From Planctomycetota bacterium (GTDB lineage: Bacteria; Planctomycetota; Phycisphaerae; Tepidisphaerales; Tepidisphaeraceae), in the NCBI GenBank assembly GCA_038746835.1, contig JBCDKH010000007.1:1-44179 (forward strand): 44,179 bases of DNA, read 5' to 3'. Positions within the stretch are counted from its first letter, which is position 1. Each line of letters begins with the position of its first letter. Below are positions 1-44,179 of the stretch, piece after piece. Below the pieces are notes generated by a model, which saw only the letters and a program-made list of their open reading frames with translations, had not been told where the DNA came from and ran no database searches. The position numbers and the translations under genes were made by a program.

Positions 1-11
1 ATCGAAAGTAG

Positions 12-60
12 GTCATGCTTCAGCACGACGTCTGACTTTCGCGTCGTGCTGAAGCACGAC
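12..60. repeat. 19-bp inverted repeat (hairpin)
   Basis: Arms at 12-30 and 42-60 are reverse complements except for one base, with an 11-base loop. It could be the terminator of a gene lying before the window or a dispersed palindrome; no T-run follows on the plus strand. No second copy of this core was noticed in the window. Confidence 0.6.
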
Positions 61-69
61 ATACGGCAA

Positions 70-173
70 CTCCGTCATCCTGAGCGAGCGGAGCGAGTCG
101 AAGGACCTCGCCTGGGCTGCCGATGCTGAAGCTACCGCAGCGAGGTCCCTCGGCTGCGCTCGGGATGACGGAG
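70..173 (+). repeat. Palindromic repeat family A, copy 1
   Basis: Imperfect inverted repeat of about 104 bp. The left end begins ctccgtcatcctgagcgag and the right end closes with ggatgacggag; both arms contain the cgaggtcc/ggacctcg core. Three further copies lie at 3621-3718, 31051-31144 and 33094-33186. It lies directly before the CHAD gene and no ORF in it is credible. The arms are well conserved between copies and the central loop is not, which suggests selection or mobilisation of a folded element. Confidence 0.85.
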
Positions 174-195
174 GGGCGCCCAGCGGCGCTTCGCG

Positions 196-201
196 TACAA
201 T
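196..201 (+). promoter_or_regulatory. TACAAT -10-like hexamer, leaderless spacing
   Basis: TACAAT ends six bases before the TTG start at 208. The same TAnnnT-N6-start layout recurs at several other genes here, so transcription probably begins at or next to the start codon. No convincing -35 box is visible. Confidence 0.45.
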
Positions 202-207
202 GCCCGC

Positions 208-1086
208 TTGGTCGCTGTTACCCTGTCACCTTCGGAGCCACTCGAATCGTCGGTCCGCCGGGCGATCGATGTGTTGCTGGGCGACGCAGAAGAGCGGCTG
301 CGTCTTCCGGGCGAGGCGGGGCTCGACAAGGCGATCCACGAGTCGCGGAAACGCATCAAGGAAGTGCGTGGCCTACTCCGTCTGTTCCGCACGTCGCTCC
401 TCGACGACGCTGGCGAACCCGTCCGGCCGTGGGCGAATGATCTGCTGCGGTCGGCCGCCCAGCCGCTGGGTCCGGCGCGGGAGGCGGCGGTAGCGAGGCA
501 GACGTTGGACTCTCTGTCTCTTTCAGGAAACGAGCTCGTCGACCGGGCGGCCGACCGGCATTCGGCAGCGCTTGCGGGTGACGCACCGGACGCGGCCACC
601 GATGCCGCGACGGCCGTCGCGCGCGTGCGATCGGCCTCTGCGGGTTGGCACCTCAAGGCCGACGACTTCACTGCGATCAGGCCGGGCCTGCGTCGGCTGT
701 ACGGCCTAGGGCAGCTGGCGATGGCGCGTGCGTTTCGTGCCGAGGGCGAGCCGGAGGCCTGGCACGACTGGCGCAAGCGGGCCAAAGACCTGCGGTATGC
801 GATGGAGTTCCTCGAGCCGGCTGCGCCGGAGCTGTTGTTGCCGCTGCGGCAGATGGCCAAGGCAGTAACGGATCAGCTCGGCCGGGACCACGATTTGGCG
901 GAACTGGCCGAGTTTGCGTGGGTCGAGGGGCAACACGACGTCGCCGCCGCCGCCGAGGCGGCGCGGGTGGCGGACCATCGAGCAATCGAACGCTCGGGGC
1001 AGCTGCTCTGGGCAGAAAAGCCAAAGGCATTCGTCGAGCGGATCGGGGCATATTGGTCGACCAAGACGACCGTGTCGACAAGCTAG
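208..1086 (+). CDS. CHAD domain-containing protein
   Basis: 292 residues, all helical in character, with the paired His/Arg/Lys-rich helices typical of CHAD (conserved histidine alpha-helical domain) proteins: IHESRKRIKEVRGLLRLFR near residues 47-66 and WHDWRKRAKDLRYAMEFL near 188-205. CHAD proteins bind polyphosphate or other phosphate-rich polymers through these basic faces and are often near polyphosphate or phosphate genes; no such neighbour is seen here. There is no signal peptide, so it is probably cytoplasmic. The TTG start is chosen because it precedes the domain and sits six bases after a TACAAT hexamer; no ATG lies in frame before the domain. The downstream gene is convergent. Confidence 0.85.
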   Translation: MVAVTLSPSEPLESSVRRAIDVLLGDAEERLRLPGEAGLDKAIHESRKRIKEVRGLLRLFRTSLLDDAGEPVRPWANDLLRSAAQPLGPAREAAVARQTLDSLSLSGNELVDRAADRHSAALAGDAPDAATDAATAVARVRSASAGWHLKADDFTAIRPGLRRLYGLGQLAMARAFRAEGEPEAWHDWRKRAKDLRYAMEFLEPAAPELLLPLRQMAKAVTDQLGRDHDLAELAEFAWVEGQHDVAAAAEAARVADHRAIERSGQLLWAEKPKAFVERIGAYWSTKTTVSTS

Positions 1087-1171
1087 AAGTGCTCTGTATC
1101 AATCTGTGTCGCGGTGAGTGTAGCGGGTCACCTGTGAGGCTTTATTGCTCCGCGATATCAGTTCGCAGAAA

Positions 1172-1199
1172 GCTCGCTAGCGCTCGCCGCTAAGCGAGC
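1172..1199. terminator. Hairpin between convergent genes
   Basis: Arms gctcgct (1172-1178) and agcgagc (1193-1199) pair, with inner agcg/cgct pairing and one bulged base. It lies between the convergent CHAD and permease genes; on the minus strand a short T-rich stretch follows. A bidirectional terminator is the simplest reading. Confidence 0.45.
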
Positions 1200-1245
1200 G
1201 GAGATCAGGAACGTTCGATTTTTCCAAGGATCGATCGCACGTCGG

Positions 1246-3054
1246 TCACATTCGGAAGATGGCGCCCATCTTCTTGGCGAGCAAGGCGTTGGCGGAGAGG
1301 ATGGTAAGGGTGAGCAGCACCATCGTCCAGACGCCCAGCGCGCTGGCGACGTAGAGACCGTCGCCGAGGCGGCCGACGAGTTCGTAGATCGCCTTGGTGA
1401 TTGGGTAGTACCCGGCCCGCTGGGCGAGGATGAGCGAGTCGCTCACCTCCAGCATTGCGAAGCTGAATGCCAGCAAGCCGCCCGCGATCAGGTTCGCGAT
1501 GATCAGCGGCATCGTGATCTTGGAGAGCACCCGCCATTTGCTCGCGCCCAGATTGCTCGCTGCCAGCTCCAGGTCGCGCGGAGTCTGTTGCAAGCCAGCC
1601 ACGGCCGCTCGGGCCACATAGGGCAGACGACGGGCGGCGTAGGCGATGATGAGCAGAATCGCCGGGTTTTCCAGGACGTTCAGCCAGCTGAGCCACCCGC
1701 CCGGGCCCGTCTGCTCGGGGAACCAGCGGACGAAGGTGAAGCTGATCGACAGGTAGCCGAACGCCAGCACCAGGCCCGGCACGGCCAGCGGGAGCATGGC
1801 CAGCGCGTCGATGAAGCCGCGTCCGGGTACCCGGCTGCGGACGACGATTACGCCCACGCCAAGCCCGACGACGATCGCCACGAGCGTCGCGGCCGAGGCG
1901 AAGATCAGTGAGTTGCGGACGCTGGACATGACCAGATCGCTCGACAAGGCGGCCTCGTAGTGGCTGCCCGTCAGACCGGTGGGCCAGATGCTCTGGTACC
2001 ACTGGCCCGTCTGCGTGACGCTGGTCGTGATGACGGCGATGTGCGGGACGACGGCCAAGCCGAAGACGAACAGGAATGGCAGCGCGGCCAGGCCGGCTTT
2101 GAGGCCGCGGAGCTTGATCGGGGTCGCGACCACGCCGGCCTTGGTGGTCGCTGCGTCGAAGCCTCGGCCGAGGAGGATCTTGCCGATCGCGTAGAGCAGC
2201 ACGCTGGCTGCGAGCATGACGACGACCAGTGCGTAGGGCACGGGGTTGCCCTGGGCTTCGGTGAGTCGCTCGAAGATCTGGACGGGCGTGACCTCGCGAT
2301 AGTTGAAGACGAGCGGCGTGCCGAGCTCGGTGAAGCTCCAGATGAGGACGAGCGTGCACCCGGCGAACAGGCCGGGCCGGATGAGCGGCAGCGTGATGCG
2401 GCGGAAGACCGTCATGCGGCTGGCCCCGAGGTTTCGCGCCGCCTGCTCCATCGCCGGGTCCACGTTGGCCAGAGCGGCCTGGACGTTGAGCAGGAGGATC
2501 GGGTAGAGGTGCAGCGCCTCGACCAGGACGACGCCCGCAAAGCGATACTTGCCGAGCCAGTCGATGCCGAGCGACGTGTCCACGCCGAAGTACCCGACGA
2601 AGGTGGTCAGCGGGCCGAAGGTGCCCAGGACGGTCTTCAGGCCGACGGCACCGACGAGAGGCGGCAGGACGAGCGGCACGAGCAGCAGCCCGCCGAGCAG
2701 CGTTTTCCCGGCAAAGTCGAACTTCACGCTCAGGATCGCCAGCGGCAGCGCGATCGCCAGCGAGACGAACGTCGTCGCCACGGCAATGACGGCCGCATTC
2801 CACAGGCCTTTGAGCAGGGCCGCGTCGGTCAGGACGAGCTTGAGGTAGTCGATGCTGAATCCGCCCGTGGGCGAGCGGAACCCCTCGCCGACGACGTTCA
2901 GGATCGGCCAGACGAGGAAGATCGCAAAGAACAGCAGCAGTGCCCCGGCCAGCAACAGATGACCACGAGGGACGGTCGCAAGCTCGCGGCTCCAGCGTTT
3001 GGTGAGCGGCTCGCGGACCACGGGCATGGCTGGCAGATCGTCGGCAGCGGTCAT
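1246..3054 (-). CDS. Fused two-domain ABC transporter permease (iron(III)/FbpB type)
   Basis: About 602 residues with two consecutive binding-protein-dependent permease domains, each of roughly six membrane segments. Each half carries the cytoplasmic EAA-type loop that docks the ATPase: EQAARNLGASRMTVFRRITL in the first and ELAASNLGASKWRVLSKITM in the second. Duplicated permeases of this layout belong to the ferric iron (FbpB/FutB) and thiamine (ThiP) branch; the substrate cannot be told from sequence alone. The start at 3054 (MTAADDLPAMPVV) is preferred over an in-frame TTG 39 bases upstream. No ATPase or binding-protein gene is adjacent, so partners must be encoded elsewhere. It is divergent from the terminase small-subunit gene. 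Confidence 0.85.
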   Translation of the reverse strand: MTAADDLPAMPVVREPLTKRWSRELATVPRGHLLLAGALLLFFAIFLVWPILNVVGEGFRSPTGGFSIDYLKLVLTDAALLKGLWNAAVIAVATTFVSLAIALPLAILSVKFDFAGKTLLGGLLLVPLVLPPLVGAVGLKTVLGTFGPLTTFVGYFGVDTSLGIDWLGKYRFAGVVLVEALHLYPILLLNVQAALANVDPAMEQAARNLGASRMTVFRRITLPLIRPGLFAGCTLVLIWSFTELGTPLVFNYREVTPVQIFERLTEAQGNPVPYALVVVMLAASVLLYAIGKILLGRGFDAATTKAGVVATPIKLRGLKAGLAALPFLFVFGLAVVPHIAVITTSVTQTGQWYQSIWPTGLTGSHYEAALSSDLVMSSVRNSLIFASAATLVAIVVGLGVGVIVVRSRVPGRGFIDALAMLPLAVPGLVLAFGYLSISFTFVRWFPEQTGPGGWLSWLNVLENPAILLIIAYAARRLPYVARAAVAGLQQTPRDLELAASNLGASKWRVLSKITMPLIIANLIAGGLLAFSFAMLEVSDSLILAQRAGYYPITKAIYELVGRLGDGLYVASALGVWTMVLLTLTILSANALLAKKMGAIFRM

Positions 3055-3140
3055 CAGGAGCCGGAGGGTTACCGGCAACGGGCAAACTGTCAACGAACTC
3101 GCCCCGGCGGCCCCAGCGGCGCAGCGCGGAGGCGTCGTTC

Positions 3141-3599
3141 GTGAGCGATTCCCCGACCTCTTCAGCCCGCAAACGTGGCCCTTACCCGTCCCAGCTCCTG
3201 TCGAAGGCGCAACGGCTGTACTTGCAGGCCATTCGTGAAGGCACGTGCCCGCACGAGGCGGCGGATCGGCTGCGGATTCGCGACGACACGCTGCTCCGCT
3301 GGACGCGTCGCGAGATCTTCAAGGAGCAACTCGACACCATCATGCGTGCGAAGGACATCCGCCGCGAGCAGGCGATGGCCCAGGCGGCCGTCGAGGCAGC
3401 GATCATGCTGTCCGATGCGGTGGCCGGGAAGGTCAAGCTCGACCCGGCGAGGCAGCGTGCGTGTGTGGAACTCGTGAAGCTGGCACGACGCGTCGAGGGG
3501 ACGGAGTCGAAGAGCGAGCCGAGTCCGGAAGAACAGGTCCACGCGGGGGACGTCGCGTCGAACGAGATCGAGGCACTGCGACGCACGATCGAGTCGTGA
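3141..3599 (+). CDS. Putative terminase small subunit-like HTH protein
   Basis: 152 residues with a GTG start and a good ribosome site (ggagg, 8 bases before). Residues about 25-60 look like a helix-turn-helix (a TCPHEAADRLRIRDDTLLRW segment) of the kind used by phage small terminase subunits for DNA recognition; the rest is basic and helical with an acidic tail. The assignment rests mainly on its position, 147 bp upstream of a convincing large terminase, and on its size. By family knowledge a small subunit binds the packaging site and regulates the large-subunit ATPase. Alternatively it is a stand-alone DNA-binding protein. A family A repeat separates it from the large subunit. Confidence 0.55.
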   Translation: MSDSPTSSARKRGPYPSQLLSKAQRLYLQAIREGTCPHEAADRLRIRDDTLLRWTRREIFKEQLDTIMRAKDIRREQAMAQAAVEAAIMLSDAVAGKVKLDPARQRACVELVKLARRVEGTESKSEPSPEEQVHAGDVASNEIEALRRTIES

Positions 3600-3620
3600 C
3601 GCATCACAGAACGTGACCTC

Positions 3621-3718
3621 ATCCGTCATCCCGAGCGCAGCCGAGGGACCTCGTCTGGTTTTCCAACGAGTCGCAAGCGAGGTCCTTCGACTCGCTCCGC
3701 TCGCTCAGGATGACGGAT
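3621..3718 (-). repeat. Palindromic repeat family A, copy 2
   Basis: 98-bp imperfect palindrome in the orientation opposite to the other three copies; ends atccgtcatc and gatgacggat. It fills most of the 147-bp gap between the two terminase genes, so the pair either is not co-transcribed or carries this hairpin inside its transcript. Confidence 0.85.
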
Positions 3719-3746
3719 TTGCACATCTGTCCGCATTTGAACGCCC

Positions 3747-5153
3747 ATGAAGAAGCTCGCGCTCAAACCTCTGTCGACGCCGGACCAGTTGCACGCGTGG
3801 GTGAAGCTCTTCTGCGGACTCGACGTGCCGCGGACGGCGTTGTGCCCGAAGCATGACGCGCCGTTCGACTACCTGGTCCGGGCCTACTTCGAGCCGGCAC
3901 GCGACCTGGTCGTCTGGGCCCCGCGTGGTGGCGGGAAGACCAGGCTCGCCGCCGTCGCGACGCTGCTCGATCTCCTCCACAAGCCCGGCACCGCCGTCCG
4001 CTTGCTGGGCGGGTCGCTGGAGCAGTCGCTCAAAATGTGGGACTATCTGCTGCCCGACCTCGTCCGTGTCGGCCGGCTGCTGTTGCCCGACGGCAAGCTG
4101 CCGCGCGAGTCGACGCGAAAGGTGAAGCTGACCAACGGCTCGACGGCGGCTGTGCTGACGCAGAGCCAGCGGGCCGTGCGGGGGTTGCGTGTGCAGAAGC
4201 TGCGGTGCGACGAGGTCGAGCTGTTCGACGACAACGTGTGGGAAGCCGCGCAGCTCGCGACGCGTAGCACCGAACACGCGACGGCCGCCATCGAAGCGGC
4301 GAGCACGCACCACAAGTCGGGCGGGCTCATGGGCCGGGTCATCGACAACGCCGCCGGTCGCGACGCGGCCGTGGTTCGGTGGTGCCTGCTCGACGTGCTG
4401 CAGCCGTGCCCGGCGACGCGGGACTGTGACAAGTGCGTGCTCTTCGACGAGTGCCGCGGCCGGGCGAAAGAGAGGACGAGCGGGTTCGTCTCGATCGACG
4501 ACGCGGTGCGGATGAAGGGCCGCGTGTCGGTCGAGACGTGGCAGGCCGAGATGCTGTGTCGTCGGCCGTCGACGCGCGGCCGGGTCTTCGGCAGCTTCAA
4601 CGAGGACGTGCACGTCCGGCCATTCGATGGCGACGCAGAGGACATGGCGATCGGCGTGGATTTCGGCTTTGCGGCGCCGTTCGTCGCGCTGTGGATCGCG
4701 ACGATCGGCGACGTCCGACACGTGGTCGACGAGTACGTGCAGCCCGGCCGAACCGTGCCGGAGCACGCGGCTGAGCTGTCGAGTCGGGATTGGCCGGCGA
4801 GGCAGATTTACTGCGATCCCGCCGGCGCGGCCGTGGTGGGTCAGACGGGTGCGAGCGACGCGGCGGTCTTGCGTCGTGCGGGGTTCAAGGTTCGGTTCCG
4901 CGCGAGCCGGATTGCCGAGGGTCTGGAGCTGATCCGTCGTGACTTGAAACCCGCCGACGGCAGTCTGCCGAGACTGCTGATCGACCCGCGTTGCAAGCGG
5001 CTGATCGAGGCGATGCGGAGCTACCACTACCCCGACACCGGCGGCGAATTGCCCCAAAAGGATGGCACGCACGACCACTCGATCGACGCGTTGCGCTATG
5101 CCTTAATCCACCTCGCCCGCCCCGTCACGATCACGGGCGGCGGGCTGTACTAA
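3747..5153 (+). CDS. Terminase large subunit-like ATPase/nuclease
   Basis: 468 residues. The N-terminal ATPase has a Walker A-like WAPRGGGKT (residues 57-65) and a Walker B-like LRCDEVE (152-158, D155/E156). The C-terminal RNase H-like nuclease keeps the expected acidic positions: D305 in GVDFGFA, D357 in YCDPAG, and D443/D447 in HDHSIDALRY, the last being the classic closing motif of large terminases. Between the domains lies a four-Cys cluster (C221, C227, C230, C236), likely a zinc knuckle. In phages this enzyme pumps and cuts concatemeric DNA. No portal, protease, capsid or tail gene accompanies it, so it is either a remnant, part of a dispersed gene-transfer-agent-like set, or domesticated. 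All catalytic residues are intact, which argues against simple decay. Confidence 0.85.
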   Translation: MKKLALKPLSTPDQLHAWVKLFCGLDVPRTALCPKHDAPFDYLVRAYFEPARDLVVWAPRGGGKTRLAAVATLLDLLHKPGTAVRLLGGSLEQSLKMWDYLLPDLVRVGRLLLPDGKLPRESTRKVKLTNGSTAAVLTQSQRAVRGLRVQKLRCDEVELFDDNVWEAAQLATRSTEHATAAIEAASTHHKSGGLMGRVIDNAAGRDAAVVRWCLLDVLQPCPATRDCDKCVLFDECRGRAKERTSGFVSIDDAVRMKGRVSVETWQAEMLCRRPSTRGRVFGSFNEDVHVRPFDGDAEDMAIGVDFGFAAPFVALWIATIGDVRHVVDEYVQPGRTVPEHAAELSSRDWPARQIYCDPAGAAVVGQTGASDAAVLRRAGFKVRFRASRIAEGLELIRRDLKPADGSLPRLLIDPRCKRLIEAMRSYHYPDTGGELPQKDGTHDHSIDALRYALIHLARPVTITGGGLY

Positions 5154-5224
5154 CGAGGGACGCGATGTTCGCAGCGTCACCGTGTCGCGTGGAACAACCA
5201 CACGCGACTCGTTAGGTTTCAAGC

Positions 5225-6286
5225 ATGGAACTCATTTTGAAGATAGTGGCGGGTGTGGTGTTGGGTGGGCTGATCTTCATCCTGCTTGGATACTTCCTCA
5301 TCAAGTTTCTCTTCTGGCGTCTCAAGCGCAACGTCACCAACGCGCTGGATGAGTTCAAGAAGTTCAGCGAGGTCGGCGCTGGAACGATGATCCAGACGGA
5401 CATCGACCTTGCGCGAAACGACGATGCCGAGCTTTCTGCCGATGCTCAGGCTGCTGTCGACGAGTTCCATGGCGAAGGGTTCGATCACGCAGGCGTGTAC
5501 GACGCCGGCGGTGGCATGATGAAGCTCGTTCTGTTCGCCCGGCCGTCCGACAGCGTTTGGGGCGCCGTCACCATCGCGGCAATCACGGGGCCGGTGAAGG
5601 ACGTTGTCAGCCACCACGCCGATGGGCAGTGGACGACGCACACGTCGAACAAGGATCTGGGTTTCAAGGAGCTCGACGGCATCACGAAGGTTCGCGTGCC
5701 CGACTCAACCGTCGCCAACCTGCTCTCGCGTCATCTCGCCGAGCGTCCGGAAGGTGAGTACCAGCCGGCGACAACGGAGAACGTCGTCGAAGCGATAAAG
5801 CTCGCTGTTCGCGATGAAGGTTTGCTTCGCGCGTGGCGTGGTGGCATCGATGACTCTGAAGTGCAGAAGAACCTCCAAGCTGTCGGCGACGACACGGACG
5901 AAGGACAAGCCGCCTTCGCTGCCATGATGGCCCGCGGGCAGGCGATCAGCGCGCTCGACGAGGCATTCGCGACCGCCTTCCGTGAGACGACCACGCTGCC
6001 GGTCGCGCGCTGGGAAGAGATTGAAGATCGCCTGCGGATCGTCCACCCGCTCTCCAACTCCGAGCAACTCGGCCAAGCGCTCTACGGCGACGATGCCGAC
6101 GACAACGCGTTCGAAGAAAACCCCGGCGGCGAGACAATGGTCCGACGGTTCGTCAAAGCCAACAACGCCCTACCGCCAGACAAGAAGCTCGAACACGTCG
6201 GCCCGGTTGAGATTCGAGCCGCTCACAAACTGCTCCGTGCCGAGGTCTTTGTCGAGCGCGAGTGGGACGACGACGAGTCAGATTGA
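5225..6286 (+). CDS. Membrane-anchored protein of unknown function
   Basis: 353 residues. One strong membrane segment at residues 4-32 (ILKIVAGVVLGGLIFILLG and following) is followed by a basic stretch, so the large remainder is probably cytoplasmic. The soluble part is acidic, ends in EREWDDDESD, and contains an alternating beta/alpha region around residues 75-150. I do not recognise the family. Codon use is less GC-biased than in neighbouring housekeeping genes, and the gene sits between the orphan terminase and a toxin-antitoxin module, so it may be part of acquired DNA. Nothing in it looks like a phage structural protein. Confidence 0.7.
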   Translation: MELILKIVAGVVLGGLIFILLGYFLIKFLFWRLKRNVTNALDEFKKFSEVGAGTMIQTDIDLARNDDAELSADAQAAVDEFHGEGFDHAGVYDAGGGMMKLVLFARPSDSVWGAVTIAAITGPVKDVVSHHADGQWTTHTSNKDLGFKELDGITKVRVPDSTVANLLSRHLAERPEGEYQPATTENVVEAIKLAVRDEGLLRAWRGGIDDSEVQKNLQAVGDDTDEGQAAFAAMMARGQAISALDEAFATAFRETTTLPVARWEEIEDRLRIVHPLSNSEQLGQALYGDDADDNAFEENPGGETMVRRFVKANNALPPDKKLEHVGPVEIRAAHKLLRAEVFVEREWDDDESD

Positions 6287-6337
6287 CGTCGTGAAGGAGC
6301 TACTGCTGAGCAAGATCGAAACAGACGCCGTTTGTCA

Positions 6338-6598
6338 TCAGTCGTAGTGCCCGCGGCAGGCGATGACACGGATAGCCGTTTCCGTAACGCTGTAGACGAG
6401 TCGGTGCTCATCGCTGATACGACGAGACCAACAGCCAGTGAGGTTTCCCTTCAGCGGCTCGGGTTTTCCGGTGCCCTCGAGTGGTGTGCGTGCGACTTCG
6501 TCAGCGAGCTTCAGTGTCTTGACCGCCAGCCGGCGTTCGTTCGAGGTCAACCATTGCAGGTCTCGGAGTGCTTTGGGTTCGAACTCAACGACCCTCAT
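6338..6598 (-). CDS. yoeB: YoeB/Txe-family toxin (ribosome-dependent mRNase)
   Basis: 86 residues starting MRVVEFEPKAL. Matches YoeB throughout: the acidic GKPEPLKG segment, the WSRRISDEHRLVYSV core and the terminal CRGHYD. The family catalytic set (Glu, Arg, and the His-Tyr pair near the C-terminus) is present. YoeB binds the ribosomal A site and cleaves mRNA there, arresting translation. The start codon (6598, or ATG at 6601) lies inside the end of the antitoxin gene, overlapping by about 14-17 bases, the usual translational coupling for these modules. Confidence 0.92.
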   Translation of the reverse strand: MRVVEFEPKALRDLQWLTSNERRLAVKTLKLADEVARTPLEGTGKPEPLKGNLTGCWSRRISDEHRLVYSVTETAIRVIACRGHYD

Positions 6599-6863
6599 CA
6601 TCGACCTCCGCGTCGAGGTCGAAGGCATCAATCTCCTCCTGCGTGATGCCGAGCCGTTGCATCACTTCCTCCATGGGAATCCACTCGTCTGACGCCAGCG
6701 ATTCCTCAAGTCGCTGACGCATCTTCGGATGATTCAGCAACCGCTCGGCCTCGCCGTCCGATGTCATTCTCCGCCACGTCTCGATGGGCACGACCGCCGC
6801 CTCCGGGTGGCCCTGCTCGTTCATGATGTAGCGGACCTTTGCGTCGGCCAAGGAGGTGCTCAT
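6585..6863 (-). CDS. Phd/YefM-like antitoxin
   Basis: 92 residues. The N-terminal part (KVRYIMNEQGHPEAAVVPIE, residues 10-29) resembles the Phd/YefM fold, which dimerises and binds the operator; the acidic C-terminal half (EEIDAFDLDAEVDDEGR) is the sort of flexible tail that wraps the YoeB toxin. It precedes and overlaps the toxin gene. A TATAGT hexamer lies exactly six bases before the ATG, consistent with a leaderless transcript and with autorepression at that site by the complex. The family is assigned from the partner and N-terminal pattern rather than from a full alignment. Confidence 0.82.
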   Translation of the reverse strand: MSTSLADAKVRYIMNEQGHPEAAVVPIETWRRMTSDGEAERLLNHPKMRQRLEESLASDEWIPMEEVMQRLGITQEEIDAFDLDAEVDDEGR

Positions 6864-6869
6864 GCTCAG

Positions 6870-6875
6870 ACTATA
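6870..6875 (-). promoter_or_regulatory. TATAGT -10-like hexamer of the antitoxin gene
   Basis: On the minus strand TATAGT is followed by exactly six bases and then the antitoxin ATG (6863). It is the best-matched of the TAnnnT-N6-start sites in the window. It lies in the 25-bp gap after the sucC stop. Confidence 0.5.
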
Positions 6876-6888
6876 ACAGGTCGCGCCA

Positions 6889-8079
6889 TCAAGCCGCCTG
6901 CTTGACCGCCGACGTCACTTTCTCCGCGGCGTCGGTCAGGTCGGTGGCCGTCTGAAGGGTCGGCAGATCACCCGATGCACCGGCGAGGATGTCGCGGGCT
7001 TTTTCGACGTTGGTGCCTTCGAGCCGGACTACCACCGGGACCTGGAAGCCAATCTGTTTGCCGGCTTCGACGAGGGCGTCGGCGATGAGGTCGCAGCGGG
7101 CGATGCCGCCGAAGATGTTGACCATGATGCCTTTCACCGAGTCGTCGGCGAGGATGATCTTGAACGCCTCGATCGCGCCTTCGCTCGTGACGCTGCCGCC
7201 GACGTCGAGGAAGTTGGCCGGCTCGCCACCGTGGAGCTTGATGACGTCCATCGTCGCCATCGCCAGACCCGCACCGTTGACAAGGCAGCCGATCGTGCCG
7301 TCGAGCTGGATGTAGTTGAGGTCGGCCTTGGCGGCGCGGACGTCGAGCTCCTTCTCCTGGCTCGTGTCCTGCATCGCGGCGATCTCCTTCTGTCGGAAGG
7401 CGGCGTTGCCGTCGAAGGTGAACTTGGCGTCGATGGCGAGCAGCTCGCCTTCCTTCGTGATGACGAGCGGGTTGATTTCCGCCAGCTCCGCATCGGTCTC
7501 GAGAAAGGCCTTAGCGAGGTTGACCATCAGCATGGCCGCCTTCATGACCATCTTGCCTTCGAAGCCGAGCTTGAAGGCGACCTCGCGGGCCTGAAACGGC
7601 TGCAGGCCCATGAGCGGATGAAGCGGTTCCTTGATGATTGCGTCCGGGTTCTTCGCCGCGACCTCTTCGATCTCCACGCCACCTTCGGCCGAGGCGATGA
7701 GCACGGGCGTTCCCTTGCCGCGGTCAACAGTGACGCCGACGTAGTACTCCTTCTCGATGTCGACGCCTGGTGCGACCAGCAGCACGCTGACCGGCACGCC
7801 CTCGGGGCCGGTCTGGTTGTTGGTCATGCGGTTACTCAGCATGAACTCCGCCGCCTCGCGAACCTCGTCGGCCGACTTGCAGAGCTTGACGAAGCCCGCC
7901 TTGCCCCGGCCGCCCGCGTAGACCTGGGCCTTGACGACGACGAGATCGCCCTTGCCTTCGCCGTCGAACTTCTGGTATGCGGCGACGGCTTCGTCGACGC
8001 TCCGCACGACCTCGCCGTCGGGCACGGGCAGGCCGTAATCGGAGAGAATCTTGCGTCCTTGGTATTCGTGGGCCTTCAT
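6889..8079 (-). CDS. sucC: Succinate-CoA ligase (ADP-forming) beta subunit
   Basis: 396 residues from [20 protein letters not shown]. Full-length match to SucC: N-terminal ATP-grasp domain with [15 protein letters not shown], the INPLV segment, and the C-terminal CoA-ligase domain with [18 protein letters not shown] and [10 protein letters not shown]. It catalyses, with SucD, the substrate-level phosphorylation step of the TCA cycle, succinyl-CoA to succinate. The usual neighbour sucD is absent from the window. The ATG at 8079 is the standard family start; an upstream in-frame extension is unrelated to the family. A TAGCCT hexamer lies eight bases upstream of the ATG. It is flanked on both sides by toxin-antitoxin modules. 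Confidence 0.96.
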
Positions 8080-8119
8080 GCGAAGCAAGGCTAGGCGAGC
8101 GGGGTCGCGGTTTGCGCCG

Positions 8120-8125
8120 TACACT
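8120..8125 (+). promoter_or_regulatory. TACACT -10-like hexamer of the AbrB-Doc module
   Basis: TACACT lies 22 bases before the antitoxin ATG at 8148, and an aggag ribosome site (8136-8140) sits seven bases before that ATG, so this module would have a short conventional leader. It lies in the 68-bp divergent gap shared with sucC. Confidence 0.4.
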
Positions 8126-8147
8126 TCGCCGGACTAGGAGCTACGCG

Positions 8148-8378
8148 ATGACGACCGAAGTCAAGCTTAAGAAGGTGGGCGAGCAGACCGTGATCGAGCT
8201 TCCGCAGGAAGTGCTCGAGCGTCTGCACGTGTCTGCGGGTGACAGCGTTCGACTTTCCGAGACGACGGACGGCGTGGCATTGGGTCGCGTCGAGGAATCG
8301 GAGCACGACCGGCAGATGCGGCTTGCGCAGGACGTGATGAAGCGCCGCGAGTCGATGTTGCGTCGCCTTGCAGAGTGA
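8148..8378 (+). CDS. AbrB/MazE/SpoVT-type antitoxin
   Basis: 76 residues. The N-terminal half (VKLKKVGEQTVIELPQEVLE, then VSAGDSVRL) is the swapped-hairpin AbrB/MazE DNA-binding fold; the C-terminal half is charged and helical, suitable for neutralising the toxin. The ATG at 8148 is set by a ribosome site (aggag at 8136-8140). The gene precedes a Doc-family toxin by 13 bases, so the pair forms a type II toxin-antitoxin operon in which antitoxin and toxin come from families that often mix. Confidence 0.88.
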   Translation: MTTEVKLKKVGEQTVIELPQEVLERLHVSAGDSVRLSETTDGVALGRVEESEHDRQMRLAQDVMKRRESMLRRLAE

Positions 8379-8391
8379 GTGGAGGGCCTCG

Positions 8392-8796
8392 ATGAAGGAC
8401 GACCCGATTTGGATCGAACGCTCGGTCGCTGATGCGCTCCATGAGCAGCAGCTGGAACTTCACGGCGGATCGTCCGGTGTGCGAGATGCGGGGCTGCTGG
8501 ACTCTGCGCTGAATCGGCCCCGGCAGCTTTTCGCATACTCCGACCCAACACCGGACATCCCGACGCTTGCCGCGTGCTACGCCTTTGCCATCGCACGCAA
8601 CCACGCCTTCGTCGACGGTAACAAGCGGACGGCGGCGGTCGTCTGCGAACTGTTCCTTAATCGAAACGGCTACGAGCTTGTCGCGGACAACGACGCCGCT
8701 TTCGACAAGTTCCTCGCCCTCGCTGCCGGAGACATCACCGAAGAGGCCTTCACCGATTGGCTTTCGGCCAACGTGCGAAAACTCGATTCTGACTAG
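8392..8796 (+). CDS. doc: Doc (death-on-curing) family toxin
   Basis: 134 residues with the Fic/Doc core HAFVDGNKRTAA, matching HxFx(D/N)GNKR, preceded by the family pattern VRDAGLLDSALNRP. Doc phosphorylates elongation factor Tu and stops translation, and the active-site His, Asp/Asn and Lys are kept. The start at 8392 follows a ggaggg ribosome site by a few bases; a frame extension upstream into the antitoxin is not needed. The module is complete and probably functional. Confidence 0.93.
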   Translation: MKDDPIWIERSVADALHEQQLELHGGSSGVRDAGLLDSALNRPRQLFAYSDPTPDIPTLAACYAFAIARNHAFVDGNKRTAAVVCELFLNRNGYELVADNDAAFDKFLALAAGDITEEAFTDWLSANVRKLDSD

Positions 8797-8870
8797 CTCA
8801 ATCGCTCGCCATCCGCGGTTTCGTTGAATCTGGAAACAGGCGTGCACCCGATTTTGCTGCACGCTGACGC

Positions 8871-9446
8871 ATGGCCTTCTCCACGTTCTTTTTCGCGTTG
8901 CTCTTTGCCGCCATGCCAGGCGCGAATCGGTCGCTCCTCGTCACAGACTTCAGTGAAACCGACGCCAATGCCGGGTGGCGAAACGTCAATGACAACGTCA
9001 TGGGCGGACGAAGTGACGGACAGCACCGCTTCGAGGACGACACGATGGTCCTCTTCGGCGACATCAATACCAACGGCGGCGGGTTCACCAGCGTGCGCCT
9101 GCCGATTGACCAGGGAAACCTGGCCGGGATGACGCACGTCACCCTGCGGATCAAGCCCGACGATCGTGGGCCGTGGCGATTCATTGCCTACGACGCCGAC
9201 AACCGTCGCATCAACTACCGAATCGACCTCGAGCCGACCGGCGAGCTGAGTGAGTGGCAGGAAGTCACCATCGCCATGGCCGACATGATTCCGTCGTGGC
9301 GCGGCCGGTCGCTTTCGGTCGAGCGCTATGGCCGCGTCGAGCCCTCGCGGATCTACCAGATCGGTCTGATCCTCAACGACACGCGCGACGGTCCGTACGA
9401 GCTTCGGGTCGACAGGATCGTTGCGACCGCGGTCGACAAGAGCTAG
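8871..9446 (+). CDS. CIA30-family protein, exported
   Basis: 191 residues. A short hydrophobic N-terminus (MAFSTFFFALLFAAMPGA) looks like a signal peptide. The rest matches the complex I intermediate-associated protein 30 fold, a galactose-binding-like beta sandwich, with the hallmark WRNVNDNVMGGRSDG near residues 36-50 and GGFTSVRLPI later. Bacterial members are of unknown function; a link to respiratory complex assembly is known only for eukaryotic relatives. The downstream gene is convergent and ends seven bases away. Confidence 0.85.
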   Translation: MAFSTFFFALLFAAMPGANRSLLVTDFSETDANAGWRNVNDNVMGGRSDGQHRFEDDTMVLFGDINTNGGGFTSVRLPIDQGNLAGMTHVTLRIKPDDRGPWRFIAYDADNRRINYRIDLEPTGELSEWQEVTIAMADMIPSWRGRSLSVERYGRVEPSRIYQIGLILNDTRDGPYELRVDRIVATAVDKS

Positions 9447-9453
9447 CTCCGCA

Positions 9454-10509
9454 TCATCGCAGCGGCCCCACGAGCACGATCGGACCCGTCGGTTGCGGTG
9501 TGCCGCCGGCGGGTTCGAGGCTGACGGCGACGGCGTTGAGATCGTCGGGCAGATCCGGCAGCTCGGAGTCAAACGTGCCGCGCCCGTCGTCGCCGACGGC
9601 GAACGTGCCGAGCGAGATCGGGTCACGCTCGACAGGCAGTGCCCAGGCCTGATACGTCTGTGCGGGCGTGGGCGGGACGAGGCCGTCGACGTCGAGCCGC
9701 AGTCGATCCGCCGTCGCGTTGAGCACAGCTCCGCCACCGGCGTCGGGGCGTGCCTCGGTGCCGGCGAGGGACGCGAGTTTCGAATCGGCCGAGAGTGCGA
9801 GGTCCAGTGTCGCCTGGGCCGCGACTAGACGTGCGTCGAGTCGCTGGGCGAACTGCGTCTGAGCTTCGAGTCGCTGTTCGAGGCGTGCCACAGTCAGCCG
9901 CAGGCCCGCGGCCTCTTGGCGAACGGTGGACGTTTCGCGTTGCAGCGATTCGAGGTCGGCCATCGCCTTTTGACGCCGTGCCTGCGTCGTCGCTAGATCA
10001 CCGGCGACGGTCGCCAGCTCGGTTTCGAGCGTCGCAATCGTCTGTTGCAGTTCCCGCCGTTGGACTTGGGCATCGTCCGCCTGCGCATCGGCCTTGTCGG
10101 CGTCTTCACGCAGTTGATCGACGAGTGCTTCTGCTGCGAGAACGCCCCGCTGGGCGTCCTGTCGTTGGACCGTCGTCCATCCGACAAAGACCGCACCGGC
10201 CGCCAGTGCTGGGGCGACCAAGGCGACCGGCCAGTTGGGCGAGTGGCGTTCGGGCACCGGCATCGAAATCGGGCCCGGCGGGTCGACGCGATCCCTCAGA
10301 CGACGCCAGGCCGCGGCGTCGATCGCGACCGGCTCGACGGAACCAGCCATCTCACTCGCGGCAACCAGCGCGCGGTCGACGGCTGCGAGGGCCTCGGTGT
10401 CGCCGGCATCGAGCCTGGCACGCGCGTCGCGCGCCTGCTCGTCGTCCGCGACGCCCAGCACGAAGGCGAGCATCAACACGTCGATCGACTCGTCGCGATC
10501 GTCGTTCAT
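9454..10509 (-). CDS. Anti-sigma factor with RskA-type C-terminal domain
   Basis: 351 residues. Residues 1-75 form a small helical N-terminal domain that would hold the sigma factor; a single membrane segment lies at 93-112 (WPVALVAPALAAGAVFVGW); an unusually long coiled coil spans about 125-235; and residues 260-351 match the anti-sigma-K-factor (RskA) C-terminal beta domain (TPAQTYQAWALP and following). The N-terminal region lacks an obvious HxxxCxxC zinc motif. The ATG overlaps the sigma factor stop by four bases (ATGA), so the two are translationally coupled. The coil would project the sensor domain well into the periplasm. Confidence 0.87.
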   Translation of the reverse strand: MNDDRDESIDVLMLAFVLGVADDEQARDARARLDAGDTEALAAVDRALVAASEMAGSVEPVAIDAAAWRRLRDRVDPPGPISMPVPERHSPNWPVALVAPALAAGAVFVGWTTVQRQDAQRGVLAAEALVDQLREDADKADAQADDAQVQRRELQQTIATLETELATVAGDLATTQARRQKAMADLESLQRETSTVRQEAAGLRLTVARLEQRLEAQTQFAQRLDARLVAAQATLDLALSADSKLASLAGTEARPDAGGGAVLNATADRLRLDVDGLVPPTPAQTYQAWALPVERDPISLGTFAVGDDGRGTFDSELPDLPDDLNAVAVSLEPAGGTPQPTGPIVLVGPLR

Positions 10510-11186
10510 GACGGCCTCCTCTCGTCGTTCGAAGACGTCCGCCCGGCCGATGCCGGCTCGGAGGCGTGGCTCTGCAACGCGTCGGCAATCCGCTGCAGGC
10601 TTCGACGGATGTGGCCCTTGTTCGTTCCGAGCGGCGTTTCGGTCTTCTCGGCGATCTCGGCGTGCGTCAGGCCGTCGAAGAAGGCGAGCTCGAGCGAGCG
10701 GCGCTGCGCTTCTGGCAGCGTGTCGAGTGCGTCGCCGACGGCTGACCGCAGCTCGTCATGCTGCGCACCCGCGAGTGGCTCGGTCTGTGCCGGATCTGCG
10801 GGCTCGAACAGCTCGGGCACCGTGCGGAGCCGTCGCTTTCGAAGGCGATCGAGGCATCGGCTGCGCGTCAGGGGCAACAAATAGCTCCGCACAGAACCCC
10901 GACTCGCCGAAAAACGATCGCCCTTTTCCCACAGCTCGATGAGCACATCCTGCAGGCAATCCTCCGCTTCGTGCAGGTCGCCCAGCATGCGTCGCGCCAG
11001 GCCCAACAGCATCGGCGCGTGCCTCTGGTAGAGGCGCTCCAGCGACGCAAGGTCTTGCCTGGCAATGCCGGCGAGGAGCTCAGAATCGTGCGGGTCGTCA
11101 GGCGTCACGGCAAGCAGCGAGCCCGCCCGGCGAACCTGCTGCCGAAAATGCCAGCGGTCTGCAAGATTCTGAGAGCGATGGGACAT
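10506..11186 (-). CDS. ECF-type RNA polymerase sigma factor
   Basis: 226 residues from MSHRSQNLADRW. Region 2 (about 47-118) contains ARRMLGDLHEAEDCLQDVLI, the usual core-binding/-10 helix, and region 4 (about 145-200) contains LPEAQRRSLELAFFDGLTHA and the recognition helix KTETPLGTNKGHIRRSLQ. The GTNKGHI part departs from the common GTVKSR pattern. It is followed by its anti-sigma gene with an ATGA overlap. A longer upstream frame exists, but the ATG at 11186 is more usual in length. Divergent from the DUF4394 gene, which could be a target; that is inference. Confidence 0.9.
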   Translation of the reverse strand: MSHRSQNLADRWHFRQQVRRAGSLLAVTPDDPHDSELLAGIARQDLASLERLYQRHAPMLLGLARRMLGDLHEAEDCLQDVLIELWEKGDRFSASRGSVRSYLLPLTRSRCLDRLRKRRLRTVPELFEPADPAQTEPLAGAQHDELRSAVGDALDTLPEAQRRSLELAFFDGLTHAEIAEKTETPLGTNKGHIRRSLQRIADALQSHASEPASAGRTSSNDERRPS

Positions 11187-11292
11187 GTTGCGCGGTCCGA
11201 TCAGCAGATCTCTCGTTGTTTGAAAGGTGTGGGGAGCATCCTCGACTTCCGGGCGAGAGAGAGCTGCAAGAACCGACCGGAGACAAATGCTC

Positions 11293-12159
11293 ATGAAAAC
11301 GACCCTAACTCTTGCTGCTGCAGCGTTTGCGACGCTGGTCGGCAGTGCGTCCGCCGAAATCATCTACGGCCTGACGACGCAGAACGACGTCTTCCTCATT
11401 GACAGTGCCGCACCGTCGGTCGTCCTCGACGGCGGTGCCGTCGGCGGCCTGCCGGCTGGCGTCGACCTGCAGGCGATCGACTATCGCGCTGCGACCGAGA
11501 CGATCTACCTGCTCGACGACATGGAGAACGTCTACACGTTCGATCCGGTCACGTTCGACGCGACGCTCGTCGGGACGTTCAGCCCCCGCATCCCTGGCGT
11601 CAGCTACGCGTTCGACTTCAACCCGGCCTTCTCGGGCGGCGAGTTCGCTCGCATCATCACCGACTCGAACGACAACCGCGTCATCAGCGGCGACACGGGT
11701 CAGTACCTTGCTCCCGTCGAGAAGACCGATGTCTTCTATCCGGCCGGCGACCCGAACTTCGGCGCTGATCCGAACATTGCCGGCATCGCCTACACCAATA
11801 GCTTCGGCGTTCCGACGTCGACTCAGCAGTTCGGCATCGATAGTGACCTGGGCGTCCTGGTCACCGTCGCCAACAACGCCGGCACGCTCGACACCGTCGG
11901 CAGTCTCGGCGTTGGCTTGATCACCAACGAGCTCGGCTTCGACATCTCAGGTGCCACCGGCATCGCCTACGCCGCTCTGCAGGACGGCCCGAACAGCGGC
12001 CTGTTCACGATCGATCTTGCGACCGGGGCCGCAACGGAAGTCGGCGACTTCGGTTCGGGCGACCTGGTCCGCAGCCTGACGGTCATCCCGATCCCCGAGC
12101 CGACCACCCTCGGCCTGGCCGGTGTCGCCGCGATGACGCTGCTCCGTCGTCGTCGCTGA
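11293..12159 (+). CDS. DUF4394 PEP-CTERM surface protein
   Basis: 288 residues. Signal peptide MKTTLTLAAAAFATLVGSASA; then a DUF4394 body beginning EIIYGLTTQNDVFLID, whose repeating beta blades suggest a propeller; then a C-terminal PEP-CTERM sorting signal (IPEPTTLGLAGVAAMTLL followed by RRRR). PEP-CTERM tails are cut by an exosortase and retain proteins at the cell envelope or matrix; the enzyme is not in this window. ATG at 11293 gives the cleanest signal peptide; ATG at 11287 is the alternative. A strong intrinsic terminator follows. Confidence 0.88.
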   Translation: MKTTLTLAAAAFATLVGSASAEIIYGLTTQNDVFLIDSAAPSVVLDGGAVGGLPAGVDLQAIDYRAATETIYLLDDMENVYTFDPVTFDATLVGTFSPRIPGVSYAFDFNPAFSGGEFARIITDSNDNRVISGDTGQYLAPVEKTDVFYPAGDPNFGADPNIAGIAYTNSFGVPTSTQQFGIDSDLGVLVTVANNAGTLDTVGSLGVGLITNELGFDISGATGIAYAALQDGPNSGLFTIDLATGAATEVGDFGSGDLVRSLTVIPIPEPTTLGLAGVAAMTLLRRRR

Positions 12160-12191
12160 TTGATGCGGTAGGACAATTCACCACAGCACTG

Positions 12192-12230
12192 CCCGGGTGC
12201 CGAGCTTTGAAGCTCGGCACCCGGGTTTTT
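12192..12230 (+). terminator. Strong intrinsic terminator
   Basis: Perfect 16-bp arms (12192-12207 and 12210-12225) rich in G/C, immediately followed by a run of five T (12226-12230). It ends the DUF4394 transcript, 33 bp after its stop codon. It is the cleanest Rho-independent terminator in the window. Confidence 0.93.
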
Positions 12231-12379
12231 CTTTGAAGTTCCTGGCAGCTTCGCGATGTCAATCGGTTCGGTTGCGCTCATTGCCGCACCTCGGTTTCCT
12301 GCAAGCAGCGGCAGGTCTCTGCTACAGCTTGTCCATCGCCCCAGCAGGCGACGCACAAGAACCCGAACCTGGAATGTCC

Positions 12380-13798
12380 ATGCCCTCTCGTCGTCATCGC
12401 CCGTCCCGCTGCCGCCGTGCTCTGCTCACGGCAGCTTGCACGACTGTGGCCGTCACAGGCGTCTCAGCGTCGACGCCGCCGTCGACCGAGCCGACGCCGG
12501 AAGAGTTGCTCGCGCAGATCAAAGCGTTGCAGGCTCAGGTTGAGCGACTGCAGGAGTCGCAGGATCGCAACGCGTCTCAAGCTGAGACAAACCCTTCGAC
12601 CAAGCAAGAGGCACTCGAGACGGTCCTCGCTGAAGAGGACGATCGAAAGCAGAGGCCGACGTTCCTGCAGGCGGTCGGCACGGACTCGCCGGGGCCCTTC
12701 GCGGGCTTTGCCGAGGGCAAGTTCTTCCTGGGCGACGTCGATGGCAACTTCTTCTTCAATCCGAACCTGCAGATCCAGGCCCGGCACGTTGCCAACTACA
12801 GCGACGCAGGCAACGACACCGACTTCGGCTGGGAAATGCGGCGCGTCAAGGCCGGCGCTTCCGGCCACATCTACACGCCCGAGCTGGAGTACAGCGTCAC
12901 GTTTGGGTTCAGTCGCGGCAGCACCAGCATCGCACTCGAAAACGCGAACATCCAATACAGCCCGGAAGACGGGTTGTTCGGCGTCGAGCACACCTCCTTC
13001 CTCGTCGGCCAGTTCAAAGATCCGACGTTCTTCGAAGAAAAGACGAGTTCGAAGCGTCAACTGGCAGCCGACCGCTCGTACGCGAACGAGCGACTGGCCG
13101 GCGGTCTGACGGACTTCGTCCAGGGCATCCAGTACCTTTACAACGACGGTCGAATCGCCTGGCAGGTCGGCTACCTCGACGGGGCCAACACCGACCAGAC
13201 GAGCTTCATCGATCCGGCAGGTACGAGCTTCTTCTTCGCACTCAACGGCCGATTCGACATCCTGCTCAAGGGTGAGAACGCCCGCGTCTTCCGTGACTTC
13301 ACCGCGCTCAACACCGAAGAGGACAGCCTCCGCGCCGGAGCGGGCTTCCTGGTCGACCTCGGCGACAACGATCCGGGCAGCTTCCTGTACGACCTGTTCG
13401 CGACGGCCGACATCTCGTACGAGACGGCGAGCGGGTTCGGCTTCTTCGGGGCCGGCATGCTGCGAGCGTTCGACAACAGCGGCGTCGAGTTCATCGACCT
13501 CGGCTTCGTCACCAAGGCCAGCCAGATCATCGATCGAGACAAAGGCCTCGAAGGCTTCGGTCAGATCTCCGCGGTCTTCCTGGAGAACGACGACCCTCGC
13601 AGCGGCGAGCAGTTCATGCCCGAAATCGTCGGCGGCATCAACAAGTACTGGGAAGGTCACAACGTCAAGATGACCATCGACGCCGGCGTCCTGCCCAACG
13701 GCAGCGGCGTGGGCAACTTCACTGGCATCGGCTACCGCGGCTTCTCGGGCAACGACCTCGAGTTCACCGTCCGCGGGCAGATTCAGCTGTTGATCTGA
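12380..13798 (+). CDS. OprP/OprO-type outer-membrane porin
   Basis: 472 residues. A signal peptide (basic stretch then LLTAACTTVAVTGVSA), a short periplasmic coiled coil (EELLAQIKALQAQVERLQES, about residues 35-55), then a beta-barrel with amphipathic strands and aromatic girdles, and a short strand ending IQLLI. The pattern of a trimerising coil followed by a 16-strand-type barrel is that of phosphate-selective porins O and P. Substrate is not predictable; phosphate is only the family default. ATG at 12380 is chosen because gga lies six bases before it; ATG at 12374 is the alternative. It ends 16 bp from the convergent nagZ. Confidence 0.85.
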   Translation: MPSRRHRPSRCRRALLTAACTTVAVTGVSASTPPSTEPTPEELLAQIKALQAQVERLQESQDRNASQAETNPSTKQEALETVLAEEDDRKQRPTFLQAVGTDSPGPFAGFAEGKFFLGDVDGNFFFNPNLQIQARHVANYSDAGNDTDFGWEMRRVKAGASGHIYTPELEYSVTFGFSRGSTSIALENANIQYSPEDGLFGVEHTSFLVGQFKDPTFFEEKTSSKRQLAADRSYANERLAGGLTDFVQGIQYLYNDGRIAWQVGYLDGANTDQTSFIDPAGTSFFFALNGRFDILLKGENARVFRDFTALNTEEDSLRAGAGFLVDLGDNDPGSFLYDLFATADISYETASGFGFFGAGMLRAFDNSGVEFIDLGFVTKASQIIDRDKGLEGFGQISAVFLENDDPRSGEQFMPEIVGGINKYWEGHNVKMTIDAGVLPNGSGVGNFTGIGYRGFSGNDLEFTVRGQIQLLI

Positions 13799-13814
13799 TT
13801 CCGCAAGATCGCTG

Positions 13815-14750
13815 TCACGCGTCGTTCGCCGCGGCGATGACGTCGGCGGCGAACTCGTCCAATGCGCTGTTGCACCCGTGCAGCAACCAGTCCGCCCCGG
13901 CGTCGGCGGCGCGGCGGAGCGTTTGTGACAGCGTCATGCCTACGCGCGCCCCGGCCATGTCGAGGCTGTCGGTGACGATCGTCCCGCGGAAGCCCAGCTC
14001 GCTGCGAAGGAGCCCGGTCGTGATGGGTTTCGACAGGCTGGCCGGGCGATCGGGGTCGAGGTCGCGATGGACGAGGTGAGCTGTCATGATGGCCAGGTCG
14101 TCGCGCTGGGCGAACGCTTTGAACGGAGCGAGCTCGATGTCGCGTTGCCACACGTCTGTGACGTCCGGCAGTGCGTGATGCGAGTCTTCGTTCGCCGAGC
14201 CGTGGCCGGGGAAATGCTTGAGGCACGGCGTGATGCCGTGAAGGACGTGCGCGTCGATGACGTCGCCCGCAACCTCCGCTACCACGCTCGGATCGGCCGA
14301 AAAACACCGACCGAGCGCCGCCATGACCGGGCCGTCGGGGTTGACCGCGACGTCGACGCCGGGCGCGAAGTTGAGCGTGATGCCGAGTCGTGCCATCTCG
14401 GCACACGACGCGTCCAGTACGCCCCGCCGCTCGTCGACTGGCATCGTCGCGAGGTCCACCGGCGACGGCAGCGGCGCGAACCCGGCCGACGGCTTGAGCC
14501 GCGCAACGCGTCCGCCTTCTTGATCGATGCTGACGACGACGTCGCCCAGCCGCTCGCGAACGTGAGCGATCAGTTCCGCGACCTGCGTCGGCGACTCGAC
14601 GTTGCGGACCTCGCCGCTGCGGATGTCCTTCTCGAACAGCACCACGCCCACCACGCCAGCCTCGGCACACGCGTCGAGGTCGCGCTCTAGTCGCTCGTCA
14701 CCCGGCCGCGAACCGCGCAGGCCGAGGATGAGGCGGTCGGCGAGGCTCAC
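13815..14750 (-). CDS. nagZ: Beta-N-acetylhexosaminidase (GH3)
   Basis: 311 residues with a GTG start that overlaps the symporter stop by four bases (GTGA). The NagZ active site is clear: LKHFPGHGSANEDSHH (residues 177-192, supplying the His/Asp acid-base pair) and TDSLDM, where D261 is the expected nucleophile. There is no signal peptide, so it is cytoplasmic as in Gram-negatives. NagZ removes GlcNAc from muropeptides or GlcNAc-anhydroMurNAc, giving the substrate of AnmK two genes upstream. It is the last gene of the operon. Confidence 0.94.
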   Translation of the reverse strand: MSLADRLILGLRGSRPGDERLERDLDACAEAGVVGVVLFEKDIRSGEVRNVESPTQVAELIAHVRERLGDVVVSIDQEGGRVARLKPSAGFAPLPSPVDLATMPVDERRGVLDASCAEMARLGITLNFAPGVDVAVNPDGPVMAALGRCFSADPSVVAEVAGDVIDAHVLHGITPCLKHFPGHGSANEDSHHALPDVTDVWQRDIELAPFKAFAQRDDLAIMTAHLVHRDLDPDRPASLSKPITTGLLRSELGFRGTIVTDSLDMAGARVGMTLSQTLRRAADAGADWLLHGCNSALDEFAADVIAAANDA

Positions 14751-16237
14751 TTGATCTCCTCCGCGAGGACCACCTCGAAGCCGCGTTGCTGCGACTCGGG
14801 GATCGGGCGCTTGCCCTTCTGCAGCGCGCAAACCAGCAGGCTCGCACTGAAGGCGACGACCATCCACCAGCCGATCGACGTGCCGCTGAACTCTCTCATG
14901 AGGTGCACGGTGACGGCACCCGTGACGAGCGCGGCGATGATCGTCGCACCCGATCCGCGGTCCAATAGCAGCACGCAGACGAAGACGGCGAGCAGCCCGG
15001 CGTAGGCGTAGGTCATGACGCCCAGCGCGAAGGGAATGATGCCTTCCTCCTCACCCGCGGCGACGATCGCGAAGATGATCGCGAAGGTCGACAGGCCGAC
15101 GCCGACGACGAGGTTGCCGATGCGTGCGACCTTGGCCGAGTCTGCCTCGGTCTTGCCGCCCAGGCCGAGGTCGAGCACGAGGGCACTGGACATCGACGCC
15201 ATCGTCGAGTCCATGCTGCTCATCGCGGCGGCGAAAAGCCCGGCGATGAGCAGGCCTCGCAGGCCGACTGGCAGGTCGCTCAGGATGAAGCTCAAAAAGA
15301 CGCGCCGCGTTCCATCGGCGAGGCCCTCTGCGCTGTTGGAGTCGCGAAGGAAGAGCATCAGGCCCACCGTCATGAACAGCGACACCACGGCGATCGCGGC
15401 AACCTGCGAGCCGATCAGTGCACCTGCCGCCCGTCCTGCACTCCGCGAGCTGAAGAGCCGCTGGGCCATGTCCTGGTCGGTGCCGAGCGAGGCCGCGTTG
15501 AACAGCACCCAGCCGATCAGCACGGACCAAAGCGAGAACGTCGACGTCATGCTCGGCGTCAGGTCGATCAGCTTGAGCTTCCCGGCATCGCCGAGCGAAT
15601 CGGTCGCTGCGGAGAACGGCATGTCGATCTGACCGGTGAGCACCAGAATGCTCCCGCCGACGGCGATGACGAGCACGATCGCCTGGAGCGTGTCGGTCCA
15701 GATGACCGCTTTGATGCCGCCCCACGACGTGTAGATCAAAGCGGCCACTGCGAAGGCAAGTGTGCAAACCACGAGTTGCCACTCTTGAAGGTCATCAAAG
15801 AAGATCATGCTCATCGCGATGGCCGCGACGTAGACGCGGACCCCGCTGGCGAGCAGCCGGCCGAGGAAAAACATGCTCGCACAAGCGCGTCTCGCCACGA
15901 CGCCCCGTCGGTCGCCGATGACCTCGTAGACCGTCGACACGTTCGCCGCGAAGAACTTCGGCAGGAAGAGCCACGAGACGAGCACGGCTGCGATGACCGT
16001 CGCGATCGACGCCGAGAGATAGGTCAGGTCGCTGAGATACGCCTGCTGCGGCCCGCCGATGAAGGTGACGCCGCTGAGGCTCGTCGCCAGGACCGAGATG
16101 CCGATCGCCCACGCCGGCACGCGTCGGCCGCCGCGGTAGAGATCGTCGGCGGACTTGCTGCCGCGACCTGCCAAGAGGCCGATCGAGAGCACGACGCCCA
16201 TGTACGCCGCGAGGATGAGCCAATCGACCAGCGTCAT
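14747..16237 (-). CDS. Sodium/solute symporter (SSS family)
   Basis: 496 residues, about 13 membrane segments. The N-terminal region has the SSS pattern (LYRGGRRVPAWAIGISVLAT, then SGVTFIGGPQQAYLSD). Family members import sugars, sialic acid, amino acids or vitamins with Na+. Its position between murQ and nagZ, with four-base overlaps on both sides, suggests an amino-sugar or muropeptide-derived substrate such as MurNAc or anhydroMurNAc; this is inferred from context only. The last residues LAEEIK are followed directly by the nagZ start. Confidence 0.9.
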   Translation of the reverse strand: MTLVDWLILAAYMGVVLSIGLLAGRGSKSADDLYRGGRRVPAWAIGISVLATSLSGVTFIGGPQQAYLSDLTYLSASIATVIAAVLVSWLFLPKFFAANVSTVYEVIGDRRGVVARRACASMFFLGRLLASGVRVYVAAIAMSMIFFDDLQEWQLVVCTLAFAVAALIYTSWGGIKAVIWTDTLQAIVLVIAVGGSILVLTGQIDMPFSAATDSLGDAGKLKLIDLTPSMTSTFSLWSVLIGWVLFNAASLGTDQDMAQRLFSSRSAGRAAGALIGSQVAAIAVVSLFMTVGLMLFLRDSNSAEGLADGTRRVFLSFILSDLPVGLRGLLIAGLFAAAMSSMDSTMASMSSALVLDLGLGGKTEADSAKVARIGNLVVGVGLSTFAIIFAIVAAGEEEGIIPFALGVMTYAYAGLLAVFVCVLLLDRGSGATIIAALVTGAVTVHLMREFSGTSIGWWMVVAFSASLLVCALQKGKRPIPESQQRGFEVVLAEEIK

Positions 16238-17133
16238 GCGATCGCCTTGCGAAGGTTGCCCTCGGTCTCGTCCAGCAGGTCCTCGGCCTCGAGGAAGTCG
16301 ACGCCCTTGGTCGCCATGACGATCGCCGTCTTCACTCGGCCTTCGCCGGCTTCGAGCATGCGGAACGCGTCATCGCGGCTGAGGTCGAGCATCCACATCA
16401 GGATGCGGGCGGCGCGGTCTTCGAGCTTGTCGTTGGTCGCACGCAGGTCGACCATGAGGTCGTCGTGCGTCTTGTTCATCCGCACCATCAGGCCGGTCGA
16501 AATCATGTTGAGCGCCAGCTTCGTCGCGGTGCCGGCCTTGAGGCGCGTCGAGCCGACGAGCACCTCCGGCCCCGTCTGCAGGTGGAGCACGTGGTCGGGC
16601 TTTGGCTCGTCCGGCACGATGCCGCAGGTGAGCAGGCCCGTCAGACAACCCTTCTCGGCACCGAGCTCGATCGCGCCCAGTGCGTACGGCGTCGTGCCGC
16701 CGGCGGTGATGCCCAGGACGGTGTCGCGATCGGTCAGGTCGAACCGGCCGAAGACGTCGGCGATGCCGCGGCGGTCGTCTTCGAGGCCTTCGGACGAGAC
16801 GGTCAGGGCCGACGTGCCGCCGGCGATGATGCCGACGACGCGGCCGGGCTCGACGTCGAAGGTCGGCGGGCACTCGCTGGCATCGAGCACGCCGAGCCGG
16901 CCCGACGTTCCCGCCCCGGCGTAGAAGACGCGGCCGTTGTCTTTGAAACGCCGGACGATCGCGTCGACGAACGCCGCGATCTGCGGCACGGCCTTCCGCA
17001 CTGCGGCTGCCGCGACGGCGTCCTGGTCGCTCATGAGCAAGAGAAAGTCGGCCGTCGGCAGGGCGTCGGAGCCGGTCGCTTCGGGGAGTCGGCCTTCGGT
17101 TGGCACGTGCGACCGATCCGGCGGCAGGTTCAT
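16234..17133 (-). CDS. murQ: N-acetylmuramic acid 6-phosphate etherase
   Basis: 299 residues. The SIS-fold active region YAGAGTSGRLGVLDASECPP (71-90) contains the Glu (E87) expected to catalyse lactyl ether cleavage, followed by IIAGGTSAL and LGITAGGTTPYALGA. It converts MurNAc-6-phosphate to GlcNAc-6-phosphate and lactate, directly downstream of AnmK in the pathway. ATG at 17133 is chosen because it makes an ATGA overlap with the anmK stop, as at the next junction; an ATG at 17148 is the alternative. Full family length. Confidence 0.96.
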   Translation of the reverse strand: MNLPPDRSHVPTEGRLPEATGSDALPTADFLLLMSDQDAVAAAAVRKAVPQIAAFVDAIVRRFKDNGRVFYAGAGTSGRLGVLDASECPPTFDVEPGRVVGIIAGGTSALTVSSEGLEDDRRGIADVFGRFDLTDRDTVLGITAGGTTPYALGAIELGAEKGCLTGLLTCGIVPDEPKPDHVLHLQTGPEVLVGSTRLKAGTATKLALNMISTGLMVRMNKTHDDLMVDLRATNDKLEDRAARILMWMLDLSRDDAFRMLEAGEGRVKTAIVMATKGVDFLEAEDLLDETEGNLRKAIA

Positions 17134-18302
17134 GTCGGGTACGTCCATGAACCGGGCAAGGGTACCACCTCCTGCCGCCGCGTCACAGCCGGGAGCGTGA
17201 TCGGCACCCTGTCGTGAGCCAACGCCCCGAGGATCGCCATCGCGACCGCTTCTCGCGCCTCGATCGGGACCCCGAAGGTGTCGGTGGTCTTCGTCGGTCC
17301 CATCGCACCGACGAGCGCAGCGTTCCGGGCACCACCCCCAGCGATCACGACCTCGACCTCACTCCGGTCGAAGCCGAGTCCAGAGCGCAGCGTCGGACCG
17401 GGTCTGACGTCCGAGCGCGATGACTCCGGATCCGACGCGACGCTTCGCTCTGCGTGCGGCTTCGTTTCGAGGACGTCACGGATCGTGCGACCGATCGCGT
17501 GGGTGGTCGTTGCGAGGAGGTCGTTCGGAGCAAGGTCGTCGACGTGCGCATCGAGCCACGAGAGTGATTCGTCGTCCGTGCCCAGCGACCGATCCTGGGC
17601 ACGTTGCGCAAGAAGCAACTGCTGCAACTCGGACGAAGCGGTGTCGTCGACTTCCCCCAATGCCGCCGCGCCACCGTCGCGGTCGAAGGGCTCGCCCAGT
17701 GCTCGTCGTGCGGCCGCATCGAGAAGCTGGTTGCAGACGCAGACGTCGAACCCCCGAATACCAGCGATGTCGTCACCCGCCGGCAGAAGCGTGACGTTGC
17801 AGAACCCGCCGAGGTTGACGATCGCCCGCGACCTCGTTGCGTCGCGAAACAACACCCAATCCGCCAGCGGCGTGATCGGTGCGCCTTCGCCATCCGCGAC
17901 AAGGTCGGCCCCGCGCAGGTCGGTCACGACTGGGCAATTCAACGCCTGCACCACCGGCCACGGGTCGATCAGCTGCCACGACACCGGCGGCCGATGGAAG
18001 ACGGTCTGGCCGTGGATCGCGACGAGGTCGAGTCGACGATCGCCAGCAAGGCCGCGCAGAACGTCAGCGTGCAATCGGCCAAAGTCACGGCAAACACGCG
18101 CGATATCGCCGGCTGTCATCGGGACGTTCGTCGCCAGATCACGCAGACGTGGGCCGCAGTCGCCGAGGTCGCGCGATGCGGTCGCGACGAGCGTCGCGGT
18201 CATGTCGAGTCCGCTGCCGACGATCTCGACGAGCGCAACGTCCAGCCCGTCGAGGCTGGTGCCTGTCATGCAGCCCGCGACCAGCCGGCGACGCTCGGGC
18301 AT
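17130..18302 (-). CDS. anmK: Anhydro-N-acetylmuramic acid kinase
   Basis: 390 residues. The N-terminal AGCMTGTSLDGLDVALVE is the diagnostic AnmK start; IHGQTVFHRP, ITPLADWVLF and NLGGFCNVTLLP follow, and VVIAGGGARNAALVG is near the end. The kinase opens the 1,6-anhydro ring of anhMurNAc and phosphorylates it to MurNAc-6-P for MurQ. Between about residues 280 and 310 there is a charged low-complexity stretch (HAERSVASDPESSRSDVRPG) not expected in AnmK; the DNA there (17383-17452) is a partial inverted repeat, so it may be an inserted palindromic element read in frame. The start abuts the lipoprotein stop (TGAATG). Confidence 0.93.
   Translation of the reverse strand: MPERRRLVAGCMTGTSLDGLDVALVEIVGSGLDMTATLVATASRDLGDCGPRLRDLATNVPMTAGDIARVCRDFGRLHADVLRGLAGDRRLDLVAIHGQTVFHRPPVSWQLIDPWPVVQALNCPVVTDLRGADLVADGEGAPITPLADWVLFRDATRSRAIVNLGGFCNVTLLPAGDDIAGIRGFDVCVCNQLLDAAARRALGEPFDRDGGAAALGEVDDTASSELQQLLLAQRAQDRSLGTDDESLSWLDAHVDDLAPNDLLATTTHAIGRTIRDVLETKPHAERSVASDPESSRSDVRPGPTLRSGLGFDRSEVEVVIAGGGARNAALVGAMGPTKTTDTFGVPIEAREAVAMAILGALAHDRVPITLPAVTRRQEVVPLPGSWTYPT
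17383..17452. repeat. Partial inverted repeat inside anmK (family B)
   Basis: Left arm agagcgcagcgtc (17383-17395) and right arm gacgcttcgctct (17440-17452) are reverse complements with one mismatch, and ggaccgg/tccgg pairing continues inward. It encodes an Arg/Ser/Glu-rich loop in AnmK. It differs in sequence from family A. Confidence 0.5.
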
Positions 18303-18881
18303 TCACTCACCCAGTACCTTCACACCCACCAGCGATCGGCCCGTGAGCGCGTCGTCGAACTGCACGCGCACCGTCAGCTCCGCATCATCGGCCGGCGGTG
18401 CGTCGAGTGGGCAGGTCACGACGTAGCCGGAAAACAGACGCCCACTGCGCCAGCGATCGCGAAGCTCGGCCGCGTCGAAGGTCCATTCGCCAAGGGCAGT
18501 CTCCTCGGCGGTCGACAGGTCGAATAAGGAGACCTTCACGCTGCCGCCGACCTTGATGACGTCGCCGACGGCGTCGACGGGCGTGACGTAGACGTCGAGA
18601 GATTGCTCGCTCGAAAGCCCGGTGAGACGACCGAAGGCGAGGTCGGTGGCAGTCGGCGTCGCGGCGAGCTGCGTGGCACTGAGCGTCGCACCATCCGTCA
18701 CTTCGACCGCAGCCAGGCGAGCCTCCAGCTCGGCGTTCCTGGCGCGAAGGTCCTCCACCTCGCTGCGGAGGAACTGGCGGTCCTTGCGGAGCTGAACCGT
18801 GACAGGATCACGACCGCCGCACCCGACGAGCGAGCAGCCGGCGACAAGCACCGCGAGCGCGATCGGGAGTCTGGACGGCAT
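18303..18881 (-). CDS. Lipoprotein with coiled coil, unknown function
   Basis: 192 residues. The N-terminus carries a lipobox (LVAGC at residue 16, or SLVGC at 21), so it is lipid-anchored. A short coiled coil follows (RKDRQFLRSEVEDLRARNAE, 32-51) and then a beta-rich domain (about 90-190) that could be a small sandwich. The start overlaps the clpP1 stop by one base (TGATG) and the stop abuts anmK, so it is translated as part of the clpP-anmK-murQ run. Unrecognised family; a role in the envelope or in sensing muropeptide turnover is possible but unsupported. Confidence 0.82.
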   Translation of the reverse strand: MPSRLPIALAVLVAGCSLVGCGGRDPVTVQLRKDRQFLRSEVEDLRARNAELEARLAAVEVTDGATLSATQLAATPTATDLAFGRLTGLSSEQSLDVYVTPVDAVGDVIKVGGSVKVSLFDLSTAEETALGEWTFDAAELRDRWRSGRLFSGYVVTCPLDAPPADDAELTVRVQFDDALTGRSLVGVKVLGE

Positions 18882-19513
18882 CAGTCGTCGTTCTCGGGGG
18901 CGTGGTGGGTGAACGTGTCGGGCGCTCGTTCAAGCACCTTGTCGGCACACCCGTAGTCGACGGCTTCTTCGGCGAAGAGCCACTTGTTGCGATCGAAATC
19001 CCTGAGGATCTCGTCGTAGCTCTTGCCGGTCCACTCGGCCATCATGTGGTAGAGACGCTCGCGAAGCCGGAGCATGTGTTTGGCCTCGATGCCGAGGTCG
19101 GTCGCTTGGCCCTGCATGACACCGCCGAGCAGTGGTTGGTGGAGCATGACCTGAGCGTTGCGAAGGACGAACCGCTTGCCCTTCGTGCCGGCCGCGAGGA
19201 GGGCCGAGCCCATGGAGGCACACATGCCGATGCCGTAGGTGGCGACGTCGCACCGCAGGAACTTCATGGTGTCCAGGATGCCAAAGCCGGCACTGACCGA
19301 TCCGCCTGGCGAGTTGACGTAGAAGTGGATGTCGGCCTCGGGGTCCTCGGTCGAGAGGAACAGAAGCTGGGCGATGATCAGCTGGGCCGAGTCGTCGGTG
19401 ACGGGCCCGGCGAGCATGATGATGCGGTCTTTGAGCAGGCGCGAGAAGATGTCGAACGCCCGCTCACCGCGGCCGGACTTCTCGATCACCATGGGGATGA
19501 GGTTGTTTTCCAT
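18881..19513 (-). CDS. clpP: ClpP protease subunit 1, catalytic Asp replaced by Asn
   Basis: 210 residues. Clp serine protease fold with S100 in GMCASMGS and H125 in VMLHQPLLG. The third triad position, normally the second Asp of DTDRD, is Asn here (DFDRNKW, N176), aligned through the conserved TGKSYDEI...AEEAVDYG flanks. The nucleotide triplet on the coding strand is AAC, so this is not a reading ambiguity at the codon level. Listeria ClpP1 is known to have Asn here and to work in a mixed ClpP1P2 barrel. ATG at 19513 follows a strong aaaggaaaag ribosome site. It lies downstream of clpP2 and a small membrane protein. Confidence 0.95.
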
Positions 19514-19533
19514 GCTTTTCCTTTGTTTTCTCG

Positions 19534-19704
19534 TCAAACGAGCAAGCCGGTGAAGAAGAGGACCAGTCCGACCCCGATCAGCAGCAGAATCACCAGCAGC
19601 ACGCCACCGATGATGCAGCCGGTTTCATCTTCGATGAAGTGGGCAAGCTGCAAGCCGTTTCCAAGCCAGCTGAGCCATCTGCGTTTCCGCTGACGCTTCG
19701 CCAC
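19534..19704 (-). CDS. 56-residue single-pass membrane protein between two clpP genes
   Basis: GTG start directly abutting the clpP2 stop (TAGGTG), with an aaggag ribosome site six bases before the GTG. The product begins [20 protein letters not shown], strongly basic, and ends with a hydrophobic run of about 25 residues ([20 protein letters not shown] and on) and a TGA at 19534. Basic residues before the segment predict a cytoplasmic N-terminus and a C-terminus in or across the membrane. It is followed after 20 bases by clpP1. I recognise no family. Conservation of its spacing to both clpP genes suggests it is a real part of the operon, perhaps tethering ClpP to the membrane. Confidence 0.75.
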
Positions 19705-20400
19705 CTATTTCTCCTTCGTCGCATCGGTCGCTGCGTCGACGGTGTCGCTGTCCTCTTCGCCGCCGAGGATCTCGTCGATGAGGCCGTAGTCCTTGGCTTC
19801 CTGGGCGTCGAAGAACTTGTCGCGCTCCGCATCCTTTTCGATCTGCTCTTCGGTCTGACCCGTCGCCTTGGCGAGGATCTGGTTGAGCGTCTGCTTCGTC
19901 TTGAGGATTTCCTCGGCTTGGATTTCGATGTCGCTCGTCTGGCCGTACACGCCGCCGTAGGGCTGGTGGATCATCACCTTGGCGTTGGGCAGAATGAACC
20001 GCTTGCCCTTGGTGCCGGCGGCCAGGGCGATCGCCCCGCCGCTCATGGCCCGGCCGATGCAGTAGGTGGCGACGTCGCAGGTCAGGAACTTCATGACGTC
20101 GTACATCGCCAGCGTGTCGTCCACGACGCCGCCGGGCGAGTTGATGTAGAAGTTGATGTCCTGGTCGCGCTTGACGCTCTGCAGGTACATCATCTGCATG
20201 ATGACGCGGCTGGCGCTGGCGTGGTTGATCTCGCCGACGAGGAAGACGACGCGGTTTTCGAGGAGCATCTCCTCGAGCGTCATCTCGCGTGTGCGCTGGT
20301 AGCCGCCACCGGGCGCGGCCATGGGCATGTTGGTCGTGGGCACGTGAGGCCGGTCGCCGACGAGGCCTTGCATCCGTGCCAGGGTCGCTGGATCGAGCAT
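19705..20400 (-). CDS. clpP: ClpP protease subunit 2, full triad
   Basis: 231 residues. Complete triad: S120 in IGRAMSGGA, H145 in VMIHQPYGG, and D194 in AERDKFF. An unusual Gly/Pro-rich N-terminal extension (about 1-35) precedes the fold and may be a propeptide; the C-terminal tail (EEDSDTVDAATDATKEK) is acidic. ClpP forms tetradecameric barrels that degrade proteins fed by ClpX or ClpA/C. ATG at 20400 is taken as the start; a GTG at 20451 could add 17 residues. First gene of the operon, divergent from flavodoxin. Confidence 0.95.
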   Translation of the reverse strand: MLDPATLARMQGLVGDRPHVPTTNMPMAAPGGGYQRTREMTLEEMLLENRVVFLVGEINHASASRVIMQMMYLQSVKRDQDINFYINSPGGVVDDTLAMYDVMKFLTCDVATYCIGRAMSGGAIALAAGTKGKRFILPNAKVMIHQPYGGVYGQTSDIEIQAEEILKTKQTLNQILAKATGQTEEQIEKDAERDKFFDAQEAKDYGLIDEILGGEEDSDTVDAATDATKEK

Positions 20401-20519
20401 GCCGCACACTATGCCGCCGACGGCGGGTCCGATTGTGACGGCAGGAGGCACCCGTGCGTTGCCTGCAGGATCGCATCAATTCTTGGCGATTTTCGAACTG
20501 AAGACTGAACGCTTGCGTT

Positions 20520-20534
20520 TGAGACGTAGTCTCA
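20520..20534. promoter_or_regulatory. Palindrome tgagac-gta-gtctca
   Basis: Perfect six-base arms with a three-base spacer in the 190-bp divergent gap between clpP2 and the flavodoxin gene. It has the size of a dimeric repressor site and contains a TAGTCT hexamer (20527-20532). Its regulator is unknown. Confidence 0.4.
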
Positions 20535-20540
20535 TCGAAC

Positions 20541-20563
20541 GCAGCCGAGTCGGACTCGGCTGC
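20541..20563 (+). promoter_or_regulatory. 10-bp hairpin in the flavodoxin leader
   Basis: Arms gcagccgagt (20541-20550) and actcggctgc (20554-20563) are perfect complements around a three-base loop, 27 bases before the flavodoxin ATG. It could be an operator or an RNA hairpin; no T-run follows. Confidence 0.45.
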
Positions 20564-20590
20564 CGCACCGCACGACCCGTCACTTCGACC

Positions 20591-21115
20591 ATGAACATCG
20601 CCATCATCTACGGAACCACCACCGGGCAGACTGCCGACGTCGCTCAGCAGATCAAGGAGCAGCTCGGCGATCTCGCAGCCGACCCGATCGAGGTGGACAA
20701 CTTCGATCTCGCCACCGTCGGCGAGTACGACGCGCTGCTGCTGGGCATCCCGACCTGGGACGTGGGCGAGATGCAGTACGACTGGGACATGGTCGCCGAC
20801 GACTTCGCTGGGGCGGATCTTGCGGGCAAGACGATCGCGCTGTTCGGCTGCGGCGACCAAGGCGCGTACGCGGACACGTTCGGCGATGCGCTGGGCCTGC
20901 TGTGGGACAAGCTCGAACCCAGCGGGCCGAAGCTCGTCGGACGCTGGTCGACCGACGGCTACGACTACGACGCGTCGGTCGGCGTGCGCGAGGGCAAGTT
21001 CCTCGGGCTCATGTGCGACCAGGATTGCCAGCCGGAGCTGACCGAAGAGCGCATCCGACGGTGGTGCGAGCAGCTCAAGGCGGAGCTGGAAGGTGCCGAG
21101 GTCGCGGCCGCGTGA
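20591..21115 (+). CDS. Flavodoxin (long-chain type)
   Basis: 174 residues. FMN phosphate-binding loop GTTTGQTADVA (residues 8-18), the 50s loop GIPTWDVGEMQYDW and the 90s loop FGCGDQGAYADTFGDALG all fit a long-chain flavodoxin, which has the extra strand around residues 120-140 (FLGLMCDQDCQPELT). It is a small low-potential electron carrier that can replace ferredoxin under iron limitation. Its leader contains two palindromes, so it is probably regulated. Convergent with the K+ channel gene, 10 bp apart. Confidence 0.93.
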   Translation: MNIAIIYGTTTGQTADVAQQIKEQLGDLAADPIEVDNFDLATVGEYDALLLGIPTWDVGEMQYDWDMVADDFAGADLAGKTIALFGCGDQGAYADTFGDALGLLWDKLEPSGPKLVGRWSTDGYDYDASVGVREGKFLGLMCDQDCQPELTEERIRRWCEQLKAELEGAEVAAA

Positions 21116-21125
21116 GCGCCGTTTG

Positions 21126-22874
21126 TCAGCGGGAGTACTTCTCCAGGAACTTCTGCTCGGTCTCGGCCGTGCCGATGAAGAGGAGTTCGCTGCCGGCTTC
21201 GAGGACGAGGTCGGCGGGCGGGTTGACGCGGATATCGCCGTTGCCCTGATCGACCGCGACGATGGTCGCGCCGCTGTCGCGTCGCACGTCGAGCTCTTCG
21301 ATCTTGTGGCCGATCATGCTGTCCGGGCTGGGCAGGCGAATGACGTTCAGGCCCTCGGCGATCGGCAGGATGTCGGCCCGGGCGACGAACTTCAGAATCC
21401 GGCTCACGCCAACCGACGCCATCGACATCGTCACGTCCGCGCCCGCGCGGTGCAGCACGTCGACGCTCCGATCGCGCTCGGCCCGGGCGACGATCTGCGC
21501 GTCGGGCTTCAGGTGCCGCATCTGGAGCGTCAAGTAGATGTTGGTCGCATCGTCGCTGGTCGTGATCAGCACGCTCGACGCGTCGTCGAGACCAGCCTCC
21601 TGCAAGACCTTCGGATCAGCAGCGTCGCCGGTGATGATGCGGGTGCCTTCGGGCACGTCGCTCGGGTCGATGCGGTCGGGTCTCTGCTCGACGATGTTGC
21701 ACGAGATGCCGCGACGCTTGAGCGAGCGTGCCGTCGCACGCCCGACGCGTCCGCCGCCGATGACGACGGCCGGCTCGCCGGAGACGTTGTAGATGACGAA
21801 CGACTCGTCGTACGCCTCGAGCTGTTCGCGTGTCCCGGCCATGAGCAGGACCGCATGTTCGCTGACGACGACGTCGGGCGTCGCGAGTTCGAATCGGCCT
21901 CGGTCCCAGACGCCCAGCACGCTCGGGCCGAGGTCGCGGAGGCGGTTTTCGCGGAGGGTTTTGCCGACGAGCGGCGTTCGACTGGCGTTGGCTTCGGCGA
22001 TGAGGAGCCCGCCGAGCGTCGGCCGGCCCTCTTCGGTGACGTTGCCGTCAGCCACGTCATCGGCGTCGCCACCGATGGTGCGACGGGCGAGCGATTCGCC
22101 CATCAGCTCGCTGAACTCGACGACACGTGTCGCCCCGGCGAGCTTCTGGATCTTGGCGGCCGACGCGGTTCGCGCGGCGGAGACGATCGGCGTGTGCGGT
22201 GCGGCCTCGCGTGCGACGAAGACCGCGTTCGCGTTGGCGACGTCCTCGCCACAAGCAACGAACACCGCGGCGGCTGATGCTCGACAGAGCTGGAAAGTCT
22301 CGACCTCGTCCGGCTCGCCGAGCATGACGCGTAGGCCCATCTCGCGAAGACGCAGTGCCTCCTCGATGTCATCGCCCGCGAGCAGGACATACCGCTGGCC
22401 GAACTGGTCGAAGCGTTCGATGAGGTCGTCCACGACCGGCCCGGTGCCGCTGATCACGACGTGGTCGGCCAGGTCCTCGGGCAAACGCCTCGGCACGCGT
22501 GCAGCACGCTGGGCCTCCATCCACGGGGCGTAGAAGAACTGGATGAACGTGAACGGCAGCAGCACGAGCAAGAAGAGCGTGCCGCTGACGAGCACCAGCA
22601 TGCTGAACGCCCGGCCAATGTCGCTCTCGAAGGTGATGTCGCCGAAGCCGAGCGTGCTCATCACGGTCAGCGTCCAGTAGACGGCCGTCACCCACGAGTG
22701 CTCTCGATCGCCATAGCCGAGGCGCTCTTCGTAGAGCATCAGGTAGTGAAACACCACGCTGTATGCCGCGACCATCGCGACCAGCACAGCGAGGAAGCGC
22801 AGCAACACCAACCCGTTGCTCCGCGTCGGGCCTTTCCGCAGGTGGACGATGACTTGTGCCGCAATCGACTTCAT
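21126..22874 (-). CDS. Potassium channel with two RCK (TrkA-N/C) modules
   Basis: 582 residues. Two membrane helices (about 22-44 and 88-112) flank a pore loop with the filter VMSTLGFGD (residues 71-79), a variant of TVGYGD. The C-terminal part holds two tandem RCK units: the first starts DHVVISGTGPVVDDLIERFD, the second AVVIGGGRVGRATARSLKR, each followed by a TrkA-C subdomain. Such channels gate K+ in response to ligands such as Ca2+, ATP or c-di-AMP. ATG at 22874 is chosen at the first membrane helix; TAGTGT lies 10 bases upstream. Confidence 0.93.
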   Translation of the reverse strand: MKSIAAQVIVHLRKGPTRSNGLVLLRFLAVLVAMVAAYSVVFHYLMLYEERLGYGDREHSWVTAVYWTLTVMSTLGFGDITFESDIGRAFSMLVLVSGTLFLLVLLPFTFIQFFYAPWMEAQRAARVPRRLPEDLADHVVISGTGPVVDDLIERFDQFGQRYVLLAGDDIEEALRLREMGLRVMLGEPDEVETFQLCRASAAAVFVACGEDVANANAVFVAREAAPHTPIVSAARTASAAKIQKLAGATRVVEFSELMGESLARRTIGGDADDVADGNVTEEGRPTLGGLLIAEANASRTPLVGKTLRENRLRDLGPSVLGVWDRGRFELATPDVVVSEHAVLLMAGTREQLEAYDESFVIYNVSGEPAVVIGGGRVGRATARSLKRRGISCNIVEQRPDRIDPSDVPEGTRIITGDAADPKVLQEAGLDDASSVLITTSDDATNIYLTLQMRHLKPDAQIVARAERDRSVDVLHRAGADVTMSMASVGVSRILKFVARADILPIAEGLNVIRLPSPDSMIGHKIEELDVRRDSGATIVAVDQGNGDIRVNPPADLVLEAGSELLFIGTAETEQKFLEKYSR

Positions 22875-22945
22875 CCGCGGGCGCACACTACGGATCGTGC
22901 CGTGCCCGTGAGTTTGGACAGTGTCTCCTGCGTCGGTTCCTTGTG

Positions 22946-23854
22946 TCAGTCCGCATTGTGACGGGTCCGGAGGCGCTTTGCCGCCGCGAGCCCCTCGACG
23001 AGCACCTGGACCTGCTTCAAGAACGCTGCGGTCCAGCACGCGAAGAGTGTCGCACCGGCGAGAATGAGGAGCAGAAACACCCCACACGCCTGCAGGATGT
23101 CTACCGGGTTTGGGAAATACATGTTCCCGCCTCCACCAACTCCCCGCGGGTTTAAGGCGACGGGGGCGACGAAAATCGCGACGCATACCCCGGCCACTTC
23201 CACCCAGAACTTGATGCTCGCGTTACGGAGAGTTTCAAACGCGGGATCAATCGTTTTCACACCATGTCGATCACGGTCGGTTGTCGCGTCGGCGTAGGTG
23301 AGACGAAAGGCCGCTTCGCGCCGTGGTGTCGCCTGACGTCTTGGCTGGAACGTGCGTGCTGGTTTCGCGTTTCGCGGACGCAACTTCTGGTGGACGTTCT
23401 GGAGATGCTCCAGCATGTTGACTCCACGCCATCCACCTGCGACTGCCAGTAGCAGCCCGATTATCAAGCAGGACGTCGCAAAAGACGAGCCGACCGGGTA
23501 GAGAAATGCGAGCCCGATCGCAACCAAACCGAGGCCGTGCACCGTCGACAGAGCAAGGTGTGTCTGATACGGCTCGCTCCTCCACAGCCCACGACTTTGA
23601 AATCGGATCATCCACTGATCGCTGAGGCAACGAAGGACGGCCGCCAAGAAAAAGCATGCAGCCGCCCCTGGTTCCCAAGGCTGGAAGAGGAACGCAGTCA
23701 CAAGATCGAGTCCACCGGTGCCGGTTGGCTCGAGCCCGATACTTCCTGAGAGTGCCGCTAATCCGACACCAGTGATGATGAACAGATCTGCGACGATCCA
23801 GCCCGCCGTCACTCGGATCGCCAGAGCGGGAAGCCGGTGATCAGTTTGAGGCAC
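22946..23854 (-). CDS. Multi-pass membrane protein of unknown function
   Basis: 302 residues with roughly six hydrophobic segments (for example about 13-35, 55-72, 103-123, 128-142, 218-236 and 257-280) and a basic central loop (RPRNAKPARTFQPRRQATPR). I do not recognise the family. GC bias at third positions looks weaker than in neighbours, which lowers confidence, but the GTG start is preceded by TACCGT at exactly six bases, the spacing seen at other genes here. It sits between the K+ channel and the kinase on the same strand but without overlaps. Confidence 0.6.
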   Translation of the reverse strand: MPQTDHRLPALAIRVTAGWIVADLFIITGVGLAALSGSIGLEPTGTGGLDLVTAFLFQPWEPGAAACFFLAAVLRCLSDQWMIRFQSRGLWRSEPYQTHLALSTVHGLGLVAIGLAFLYPVGSSFATSCLIIGLLLAVAGGWRGVNMLEHLQNVHQKLRPRNAKPARTFQPRRQATPRREAAFRLTYADATTDRDRHGVKTIDPAFETLRNASIKFWVEVAGVCVAIFVAPVALNPRGVGGGGNMYFPNPVDILQACGVFLLLILAGATLFACWTAAFLKQVQVLVEGLAAAKRLRTRHNAD

Positions 23855-23860
23855 CGGTGC

Positions 23861-23866
23861 ACGGTA
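23861..23866 (-). promoter_or_regulatory. TACCGT -10-like hexamer, leaderless spacing
   Basis: On the minus strand TACCGT is followed by exactly six bases and the GTG at 23854. It supports both this start and expression of the otherwise unknown membrane protein. Confidence 0.42.
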
Positions 23867-23904
23867 TTCGTTTCATGAAAGCCCCGTTTGCCGTGTCGCG
23901 GTGC

Positions 23905-25473
23905 TCACTTGAGCGCGACGACGAGTTCGCGGACGAGGACGTCGGGTTCGAAGGGTTTTTGGAGGAAGCGCCACGGCATCGACGTGTTGGCGAAGTGCGG
24001 TGAGGCGGAGGCGGCGACTTCGCCGTTGGTGTAGCCGCTCATCAGCAGGACCGGCAGGTCGGGGAAGAGCTCGCCGGCACGCTTGGCGACGTCGACGCCG
24101 GTCAGGCCGGGCATCGCGACGTCGCTGGCGATGACGTCGTACGGCAGGCGATGACCTTCGGCGGCTTCCTCGAGCAGTTCGATCGCCTGTGTGCCGTCGG
24201 CGGCGGCGTCGACGTCGAAGTGGGCGCGACGCAGGATGCGCATCAGGAGCTTCCTGACCGCGTCCTGGTCTTCGACGAGCAGCACGCGAAGGGCGCGATT
24301 CTCACTGGCGTGGACGAGCGCCTCCAACGCCTCGGACGTCTCGTCGGAGGTCGGCGTCTGATCGGTCGTGGCATCGGCATCGACGCATGGCAGGCGAATG
24401 ATGAACGTCGTTCCGCCGCCGGGTGTGTCGGAGAACTCGACGCGTCCGCCGCTTCGTCGAACCAAGCCGTAAACGGTGCTGAGGCCCAGGCCCGTGCCGA
24501 GTCCTTCGGGCTTGGTGGTGAAGAACGGCTCGAACACGTGCGGCCTGGCGCTGCCTGGGATGCCCGTCCCATGGTCGATGATCTGCAGCTCCGCCCAGCC
24601 GTAGTCGCCTTGGTCGGCGTGGTGCCGCAGCACGATGCGAATCGGCTCCTCGCTCGGGCCGTTGCCGACGGTGGCGTCGTGGGCGTTGACGAGCAGGTTG
24701 AGCAGAATGCGATCGACCTGGTCGGGCTCGGCGTTGACGGGTGGCGTGTTGTCGGCGTCGATTTCGAGGCGAATCTTCCCGCCGCACGCCGCTTCGTACA
24801 TCCGGCGATGCTCGACGAGCAGCTGGTTGAGATCGCTGCGGCCCGACGGCGGGCGATGCCGACCGGAGAAACTCAGCAGCGAACGCGTGAGTTCCTGAGC
24901 GGTCTCCGCAGCGCGGCGCACCTCGGCGAGGTCGCCCTTGAGGCTGTCGCTCTGGCCGTCGACGAAACCCTCGGCCTTGTCGACGCGACGTTCGGCGAGC
25001 CTTGCGTAGCCGATGACAGCGGTGAGCAGGTTGTTGAAGTCGTGCGCGACGCCGCCGGCGAGCCGGCCGACCGCTTCCATCTTTTCGGCCCCGGCCAGAC
25101 GCTGTTCGAGCTCCAGCTTGTCGGTGACGTCGCGGAGCGTGACGAAGATCGTTTGCGTCGACTTGTCGCCAAGGTCGACGACGCGGAGTTCGGCCTCGCG
25201 TGAGGAGCCGTCGGGTCGACGCAGCGTCAGCCGGCTCAGGTCACCGCCATCGATCGGAATGCCGAGCGACGCGCCCAGCAGCGAGTCTGCGGGTCGGCCG
25301 AAGAGTTGTTCGGCAGAGGGGTTGGCATAGCTGACAACGCCTTCGGGGTCGAGCAGGAGAACCGCATCGAGCGATGCCGCCAGAAGCCGGTCGGCCGCCG
25401 CGACGAGTGGCGCGGAGGCGTGAAGTGGCGCCGCCGGTGGCGTTACGGGGTTGGCGTCGTCGTCGTGACTCAT
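23905..25473 (-). CDS. Hybrid histidine kinase (PAS-HisKA-HATPase-REC)
   Basis: 522 residues. A PAS domain (about 23-127; LDAVLLLDPEGVVSYANPSA), HisKA with GRLAGGVAHDFNNLL (phospho-His H144), HATPase_c with NLLVNAHDA, DHGTGIPG and GTGLGLSTVYGLV (about 245-362), then a receiver (396-522; acidic E401/D402, phospho-Asp D451 in ASDVAMPG, Lys506). No membrane segment, so cytoplasmic. It follows kaiC by 34 bp on the same strand and is likely its output partner. Unlike cyanobacterial SasA it has a PAS rather than a KaiB-like sensor, and it carries its own receiver, so output goes through this receiver, a phosphotransfer protein or a distant regulator. Confidence 0.93.
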   Translation of the reverse strand: MSHDDDANPVTPPAAPLHASAPLVAAADRLLAASLDAVLLLDPEGVVSYANPSAEQLFGRPADSLLGASLGIPIDGGDLSRLTLRRPDGSSREAELRVVDLGDKSTQTIFVTLRDVTDKLELEQRLAGAEKMEAVGRLAGGVAHDFNNLLTAVIGYARLAERRVDKAEGFVDGQSDSLKGDLAEVRRAAETAQELTRSLLSFSGRHRPPSGRSDLNQLLVEHRRMYEAACGGKIRLEIDADNTPPVNAEPDQVDRILLNLLVNAHDATVGNGPSEEPIRIVLRHHADQGDYGWAELQIIDHGTGIPGSARPHVFEPFFTTKPEGLGTGLGLSTVYGLVRRSGGRVEFSDTPGGGTTFIIRLPCVDADATTDQTPTSDETSEALEALVHASENRALRVLLVEDQDAVRKLLMRILRRAHFDVDAAADGTQAIELLEEAAEGHRLPYDVIASDVAMPGLTGVDVAKRAGELFPDLPVLLMSGYTNGEVAASASPHFANTSMPWRFLQKPFEPDVLVRELVVALK

Positions 25474-25507
25474 CGGCGTCGGCGGCTGGCGGTCTTGCCG
25501 CCGATCG

Positions 25508-27196
25508 TCAGTCGAGGTCGCTGGTCGGGTCGATGTCCGAGACGTCTGAGGTCATGGCCTCGCCCGTACGAAGCCGGTTGATGTCACCCTTGGGTCCAGC
25601 CAGGACCATGCCCGAGTCGGTAATACGGTAGCGGCGGTGCTCGCGCGCGTGCATGCTGCCGCGCATCTTGAGCAGCGTCAGGGCGCGCTCCATGCGACCC
25701 TGCGTGTCGATGTAGCGGAGCATGATGATCGTGTCGTTGAGCGTGCTGATGTGCTGCTCGCTGATGCTCACCTCGTCGCCCAGGCTTCCACCGCCGGCCG
25801 TCAGGACGGTGGTCACGCGGTTCTGCTTCACGAAGGCTGCCAGGCCGATGAGAAACTGGCGAAACGCGAACTGTGGCCCGATGCGTTCCAGGGCCGACAG
25901 CGAGTCGATCACCAAGCGTCGCGGCTGTTCTCGCCTGACGACTTCCTGGATGCGGAGCAAGTGTTCCTCCATGCCGAGCGCCTCCGGATACAGGCTCTCG
26001 AGCACGATCTTGCCGCTCCGCTCGGCCTCTTTGAGGTCGAGCCCGAAGGCGGCGGCGTTGCGGAAGACCTGCTCGCGGCTTTCTTCGAACGCGAGGAACA
26101 TCGACTTCTCGCCGGCGTTGGCTCCGCCCATGACGAAGTGGTTGCACAGGAGCGTTTTGCCCAGGCCCGTCGCGCCGCTGATGAGGACGACCGAGTCGCG
26201 GAAGAGTCCGCCGTCGGTCATGCGGTCCAGCTCGGGCACGCCGGTCGTCGTGCGCTCGACGCCCGAACCTTGTGTCAGCTGCATCGTCGAGATGCCCAGC
26301 ACGCTGATGCCTCGTCCGGCACGGATGACGAAGGGACTCTCGCCCTCGACGTGGGCGCAACTGCGGAGCTTCTTGATCTCGACGCTGCGTCGACGTCGCT
26401 CGCCGTAGCGGTTGTTGCGGAACAGCAGCACGCCGTCGGTGATGAACTCGTCGAGGCCGAATCGGCTGACGGGGCCGTCGTCTCCGGAGCGTTCGCCGGT
26501 GAGCAGGACAGTCAGCCCGGCGCGCTTGAGGCCTTCGATGAGCTGCCGGAGCGGCGGACGAAGTGCCAGATTCGGGTCGAAGCGGTCGCCGCTGTGTCGC
26601 TCGCTGCTGACGAAGTTGGCGGCGAGTCCGGCAAGCGAGTCGATCACGACGCGGTCGGCGTTGATCTTCTGAGCGGCGTTGACGATGCGCGCGAGCAGAC
26701 CGGCTAGGTCGAACGAGTCGTCCAGCACGACGTCGCCGCCGCCGTCGTGCTTGTCGGGCATGTCCTGGACCGCCTCGCCGCCTTCGAGGTGCGACGGCAG
26801 GACGTCGAGCAGGATGAGCTTTCCGCCGTCTTCGGCCTTCTTGGCGTCCCGGCCGAGGCTGGCGATGGTGCGACGCAGCTGGTCGCTGGACTCTTCGAAG
26901 CTGACGAAGACCGCCGCCGAGTCGGCCTCGGCTGCGCCGTCGAGTGCGAAGTGGATTGCCGCGAGCGTCTTTCCTGTGCCGGCCGTCCCGGCGATGAGGA
27001 TCGCCCGTCCGACCGGCATGCCGCCGCCTAGGAGCTCGTCGAGGCCGGCGATGCCGCTGGGCGTGCGTTCGGTGCCGTCCTGGTGGCGTCCGGGCGTGGA
27101 GAAGAAGCCCTGGTAGTACGACGCGTCGCCGCCGGCACCGTCGCGCGGGGTACGCGCGGGGTTGTCGTCGGAAGCTGTCGCGGCGGGATCGCTCAT
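25508..27196 (-). CDS. kaiC: KaiC-like circadian-clock ATPase with two RecA domains
   Basis: 562 residues. CI: Walker A GTAGTGKT (70-77), catalytic Glu pair E101/E102 in FVSFEESSDQ, VVIDSLAGL. CII: Walker A GATGLGKT (341-348), E371/E372 in FLAFEESREQ, VIDSLSALE. The autophosphorylation segment of cyanobacterial KaiC is kept as QHISTLNDTIIMLRY, with S484/T485 matching its S431/T432. The N-terminal 40 residues are an extension, and the C-terminal tail after the A-loop region is short. It overlaps kaiB by four bases (ATGA). KaiC is the pacemaker or timing kinase; without KaiA it may act as an hourglass or stress timer. Confidence 0.94.
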   Translation of the reverse strand: MSDPAATASDDNPARTPRDGAGGDASYYQGFFSTPGRHQDGTERTPSGIAGLDELLGGGMPVGRAILIAGTAGTGKTLAAIHFALDGAAEADSAAVFVSFEESSDQLRRTIASLGRDAKKAEDGGKLILLDVLPSHLEGGEAVQDMPDKHDGGGDVVLDDSFDLAGLLARIVNAAQKINADRVVIDSLAGLAANFVSSERHSGDRFDPNLALRPPLRQLIEGLKRAGLTVLLTGERSGDDGPVSRFGLDEFITDGVLLFRNNRYGERRRRSVEIKKLRSCAHVEGESPFVIRAGRGISVLGISTMQLTQGSGVERTTTGVPELDRMTDGGLFRDSVVLISGATGLGKTLLCNHFVMGGANAGEKSMFLAFEESREQVFRNAAAFGLDLKEAERSGKIVLESLYPEALGMEEHLLRIQEVVRREQPRRLVIDSLSALERIGPQFAFRQFLIGLAAFVKQNRVTTVLTAGGGSLGDEVSISEQHISTLNDTIIMLRYIDTQGRMERALTLLKMRGSMHAREHRRYRITDSGMVLAGPKGDINRLRTGEAMTSDVSDIDPTSDLD

Positions 27197-27597
27197 GGAG
27201 AGTGCAGTCTCGAAGAGTTTGGTGCGGAGGAGCCGCCAGCGGCCGGAGTGCCGGCGTCGCCGTGGGTGTCGGCTCCTGCCATGGCGGCGGCGTGCTGGAC
27301 GGCGGATCGGAGCTTGACGGGATCCGTCAAGCCGCCCACGAAGCGACGCACGCCCAACACCGCACCGCCCGGCTGAACCAGCGTCAGCTCCAGCAGCGGC
27401 GTGGCGAGGACTCGCGCCTCGTCGGCCACTGCAGGTTGTTCGAGAATGTCGATAACAGCAACGGCAAAACCGCTGTCGCCGTTCAAAGCTTGCCCGACCG
27501 CCACCGATGCCGCCCGCGCTGCCGATGACCCGGCGACGAACACGCGCAGCCGACCCGGCGGGCTGAGCGAGTCGGGTTGGGGTGCGTTACGAGTCAT
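27193..27597 (-). CDS. kaiB: KaiB-like protein
   Basis: 134 residues. Residues about 17-100 fit the thioredoxin-like KaiB fold: LRVFVAGSSAARAASVAVGQ, AVAVIDILEQPAVADEARVL, then ATPLLELTLVQPGG and RRFVGGLTDPVKL. The pattern VIDxxxQPxxAxxxxxLATP is the KaiB signature. In cyanobacteria KaiB changes fold to bind KaiC's CI ring. A C-terminal tail (Gly/Ala/Ser-rich, about 105-134) is extra. It is the first gene of the operon and overlaps kaiC by four bases. Upstream, TACAGT lies about 55 bases before the ATG. Confidence 0.88.
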   Translation of the reverse strand: MTRNAPQPDSLSPPGRLRVFVAGSSAARAASVAVGQALNGDSGFAVAVIDILEQPAVADEARVLATPLLELTLVQPGGAVLGVRRFVGGLTDPVKLRSAVQHAAAMAGADTHGDAGTPAAGGSSAPNSSRLHSP

Positions 27598-27722
27598 CCC
27601 AAAGACACTCTCGGTGCGGGAGGCAGAGGCCGACGGGCATTTTCAGCGAGCGCCGTCCCGACTGTACTAAAGACGCACTGACTGCCAACGCCTTGCATCG
27701 TCTAAAGCAAAACAATGACAAA

Positions 27723-27750
27723 CCGGGCCGCGACAGATGTCGCGACCCGG
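27723..27750 (-). terminator. Intrinsic terminator after rtcB
   Basis: Arms of 12 bp (27723-27734, 27739-27750) with one G-T mismatch and an agat loop. On the minus strand it is followed by a T-rich stretch (tttgtcattgttttgc), the right geometry for ending the rtcB transcript before kaiB. Confidence 0.8.
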
Positions 27751-27754
27751 CCAG

Positions 27755-29161
27755 TCAGTCCTCCGCCTTCTCGCCGGCGGGGGCCATCTTCACGATGCGC
27801 GGGTCGAACCGGGCGACCACGTCCACAAGGTCGGTCTGGGCGGCCATGACCGCTTCGATGTCCTTGTAGACGCCCGGCACCTCGTCGAGGCCGGCACTCA
27901 TCAGCTCCACGTTCGCCTCGTCCAGCTGCGGCTTGACGTGACTCCAGCGGAACTTGGACTGCGCCTGACGCCGGCTCATCACCCGGCCGGCACCGTGGCT
28001 GGCGGACGTGAGCGACTCGGGCTTGCCACGGCCGCGGACGACGTAGCCGGGCGTGGCCATCGAGCCGGGGATGACGCCCAGAACGCCCCCGCCGGCCGGG
28101 GTTGCGCCCTTTCGGTGGACGACCACCTCTTCGCCGTCGTGCTCTTCGAGCCAGGCGAAGTTGTGGTGGTTCTCCACCGTCGCCGCGATCTTCAGGCCCG
28201 CCGCCTTGGCGACCCGCTTGTGGATGACCTCGTGGTTGGCGGCCGCGTAGTCGCCCATGAGGTTCATCGCCGCGAAGTACTCGGCCCCCGCCTCGCTGTC
28301 GAGGTCGAGCCACGACAGGTGCTTGAGCTGCTTTGGAAGCTCCGGGTGCCGATCCATCGCGATGCGGCTGTAGTGCTCGCAGACCATGGCCCCGGTTCCA
28401 CGGCTGCCCGAGTGCGACAGGAGCGCGAGGTACGTGCCCGCGGGCAGGCCGAGGTCGGGTGCGACGAGGGTGACGGTTCCGAACTCGACGAAGTGGTTCC
28501 CGCTGCCGCTCGTGCCGAGCTGCTTGCGCGCCTTCGTCTTGAACTTCTCCGTCACCGGGCTCACGGACCAGTCGGCGTCAAGGACGTCGTGGTCGTTGGG
28601 CTCCTTGAACACGGCCCCGGTACCGAAGCGCGTCTCGGACTCGATGGCGTTCTTGAGCTTCTCGCGAAGCCCTTCGAGCCGCTCGCCGGGCAGGTCGTAG
28701 ACCGACAGCCTCATACGGCAAGCGATGTCGACGCCGACCGCATACGGGATGACCGCGTTCTTGACCGCCAGCACCCCGCCGATCGGCAGGCCGTAGCCGA
28801 GGTGGGCGTCGGGCATGAGCGCACCACGCACGGCCACGGGCAGCGTCGCGGCGCGGTCCATCTGCTCCAGAGCGTTGGCGTCGAGGCCTTCGCCCCAGAT
28901 GGCGATGTCGGCCGGGGTCTCGCGTGGCGTGAACGGGTGGAGCCGCTCGTGGGCCTCCTTCAGCTCGACGAACACCGGTGCCAGGTCGCTCCAGTGCGCG
29001 TCAGCCGTCAGCTCGTCGGGCTTGTTGACGAGACGCCAGACGTGGCCCTTGGCATCGCGGCCGTCGAACACGCCCTCGCGGGCGAGCTGCTTGATCCGCT
29101 GCCGAACACGGGGCACCAGCTCGGCCGGCACGCCCATCTTGATGATGGCCTTCTCCTTCAT
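27755..29161 (-). CDS. rtcB: RNA-splicing ligase RtcB
   Basis: 468 residues, full length. Key positions present: the N-terminal MPDAHLGYGLPIGGV, GVDIACRM with metal-binding C148, GTSGSGNHFVE (H223), LLSHSGSRGTG (H250), NHHNFAW (H332/H333), and ASHGAGR, where H389 is the expected guanylylated His. RtcB joins 2',3'-cyclic-phosphate and 5'-OH RNA ends using GTP and Mn2+, for tRNA splicing or RNA repair. It has a strong aaggagg ribosome site eight bases before the ATG and a long hairpin immediately before that. Its own terminator follows. Confidence 0.97.
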   Translation of the reverse strand: MKEKAIIKMGVPAELVPRVRQRIKQLAREGVFDGRDAKGHVWRLVNKPDELTADAHWSDLAPVFVELKEAHERLHPFTPRETPADIAIWGEGLDANALEQMDRAATLPVAVRGALMPDAHLGYGLPIGGVLAVKNAVIPYAVGVDIACRMRLSVYDLPGERLEGLREKLKNAIESETRFGTGAVFKEPNDHDVLDADWSVSPVTEKFKTKARKQLGTSGSGNHFVEFGTVTLVAPDLGLPAGTYLALLSHSGSRGTGAMVCEHYSRIAMDRHPELPKQLKHLSWLDLDSEAGAEYFAAMNLMGDYAAANHEVIHKRVAKAAGLKIAATVENHHNFAWLEEHDGEEVVVHRKGATPAGGGVLGVIPGSMATPGYVVRGRGKPESLTSASHGAGRVMSRRQAQSKFRWSHVKPQLDEANVELMSAGLDEVPGVYKDIEAVMAAQTDLVDVVARFDPRIVKMAPAGEKAED

Positions 29162-29191
29162 GGGAAGAGCCTCCTTTTCCTAAAACGAGAT

Positions 29192-29239
29192 CGGCCGCCT
29201 GCGACGGGTCGGATTCGTCCGACGGGTCGCAGGCGGCCG
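29192..29239 (-). promoter_or_regulatory. Nested hairpin in the rtcB 5' leader
   Basis: Outer arms of 14 bp (29192-29205, 29226-29239) are perfect complements; inside, arms gtcgga/tccgac (29208-29213, 29218-29223) close a four-base loop. It sits about 30 bases before the rtcB ATG, just ahead of the ribosome site, in the direction of transcription. Likely an RNA element controlling rtcB, or an attenuator, though only a short T-run (gtttta) follows. The 29162-29517 stretch also holds the repeat at 29384-29494; nothing else is seen in it. Confidence 0.65.
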
Positions 29240-29383
29240 GGAAGGCTCGCGGAGAAAGGTCCCGTCAGATCACGATGCAGTCATTGCGAAACAGACCACC
29301 AGCCAGTAATTCCTGGCATGAGCCTTTCCACATTGTGACAGCTATCCGCGACACGGGGCGGGAAACATAGCAGGCAGTCTGTA

Positions 29384-29494
29384 AAACGCAAAGGCGCAAA
29401 GAGACGAAGGAACGCAAAGTCAGAGATTTTTTCTCGTCGCGTCTTCCTCTCTTCTGCTCTTTGCGGTTCTTCGCTCCTTTGCGACTTTGCGTTT
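29384..29494. repeat. Long imperfect inverted repeat (cgcaaag type)
   Basis: 36-base arms (29384-29419 and 29459-29494), each built from aacgcaaag/gcgcaaag units, are imperfect reverse complements around a 39-base loop. The unit is of a kind seen dispersed in many environmental bacteria. It lies between rtcB (minus) and the plus-strand unknown gene. Low-GC relative to the surroundings. Confidence 0.75.
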
Positions 29495-29517
29495 CAGCGA
29501 GCGACTCCCGCGATACG

Positions 29518-31062
29518 ATGAGCGCCGTGCCGCCACCACCCGACATCGACGCGACGTCGATCGACGCCGGCTCGGCGACGAGTCTGGACGGGTACGAGGT
29601 TCGGTTCACCATCTCACTCCAGCCGCAGCGTCGGCGAAGCGAGATCGACGATGCCGCGTTCGCCGGCGCATTCGTCGGCATGCACAGCGCGGAAGAGGCG
29701 ATCGAAGCCCTTCGGCCAGACGCCGAGCGTGCACTGGCGAGCGTCACGCAGTCGCTGGAACCAGCCGACGTCGAGGCATGGCAGGCCGAGCCGCCGATCG
29801 AGGCGTTCGCCAAGGCGATCCGCGCGTTCCTGTTTCGCTTCGGTATGGAGACCGGACCGATCCGCGTGAAGGCGTCGTCGCCTGCGTTCGAGGAACAGTC
29901 TGCCATGGCCGAGGCCGCCGAGGCCGCGAAGCGGGCCGAGGGCCACGCGGCGTCGCTGGTGGCGGCCTTCCACGAGCTGCGTCAGAAGCACCCCGACGTC
30001 CCGCCCGGCAAGCTTCTGATGGGCCTGCCCGAGGCGGATCGTCGGCCGACGTTGATGAAGCTCATCGAAGGCGAGGCCGAGCGTGACACGAGCCGCCTCT
30101 TCGTCGCCGCGGGTTCGGCGTTGTACGAGTTGCACGGCGACCAGCTCACCGTCTTCGCCGCCGCCGGCGGGAGTCTCGGTCCGATCCGCCGGCTGGCGTT
30201 CGCGGAAGTGTCAGGCCGGCCGATCGTTGCATGCGGGTGTCGGGACGGCGTGACGCTCCAGCCGGTGGACGTTCCGGACGCGGCGGGTGAAGTGCCGTCG
30301 ATCCTGCCCAACGAGGGAAGCGGTCGTGGCTTTGGGAGCATCGACCTGATCGCCAACGGTGACGGCACGTGCTGGCTCTGGATGACGCACACCGAACGCG
30401 GTGCGGAGTGCCTGCTCATCCGCGGGCTCAGCGCTCCGCTGCCGCCGCTGAAGCGCCTCCAGTTCGTCGATGGACACCACCGGGAATCGAAGTTCGTCGC
30501 GGCACCAGCTGGCGACTGGGCGATGCTGGTCGCCGACGCCGGCGTCGAGATCGCATACACAGGTTCGGGGCACTACACACTCCCGGTTGGCGGGCCTTCC
30601 GCACAGGCTGTCAGGTTCTTCTCGACGCGGGTGCCGCTTCGTCCGCACCCGTTGCTCACTCTCGCGCGAGGTGAAGTGATTGAGGCCGTTGTGTCTGATG
30701 CAGAAGACCTCGAAGAAGTGGATGTTCGGTGGCAGGAGCGCACAAGGTTCGGGACGGACTTAGCAAGTGCAGGTCTGGTTCCGTTCGTCGGCGACATCCG
30801 CATCGCCGCCTGCCTGAAGGACGGGCCGATCGCGGTGGCCGGTGTCGAGGACGACGTCGTGGTCGAGTACCAGTCGCCGTACTCCGGCTTCGCAGAAGTC
30901 GCGGCGTCGGCCGGTTGTGTTGCGGCCATCACCGCCGATCGCGAGCGGCTGGTCGTCTGGCGACTCGATCGTCCGGAGCAGCCCGAGCACGATGTGTTCC
31001 TTCCGAGCACCACCCGCAGCCGCGGAGCGGACCTGATATTCGTTCCTACTTCGTCATCCTGA
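29518..31062 (+). CDS. Conserved-looking protein of unknown function
   Basis: 514 residues from the ATG at 29518; a GTG three codons on (29527) is placed seven bases after a TACGAT hexamer and could be the true leaderless start. An N-terminal alpha/beta part (EVRFTISLQPQRRRSEIDDA) is followed by a charged helical segment (AMAEAAEAAKRAEGHAASLV, about 128-147) and, from about residue 190, a series of beta-rich repeats with short hydrophobic strands (LFVAAGSALYEL, RPIVACGCRDGV, WAMLVADAGVEI) suggestive of a propeller. No signal peptide. I do not recognise the family. The stop codon lies inside a family A repeat, so the C-terminus may have been altered by it. Confidence 0.78.
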   Translation: MSAVPPPPDIDATSIDAGSATSLDGYEVRFTISLQPQRRRSEIDDAAFAGAFVGMHSAEEAIEALRPDAERALASVTQSLEPADVEAWQAEPPIEAFAKAIRAFLFRFGMETGPIRVKASSPAFEEQSAMAEAAEAAKRAEGHAASLVAAFHELRQKHPDVPPGKLLMGLPEADRRPTLMKLIEGEAERDTSRLFVAAGSALYELHGDQLTVFAAAGGSLGPIRRLAFAEVSGRPIVACGCRDGVTLQPVDVPDAAGEVPSILPNEGSGRGFGSIDLIANGDGTCWLWMTHTERGAECLLIRGLSAPLPPLKRLQFVDGHHRESKFVAAPAGDWAMLVADAGVEIAYTGSGHYTLPVGGPSAQAVRFFSTRVPLRPHPLLTLARGEVIEAVVSDAEDLEEVDVRWQERTRFGTDLASAGLVPFVGDIRIAACLKDGPIAVAGVEDDVVVEYQSPYSGFAEVAASAGCVAAITADRERLVVWRLDRPEQPEHDVFLPSTTRSRGADLIFVPTSSS

Positions 31063-31144
31063 GCGAGCGCAGCGAGTCGAAGGACCTCGTCTGACCGTTG
31101 CGCGAATCCAGGCGAGGTCCCTCGGCTGCGCTCGGAATGACGGA
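31051..31144 (+). repeat. Palindromic repeat family A, copy 3
   Basis: 94-bp imperfect palindrome in the orientation of copies 1 and 4; ends tcgtcatcctgagcgag and ggaatgacgga. It contributes the last codons and the TGA stop (31060-31062) of the preceding gene. Confidence 0.85.
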
Positions 31145-31188
31145 TTGATTGCTTGTCGTGGTTCCGAAACCCGACCTGCACCACGCGC

Positions 31189-31194
31189 TACGCT
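31189..31194 (+). promoter_or_regulatory. TACGCT -10-like hexamer, leaderless spacing
   Basis: TACGCT is followed by exactly six bases and the GTG at 31201, which fixes the likely start of the MATE gene within a longer open frame. Confidence 0.45.
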
Positions 31195-31200
31195 GGCGAC

Positions 31201-32586
31201 GTGCTGCGGGAGGCGAGCAACATCTCGAGCAGCACGCCGGACACCACGCCGTCGTTCGGGCAGCTGACGAAGCGCCTGCTGGTCCTGGGGCTGCCGATCG
31301 CGGTCGAGAACCTGCTGCACATCTTCGTCGGCCTCACCGACACCTATCTCGCCAACCAGCTCGACAAGCCCGCCGCCGCGGCCGTGGGGGCGACGACCTA
31401 CGTGCTCTGGTTCATCGGGCTCATGACCGGCTCCGTCGCGACCGGCTCGACCGCGCTCATTAGCCGAGCGACTGGTGCAAACGACCGTCGCACCGCCAAT
31501 GCCGCGACCGGGCAGTCGTTCCTGCTGGCCGGGTCTGTCGGGCTCGTCCTGGCGACGCTGCTGCTCGTCCTCGCCGGGCCGGCGGGCGGATGGTTCGGGC
31601 TCGAGAACCCGCAGACGCAGGCGTACATCACGCAGTACCTCTGGATCCTGGGCTTTGGCGTGCCGCTGGCGGTCTTCACGTTCGTCGGCAACGCCTGCCT
31701 GCGTGGGGCCGGCGACACGCTCACGCCCGCCATCGCGATGATCGTCATCGATCTCGTGAACATCGGGCTCAGCTTCGGCCTGGTCTACGGCTGGGGTCCG
31801 CTGCCGGCGATGGGCTTCGACGGCATCGCCTGGGGCACGGCCATCGCCTACTCCGGCGGGGCGTTTGTCGTCGCGGCCGTTCTGATCCGCGGCAGCTCGA
31901 CGGGCCTCAAGCTCTACCTCCACCGGCTCCGCCCGCACGTGTCGGTCATCCGCCGCGTCTTGAAGGTCGGCCTGCCGAGCATGTTCGAGGGGCTCACCTT
32001 CTGGGGTGCCAACTTCGTCGTCCTCTACCTCGTCGGCACGCTGGGCGACGTCGCTGGTGCCGCCCACAACGTCGTCGTCCGCGTCGAGGCGTTGAGTTAC
32101 ATGACCGGCTTCGCCATCAGCACCGCGGCCGCGACGATGGTCGGGCAGGCACTGGGCCGCCGCAATCCGACCGAGGCGATGCGGAGCGGCACCGTCGCCT
32201 TCGTGGTCGGCGGCGGGTTCATGGTCGGGTGTGGCGTGTTGTTCGTGGCCGTGCCGCACTTCCTGTGCGGGCTGATCGCCAGTGAGCCGGAGATTGTCGA
32301 GCAATCGGCCAAGGCGCTGCGCGTCGTCGGCTTCGCCCAGATCGGCTTCGCGGCGATGATGATCTACGGCGGCGCGCTCCGCGGTGCCGGCGACACGACG
32401 GCCGTCATGACGCGCAACCTCGGCAGCGCGATCGTCCTGCGAATGACGGGTGCCCTGCTCGTCGTCAACGTCTTCGGCTTCGGCCTGATCGCCGTCTGGG
32501 CGGTCCTCGCGATCGACCTGATGAGCCGCGGCCTGCTCCTCGCCGGTCGCTTCTACTCGGGAAAGTGGACCACTCGCGAGGTCTGA
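31201..32586 (+). CDS. MATE-family efflux transporter
   Basis: 461 residues with 12 membrane segments in two similar halves. The first half opens LLVLGLPIAVENLLHIFVGL with TDTYLANQLD next; GNACLRGAGDTLTPAIAM in the first half mirrors YGGALRGAGDTTAVMTRN in the second, the internal duplication typical of MATE exporters. These export drugs or cationic compounds against Na+ or H+. GTG at 31201 is preferred because of the hexamer spacing and because the further upstream frame is unlike the family. Followed by the DUF1992 gene after 19 bp. Confidence 0.93.
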   Translation: MLREASNISSSTPDTTPSFGQLTKRLLVLGLPIAVENLLHIFVGLTDTYLANQLDKPAAAAVGATTYVLWFIGLMTGSVATGSTALISRATGANDRRTANAATGQSFLLAGSVGLVLATLLLVLAGPAGGWFGLENPQTQAYITQYLWILGFGVPLAVFTFVGNACLRGAGDTLTPAIAMIVIDLVNIGLSFGLVYGWGPLPAMGFDGIAWGTAIAYSGGAFVVAAVLIRGSSTGLKLYLHRLRPHVSVIRRVLKVGLPSMFEGLTFWGANFVVLYLVGTLGDVAGAAHNVVVRVEALSYMTGFAISTAAATMVGQALGRRNPTEAMRSGTVAFVVGGGFMVGCGVLFVAVPHFLCGLIASEPEIVEQSAKALRVVGFAQIGFAAMMIYGGALRGAGDTTAVMTRNLGSAIVLRMTGALLVVNVFGFGLIAVWAVLAIDLMSRGLLLAGRFYSGKWTTREV

Positions 32587-32591
32587 CGCGT

Positions 32592-32597
32592 TACGAT
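32592..32597 (+). promoter_or_regulatory. TACGAT -10-like hexamer before the DUF1992 gene
   Basis: TACGAT lies eight bases before the ATG at 32606 in the 19-bp gap after the MATE gene. It is a looser example of the TAnnnT-start layout. Confidence 0.35.
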
Positions 32598-32605
32598 CGC
32601 TCCCG

Positions 32606-32851
32606 ATGGATCTCCGCAACGTCGACCTCGGAGCCGCCCTGCGTCGCATCGCCGATCGCCGCATCGAGCAGGCAATGGACGAGGGGAAGTTCAACAACCT
32701 CGAAGGCGAAGGCAAGCCGCTCGACCTCGAGCCGGTACCGGCCGACGAAGAGGCCAAGGCGATGTACTGGGCGGTGAAGCTGTGTCGCCAGAACAACGTG
32801 CTGGGCGACGCGATGAAGAAGGAAGCCCTCCGCCGGACGACGTCGGAATGA
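32606..32851 (+). CDS. DUF1992 (DnaJ homologue subfamily C member 28-like) protein
   Basis: 81 residues. The body ADRRIEQAMDEGKFNNLEGE followed by GKPLDLE is the DUF1992 signature shared by bacterial proteins and eukaryotic DNAJC28; bacterial members lack the J domain, and their role is unknown. It overlaps queG by four bases (ATGA), so the two are translated together. Shorter than many relatives but intact. Confidence 0.9.
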   Translation: MDLRNVDLGAALRRIADRRIEQAMDEGKFNNLEGEGKPLDLEPVPADEEAKAMYWAVKLCRQNNVLGDAMKKEALRRTTSE

Positions 32852-33843
32852 TCGCGTCGCTCCGACTCGCGGCCGCGGTCAAGGAGCGGGCGAGCGATCT
32901 CGGTTTCGACGCCTGCGGCATCGCCTCGGCCGGCGAGACCCAACACGCCGACTACGTCCACCAGTTCTTCCAGCAAGGCCGCCACGGCGACATGGCATGG
33001 CTCGCCAATCGGCGCGACGAACGCCTCGACCCACGCACGTACCTGCCGGGTGCACGCTCGATCATCGTCGTCGCCACCAGCTACAACGTGCCGCTCCGTC
33101 ATCCTGAGCGAGCGGAGCGAGTCGAAGGACCTCGCCTGCCGTCCGACGATCAGACGAGGTCCCTCGACAAGCTCGGGATGACGGAGGGCAAAGTCGCCCG
33201 CTATGCCCTCGGCATCGACTACCACGACCACCTCAAAAACCGGCTCTTCACCCTCGCCGACTGGCTGCGAACGGAGACGCCCTGCGAGACGCGCGTCTGC
33301 GTCGACACGGCCCCGGTGCTCGAAAGCGAGTGGGCCGCGCGAAGTGGCATCGCCTGGCAGGGCAAGAACCGACTCGCCCTGAGTACGACGCTCGGCAGCT
33401 ACCTGCTCCTCGGCGAAATCCTGACCACCGCCGACCTCGCTGGCGACGCGCAAGCAACGAACCGCTGCGGAACCTGCAACGCGTGCATCGACGCCTGCCC
33501 GACCGACGCGCTCACGCCCTACCAGATCGACCCGCGACGCTGCATCAGCACGTGGACCATCGAACATCGCGGCGATGACCTGCCGGGCGATCCCCACGGC
33601 TGGCTCTTCGGCTGCGACATCTGCCAGGAAGTCTGCCCCTGGAACCGCAAGGCCGCCCCGGCGACGGACCCGCTCGTCCAGCCCCGGCCCGGCTTCGAGT
33701 CCGGCACGCTCGACGCGGAAGCCGTGCTGCGTTGGACACCCGACGACTTCCGCTCGGCCACACGCAAGTCGGCGATGCGACGCGTGAAGCTTCCGCAACT
33801 GCAGAGAAACGCCCGGGCCGTTCTTTCGAATGGCCGGGCGTGA
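32848..33843 (+). CDS. queG: Epoxyqueuosine reductase with a repeat-encoded insertion
   Basis: 331 residues. Two [4Fe-4S] sites are clear: CGTCNACIDACP and CDICQEVCPWN. The cobalamin-domain motif VDTAPVLESEWAARSGIAWQ carries the expected proton-donor Asp. It performs the last step of queuosine synthesis in tRNA. Codons 83-113 (33094-33186) are exactly one family A repeat, read in frame as LRHPERAERVEGPRLP and on, inserted between the usual IIVVATSYNVP strand and KVARYALGIDYHDHL. Without it the protein would be 300 residues; the C-terminal HEAT-like part of longer QueGs is missing. ATG at 32848 overlaps the DUF1992 stop. Confidence 0.94.
   Translation: MIASLRLAAAVKERASDLGFDACGIASAGETQHADYVHQFFQQGRHGDMAWLANRRDERLDPRTYLPGARSIIVVATSYNVPLRHPERAERVEGPRLPSDDQTRSLDKLGMTEGKVARYALGIDYHDHLKNRLFTLADWLRTETPCETRVCVDTAPVLESEWAARSGIAWQGKNRLALSTTLGSYLLLGEILTTADLAGDAQATNRCGTCNACIDACPTDALTPYQIDPRRCISTWTIEHRGDDLPGDPHGWLFGCDICQEVCPWNRKAAPATDPLVQPRPGFESGTLDAEAVLRWTPDDFRSATRKSAMRRVKLPQLQRNARAVLSNGRA
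33094..33186 (+). repeat. Palindromic repeat family A, copy 4, in frame inside queG
   Basis: 93 bp, exactly 31 codons, starting on a codon boundary of queG (codon 83) with ctccgtcatcctgagcgag and closing with gggatgacggag. The reading frame through it is open and the flanking QueG motifs continue in the same frame. Confidence 0.9.
33810..33840. terminator. Hairpin overlapping the queG 3' end
   Basis: cgcccgggccgtt and aatggccgggcg pair with one bulge. It encodes the last QueG residues; the TGA follows at 33841. It lies between convergent queG and hsp20, and on the minus strand it is followed by tttctct, so it most likely terminates hsp20 and possibly queG too. Confidence 0.55.
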
Positions 33844-33864
33844 AGAAGCGAATTGTCAACTCGT

Positions 33865-34317
33865 TTACGAGACCGTGATTTTGCGCGGCTTGGTCTCTTC
33901 CTTCTTCGCAAGCTTCAAGTAGAGAACGCCCGCGTCGAGCTTGGCCTCGACGTTGTCCGTCGCGACGGTTTGCGGCAGGCTGAAGCTGCGGCTGAAATAG
34001 GTGTACCGACGCTCGTTGAGCAGCGTCTCTCGCTTGTCGTCGTCACTCGTCGCGGGCGAACGTTCGGCCGTGACCGTCAGCACGCTGTTGTCGACCGTGA
34101 CGTCGATGTGCTCCTTGGAAAAGCCGGGAAGTTCGGCCTCGAAGTAGAGGGCGTTCTCGTCCTCGTGAATGTCGACCGCGTAGGGCGCGCTGCGCCGGCC
34201 GTTGGTCGTCTGCGGGGTTTGGCCGAAGAATCGGCCGAGCATCGTGTCGAACTCGCGTTGCATGTCGACGAAGACGTCATTGCCGCGATGTCGCTGGATG
34301 GTGGTGGGCAGTGCCAT
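33865..34317 (-). CDS. Small heat-shock protein (Hsp20/alpha-crystallin)
   Basis: 150 residues. The alpha-crystallin domain runs from AVDIHEDENALYFEAELPG to LYLKLAKKEE, with FSKEHIDVTVDNSVLTVTAE in the middle and a short C-terminal KPRKITVS tail. It is an ATP-independent holdase that keeps unfolding proteins soluble. ATG at 34317 starts MALPTTIQRHRG; an upstream frame has no family match. An aaagga sits about 12 bases before the start. No obvious heat-shock operator was recognised upstream. Confidence 0.94.
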   Translation of the reverse strand: MALPTTIQRHRGNDVFVDMQREFDTMLGRFFGQTPQTTNGRRSAPYAVDIHEDENALYFEAELPGFSKEHIDVTVDNSVLTVTAERSPATSDDDKRETLLNERRYTYFSRSFSLPQTVATDNVEAKLDAGVLYLKLAKKEETKPRKITVS

Positions 34318-34508
34318 AGTGAAAAGGTCCTTTGGAAAAGGGGGTCGTTGTGCGGCTGTCCCGCCGCGAATCAATCGTCGCCGAGTCAGTGAACAACGGT
34401 CGTGCCAGACGTCGAACCTCACTGGCTCGCTGCAAACGAGGTCTGCGGCGAGAAACGGCTGCAGATTTGGCATGCGTTGCCGCGTTGGCAGCCGGCCAAC
34501 GATGCGGC

Positions 34509-35420
34509 GTGCCGCCCGTCGTGCAGATCTTCGGCCCCACCGCAAGCGGGAAGTCTGCGCTGGCCATGGAAGTGGCCAAACGTCTCGATGGGATCGTGCT
34601 GGCAGTCGACTCGATGACCGTCTACCGCGGCATGGACATCGGCACCGCCAAGCCGTCAGCCGAGGAACGAGCGTCGGTCCCGCACGAGGGACTGGACCTC
34701 GTCGATCCGACCGAAGCGTTCACGGTCCGGCAGTGGCTCGATGTTGCGGATCGCGTGCTGGCAGAGACAGACCAACCCGTCATCGCCGTCGGTGGAACGC
34801 CGCTCTATCACCAGGCTTTGGTCCGCGGCCTGTTCGATGGTCCCGCGGGCGACGAGGCGATCCGTCGAGAGCTCGACCCACTCAGCGACGACGAGGTCCA
34901 CGCGAAGCTCGCCGAGGTCGATCCGGTCTCCGCCGGCCGGCTGCATCCGCACAATCGTCGTCGCGTCGTGCGAGCGCTGGAAGTCCATCGCCTCACCGGC
35001 CGGCCGATCAGCGAATTGCAGCGTCAGTGGGAAGAGGGCCCGGACCGCGTCGAAACCGTTCGCTTCGGCATGGCCTGGCCGCGCGAGGAACTCAACCGCC
35101 GGATCAACGCGCGAACGAAACAAATGATCGCCGACGGCTGGCCCGCTGAAGTCGAGGCGCTGCTCGATCGTCACGGCCATCTCGGTCCGACCGCCCGCGA
35201 GGCCGCCGGGTATCGCCTCCTGTCGCTCGTGGCTCAGGATCGGATGTCGCTGGCCGACGCGGCGGAGCAGATCAAGATCAAGACGCGTCAGCTCGCCAAG
35301 CGGCAGATGACGTGGTTCCGTCGATTCCAGCAGACGCTCTGGCTCGATGGTGCAGCTTCTGCAGCCGAACAGGCCGACAAAGTCGGTGAGCTGCTCGCAA
35401 ACGCTGAAAATAGAGCTTGA
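34509..35420 (+). CDS. miaA: tRNA dimethylallyltransferase
   Basis: 303 residues from a GTG start four codons before the P-loop QIFGPTASGKSALAMEVAK. DSMTVYRGMDIGTAKPSAEE, LVDPTEAFTVRQW and VGGTPLYHQAL follow, and the C-terminal AKRQMTWFRRF is typical. MiaA adds dimethylallyl to A37 of tRNAs reading UNN codons. The GTG is chosen for length against the family; an in-frame TTG at 34467 is possible. It is divergent from hsp20 across about 190 bp in which no promoter is clear. Confidence 0.94.
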   Translation: MPPVVQIFGPTASGKSALAMEVAKRLDGIVLAVDSMTVYRGMDIGTAKPSAEERASVPHEGLDLVDPTEAFTVRQWLDVADRVLAETDQPVIAVGGTPLYHQALVRGLFDGPAGDEAIRRELDPLSDDEVHAKLAEVDPVSAGRLHPHNRRRVVRALEVHRLTGRPISELQRQWEEGPDRVETVRFGMAWPREELNRRINARTKQMIADGWPAEVEALLDRHGHLGPTAREAAGYRLLSLVAQDRMSLADAAEQIKIKTRQLAKRQMTWFRRFQQTLWLDGAASAAEQADKVGELLANAENRA

Positions 35421-35444
35421 CCGTGCTAGAAACTGGAGTATCTT
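35417..35444 (+). promoter_or_regulatory. Sigma70-type promoter (TTGACC-N16-TATCTT)
   Basis: -35 TTGACC at 35417-35422, overlapping the miaA stop, and -10 TATCTT at 35439-35444 with a 16-base spacer. It would start a leader of about 35 bases with a ggagga ribosome site before the PEP-CTERM gene at 35486. Confidence 0.55.
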
Positions 35445-35485
35445 GCGGGAGCGGCAGATGTCCTGCTGCATTCCGGAGGAACCCA

Positions 35486-36229
35486 ATGTCCAACCCACGT
35501 TTTCTGCTTCTCGCTGCGTCCGCCACGGCGACGCTCGTCTCTGCTGCCTCGGCCTCGCCGGTGCTCATCGATTTTGGCAACGACGACAGCTTCCGCGGCG
35601 TCTCGACGCCCTCGCCTGATGCCGACGGCAACTTCTGGACGAGTGTCTGGACCGGCGACTTCTACTCCAACCTTCCCGACGCCGACGGCAACGCGACGAC
35701 GATCGACATCGGCTTCGACTCCAGCTTCGTCGGAGGCGGCTCGCTCGGCTCTGACTACTTCAACGGTCCCTCCGGCGCAACGCAAGACCCGGCCGCAACC
35801 GTCTACGACGACGGAGCCCTCGGCCTGCTCGGTGCCAACGAGGCCGTCTACGACTACTACTCAAATGCCGGCTGGCAGCTTCAGGGCCTTGACCCGTCGC
35901 TGACGTACACGCTCACGTTTTACGGGTCGCACAAGTTCAACAACGACAACACGACCCGCTACGCGACCTACACCGACACGGACTTCACCACCGTCGTCGA
36001 CTCGGTCGATCTCGTCGTCGGCGTGAACTCGAATCACAACCAGGACCAAGTTGCGGTTCTGACGAACGTCGCACCCGACGCGAGCGGCATCATCTACTTC
36101 GCCTTCACCGGGGCCAACGGCGGCAACGGTTACCTGAACGCGATGTCGGTCGCTGTTGTGCCTGAGCCCGCTGCTGCGACGCTCGGCCTGCTCGGACTCG
36201 GTGCGATGCTCACGCGTCGCCGAGCCTGA
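35486..36229 (+). CDS. PEP-CTERM secreted protein
   Basis: 247 residues. Signal peptide MSNPRFLLLAASATATLVSA; a body with IDFGNDDSFRGVSTPSP and DPSLTYTLTFYGSHKF that looks like a single beta sandwich; and a C-terminal sorting signal VPEPAAATLGLLGLGAMLT followed by RRRA. The fold resembles carbohydrate-binding or lectin-like PEP-CTERM proteins but I cannot name the family. A strong ribosome site (cggaggaaccc) precedes the ATG. It sits before the TPR and glycosidase genes and has its own promoter. Confidence 0.86.
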   Translation: MSNPRFLLLAASATATLVSAASASPVLIDFGNDDSFRGVSTPSPDADGNFWTSVWTGDFYSNLPDADGNATTIDIGFDSSFVGGGSLGSDYFNGPSGATQDPAATVYDDGALGLLGANEAVYDYYSNAGWQLQGLDPSLTYTLTFYGSHKFNNDNTTRYATYTDTDFTTVVDSVDLVVGVNSNHNQDQVAVLTNVAPDASGIIYFAFTGANGGNGYLNAMSVAVVPEPAAATLGLLGLGAMLTRRRA

Positions 36230-36328
36230 GCCCGGCCTCCACGATCCAGGAGAGAGACGCTTCGGCCACCAGGCCGAGTCGTGCGGTGCCGCGCCGCGCG
36301 ATGTCCCTTTCGTCTTCGGAGAAATCTC

Positions 36329-37033
36329 ATGACAACGCACCTGTCCTCGAACCCATCTCGCGTGCTCGTGATCGCCCTGCTGGTTGGCGTGTTCGGCTTC
36401 GTCGGACAGGCGTTGGCAAGCGACTTCCGCAGTGAGATCAGCCGCGGCGACGATGCGCGGAAAGAAGAGCGCTACACCGACGCTTTGTCCGCGTACCAGA
36501 AGGCCGGCGAGGCGGCGAAGTCCGACACCGATCGGGCGATTGCACTCAGCAAGCGAGCGCTCGTTCAGGCGTACGACCTTCGCGACTACGAGACGGCGGC
36601 CGAACTGGCGGACGCAGCGCTGTCGATGCCCGACGTCCACCCCGTCGGCCACGTCAACGCGTACCAGGTCAAGGCCGTCTACCACCTCAAGCACAATGAG
36701 GATTTCCGGGCGGCACAGCGGACGCTCGACCAGGCCTTCAAGCTGGACGAGGTCGACTGGGCCCATCCGACGTTGCACATGCTGAGGGGCGACGCACGCC
36801 GACTTGATGGCAAGGGCCTTGAGGCGATCGAGTCGTACGAGGTGATCGCGAAGGACGCGGACCTCAACGATCGATTCCGCGCGACCGCCTGGCTGAACAT
36901 CGGCCTGTCGCACCAATACGTGCTGCGTGACGCAACCAACGCCAAGACCGCCTACGCCGAAGCGCGCAAGCTGCACGACGGACTCGGTTACGAGATTGAC
37001 AAGCACCTTGAGCGGCTCGCCAGCAGCAACTGA
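36329..37033 (+). CDS. Exported TPR-repeat protein
   Basis: 234 residues. N-terminal hydrophobic segment VLVIALLVGVFGFVGQALAS is a signal peptide or anchor; the rest is helical with tetratricopeptide-like pairs (ERYTDALSAYQKAGEAAKSD near 48-67, and later RAAQRTLDQAFKLDEVDWAH and GLEAIESYEVIAKDADLNDR). TPRs make protein-protein scaffolds, here probably in the periplasm. A cggaga ribosome site precedes the ATG. Located 36 bp before the first glycosidase; perhaps the same transcript. Confidence 0.84.
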   Translation: MTTHLSSNPSRVLVIALLVGVFGFVGQALASDFRSEISRGDDARKEERYTDALSAYQKAGEAAKSDTDRAIALSKRALVQAYDLRDYETAAELADAALSMPDVHPVGHVNAYQVKAVYHLKHNEDFRAAQRTLDQAFKLDEVDWAHPTLHMLRGDARRLDGKGLEAIESYEVIAKDADLNDRFRATAWLNIGLSHQYVLRDATNAKTAYAEARKLHDGLGYEIDKHLERLASSN

Positions 37034-37069
37034 CACGCTTCACCACGCGTTCCATTCGCCAGGATTGCC

Positions 37070-38344
37070 ATGCGACTTGCTCTTCCATTCAAGGCGGCGT
37101 TGATCTCGGTGGCCGTCGCTTTGGGCGGCTGCGATTCCGGGGCCGTCTCGACGGACGCCGAACCCACGTCTGCCGTGCACACCGCGGCCGATCCCGACGT
37201 CACGCCCTCCGTCAAACGAACGGACAAGCTCGTCCTCATGCACTACATGCCCTGGCATCGCACGCCCGAGGAGTTCGGCGGGCGTGGCGGCTGGGGCGGG
37301 CACTGGACCGGCTGGGGCCGGCACGACCCGGAGCAGATCGATGACACCGGACGACGCGACGTCTACTCGCACTTCTACCCGCTCATCGACGTCTACGACT
37401 CCGCCGACCCACACGTGGTCGAGGCTCAGCTGCTCCAGATGCGCCTTGCCGGCGTGGACGGCGTCATCGTCGACTGGTACGGCATCGGACAGGCGGCCGA
37501 CTATCCGGAAAATCAGGTCGGCACGCAGGTGCTCTTCGAGCAGTGCGAAAAGCTCGGCATCGACTTCGCCGTCTGCTACGAAGATCGCACGGTCGAAGTC
37601 CTCGTCAACGAAGGGCACGTCGAGTCCGAAGCCATCGGCGAACACCTGGCCGAGACGCTGGTGTGGCTGCAGGAGAACTGGTTCGCCTCGCCGGTCTACG
37701 TGCACCTGGGTGACCGGCCGTTGTTCCTGAACTTCGGGCCGATCTACGTCTCCTCGGGCGACGTCTGGGAGGTCGGTCTGTCGGCCGTCTCACCCAGGCC
37801 GATGTTCATTCCGCTGCAACATCTGTGGCGCGGCGTCGACGCGGATGGCGGGTTTGCGTGGGTCCACCACCGCGCGTGGGACAATGATCCGCCTGTCGAC
37901 GTCGTCAAGCAGCGATTGCTCGACCTCTTTGCCGACATGGCCGAGGGCGGCGAGTTTGTTCCGGCGGCCGTGACGGGCTTCAAAGACATTTACGACGTGC
38001 CGTTCGAGTCGCTCGACCACCGTGACGGCGACACGCTGCGTGCCTCGCTCGAAGCCGCCCTGGCCGCGCCTGGACGCGTCGTGCAGCTGGTCACGTGGAA
38101 CGACTACGGCGAGGGCACGATGATCGAGCCGACGCGCGAGTTCGACCACCTGTTCCTCGAGATCCTGCAGGACCGCCTGCTCGATGGCGGCGCGCATGAC
38201 GACCTTCGACTGCCAGCGCGTCTGTTGGATCTGCGACGGGCCGGCAACGTCGCGTCGAGCGAACTGGACGCCATCGCGCAGATGCTGTCCGATCGCAACG
38301 TCGCCGGGGCGCGCGCAGCGTTGGACCGACTCGACACCGACTGA
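37070..38344 (+). CDS. GH99-like glycoside hydrolase, lipoprotein
   Basis: 424 residues. The N-terminal MRLALPFKAALISVAVALGG then C21 forms a lipobox (LGGC), so it is lipid-anchored. Motifs of the GH71/GH99-like clan are HYMPWHRTPEEFG, DGVIVDWYGIG and the C-terminal WNDYGEGTMIEPT, whose Glu-containing GEGT corresponds to the catalytic region in GH99 (WNEWHEGT). GH99 enzymes cut alpha-mannan or related glycans from the inside; the precise substrate is not known. It is a clear paralogue of the product at 39193-40623. Followed by an esterase 22 bp on. Confidence 0.86.
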   Translation: MRLALPFKAALISVAVALGGCDSGAVSTDAEPTSAVHTAADPDVTPSVKRTDKLVLMHYMPWHRTPEEFGGRGGWGGHWTGWGRHDPEQIDDTGRRDVYSHFYPLIDVYDSADPHVVEAQLLQMRLAGVDGVIVDWYGIGQAADYPENQVGTQVLFEQCEKLGIDFAVCYEDRTVEVLVNEGHVESEAIGEHLAETLVWLQENWFASPVYVHLGDRPLFLNFGPIYVSSGDVWEVGLSAVSPRPMFIPLQHLWRGVDADGGFAWVHHRAWDNDPPVDVVKQRLLDLFADMAEGGEFVPAAVTGFKDIYDVPFESLDHRDGDTLRASLEAALAAPGRVVQLVTWNDYGEGTMIEPTREFDHLFLEILQDRLLDGGAHDDLRLPARLLDLRRAGNVASSELDAIAQMLSDRNVAGARAALDRLDTD

Positions 38345-38365
38345 GCCTCGACCCGTATCCATCCG

Positions 38366-39196
38366 ATGAGCCATCGCCTCTGGTCCCTGCCGTGGGTTGC
38401 GCTTCTGGCGTGCCAGCTGTTCCTAGCCCAATCCGTGTCTGCCGACGTCACGTACACCATCGACCGCGACATCGGCTACTGGGGCGACGACGCGCCCGAC
38501 GACTACGCCGAGGAACGCTGCCGGCTCGACGTCTACCGGCCCGAAGGGGGCGAGGCGTTTCCGACCGTCATCTGGTTCCACGCGGGTGGCCTGACCGCGG
38601 GCGAGCGGTTCATCCCCGGCGAGCTCCGCAAGAGCGGCATGGCCATCGTCGCCGCTGATTACCGGCTCAATCCCAAGGCAGAGGCTCCCGCCTACCTCGA
38701 AGACGCTGCTGCAGCGACGGCGTGGGTGCTGGACAACATCGAAGCCCTCGGCGGCGATCCGGATCGCGTCTACATCACCGGTGCCTCCGCCGGCGGCTAC
38801 CTCGCGACCATGGTCGGCCTCGACGATCGCTGGCTCGCCGCGCACGACAAGTCGCCCAGCGACCTGGCCGGCATCATCTCGCTCAGCGGGCAGATGATCA
38901 CGCACTTCACCGTCCGCAAAGAGCAAGGCGTCACCGGCACGCAGCCGGTCATCGACGACATGTCGCCGCTGTTCCACGTCAAGCCTGACGCGCCCACGCT
39001 CGTCCTCATCACCGGCGATCGCGACGTCGAACTCTTCGGCCGATACGAGGAAAACGCGTACATGTGGCGCATGATGCAAGTCGTCGGCCACAAGGACACG
39101 ACGATCTACGAGCTCGACGGCTTCAACCACGGGCAGATGACGCAGCCGGCGCTCTTCCTCATGCGACGACTGGTGCTTGAGGACGGCGAGCAGTGA
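38366..39196 (+). CDS. Secreted alpha/beta-hydrolase esterase
   Basis: 276 residues. Signal peptide (LPWVALLACQLFLAQSVSA), then an alpha/beta-hydrolase with an oxyanion-loop WFHAGGLTAGE, nucleophile elbow GASAGGYLATM, and ITGDRDVEL and DGFNHGQMTQ supplying the Asp and His. It resembles acetyl/feruloyl-esterase-type polysaccharide deacylases (BD-FAE). Placed between two glycosidase paralogues, it probably removes acyl groups from the same glycan; inferred. Stop overlaps the next GTG start (GTGA). Confidence 0.86.
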   Translation: MSHRLWSLPWVALLACQLFLAQSVSADVTYTIDRDIGYWGDDAPDDYAEERCRLDVYRPEGGEAFPTVIWFHAGGLTAGERFIPGELRKSGMAIVAADYRLNPKAEAPAYLEDAAAATAWVLDNIEALGGDPDRVYITGASAGGYLATMVGLDDRWLAAHDKSPSDLAGIISLSGQMITHFTVRKEQGVTGTQPVIDDMSPLFHVKPDAPTLVLITGDRDVELFGRYEENAYMWRMMQVVGHKDTTIYELDGFNHGQMTQPALFLMRRLVLEDGEQ

Positions 39197-40623
39197 GGCG
39201 GTTTGCCATCGCTGCATGCGCCGTGGTCGTCGCCACTCCGACGGCAATCGCCCGGCCGCCGGTCTACTTCCACTACATGCCCTGGTTCGAAACGCCCGCC
39301 AGCAACGGCGGCGAGTGGGGCTACCACTGGCAGTTCCTCAATCGCGACCCCAGCCAGGTCGACGCTCAAGGGCGACGCGACATCGCCTCCCACTACTACC
39401 CGAAGATCGGGCCTTACGCGTCGGGCGATCCGAACGTGCTGGAGTACCACCTGCTCCTGACCAAGCTGTCCGGTGCCGAGGGTCTTCTGCTCGACTGGTA
39501 CGGCGTCGCCGGCTCCAACGGTGACATCGCTTCGCTGCTGGCCAACTCGAACGCGATCTTCGACAAGGCGGCTCAGTTCGGGCTCGACGTCGGCGTGGTG
39601 CTGGAAGATCGCTTTGCCCGCTCGCCGGCCGACGTTCAGGCGAACATCAACTATCTTCGGCAGAACTACTTCAACCAGCCGCACTACCTCCGCGTCGGGC
39701 CGGGCGACGATCCGCTGTTGATGATCTTCGGTCCGATCGGCATGGAAGACCCGGCCGCGTGGTCGTCGATCTTGCCGACAGCCGGCGAGCCGATTACGAC
39801 ATTGCCGCTCTGGTACCAATCGCCGGACGTCGGCCCGTTGTCAGACGGCGAGTTTGCGTGGATCTTCGAGGACGAATCGCTCGACGATCACCTCCAGCAG
39901 CAACAGACCTTCCTGAACGACATCGCCCGGACGCTCGGGACTGCGGCGGGCGTCGCCTACGCGGGCTTCAACGACTTCTACGCCGAGGGCGGCGTCGGCG
40001 ACATCATCGGCTTCGACATTCCCGTCTCGCGTGACACGCTTGCGGCGACGTTCGACGTCATCGACCTGGCGGGCGACGACGTCGATCTCGTGCAGCTGGC
40101 GACCTTCAACGACTTTGGTGAGGGCACCATGTTCGAGCCGACCGTCGAGTTCGGCTACGACTTCCTCAGCGAAGTTCAGCAGTTCACCGGCGTTGACTTG
40201 GGCGAGGATGCGCTGGCGATGGCGTTCGAGCTCTACAGCTTGCGTGTGGCGTTCGGCGATCGCCCGGAGGTCGCGGTGCTGCTCGACGACGCGTCGACTG
40301 CCCTGTCGGCGTTCGACCTGATCGCCGCGCGGCAAGCCCTCGACGCCGCTGTCGGCCTCCCCGGCGATGCGAATCGCGACGGGGTGGTCGACCTCGCCGA
40401 CTTCGGCAACCTGCGAAGCAACTTTGGGCTCTTCGTCGCGGACTACAGCCGAGGCGACTTCAATGCCGACGGCGTTGTCGACCTGCAGGACTTTGGATTG
40501 CTCCGTGCGAACTTCGGCGGTGACGCGGCCGCACTCGATGCCTGGTCCTCAACTGTGCCGGAGCCGACTAGCAGCCTGCTCGTCCTCGCCGCTGGCTGCG
40601 TGGCTCTGCGTCGACGAAAGTAG
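39193..40623 (+). CDS. GH99-like glycoside hydrolase with dockerin and PEP-CTERM
   Basis: 476 residues, GTG start. Signal peptide (FAIAACAVVVATPTAIA); catalytic domain with HYMPWFETPASNGG, GLLLDWYGVAG and FNDFGEGTMFEPT, paralogous to the lipoprotein enzyme upstream; dockerin type I pair GDANRDGVVDLADFG (391-405) and GDFNADGVVDLQDFG (421-435), each a Ca2+-binding loop; PEP-CTERM tail VPEPTSSLLVLAAG (455 on) ending RRRK. Dockerins dock to cohesins in polysaccharide complexes, though no cohesin gene is in the window; in planctomycetes such domains often precede PEP-CTERM. Coupled to the esterase by a four-base overlap. Confidence 0.88.
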   Translation: MRRFAIAACAVVVATPTAIARPPVYFHYMPWFETPASNGGEWGYHWQFLNRDPSQVDAQGRRDIASHYYPKIGPYASGDPNVLEYHLLLTKLSGAEGLLLDWYGVAGSNGDIASLLANSNAIFDKAAQFGLDVGVVLEDRFARSPADVQANINYLRQNYFNQPHYLRVGPGDDPLLMIFGPIGMEDPAAWSSILPTAGEPITTLPLWYQSPDVGPLSDGEFAWIFEDESLDDHLQQQQTFLNDIARTLGTAAGVAYAGFNDFYAEGGVGDIIGFDIPVSRDTLAATFDVIDLAGDDVDLVQLATFNDFGEGTMFEPTVEFGYDFLSEVQQFTGVDLGEDALAMAFELYSLRVAFGDRPEVAVLLDDASTALSAFDLIAARQALDAAVGLPGDANRDGVVDLADFGNLRSNFGLFVADYSRGDFNADGVVDLQDFGLLRANFGGDAAALDAWSSTVPEPTSSLLVLAAGCVALRRRK

Positions 40624-40648
40624 CCGCGGATCATCGACCCGCGGCTAC
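40620..40648. terminator. Bidirectional hairpin terminator
   Basis: Perfect 10-bp arms gtagccgcgg (40620-40629) and ccgcggctac (40639-40648) with a nine-base loop, in the 50-bp gap between convergent genes. On the minus strand it is followed by tttcg; on the plus strand no T-run is evident. Confidence 0.65.
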
Positions 40649-40673
40649 CGAAGCAATCACAACTGCCCGGTCT

Positions 40674-41645
40674 TTACTGGCGGAACAGCAGACCCTGCCG
40701 CACGTCGTCCAGCACGAAGTTCTCGAACTTCAGTTCGCTGCCACCGAGCCCAGGCTGACGCCACTGGATGCCACCGGCGTGGCCGTCGGCGAAGAGGAGG
40801 TTGGCGCGGGTGTTGTTGTTGTGGCGGTAGCGAATCATCGACGCCGCGTTCCCGTCTGGGCCGGAGTCAGCGAGCATCTCGGCTGTGGTGGCGTAGTCGC
40901 GGTTGAATCCGGCGTCGGGGCCTTCGATGTACGTGTTGTACGCGGTCTCGAGGGTGGCCCAGTTCTGGCTGTAGCTGGTGCCATTGCCCTGCAGAAGCCA
41001 AAGGTCCTGGTATGACGCCCACCCGTTGGGCCCGAGCAGCGAGCCGATCTGGACGGCATCGGCCAGCAACATCATCTCCGTCGGTCGAGGCACGCGGCTC
41101 AGCAGGTACGGCTTGCTGCCGTCATCCGACTGGCCCGGCTGGGCAAAGGCGGGGTTGTACGTCTGATTGGGCTCCAGCGGGCCCGGTGCGAATCGAAAGA
41201 GCTGCGGGTGAACGCCGTAGGTGATGATGTCGTTGCCGTTGACGCCCTCGCCGAGGATGGTGTCGGTGTCGGTGTAGATGTCCCACAGTTCCTTCGGCCC
41301 GCCACCGTTGGCGGTGGAGGCGTAAGTGTCGCCGGTGTCCTTGGAGAAGTAGGGCAAAATGAGCCATGCCCAGTCGGTCGCGCCTTCGCCGTTGGGGCTG
41401 GTGTCACCGTTCCAGAACTTGATCGGCAGCCGGCCGCCGTGGGCCTGGGTGTACATGATCATCGCCGTGCCGATCTGCCGCTGATTCGACAGGCAGACGA
41501 CGGTGTTGGCCGACCCTCTGGCCCGCGACAGCGTTGGCAGCAGGATGCTGACCAGCAGGGCGATGATGCCGATGACCACCAGCAGCTCCACGAGCGTGAA
41601 GCCGTTGTGTCGGCGAGCGTGTCCGGTGAGTTTCGAGTCGACCAT
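40674..41645 (-). CDS. Prepilin-type N-terminal methylation domain protein (H...DG)
   Basis: 323 residues. Begins MVDSKLTGHARRHNG with cleavage expected at G15 before FTLVELLVVIGIIALLVSIL, the type IV pilin/type II secretion signal and hydrophobic helix. The globular part ends with HNNNTRANLLFADGHAGG, the H-x-DG motif typical of a large planctomycete family. Function is unknown; such proteins commonly neighbour sugar-locus regulators. A ggagga ribosome site precedes the ATG. Divergent from the GntR gene with a palindrome in the gap. Confidence 0.9.
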   Translation of the reverse strand: MVDSKLTGHARRHNGFTLVELLVVIGIIALLVSILLPTLSRARGSANTVVCLSNQRQIGTAMIMYTQAHGGRLPIKFWNGDTSPNGEGATDWAWLILPYFSKDTGDTYASTANGGGPKELWDIYTDTDTILGEGVNGNDIITYGVHPQLFRFAPGPLEPNQTYNPAFAQPGQSDDGSKPYLLSRVPRPTEMMLLADAVQIGSLLGPNGWASYQDLWLLQGNGTSYSQNWATLETAYNTYIEGPDAGFNRDYATTAEMLADSGPDGNAASMIRYRHNNNTRANLLFADGHAGGIQWRQPGLGGSELKFENFVLDDVRQGLLFRQ

Positions 41646-41678
41646 GGGTCCTCCGCAGGAAGGCGACGGGTAAGATGG

Positions 41679-41690
41679 AACAATCTTGTT
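41679..41690. promoter_or_regulatory. Palindrome AACAA-tc-TTGTT, candidate regulator site
   Basis: Perfect five-base arms around a two-base centre in the 123-bp gap between the prepilin gene and the GntR-type regulator. GntR-family regulators often bind such palindromes and repress their divergent neighbours; the link to this regulator is inferred. Confidence 0.45.
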
Positions 41691-41756
41691 ACAGAAACCT
41701 ACTTCGAGAATCTCAGGCCGTCAACTGAAAAAGCCAGAGCGGAAAATCGACCGCAG

Positions 41757-41762
41757 TAGGGT
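41757..41762 (+). promoter_or_regulatory. TAGGGT -10-like hexamer, leaderless spacing
   Basis: TAGGGT is followed by exactly six bases and the GTG at 41769, which supports that start for the regulator gene. Confidence 0.45.
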
Positions 41763-41768
41763 CTGGGC

Positions 41769-42824
41769 GTGCCCCGACCGCCCGTCTTTACCCGCGTCGC
41801 CGAGCTGATCGAGCGTCGCATCGAGGCAGGCGACTACCTCCTCAACGACATTCCCGGCGAGCGACGCATCGCCGAGGACGCGGGCGTGAGTCACATGACG
41901 GCCCGAAAAGCCGTCTCCATGCTCCTGGAACGCGGCGTCCTCATTCGTCGGCCCAACGGTTCGCTCGACGTCAGCCCCGATCGCGCCGCCGGCACCGCCA
42001 GCTCGGCCGTCGCGCTGCTCTACCCGTCTGCGGCGTCGCCTCACCTGCTTCGGCTTCGATACGTCGTCGCAGCGGCCGCCGAAGCCAGCGGGCTCACGCT
42101 TCGGCCCGTCCAGTTCGTCCACTGGGACGACCCGATCGTCCGCGATGCCCTCGAGTTTGACGGCGGCGCCATCGTCATACCGAGCACCGAGCCCATCGGC
42201 ACCCAGACGCTGTCGCGTCTCAAGGCCGGCCAAACCGCCCTGCTCGATGCCGATCTCAGCGACGAGTCGATCGCGTCGATCCGACTCTTCCCCGACGACC
42301 ACATTCGCCTCGTCTTCGACCGGCTCGTCCGCGCGGGACACTGGCACATCGGCTGCATCAGCACCGAGGACCACACGCCCGAAATCCTGCGCCGACTGAG
42401 CCTCTGGCACGACTTTGCCGACGAGCACGGCCTGGATGTCGAGCTGTTCGACGAGCCGGTTCACGACTTTGCCGACCCGATGCCGATCGCCTGCGAGATC
42501 GTGCGTCGTCGCGTTGCTGGCGGGCAGACGCTGCCGTCGGCGTTCATCGGCATGACGTTCCCTGCGGCCGTCGGTGCGTCGCGAGCGCTATGGGAGTCGG
42601 GCGTCGTCGTCGGGAAGGACGTGTCGGTGGCGGCGGTCAATATCGAGCCGCCGGCGCGCTACATGACGCCTGCCGTGACAGGCCTGGACATGCCCGATCT
42701 GCGGCCTGCGCTGCAGCGCTGCTTCGACTGGTTTGCCAGTGGCGATGCTTGGGAAGGGCCGTTCCTGCTGGAGCCCGAGACGCCGAATCTGCTCGAAGGC
42801 GAGTCGGTCGTGTCGCTCGACTAG
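41769..42824 (+). CDS. GntR-type regulator with LacI-like sensor domain
   Basis: 351 residues, GTG start. Residues 1-70 are a GntR winged helix: FTRVAELIERRIEAGDYLLN, ERRIAEDAGVSHMTARKAVS, LLERGVLIRRPNG. From about 77 a periplasmic-binding-protein-like sensor follows (SAVALLYPSAASPHLLRLRY, GHWHIGCIST, LPSAFIGMTFPAAVGASRAL), so it is the GntR/LacI-hybrid type (AraR-like) that responds to a sugar. Likely controls the divergent prepilin gene and the glycosidase locus next to it. TAGGGT lies six bases before the start. Confidence 0.9.
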   Translation: MPRPPVFTRVAELIERRIEAGDYLLNDIPGERRIAEDAGVSHMTARKAVSMLLERGVLIRRPNGSLDVSPDRAAGTASSAVALLYPSAASPHLLRLRYVVAAAAEASGLTLRPVQFVHWDDPIVRDALEFDGGAIVIPSTEPIGTQTLSRLKAGQTALLDADLSDESIASIRLFPDDHIRLVFDRLVRAGHWHIGCISTEDHTPEILRRLSLWHDFADEHGLDVELFDEPVHDFADPMPIACEIVRRRVAGGQTLPSAFIGMTFPAAVGASRALWESGVVVGKDVSVAAVNIEPPARYMTPAVTGLDMPDLRPALQRCFDWFASGDAWEGPFLLEPETPNLLEGESVVSLD

Positions 42825-42845
42825 CACGCCAATCGGCAGCGTCGC

Positions 42846-42880
42846 TTGACAGGCGATGGCCCGATCGTTTACAAGTGTAA
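42846..42880 (+). promoter_or_regulatory. BlaI-type promoter with operator over the -10 box
   Basis: -35 TTGACA (42846-42851), 17-base spacer, -10 TTACAA (42869-42874). The -10 sits inside the palindrome TTACA-AG-TGTAA (42869-42880), which matches the TACAnnTGTA-type sites bound by BlaI/MecI repressors. The ATG of the repressor follows at 42884, so transcription would start almost at the start codon and be blocked by its own product. Confidence 0.65.
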
Positions 42881-42883
42881 TCG

Positions 42884-43303
42884 ATGACGGCTTCGCAAGA
42901 CGAACCGACGATCAGCGACGCCGAGTGGCGCGTGCTCTCGGCCCTGTGGCGTCTGGACGACACCGTCGCGACGGCTCAAGCCGTGGCCGCGGAAGTTCGG
43001 CCGGCGCAGGGCTGGGCGATCGCCACGGTCAAGACGCTGCTGGGCCGACTCGTCGAAAAGGAAGCCGTCGAGGCGTCGGCCGACCCGTCGGACCGTCGTC
43101 GGTTCCTCTACCAGGCCAAGCTCTCGCCCACGCAGGCACGACGACGCGCCGCCAAGTCGTTCGTCGATCGCATCTTCGCCGGCGACACGGCGGCGGGGGC
43201 GTTGCACCTTGTCGAGCAGGCGGACCTGTCCAAGGACCAGATCGACCAGCTTCGCGACGCGCTCGCGTCGGCGGAACGTCGTGCCAAGGGAGGCTCGTCA
43301 TGA
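42884..43303 (+). CDS. BlaI/MecI-family transcriptional repressor
   Basis: 139 residues. The N-terminal winged helix (TISDAEWRVLSALWRLDDTV, then WAIATVKTLLGRLVEKEAVE) and the C-terminal dimerisation part (ARRRAAKSFVDRIFAGDTAA) match BlaI/MecI. Repressors of this type are removed by the paired membrane metalloprotease on signal and control beta-lactamase or other genes; no beta-lactamase is in the window. A likely operator lies directly before the gene. The stop overlaps the BlaR1-like start by four bases (ATGA). Confidence 0.94.
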   Translation: MTASQDEPTISDAEWRVLSALWRLDDTVATAQAVAAEVRPAQGWAIATVKTLLGRLVEKEAVEASADPSDRRRFLYQAKLSPTQARRRAAKSFVDRIFAGDTAAGALHLVEQADLSKDQIDQLRDALASAERRAKGGSS

Positions 43304-44179
43304 TCGACGTCGACGCCTCGATGCTCGGACTGCTTCACGCGTCGTGGCAAGGCGGCCTGATGGCCGTTGCGATTGTGGTCGCAAGCCGACTGCTCGGCCC
43401 ACGCCTGTCGCCGAGATTGCGAGGCTGGCTGTGGTGGCTCGTCGCCCTTCGTCTGGCGCTGCCCGTGACGGTGCAGGTGGCTGTGCTGCCGACGCCCGAA
43501 GAGACGACGGCGGTGACATTGCCGACGCCCATTGCCACGATTCCTGCTGACGTTCAGGTCGATGTCCGCGAGGCCGAGCCTTTGCCAGTGTTCGGCGTCG
43601 AACGGTTCGACGCGACAGTCAGCCAGGCTAATGCGCGACCATCGACCGACCCATCGAACAAGTTGCCGCTCTCGGCGATCGTGATCGGCCTCTGGCTCAT
43701 CGGGGCGATGGCGATTGCGTTCCGGGGCGTTCTGCGTGTCCTGCGTTTTCGTCGGCGGGTTCGGCAGATGCCCGTCATCGTCGACGGACACACGATCGAC
43801 GTGCTTGCGTCCGAGTCGCAAGCGATCGGCGTTCGGCGGCCGACGTTGCGGCGTGCGGGCGACCTTGCCGCGCCGGCGCTTTGGCCAGCGCTGCTCGGCC
43901 GATCCGCCATCCTGCTGCCAGACGCTGCCGAGCTGATGTCGGACAGAGAGCTTCGGCTGACGCTTCGCCACGAGCTCGCGCACGTCCGACGTGGCGACGC
44001 GTGGCAACGTTTGGCCTTCGCGTGCCTGCGTGCGGCACACTGGTTCAACCCGCTCGTCTGGCTCGCGGCCAAGCACGTGTCGGCCGATCAGGAACTCGCT
44101 TGCGACCCGATGACGCTCCGCGCCACCGACGCATCGACACCCCCCACCTACCGCCGACAGCGGTTGCGTCTGGCTTCAC
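43300..44179 (+). CDS. BlaR1/MecR1-like M56 membrane metalloprotease (cut by window end)
   Basis: Partial, 293 codons to the window edge with no stop. An aagggagg ribosome site lies six bases before the ATG, inside the repressor gene. N-terminal hydrophobic segments (about 15-33, 42-63 and 123-142) are followed by the M56 zinc protease core LRHELAHVRRGD (H224, E225, H228) and DQELACDPMTL (263-273), which contributes the third ligand. HWFNPLVWLAAKHV is also typical. By homology it senses an extracellular signal and cleaves the BlaI repressor. The C-terminal sensor is beyond the window; many planctomycete homologues have sensors unrelated to penicillin binding. Confidence 0.9.
   Translation, partial: MIDVDASMLGLLHASWQGGLMAVAIVVASRLLGPRLSPRLRGWLWWLVALRLALPVTVQVAVLPTPEETTAVTLPTPIATIPADVQVDVREAEPLPVFGVERFDATVSQANARPSTDPSNKLPLSAIVIGLWLIGAMAIAFRGVLRVLRFRRRVRQMPVIVDGHTIDVLASESQAIGVRRPTLRRAGDLAAPALWPALLGRSAILLPDAAELMSDRELRLTLRHELAHVRRGDAWQRLAFACLRAAHWFNPLVWLAAKHVSADQELACDPMTLRATDASTPPTYRRQRLRLAS

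Follow-up and report, generated by a model that had tools for sequence, protein, structure and literature searches.

Palindromic repeats read as part of a protein are already known, namely the Rickettsia palindromic elements (RPEs), the intragenic repeats of the REP type, and the element within queA of Rickettsia japonica. RPEs (Ogata et al. 2000, Science, as cited in PMC3767692) are in-frame palindromes found in solvent-exposed regions, and R. japonica queA carries RPE-4 (PMC3767692). A catalogue of GTAG- and CGTC-tagged palindromes (Di Nocera et al., 2013; PMC3733652) includes intragenic members that code for 20–30 residues, some of them within enzymes that modify tRNA, and its authors suggested flexible linkers or loops as their possible locations in the protein; its results list CGTC repeats for five phyla without Planctomycetes, a phylum that the abstract mentions for the two types jointly. 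In-frame fusions have also been reported for MITEs (PMC10969869). Protein-coding palindromes have so far been regarded chiefly as a trait of Rickettsia; we describe one here in a planctomycete, within a window of 44,179 nucleotides (the whole stretch of DNA analyzed).

The gene concerned is queG (32848..33843, plus strand; 331 aa, stop included), annotated as an epoxyqueuosine reductase. The ORF scores 265.6 bits against TIGR00276, passing the equivalog cut-off of 200, and contains DUF1730 (PF08331) and double 4Fe-4S (Fer4_16) domains. The DYH motif (D124, Y125, H126) and D153 are invariant, as are the cysteines of the two [4Fe-4S] clusters (C207, C210, C213, C217, C232, C256, C259, and C263); the roles of the catalytic DYH/Asp residues and of the cluster cysteines are described in PMC4646009. 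There is one full-length queG in the genome, together with tgt, an upstream pathway gene, and a partial queA at a contig end. The best matches of an AlphaFold2 model of the protein (35 sequences; mean pLDDT 90.6) are solved QueG structures (PDB 5d0b, TMq 0.82). Because the catalytic and cluster residues are invariant, the model folds as QueG, tgt is present, and queA is partially so, it is plausible that the product retains epoxyqueuosine reductase function with the repeat-encoded loop in place. An earlier note on this DNA had called the enzyme essential-type, a description that we do not retain, as Escherichia coli is viable without QueG, which is a modification enzyme.

Within this otherwise canonical gene, a 93-bp palindromic repeat copy at 33094..33186 (plus strand) is open throughout and corresponds to QueG residues 83–113 (peptide LRHPERAERVEGPRLPSDDQTRSLDKLGMTE). 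The earlier note had proposed both the element and its contribution to the protein, and the ORF, the other genomic copies and the hairpin bear this out, with translation itself deduced from the open frame. The 5′ arm (33095..33134, plus strand) starts TCCGTCATCCTGAGCGAGCG and pairs with the 3′ arm (33154..33185, plus strand), which ends GGATGACGGA, as judged from a consensus of 90 copies. A profile search of 2.13 Mb of the organism's own Phycisphaerales-type genome, a little over half of the total and partly contigs picked for carrying copies, recovered 110 copies (103 nearly full length); contigs not picked in this way, 1.78 Mb in all, account for 70 of them. In a BLAST-type search of the same genome, 40 copies were scored at ≥80% identity, the queG copy included, and the latter shares 80–88% identity over nearly its full length with the other 39. 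Three further copies lie in the window, at 71..172 (plus strand), 3622..3717 (minus strand), and 31050..31144 (plus strand), the last of them directly upstream of a MATE-like transporter ORF. The window also contains a separate inverted repeat at 29384–29494, with arms AAACGCAAAGGCGCAAAG..., of which the surveyed part of the genome contains at least three further, weaker relatives.

Copies of the queG-type repeat are mostly 94–98 bp long, for an element of ~95 bp, and their consensus (90 copies) starts TCCGTCATCCTGAGCGAGCGCAGCGAGTCGAAGGACCTCG and ends CGAGGTCCCTCGGCTGCGCTCGGGATGACGGA around a variable center. Taken whole, the element folds into a single long hairpin (RNA −65.1 kcal/mol, z −6.5; DNA z −5.8) that no shuffled sequence matched in stability, whereas each half-unit by itself is no more stable than its shuffles (z −0.36 and 0.24). 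Direct repeats flanking 78 copies were not above chance, giving no sign of a target-site duplication; no parent transposon or linked transposase was found in the genome, and none of its three Y1_Tnp matches has a repeat within about 1.5 kb (less at contig ends), so that no RAYT link was detected. An Rfam search of the window gave no match, and a literature search with the repeat core found no paper on repeats. The queG element would represent a non-autonomous palindromic repeat of the MITE/REP-like type, one that has reached well over a hundred copies as it spread in this genome.

Since the assembly is a draft of 335 contigs with many repeat copies, two contigs could in principle have been misjoined at a repeat within queG. 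We regard such an artefact as extremely improbable: queG is single, and its two halves are parts of one gene in a common frame. The queG copy, moreover, shows substitutions and two internal gaps relative to the consensus; having its own substitutions, internal deletion and center, it is not a collapsed consensus.

How much weight the open frame should carry is a separate matter. The earlier note had stressed that the element is inserted exactly in frame and begins on a codon boundary. Lengths that are multiples of three occur in only about a quarter of the full repeat copies. The element is indeed in frame, but 53 of the 156 copy and orientation combinations tried at the queG site would also keep the frame open. 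Being in frame is hence what selection leaves behind, starting from a prior probability of roughly one third, and it does not point to any special mechanism. The first base of the 93 bp does fall on a codon boundary as drawn; since the outermost C and G are less certain, the sharply conserved repeat ends being TCCGTCATCC...GGATGACGGA, this property hinges on where the end is placed.

The distribution of copies in the surveyed part of the genome is informative in this respect. Coding-like ORFs, defined by a codon-usage test on both sides, hold only 5 of the 110 copies, against 66.7% of random positions, which argues that most intragenic insertions have been purged and that the queG copy is a tolerated survivor. 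At least one gene besides queG carries the repeat in frame, encoding a DUF2079 membrane protein (L051:7570-7666, own genome C1) in which the domain match (residues 45–442) runs across the element (131–162). Two more probably do so with the element in opposite orientation, encoding a PMT_2-like membrane protein (L059:3605-3699, own genome C3) and a PlsC-like acyltransferase (L072:7198-7301, own genome C20). No DUF2079 relatives for comparison were found in 25 genomes, and those of the PlsC-like acyltransferase were too distant to judge the insertion. The fifth coding-like case lies directly upstream of argB (L088:2154-2250, own genome C158), where the first in-frame ATG is the one inside the GGATGACGGA end of the repeat; this copy may instead be non-coding, or may supply a start codon.

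Comparison with relatives places the element in a region of QueG that varies naturally in alignments of its homologues. QueG homologues are present in 57 of 61 genomes (own included), to which we added 80 QueG loci from named genomes, the nearest being a Phycisphaerales MAG; the relatives span the family, the class and beyond, those in the family belonging to other genera and being about 50–60% identical. The repeat-encoded peptide is absent from all homologues in the QueG alignment, and the repeat DNA from all of the relatives' QueG loci examined, in line with the sister-genome comparison that the earlier note had suggested. That note had also described 31 residues as simply added to the protein. 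The loop is indeed longer, with about 36 residues between the conserved Tyr79 and the KVARYALGIDYH segment versus 10–30, mostly 13–17, in 80 measurable homologues; by this alignment, however, the net growth is about 19–20 residues and the native loop appears mostly missing. Because deletion of the 31 repeat residues would leave about five, fewer than in any homologue, either the native loop was mostly replaced by the element or the loop shrank before or after its arrival, and the event was not a simple insertion.

A second palindrome in the same loop came to light in a genome of another genus of the same family (G003). Here the QueG loop is also long and the ORF open, and the loop DNA (L016:1726-1787) has about 50 matches on both strands of its own genome, with a consensus (GTTCGTAGTACCGCCTTCAGGCGG...CCGCCTGAAGGCGGTACTACGAAC) that corresponds to a GTAG-tagged palindrome. 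Profile comparison revealed no similarity between this repeat and that of the window in either direction. The G003 element starts right after Y-H-A-P and the window element right after Y-N-V-P, which is the same alignment column. Since the two repeats are unrelated and share a start column, the same loop has been formed independently by two unrelated palindromes; it has taken up palindromes at least twice, probably because it tolerates them. A 30-residue QueG loop in another genome (G011), considered as a further repeat, was rejected as it is unique in its own genome; long loops can hence arise in other ways too. Whether the QueG loop is a recurrent landing site, at which unrelated palindromes independently become the loop in the same column after Y-x-x-P, is a more tentative matter, and we put this forward as a possibility that we somewhat doubt. 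If it is true, repeat capture would be a repeatable route to longer protein loops in planctomycetes.

We hypothesize, with considerable confidence, that a non-autonomous palindromic repeat landed in the variable QueG loop and is translated as a disordered loop of a functional enzyme, where it persists through doing little harm. The landing place would be the variable, solvent-exposed loop that follows the strand ending SIIVVATSY and precedes the GKVARYALGIDYH segment; the native loop would for the most part have been lost, either upon insertion or later. With no stops in the frame used and the downstream frame kept, the element would be read as a disordered loop and QueG would stay functional, the insertion persisting because it is of little harm and not because it is useful. 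In the structural model the sole stretch with pLDDT <50 (residues 89–108) falls inside the repeat-encoded segment 83–113, which is accordingly predicted to be a disordered loop.

Some ten residues separate the insert from the catalytic DYH motif downstream of it, and the RNA hairpin of the insert is very stable; a −65 kcal/mol structure in the mRNA might slow translation, which counts against our explanation. These observations would fit a queG that is inactivated or decaying, its folding disrupted by the repeat or its translation blocked by the hairpin, with the frame open by luck, as about a third of copies would leave it. We consider this improbable, as the rest of the gene keeps its invariant residues and its length without stop or frameshift, the predicted fold around the loop is confident, this loop varies across all homologues, and in G003 a different element occupies it with the ORF likewise open. 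The proximity of the loop to the active-site motif and the presence of repeat-derived loops there in two lineages could also be taken to mean that the loop has been co-opted, for instance for binding to tRNA or to a partner, and that selection acts on it. This seems less probable still, and indeed very unlikely, given that the sequences of the two loops are unrelated, that most relatives have short variable loops, and that the segment is predicted to be disordered.

The queG case is a real and well-supported instance in which protein sequence comes from a mobile palindrome; its added interest is the second, unrelated capture at the same QueG loop. Two unrelated repeats in one enzyme loop in two genera provide a natural experiment, if a small one, for studying how selfish DNA turns into protein and what kinds of loop will tolerate it. 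Annotators should be warned that RHPERAxRVEGPRL and similar peptides represent translated repeat.

Among known systems, the window element resembles MITEs (reviewed in PMC10969869) in being short and non-coding with terminal inverted repeats, but differs in lacking target-site duplications (78 copies) and an identifiable parent transposon. It shares with CGTC-tagged REPs an arrangement of inverted units whose outer ends both carry CGTCAT (CGTCAT/ATGACG; TCCGTCATCC...GGATGACGGA, consensus of 90 copies), with the CGTC type the absence of a linked tyrosine transposase, and with intragenic GTAG- and CGTC-tagged REPs the in-frame coding of 20–30 residues. Its half-units, however, lack their own stem of 8–9 bp and loop of 4–5 nt, the whole forming one ~95-bp hairpin; because these short stem-loop units are missing, we do not count it among the CGTC REPs in the strict sense. 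Relative to RPEs, the element comes from another phylum and differs in overall sequence, only 5 of its 110 copies are intragenic, and its queG insertion has been seen in one genome, whereas RPE insertions are common to several species. We set it beside RPEs by description, the ATGAC motif in the palindrome being the sole sequence feature shared: like RPE-4, RPE-6, and RPE-7 (PMC3767692), it is a palindrome of ~100 bp inserted in frame in conserved enzymes, in solvent-exposed regions, and, like RPEs in general, it occurs in frame in unrelated protein genes (here queG and the DUF2079 gene, with two further likely). One RPE lies in the tRNA ribosyltransferase-isomerase gene queA, so that palindromes in Rickettsia and in this planctomycete have hit the same pathway.
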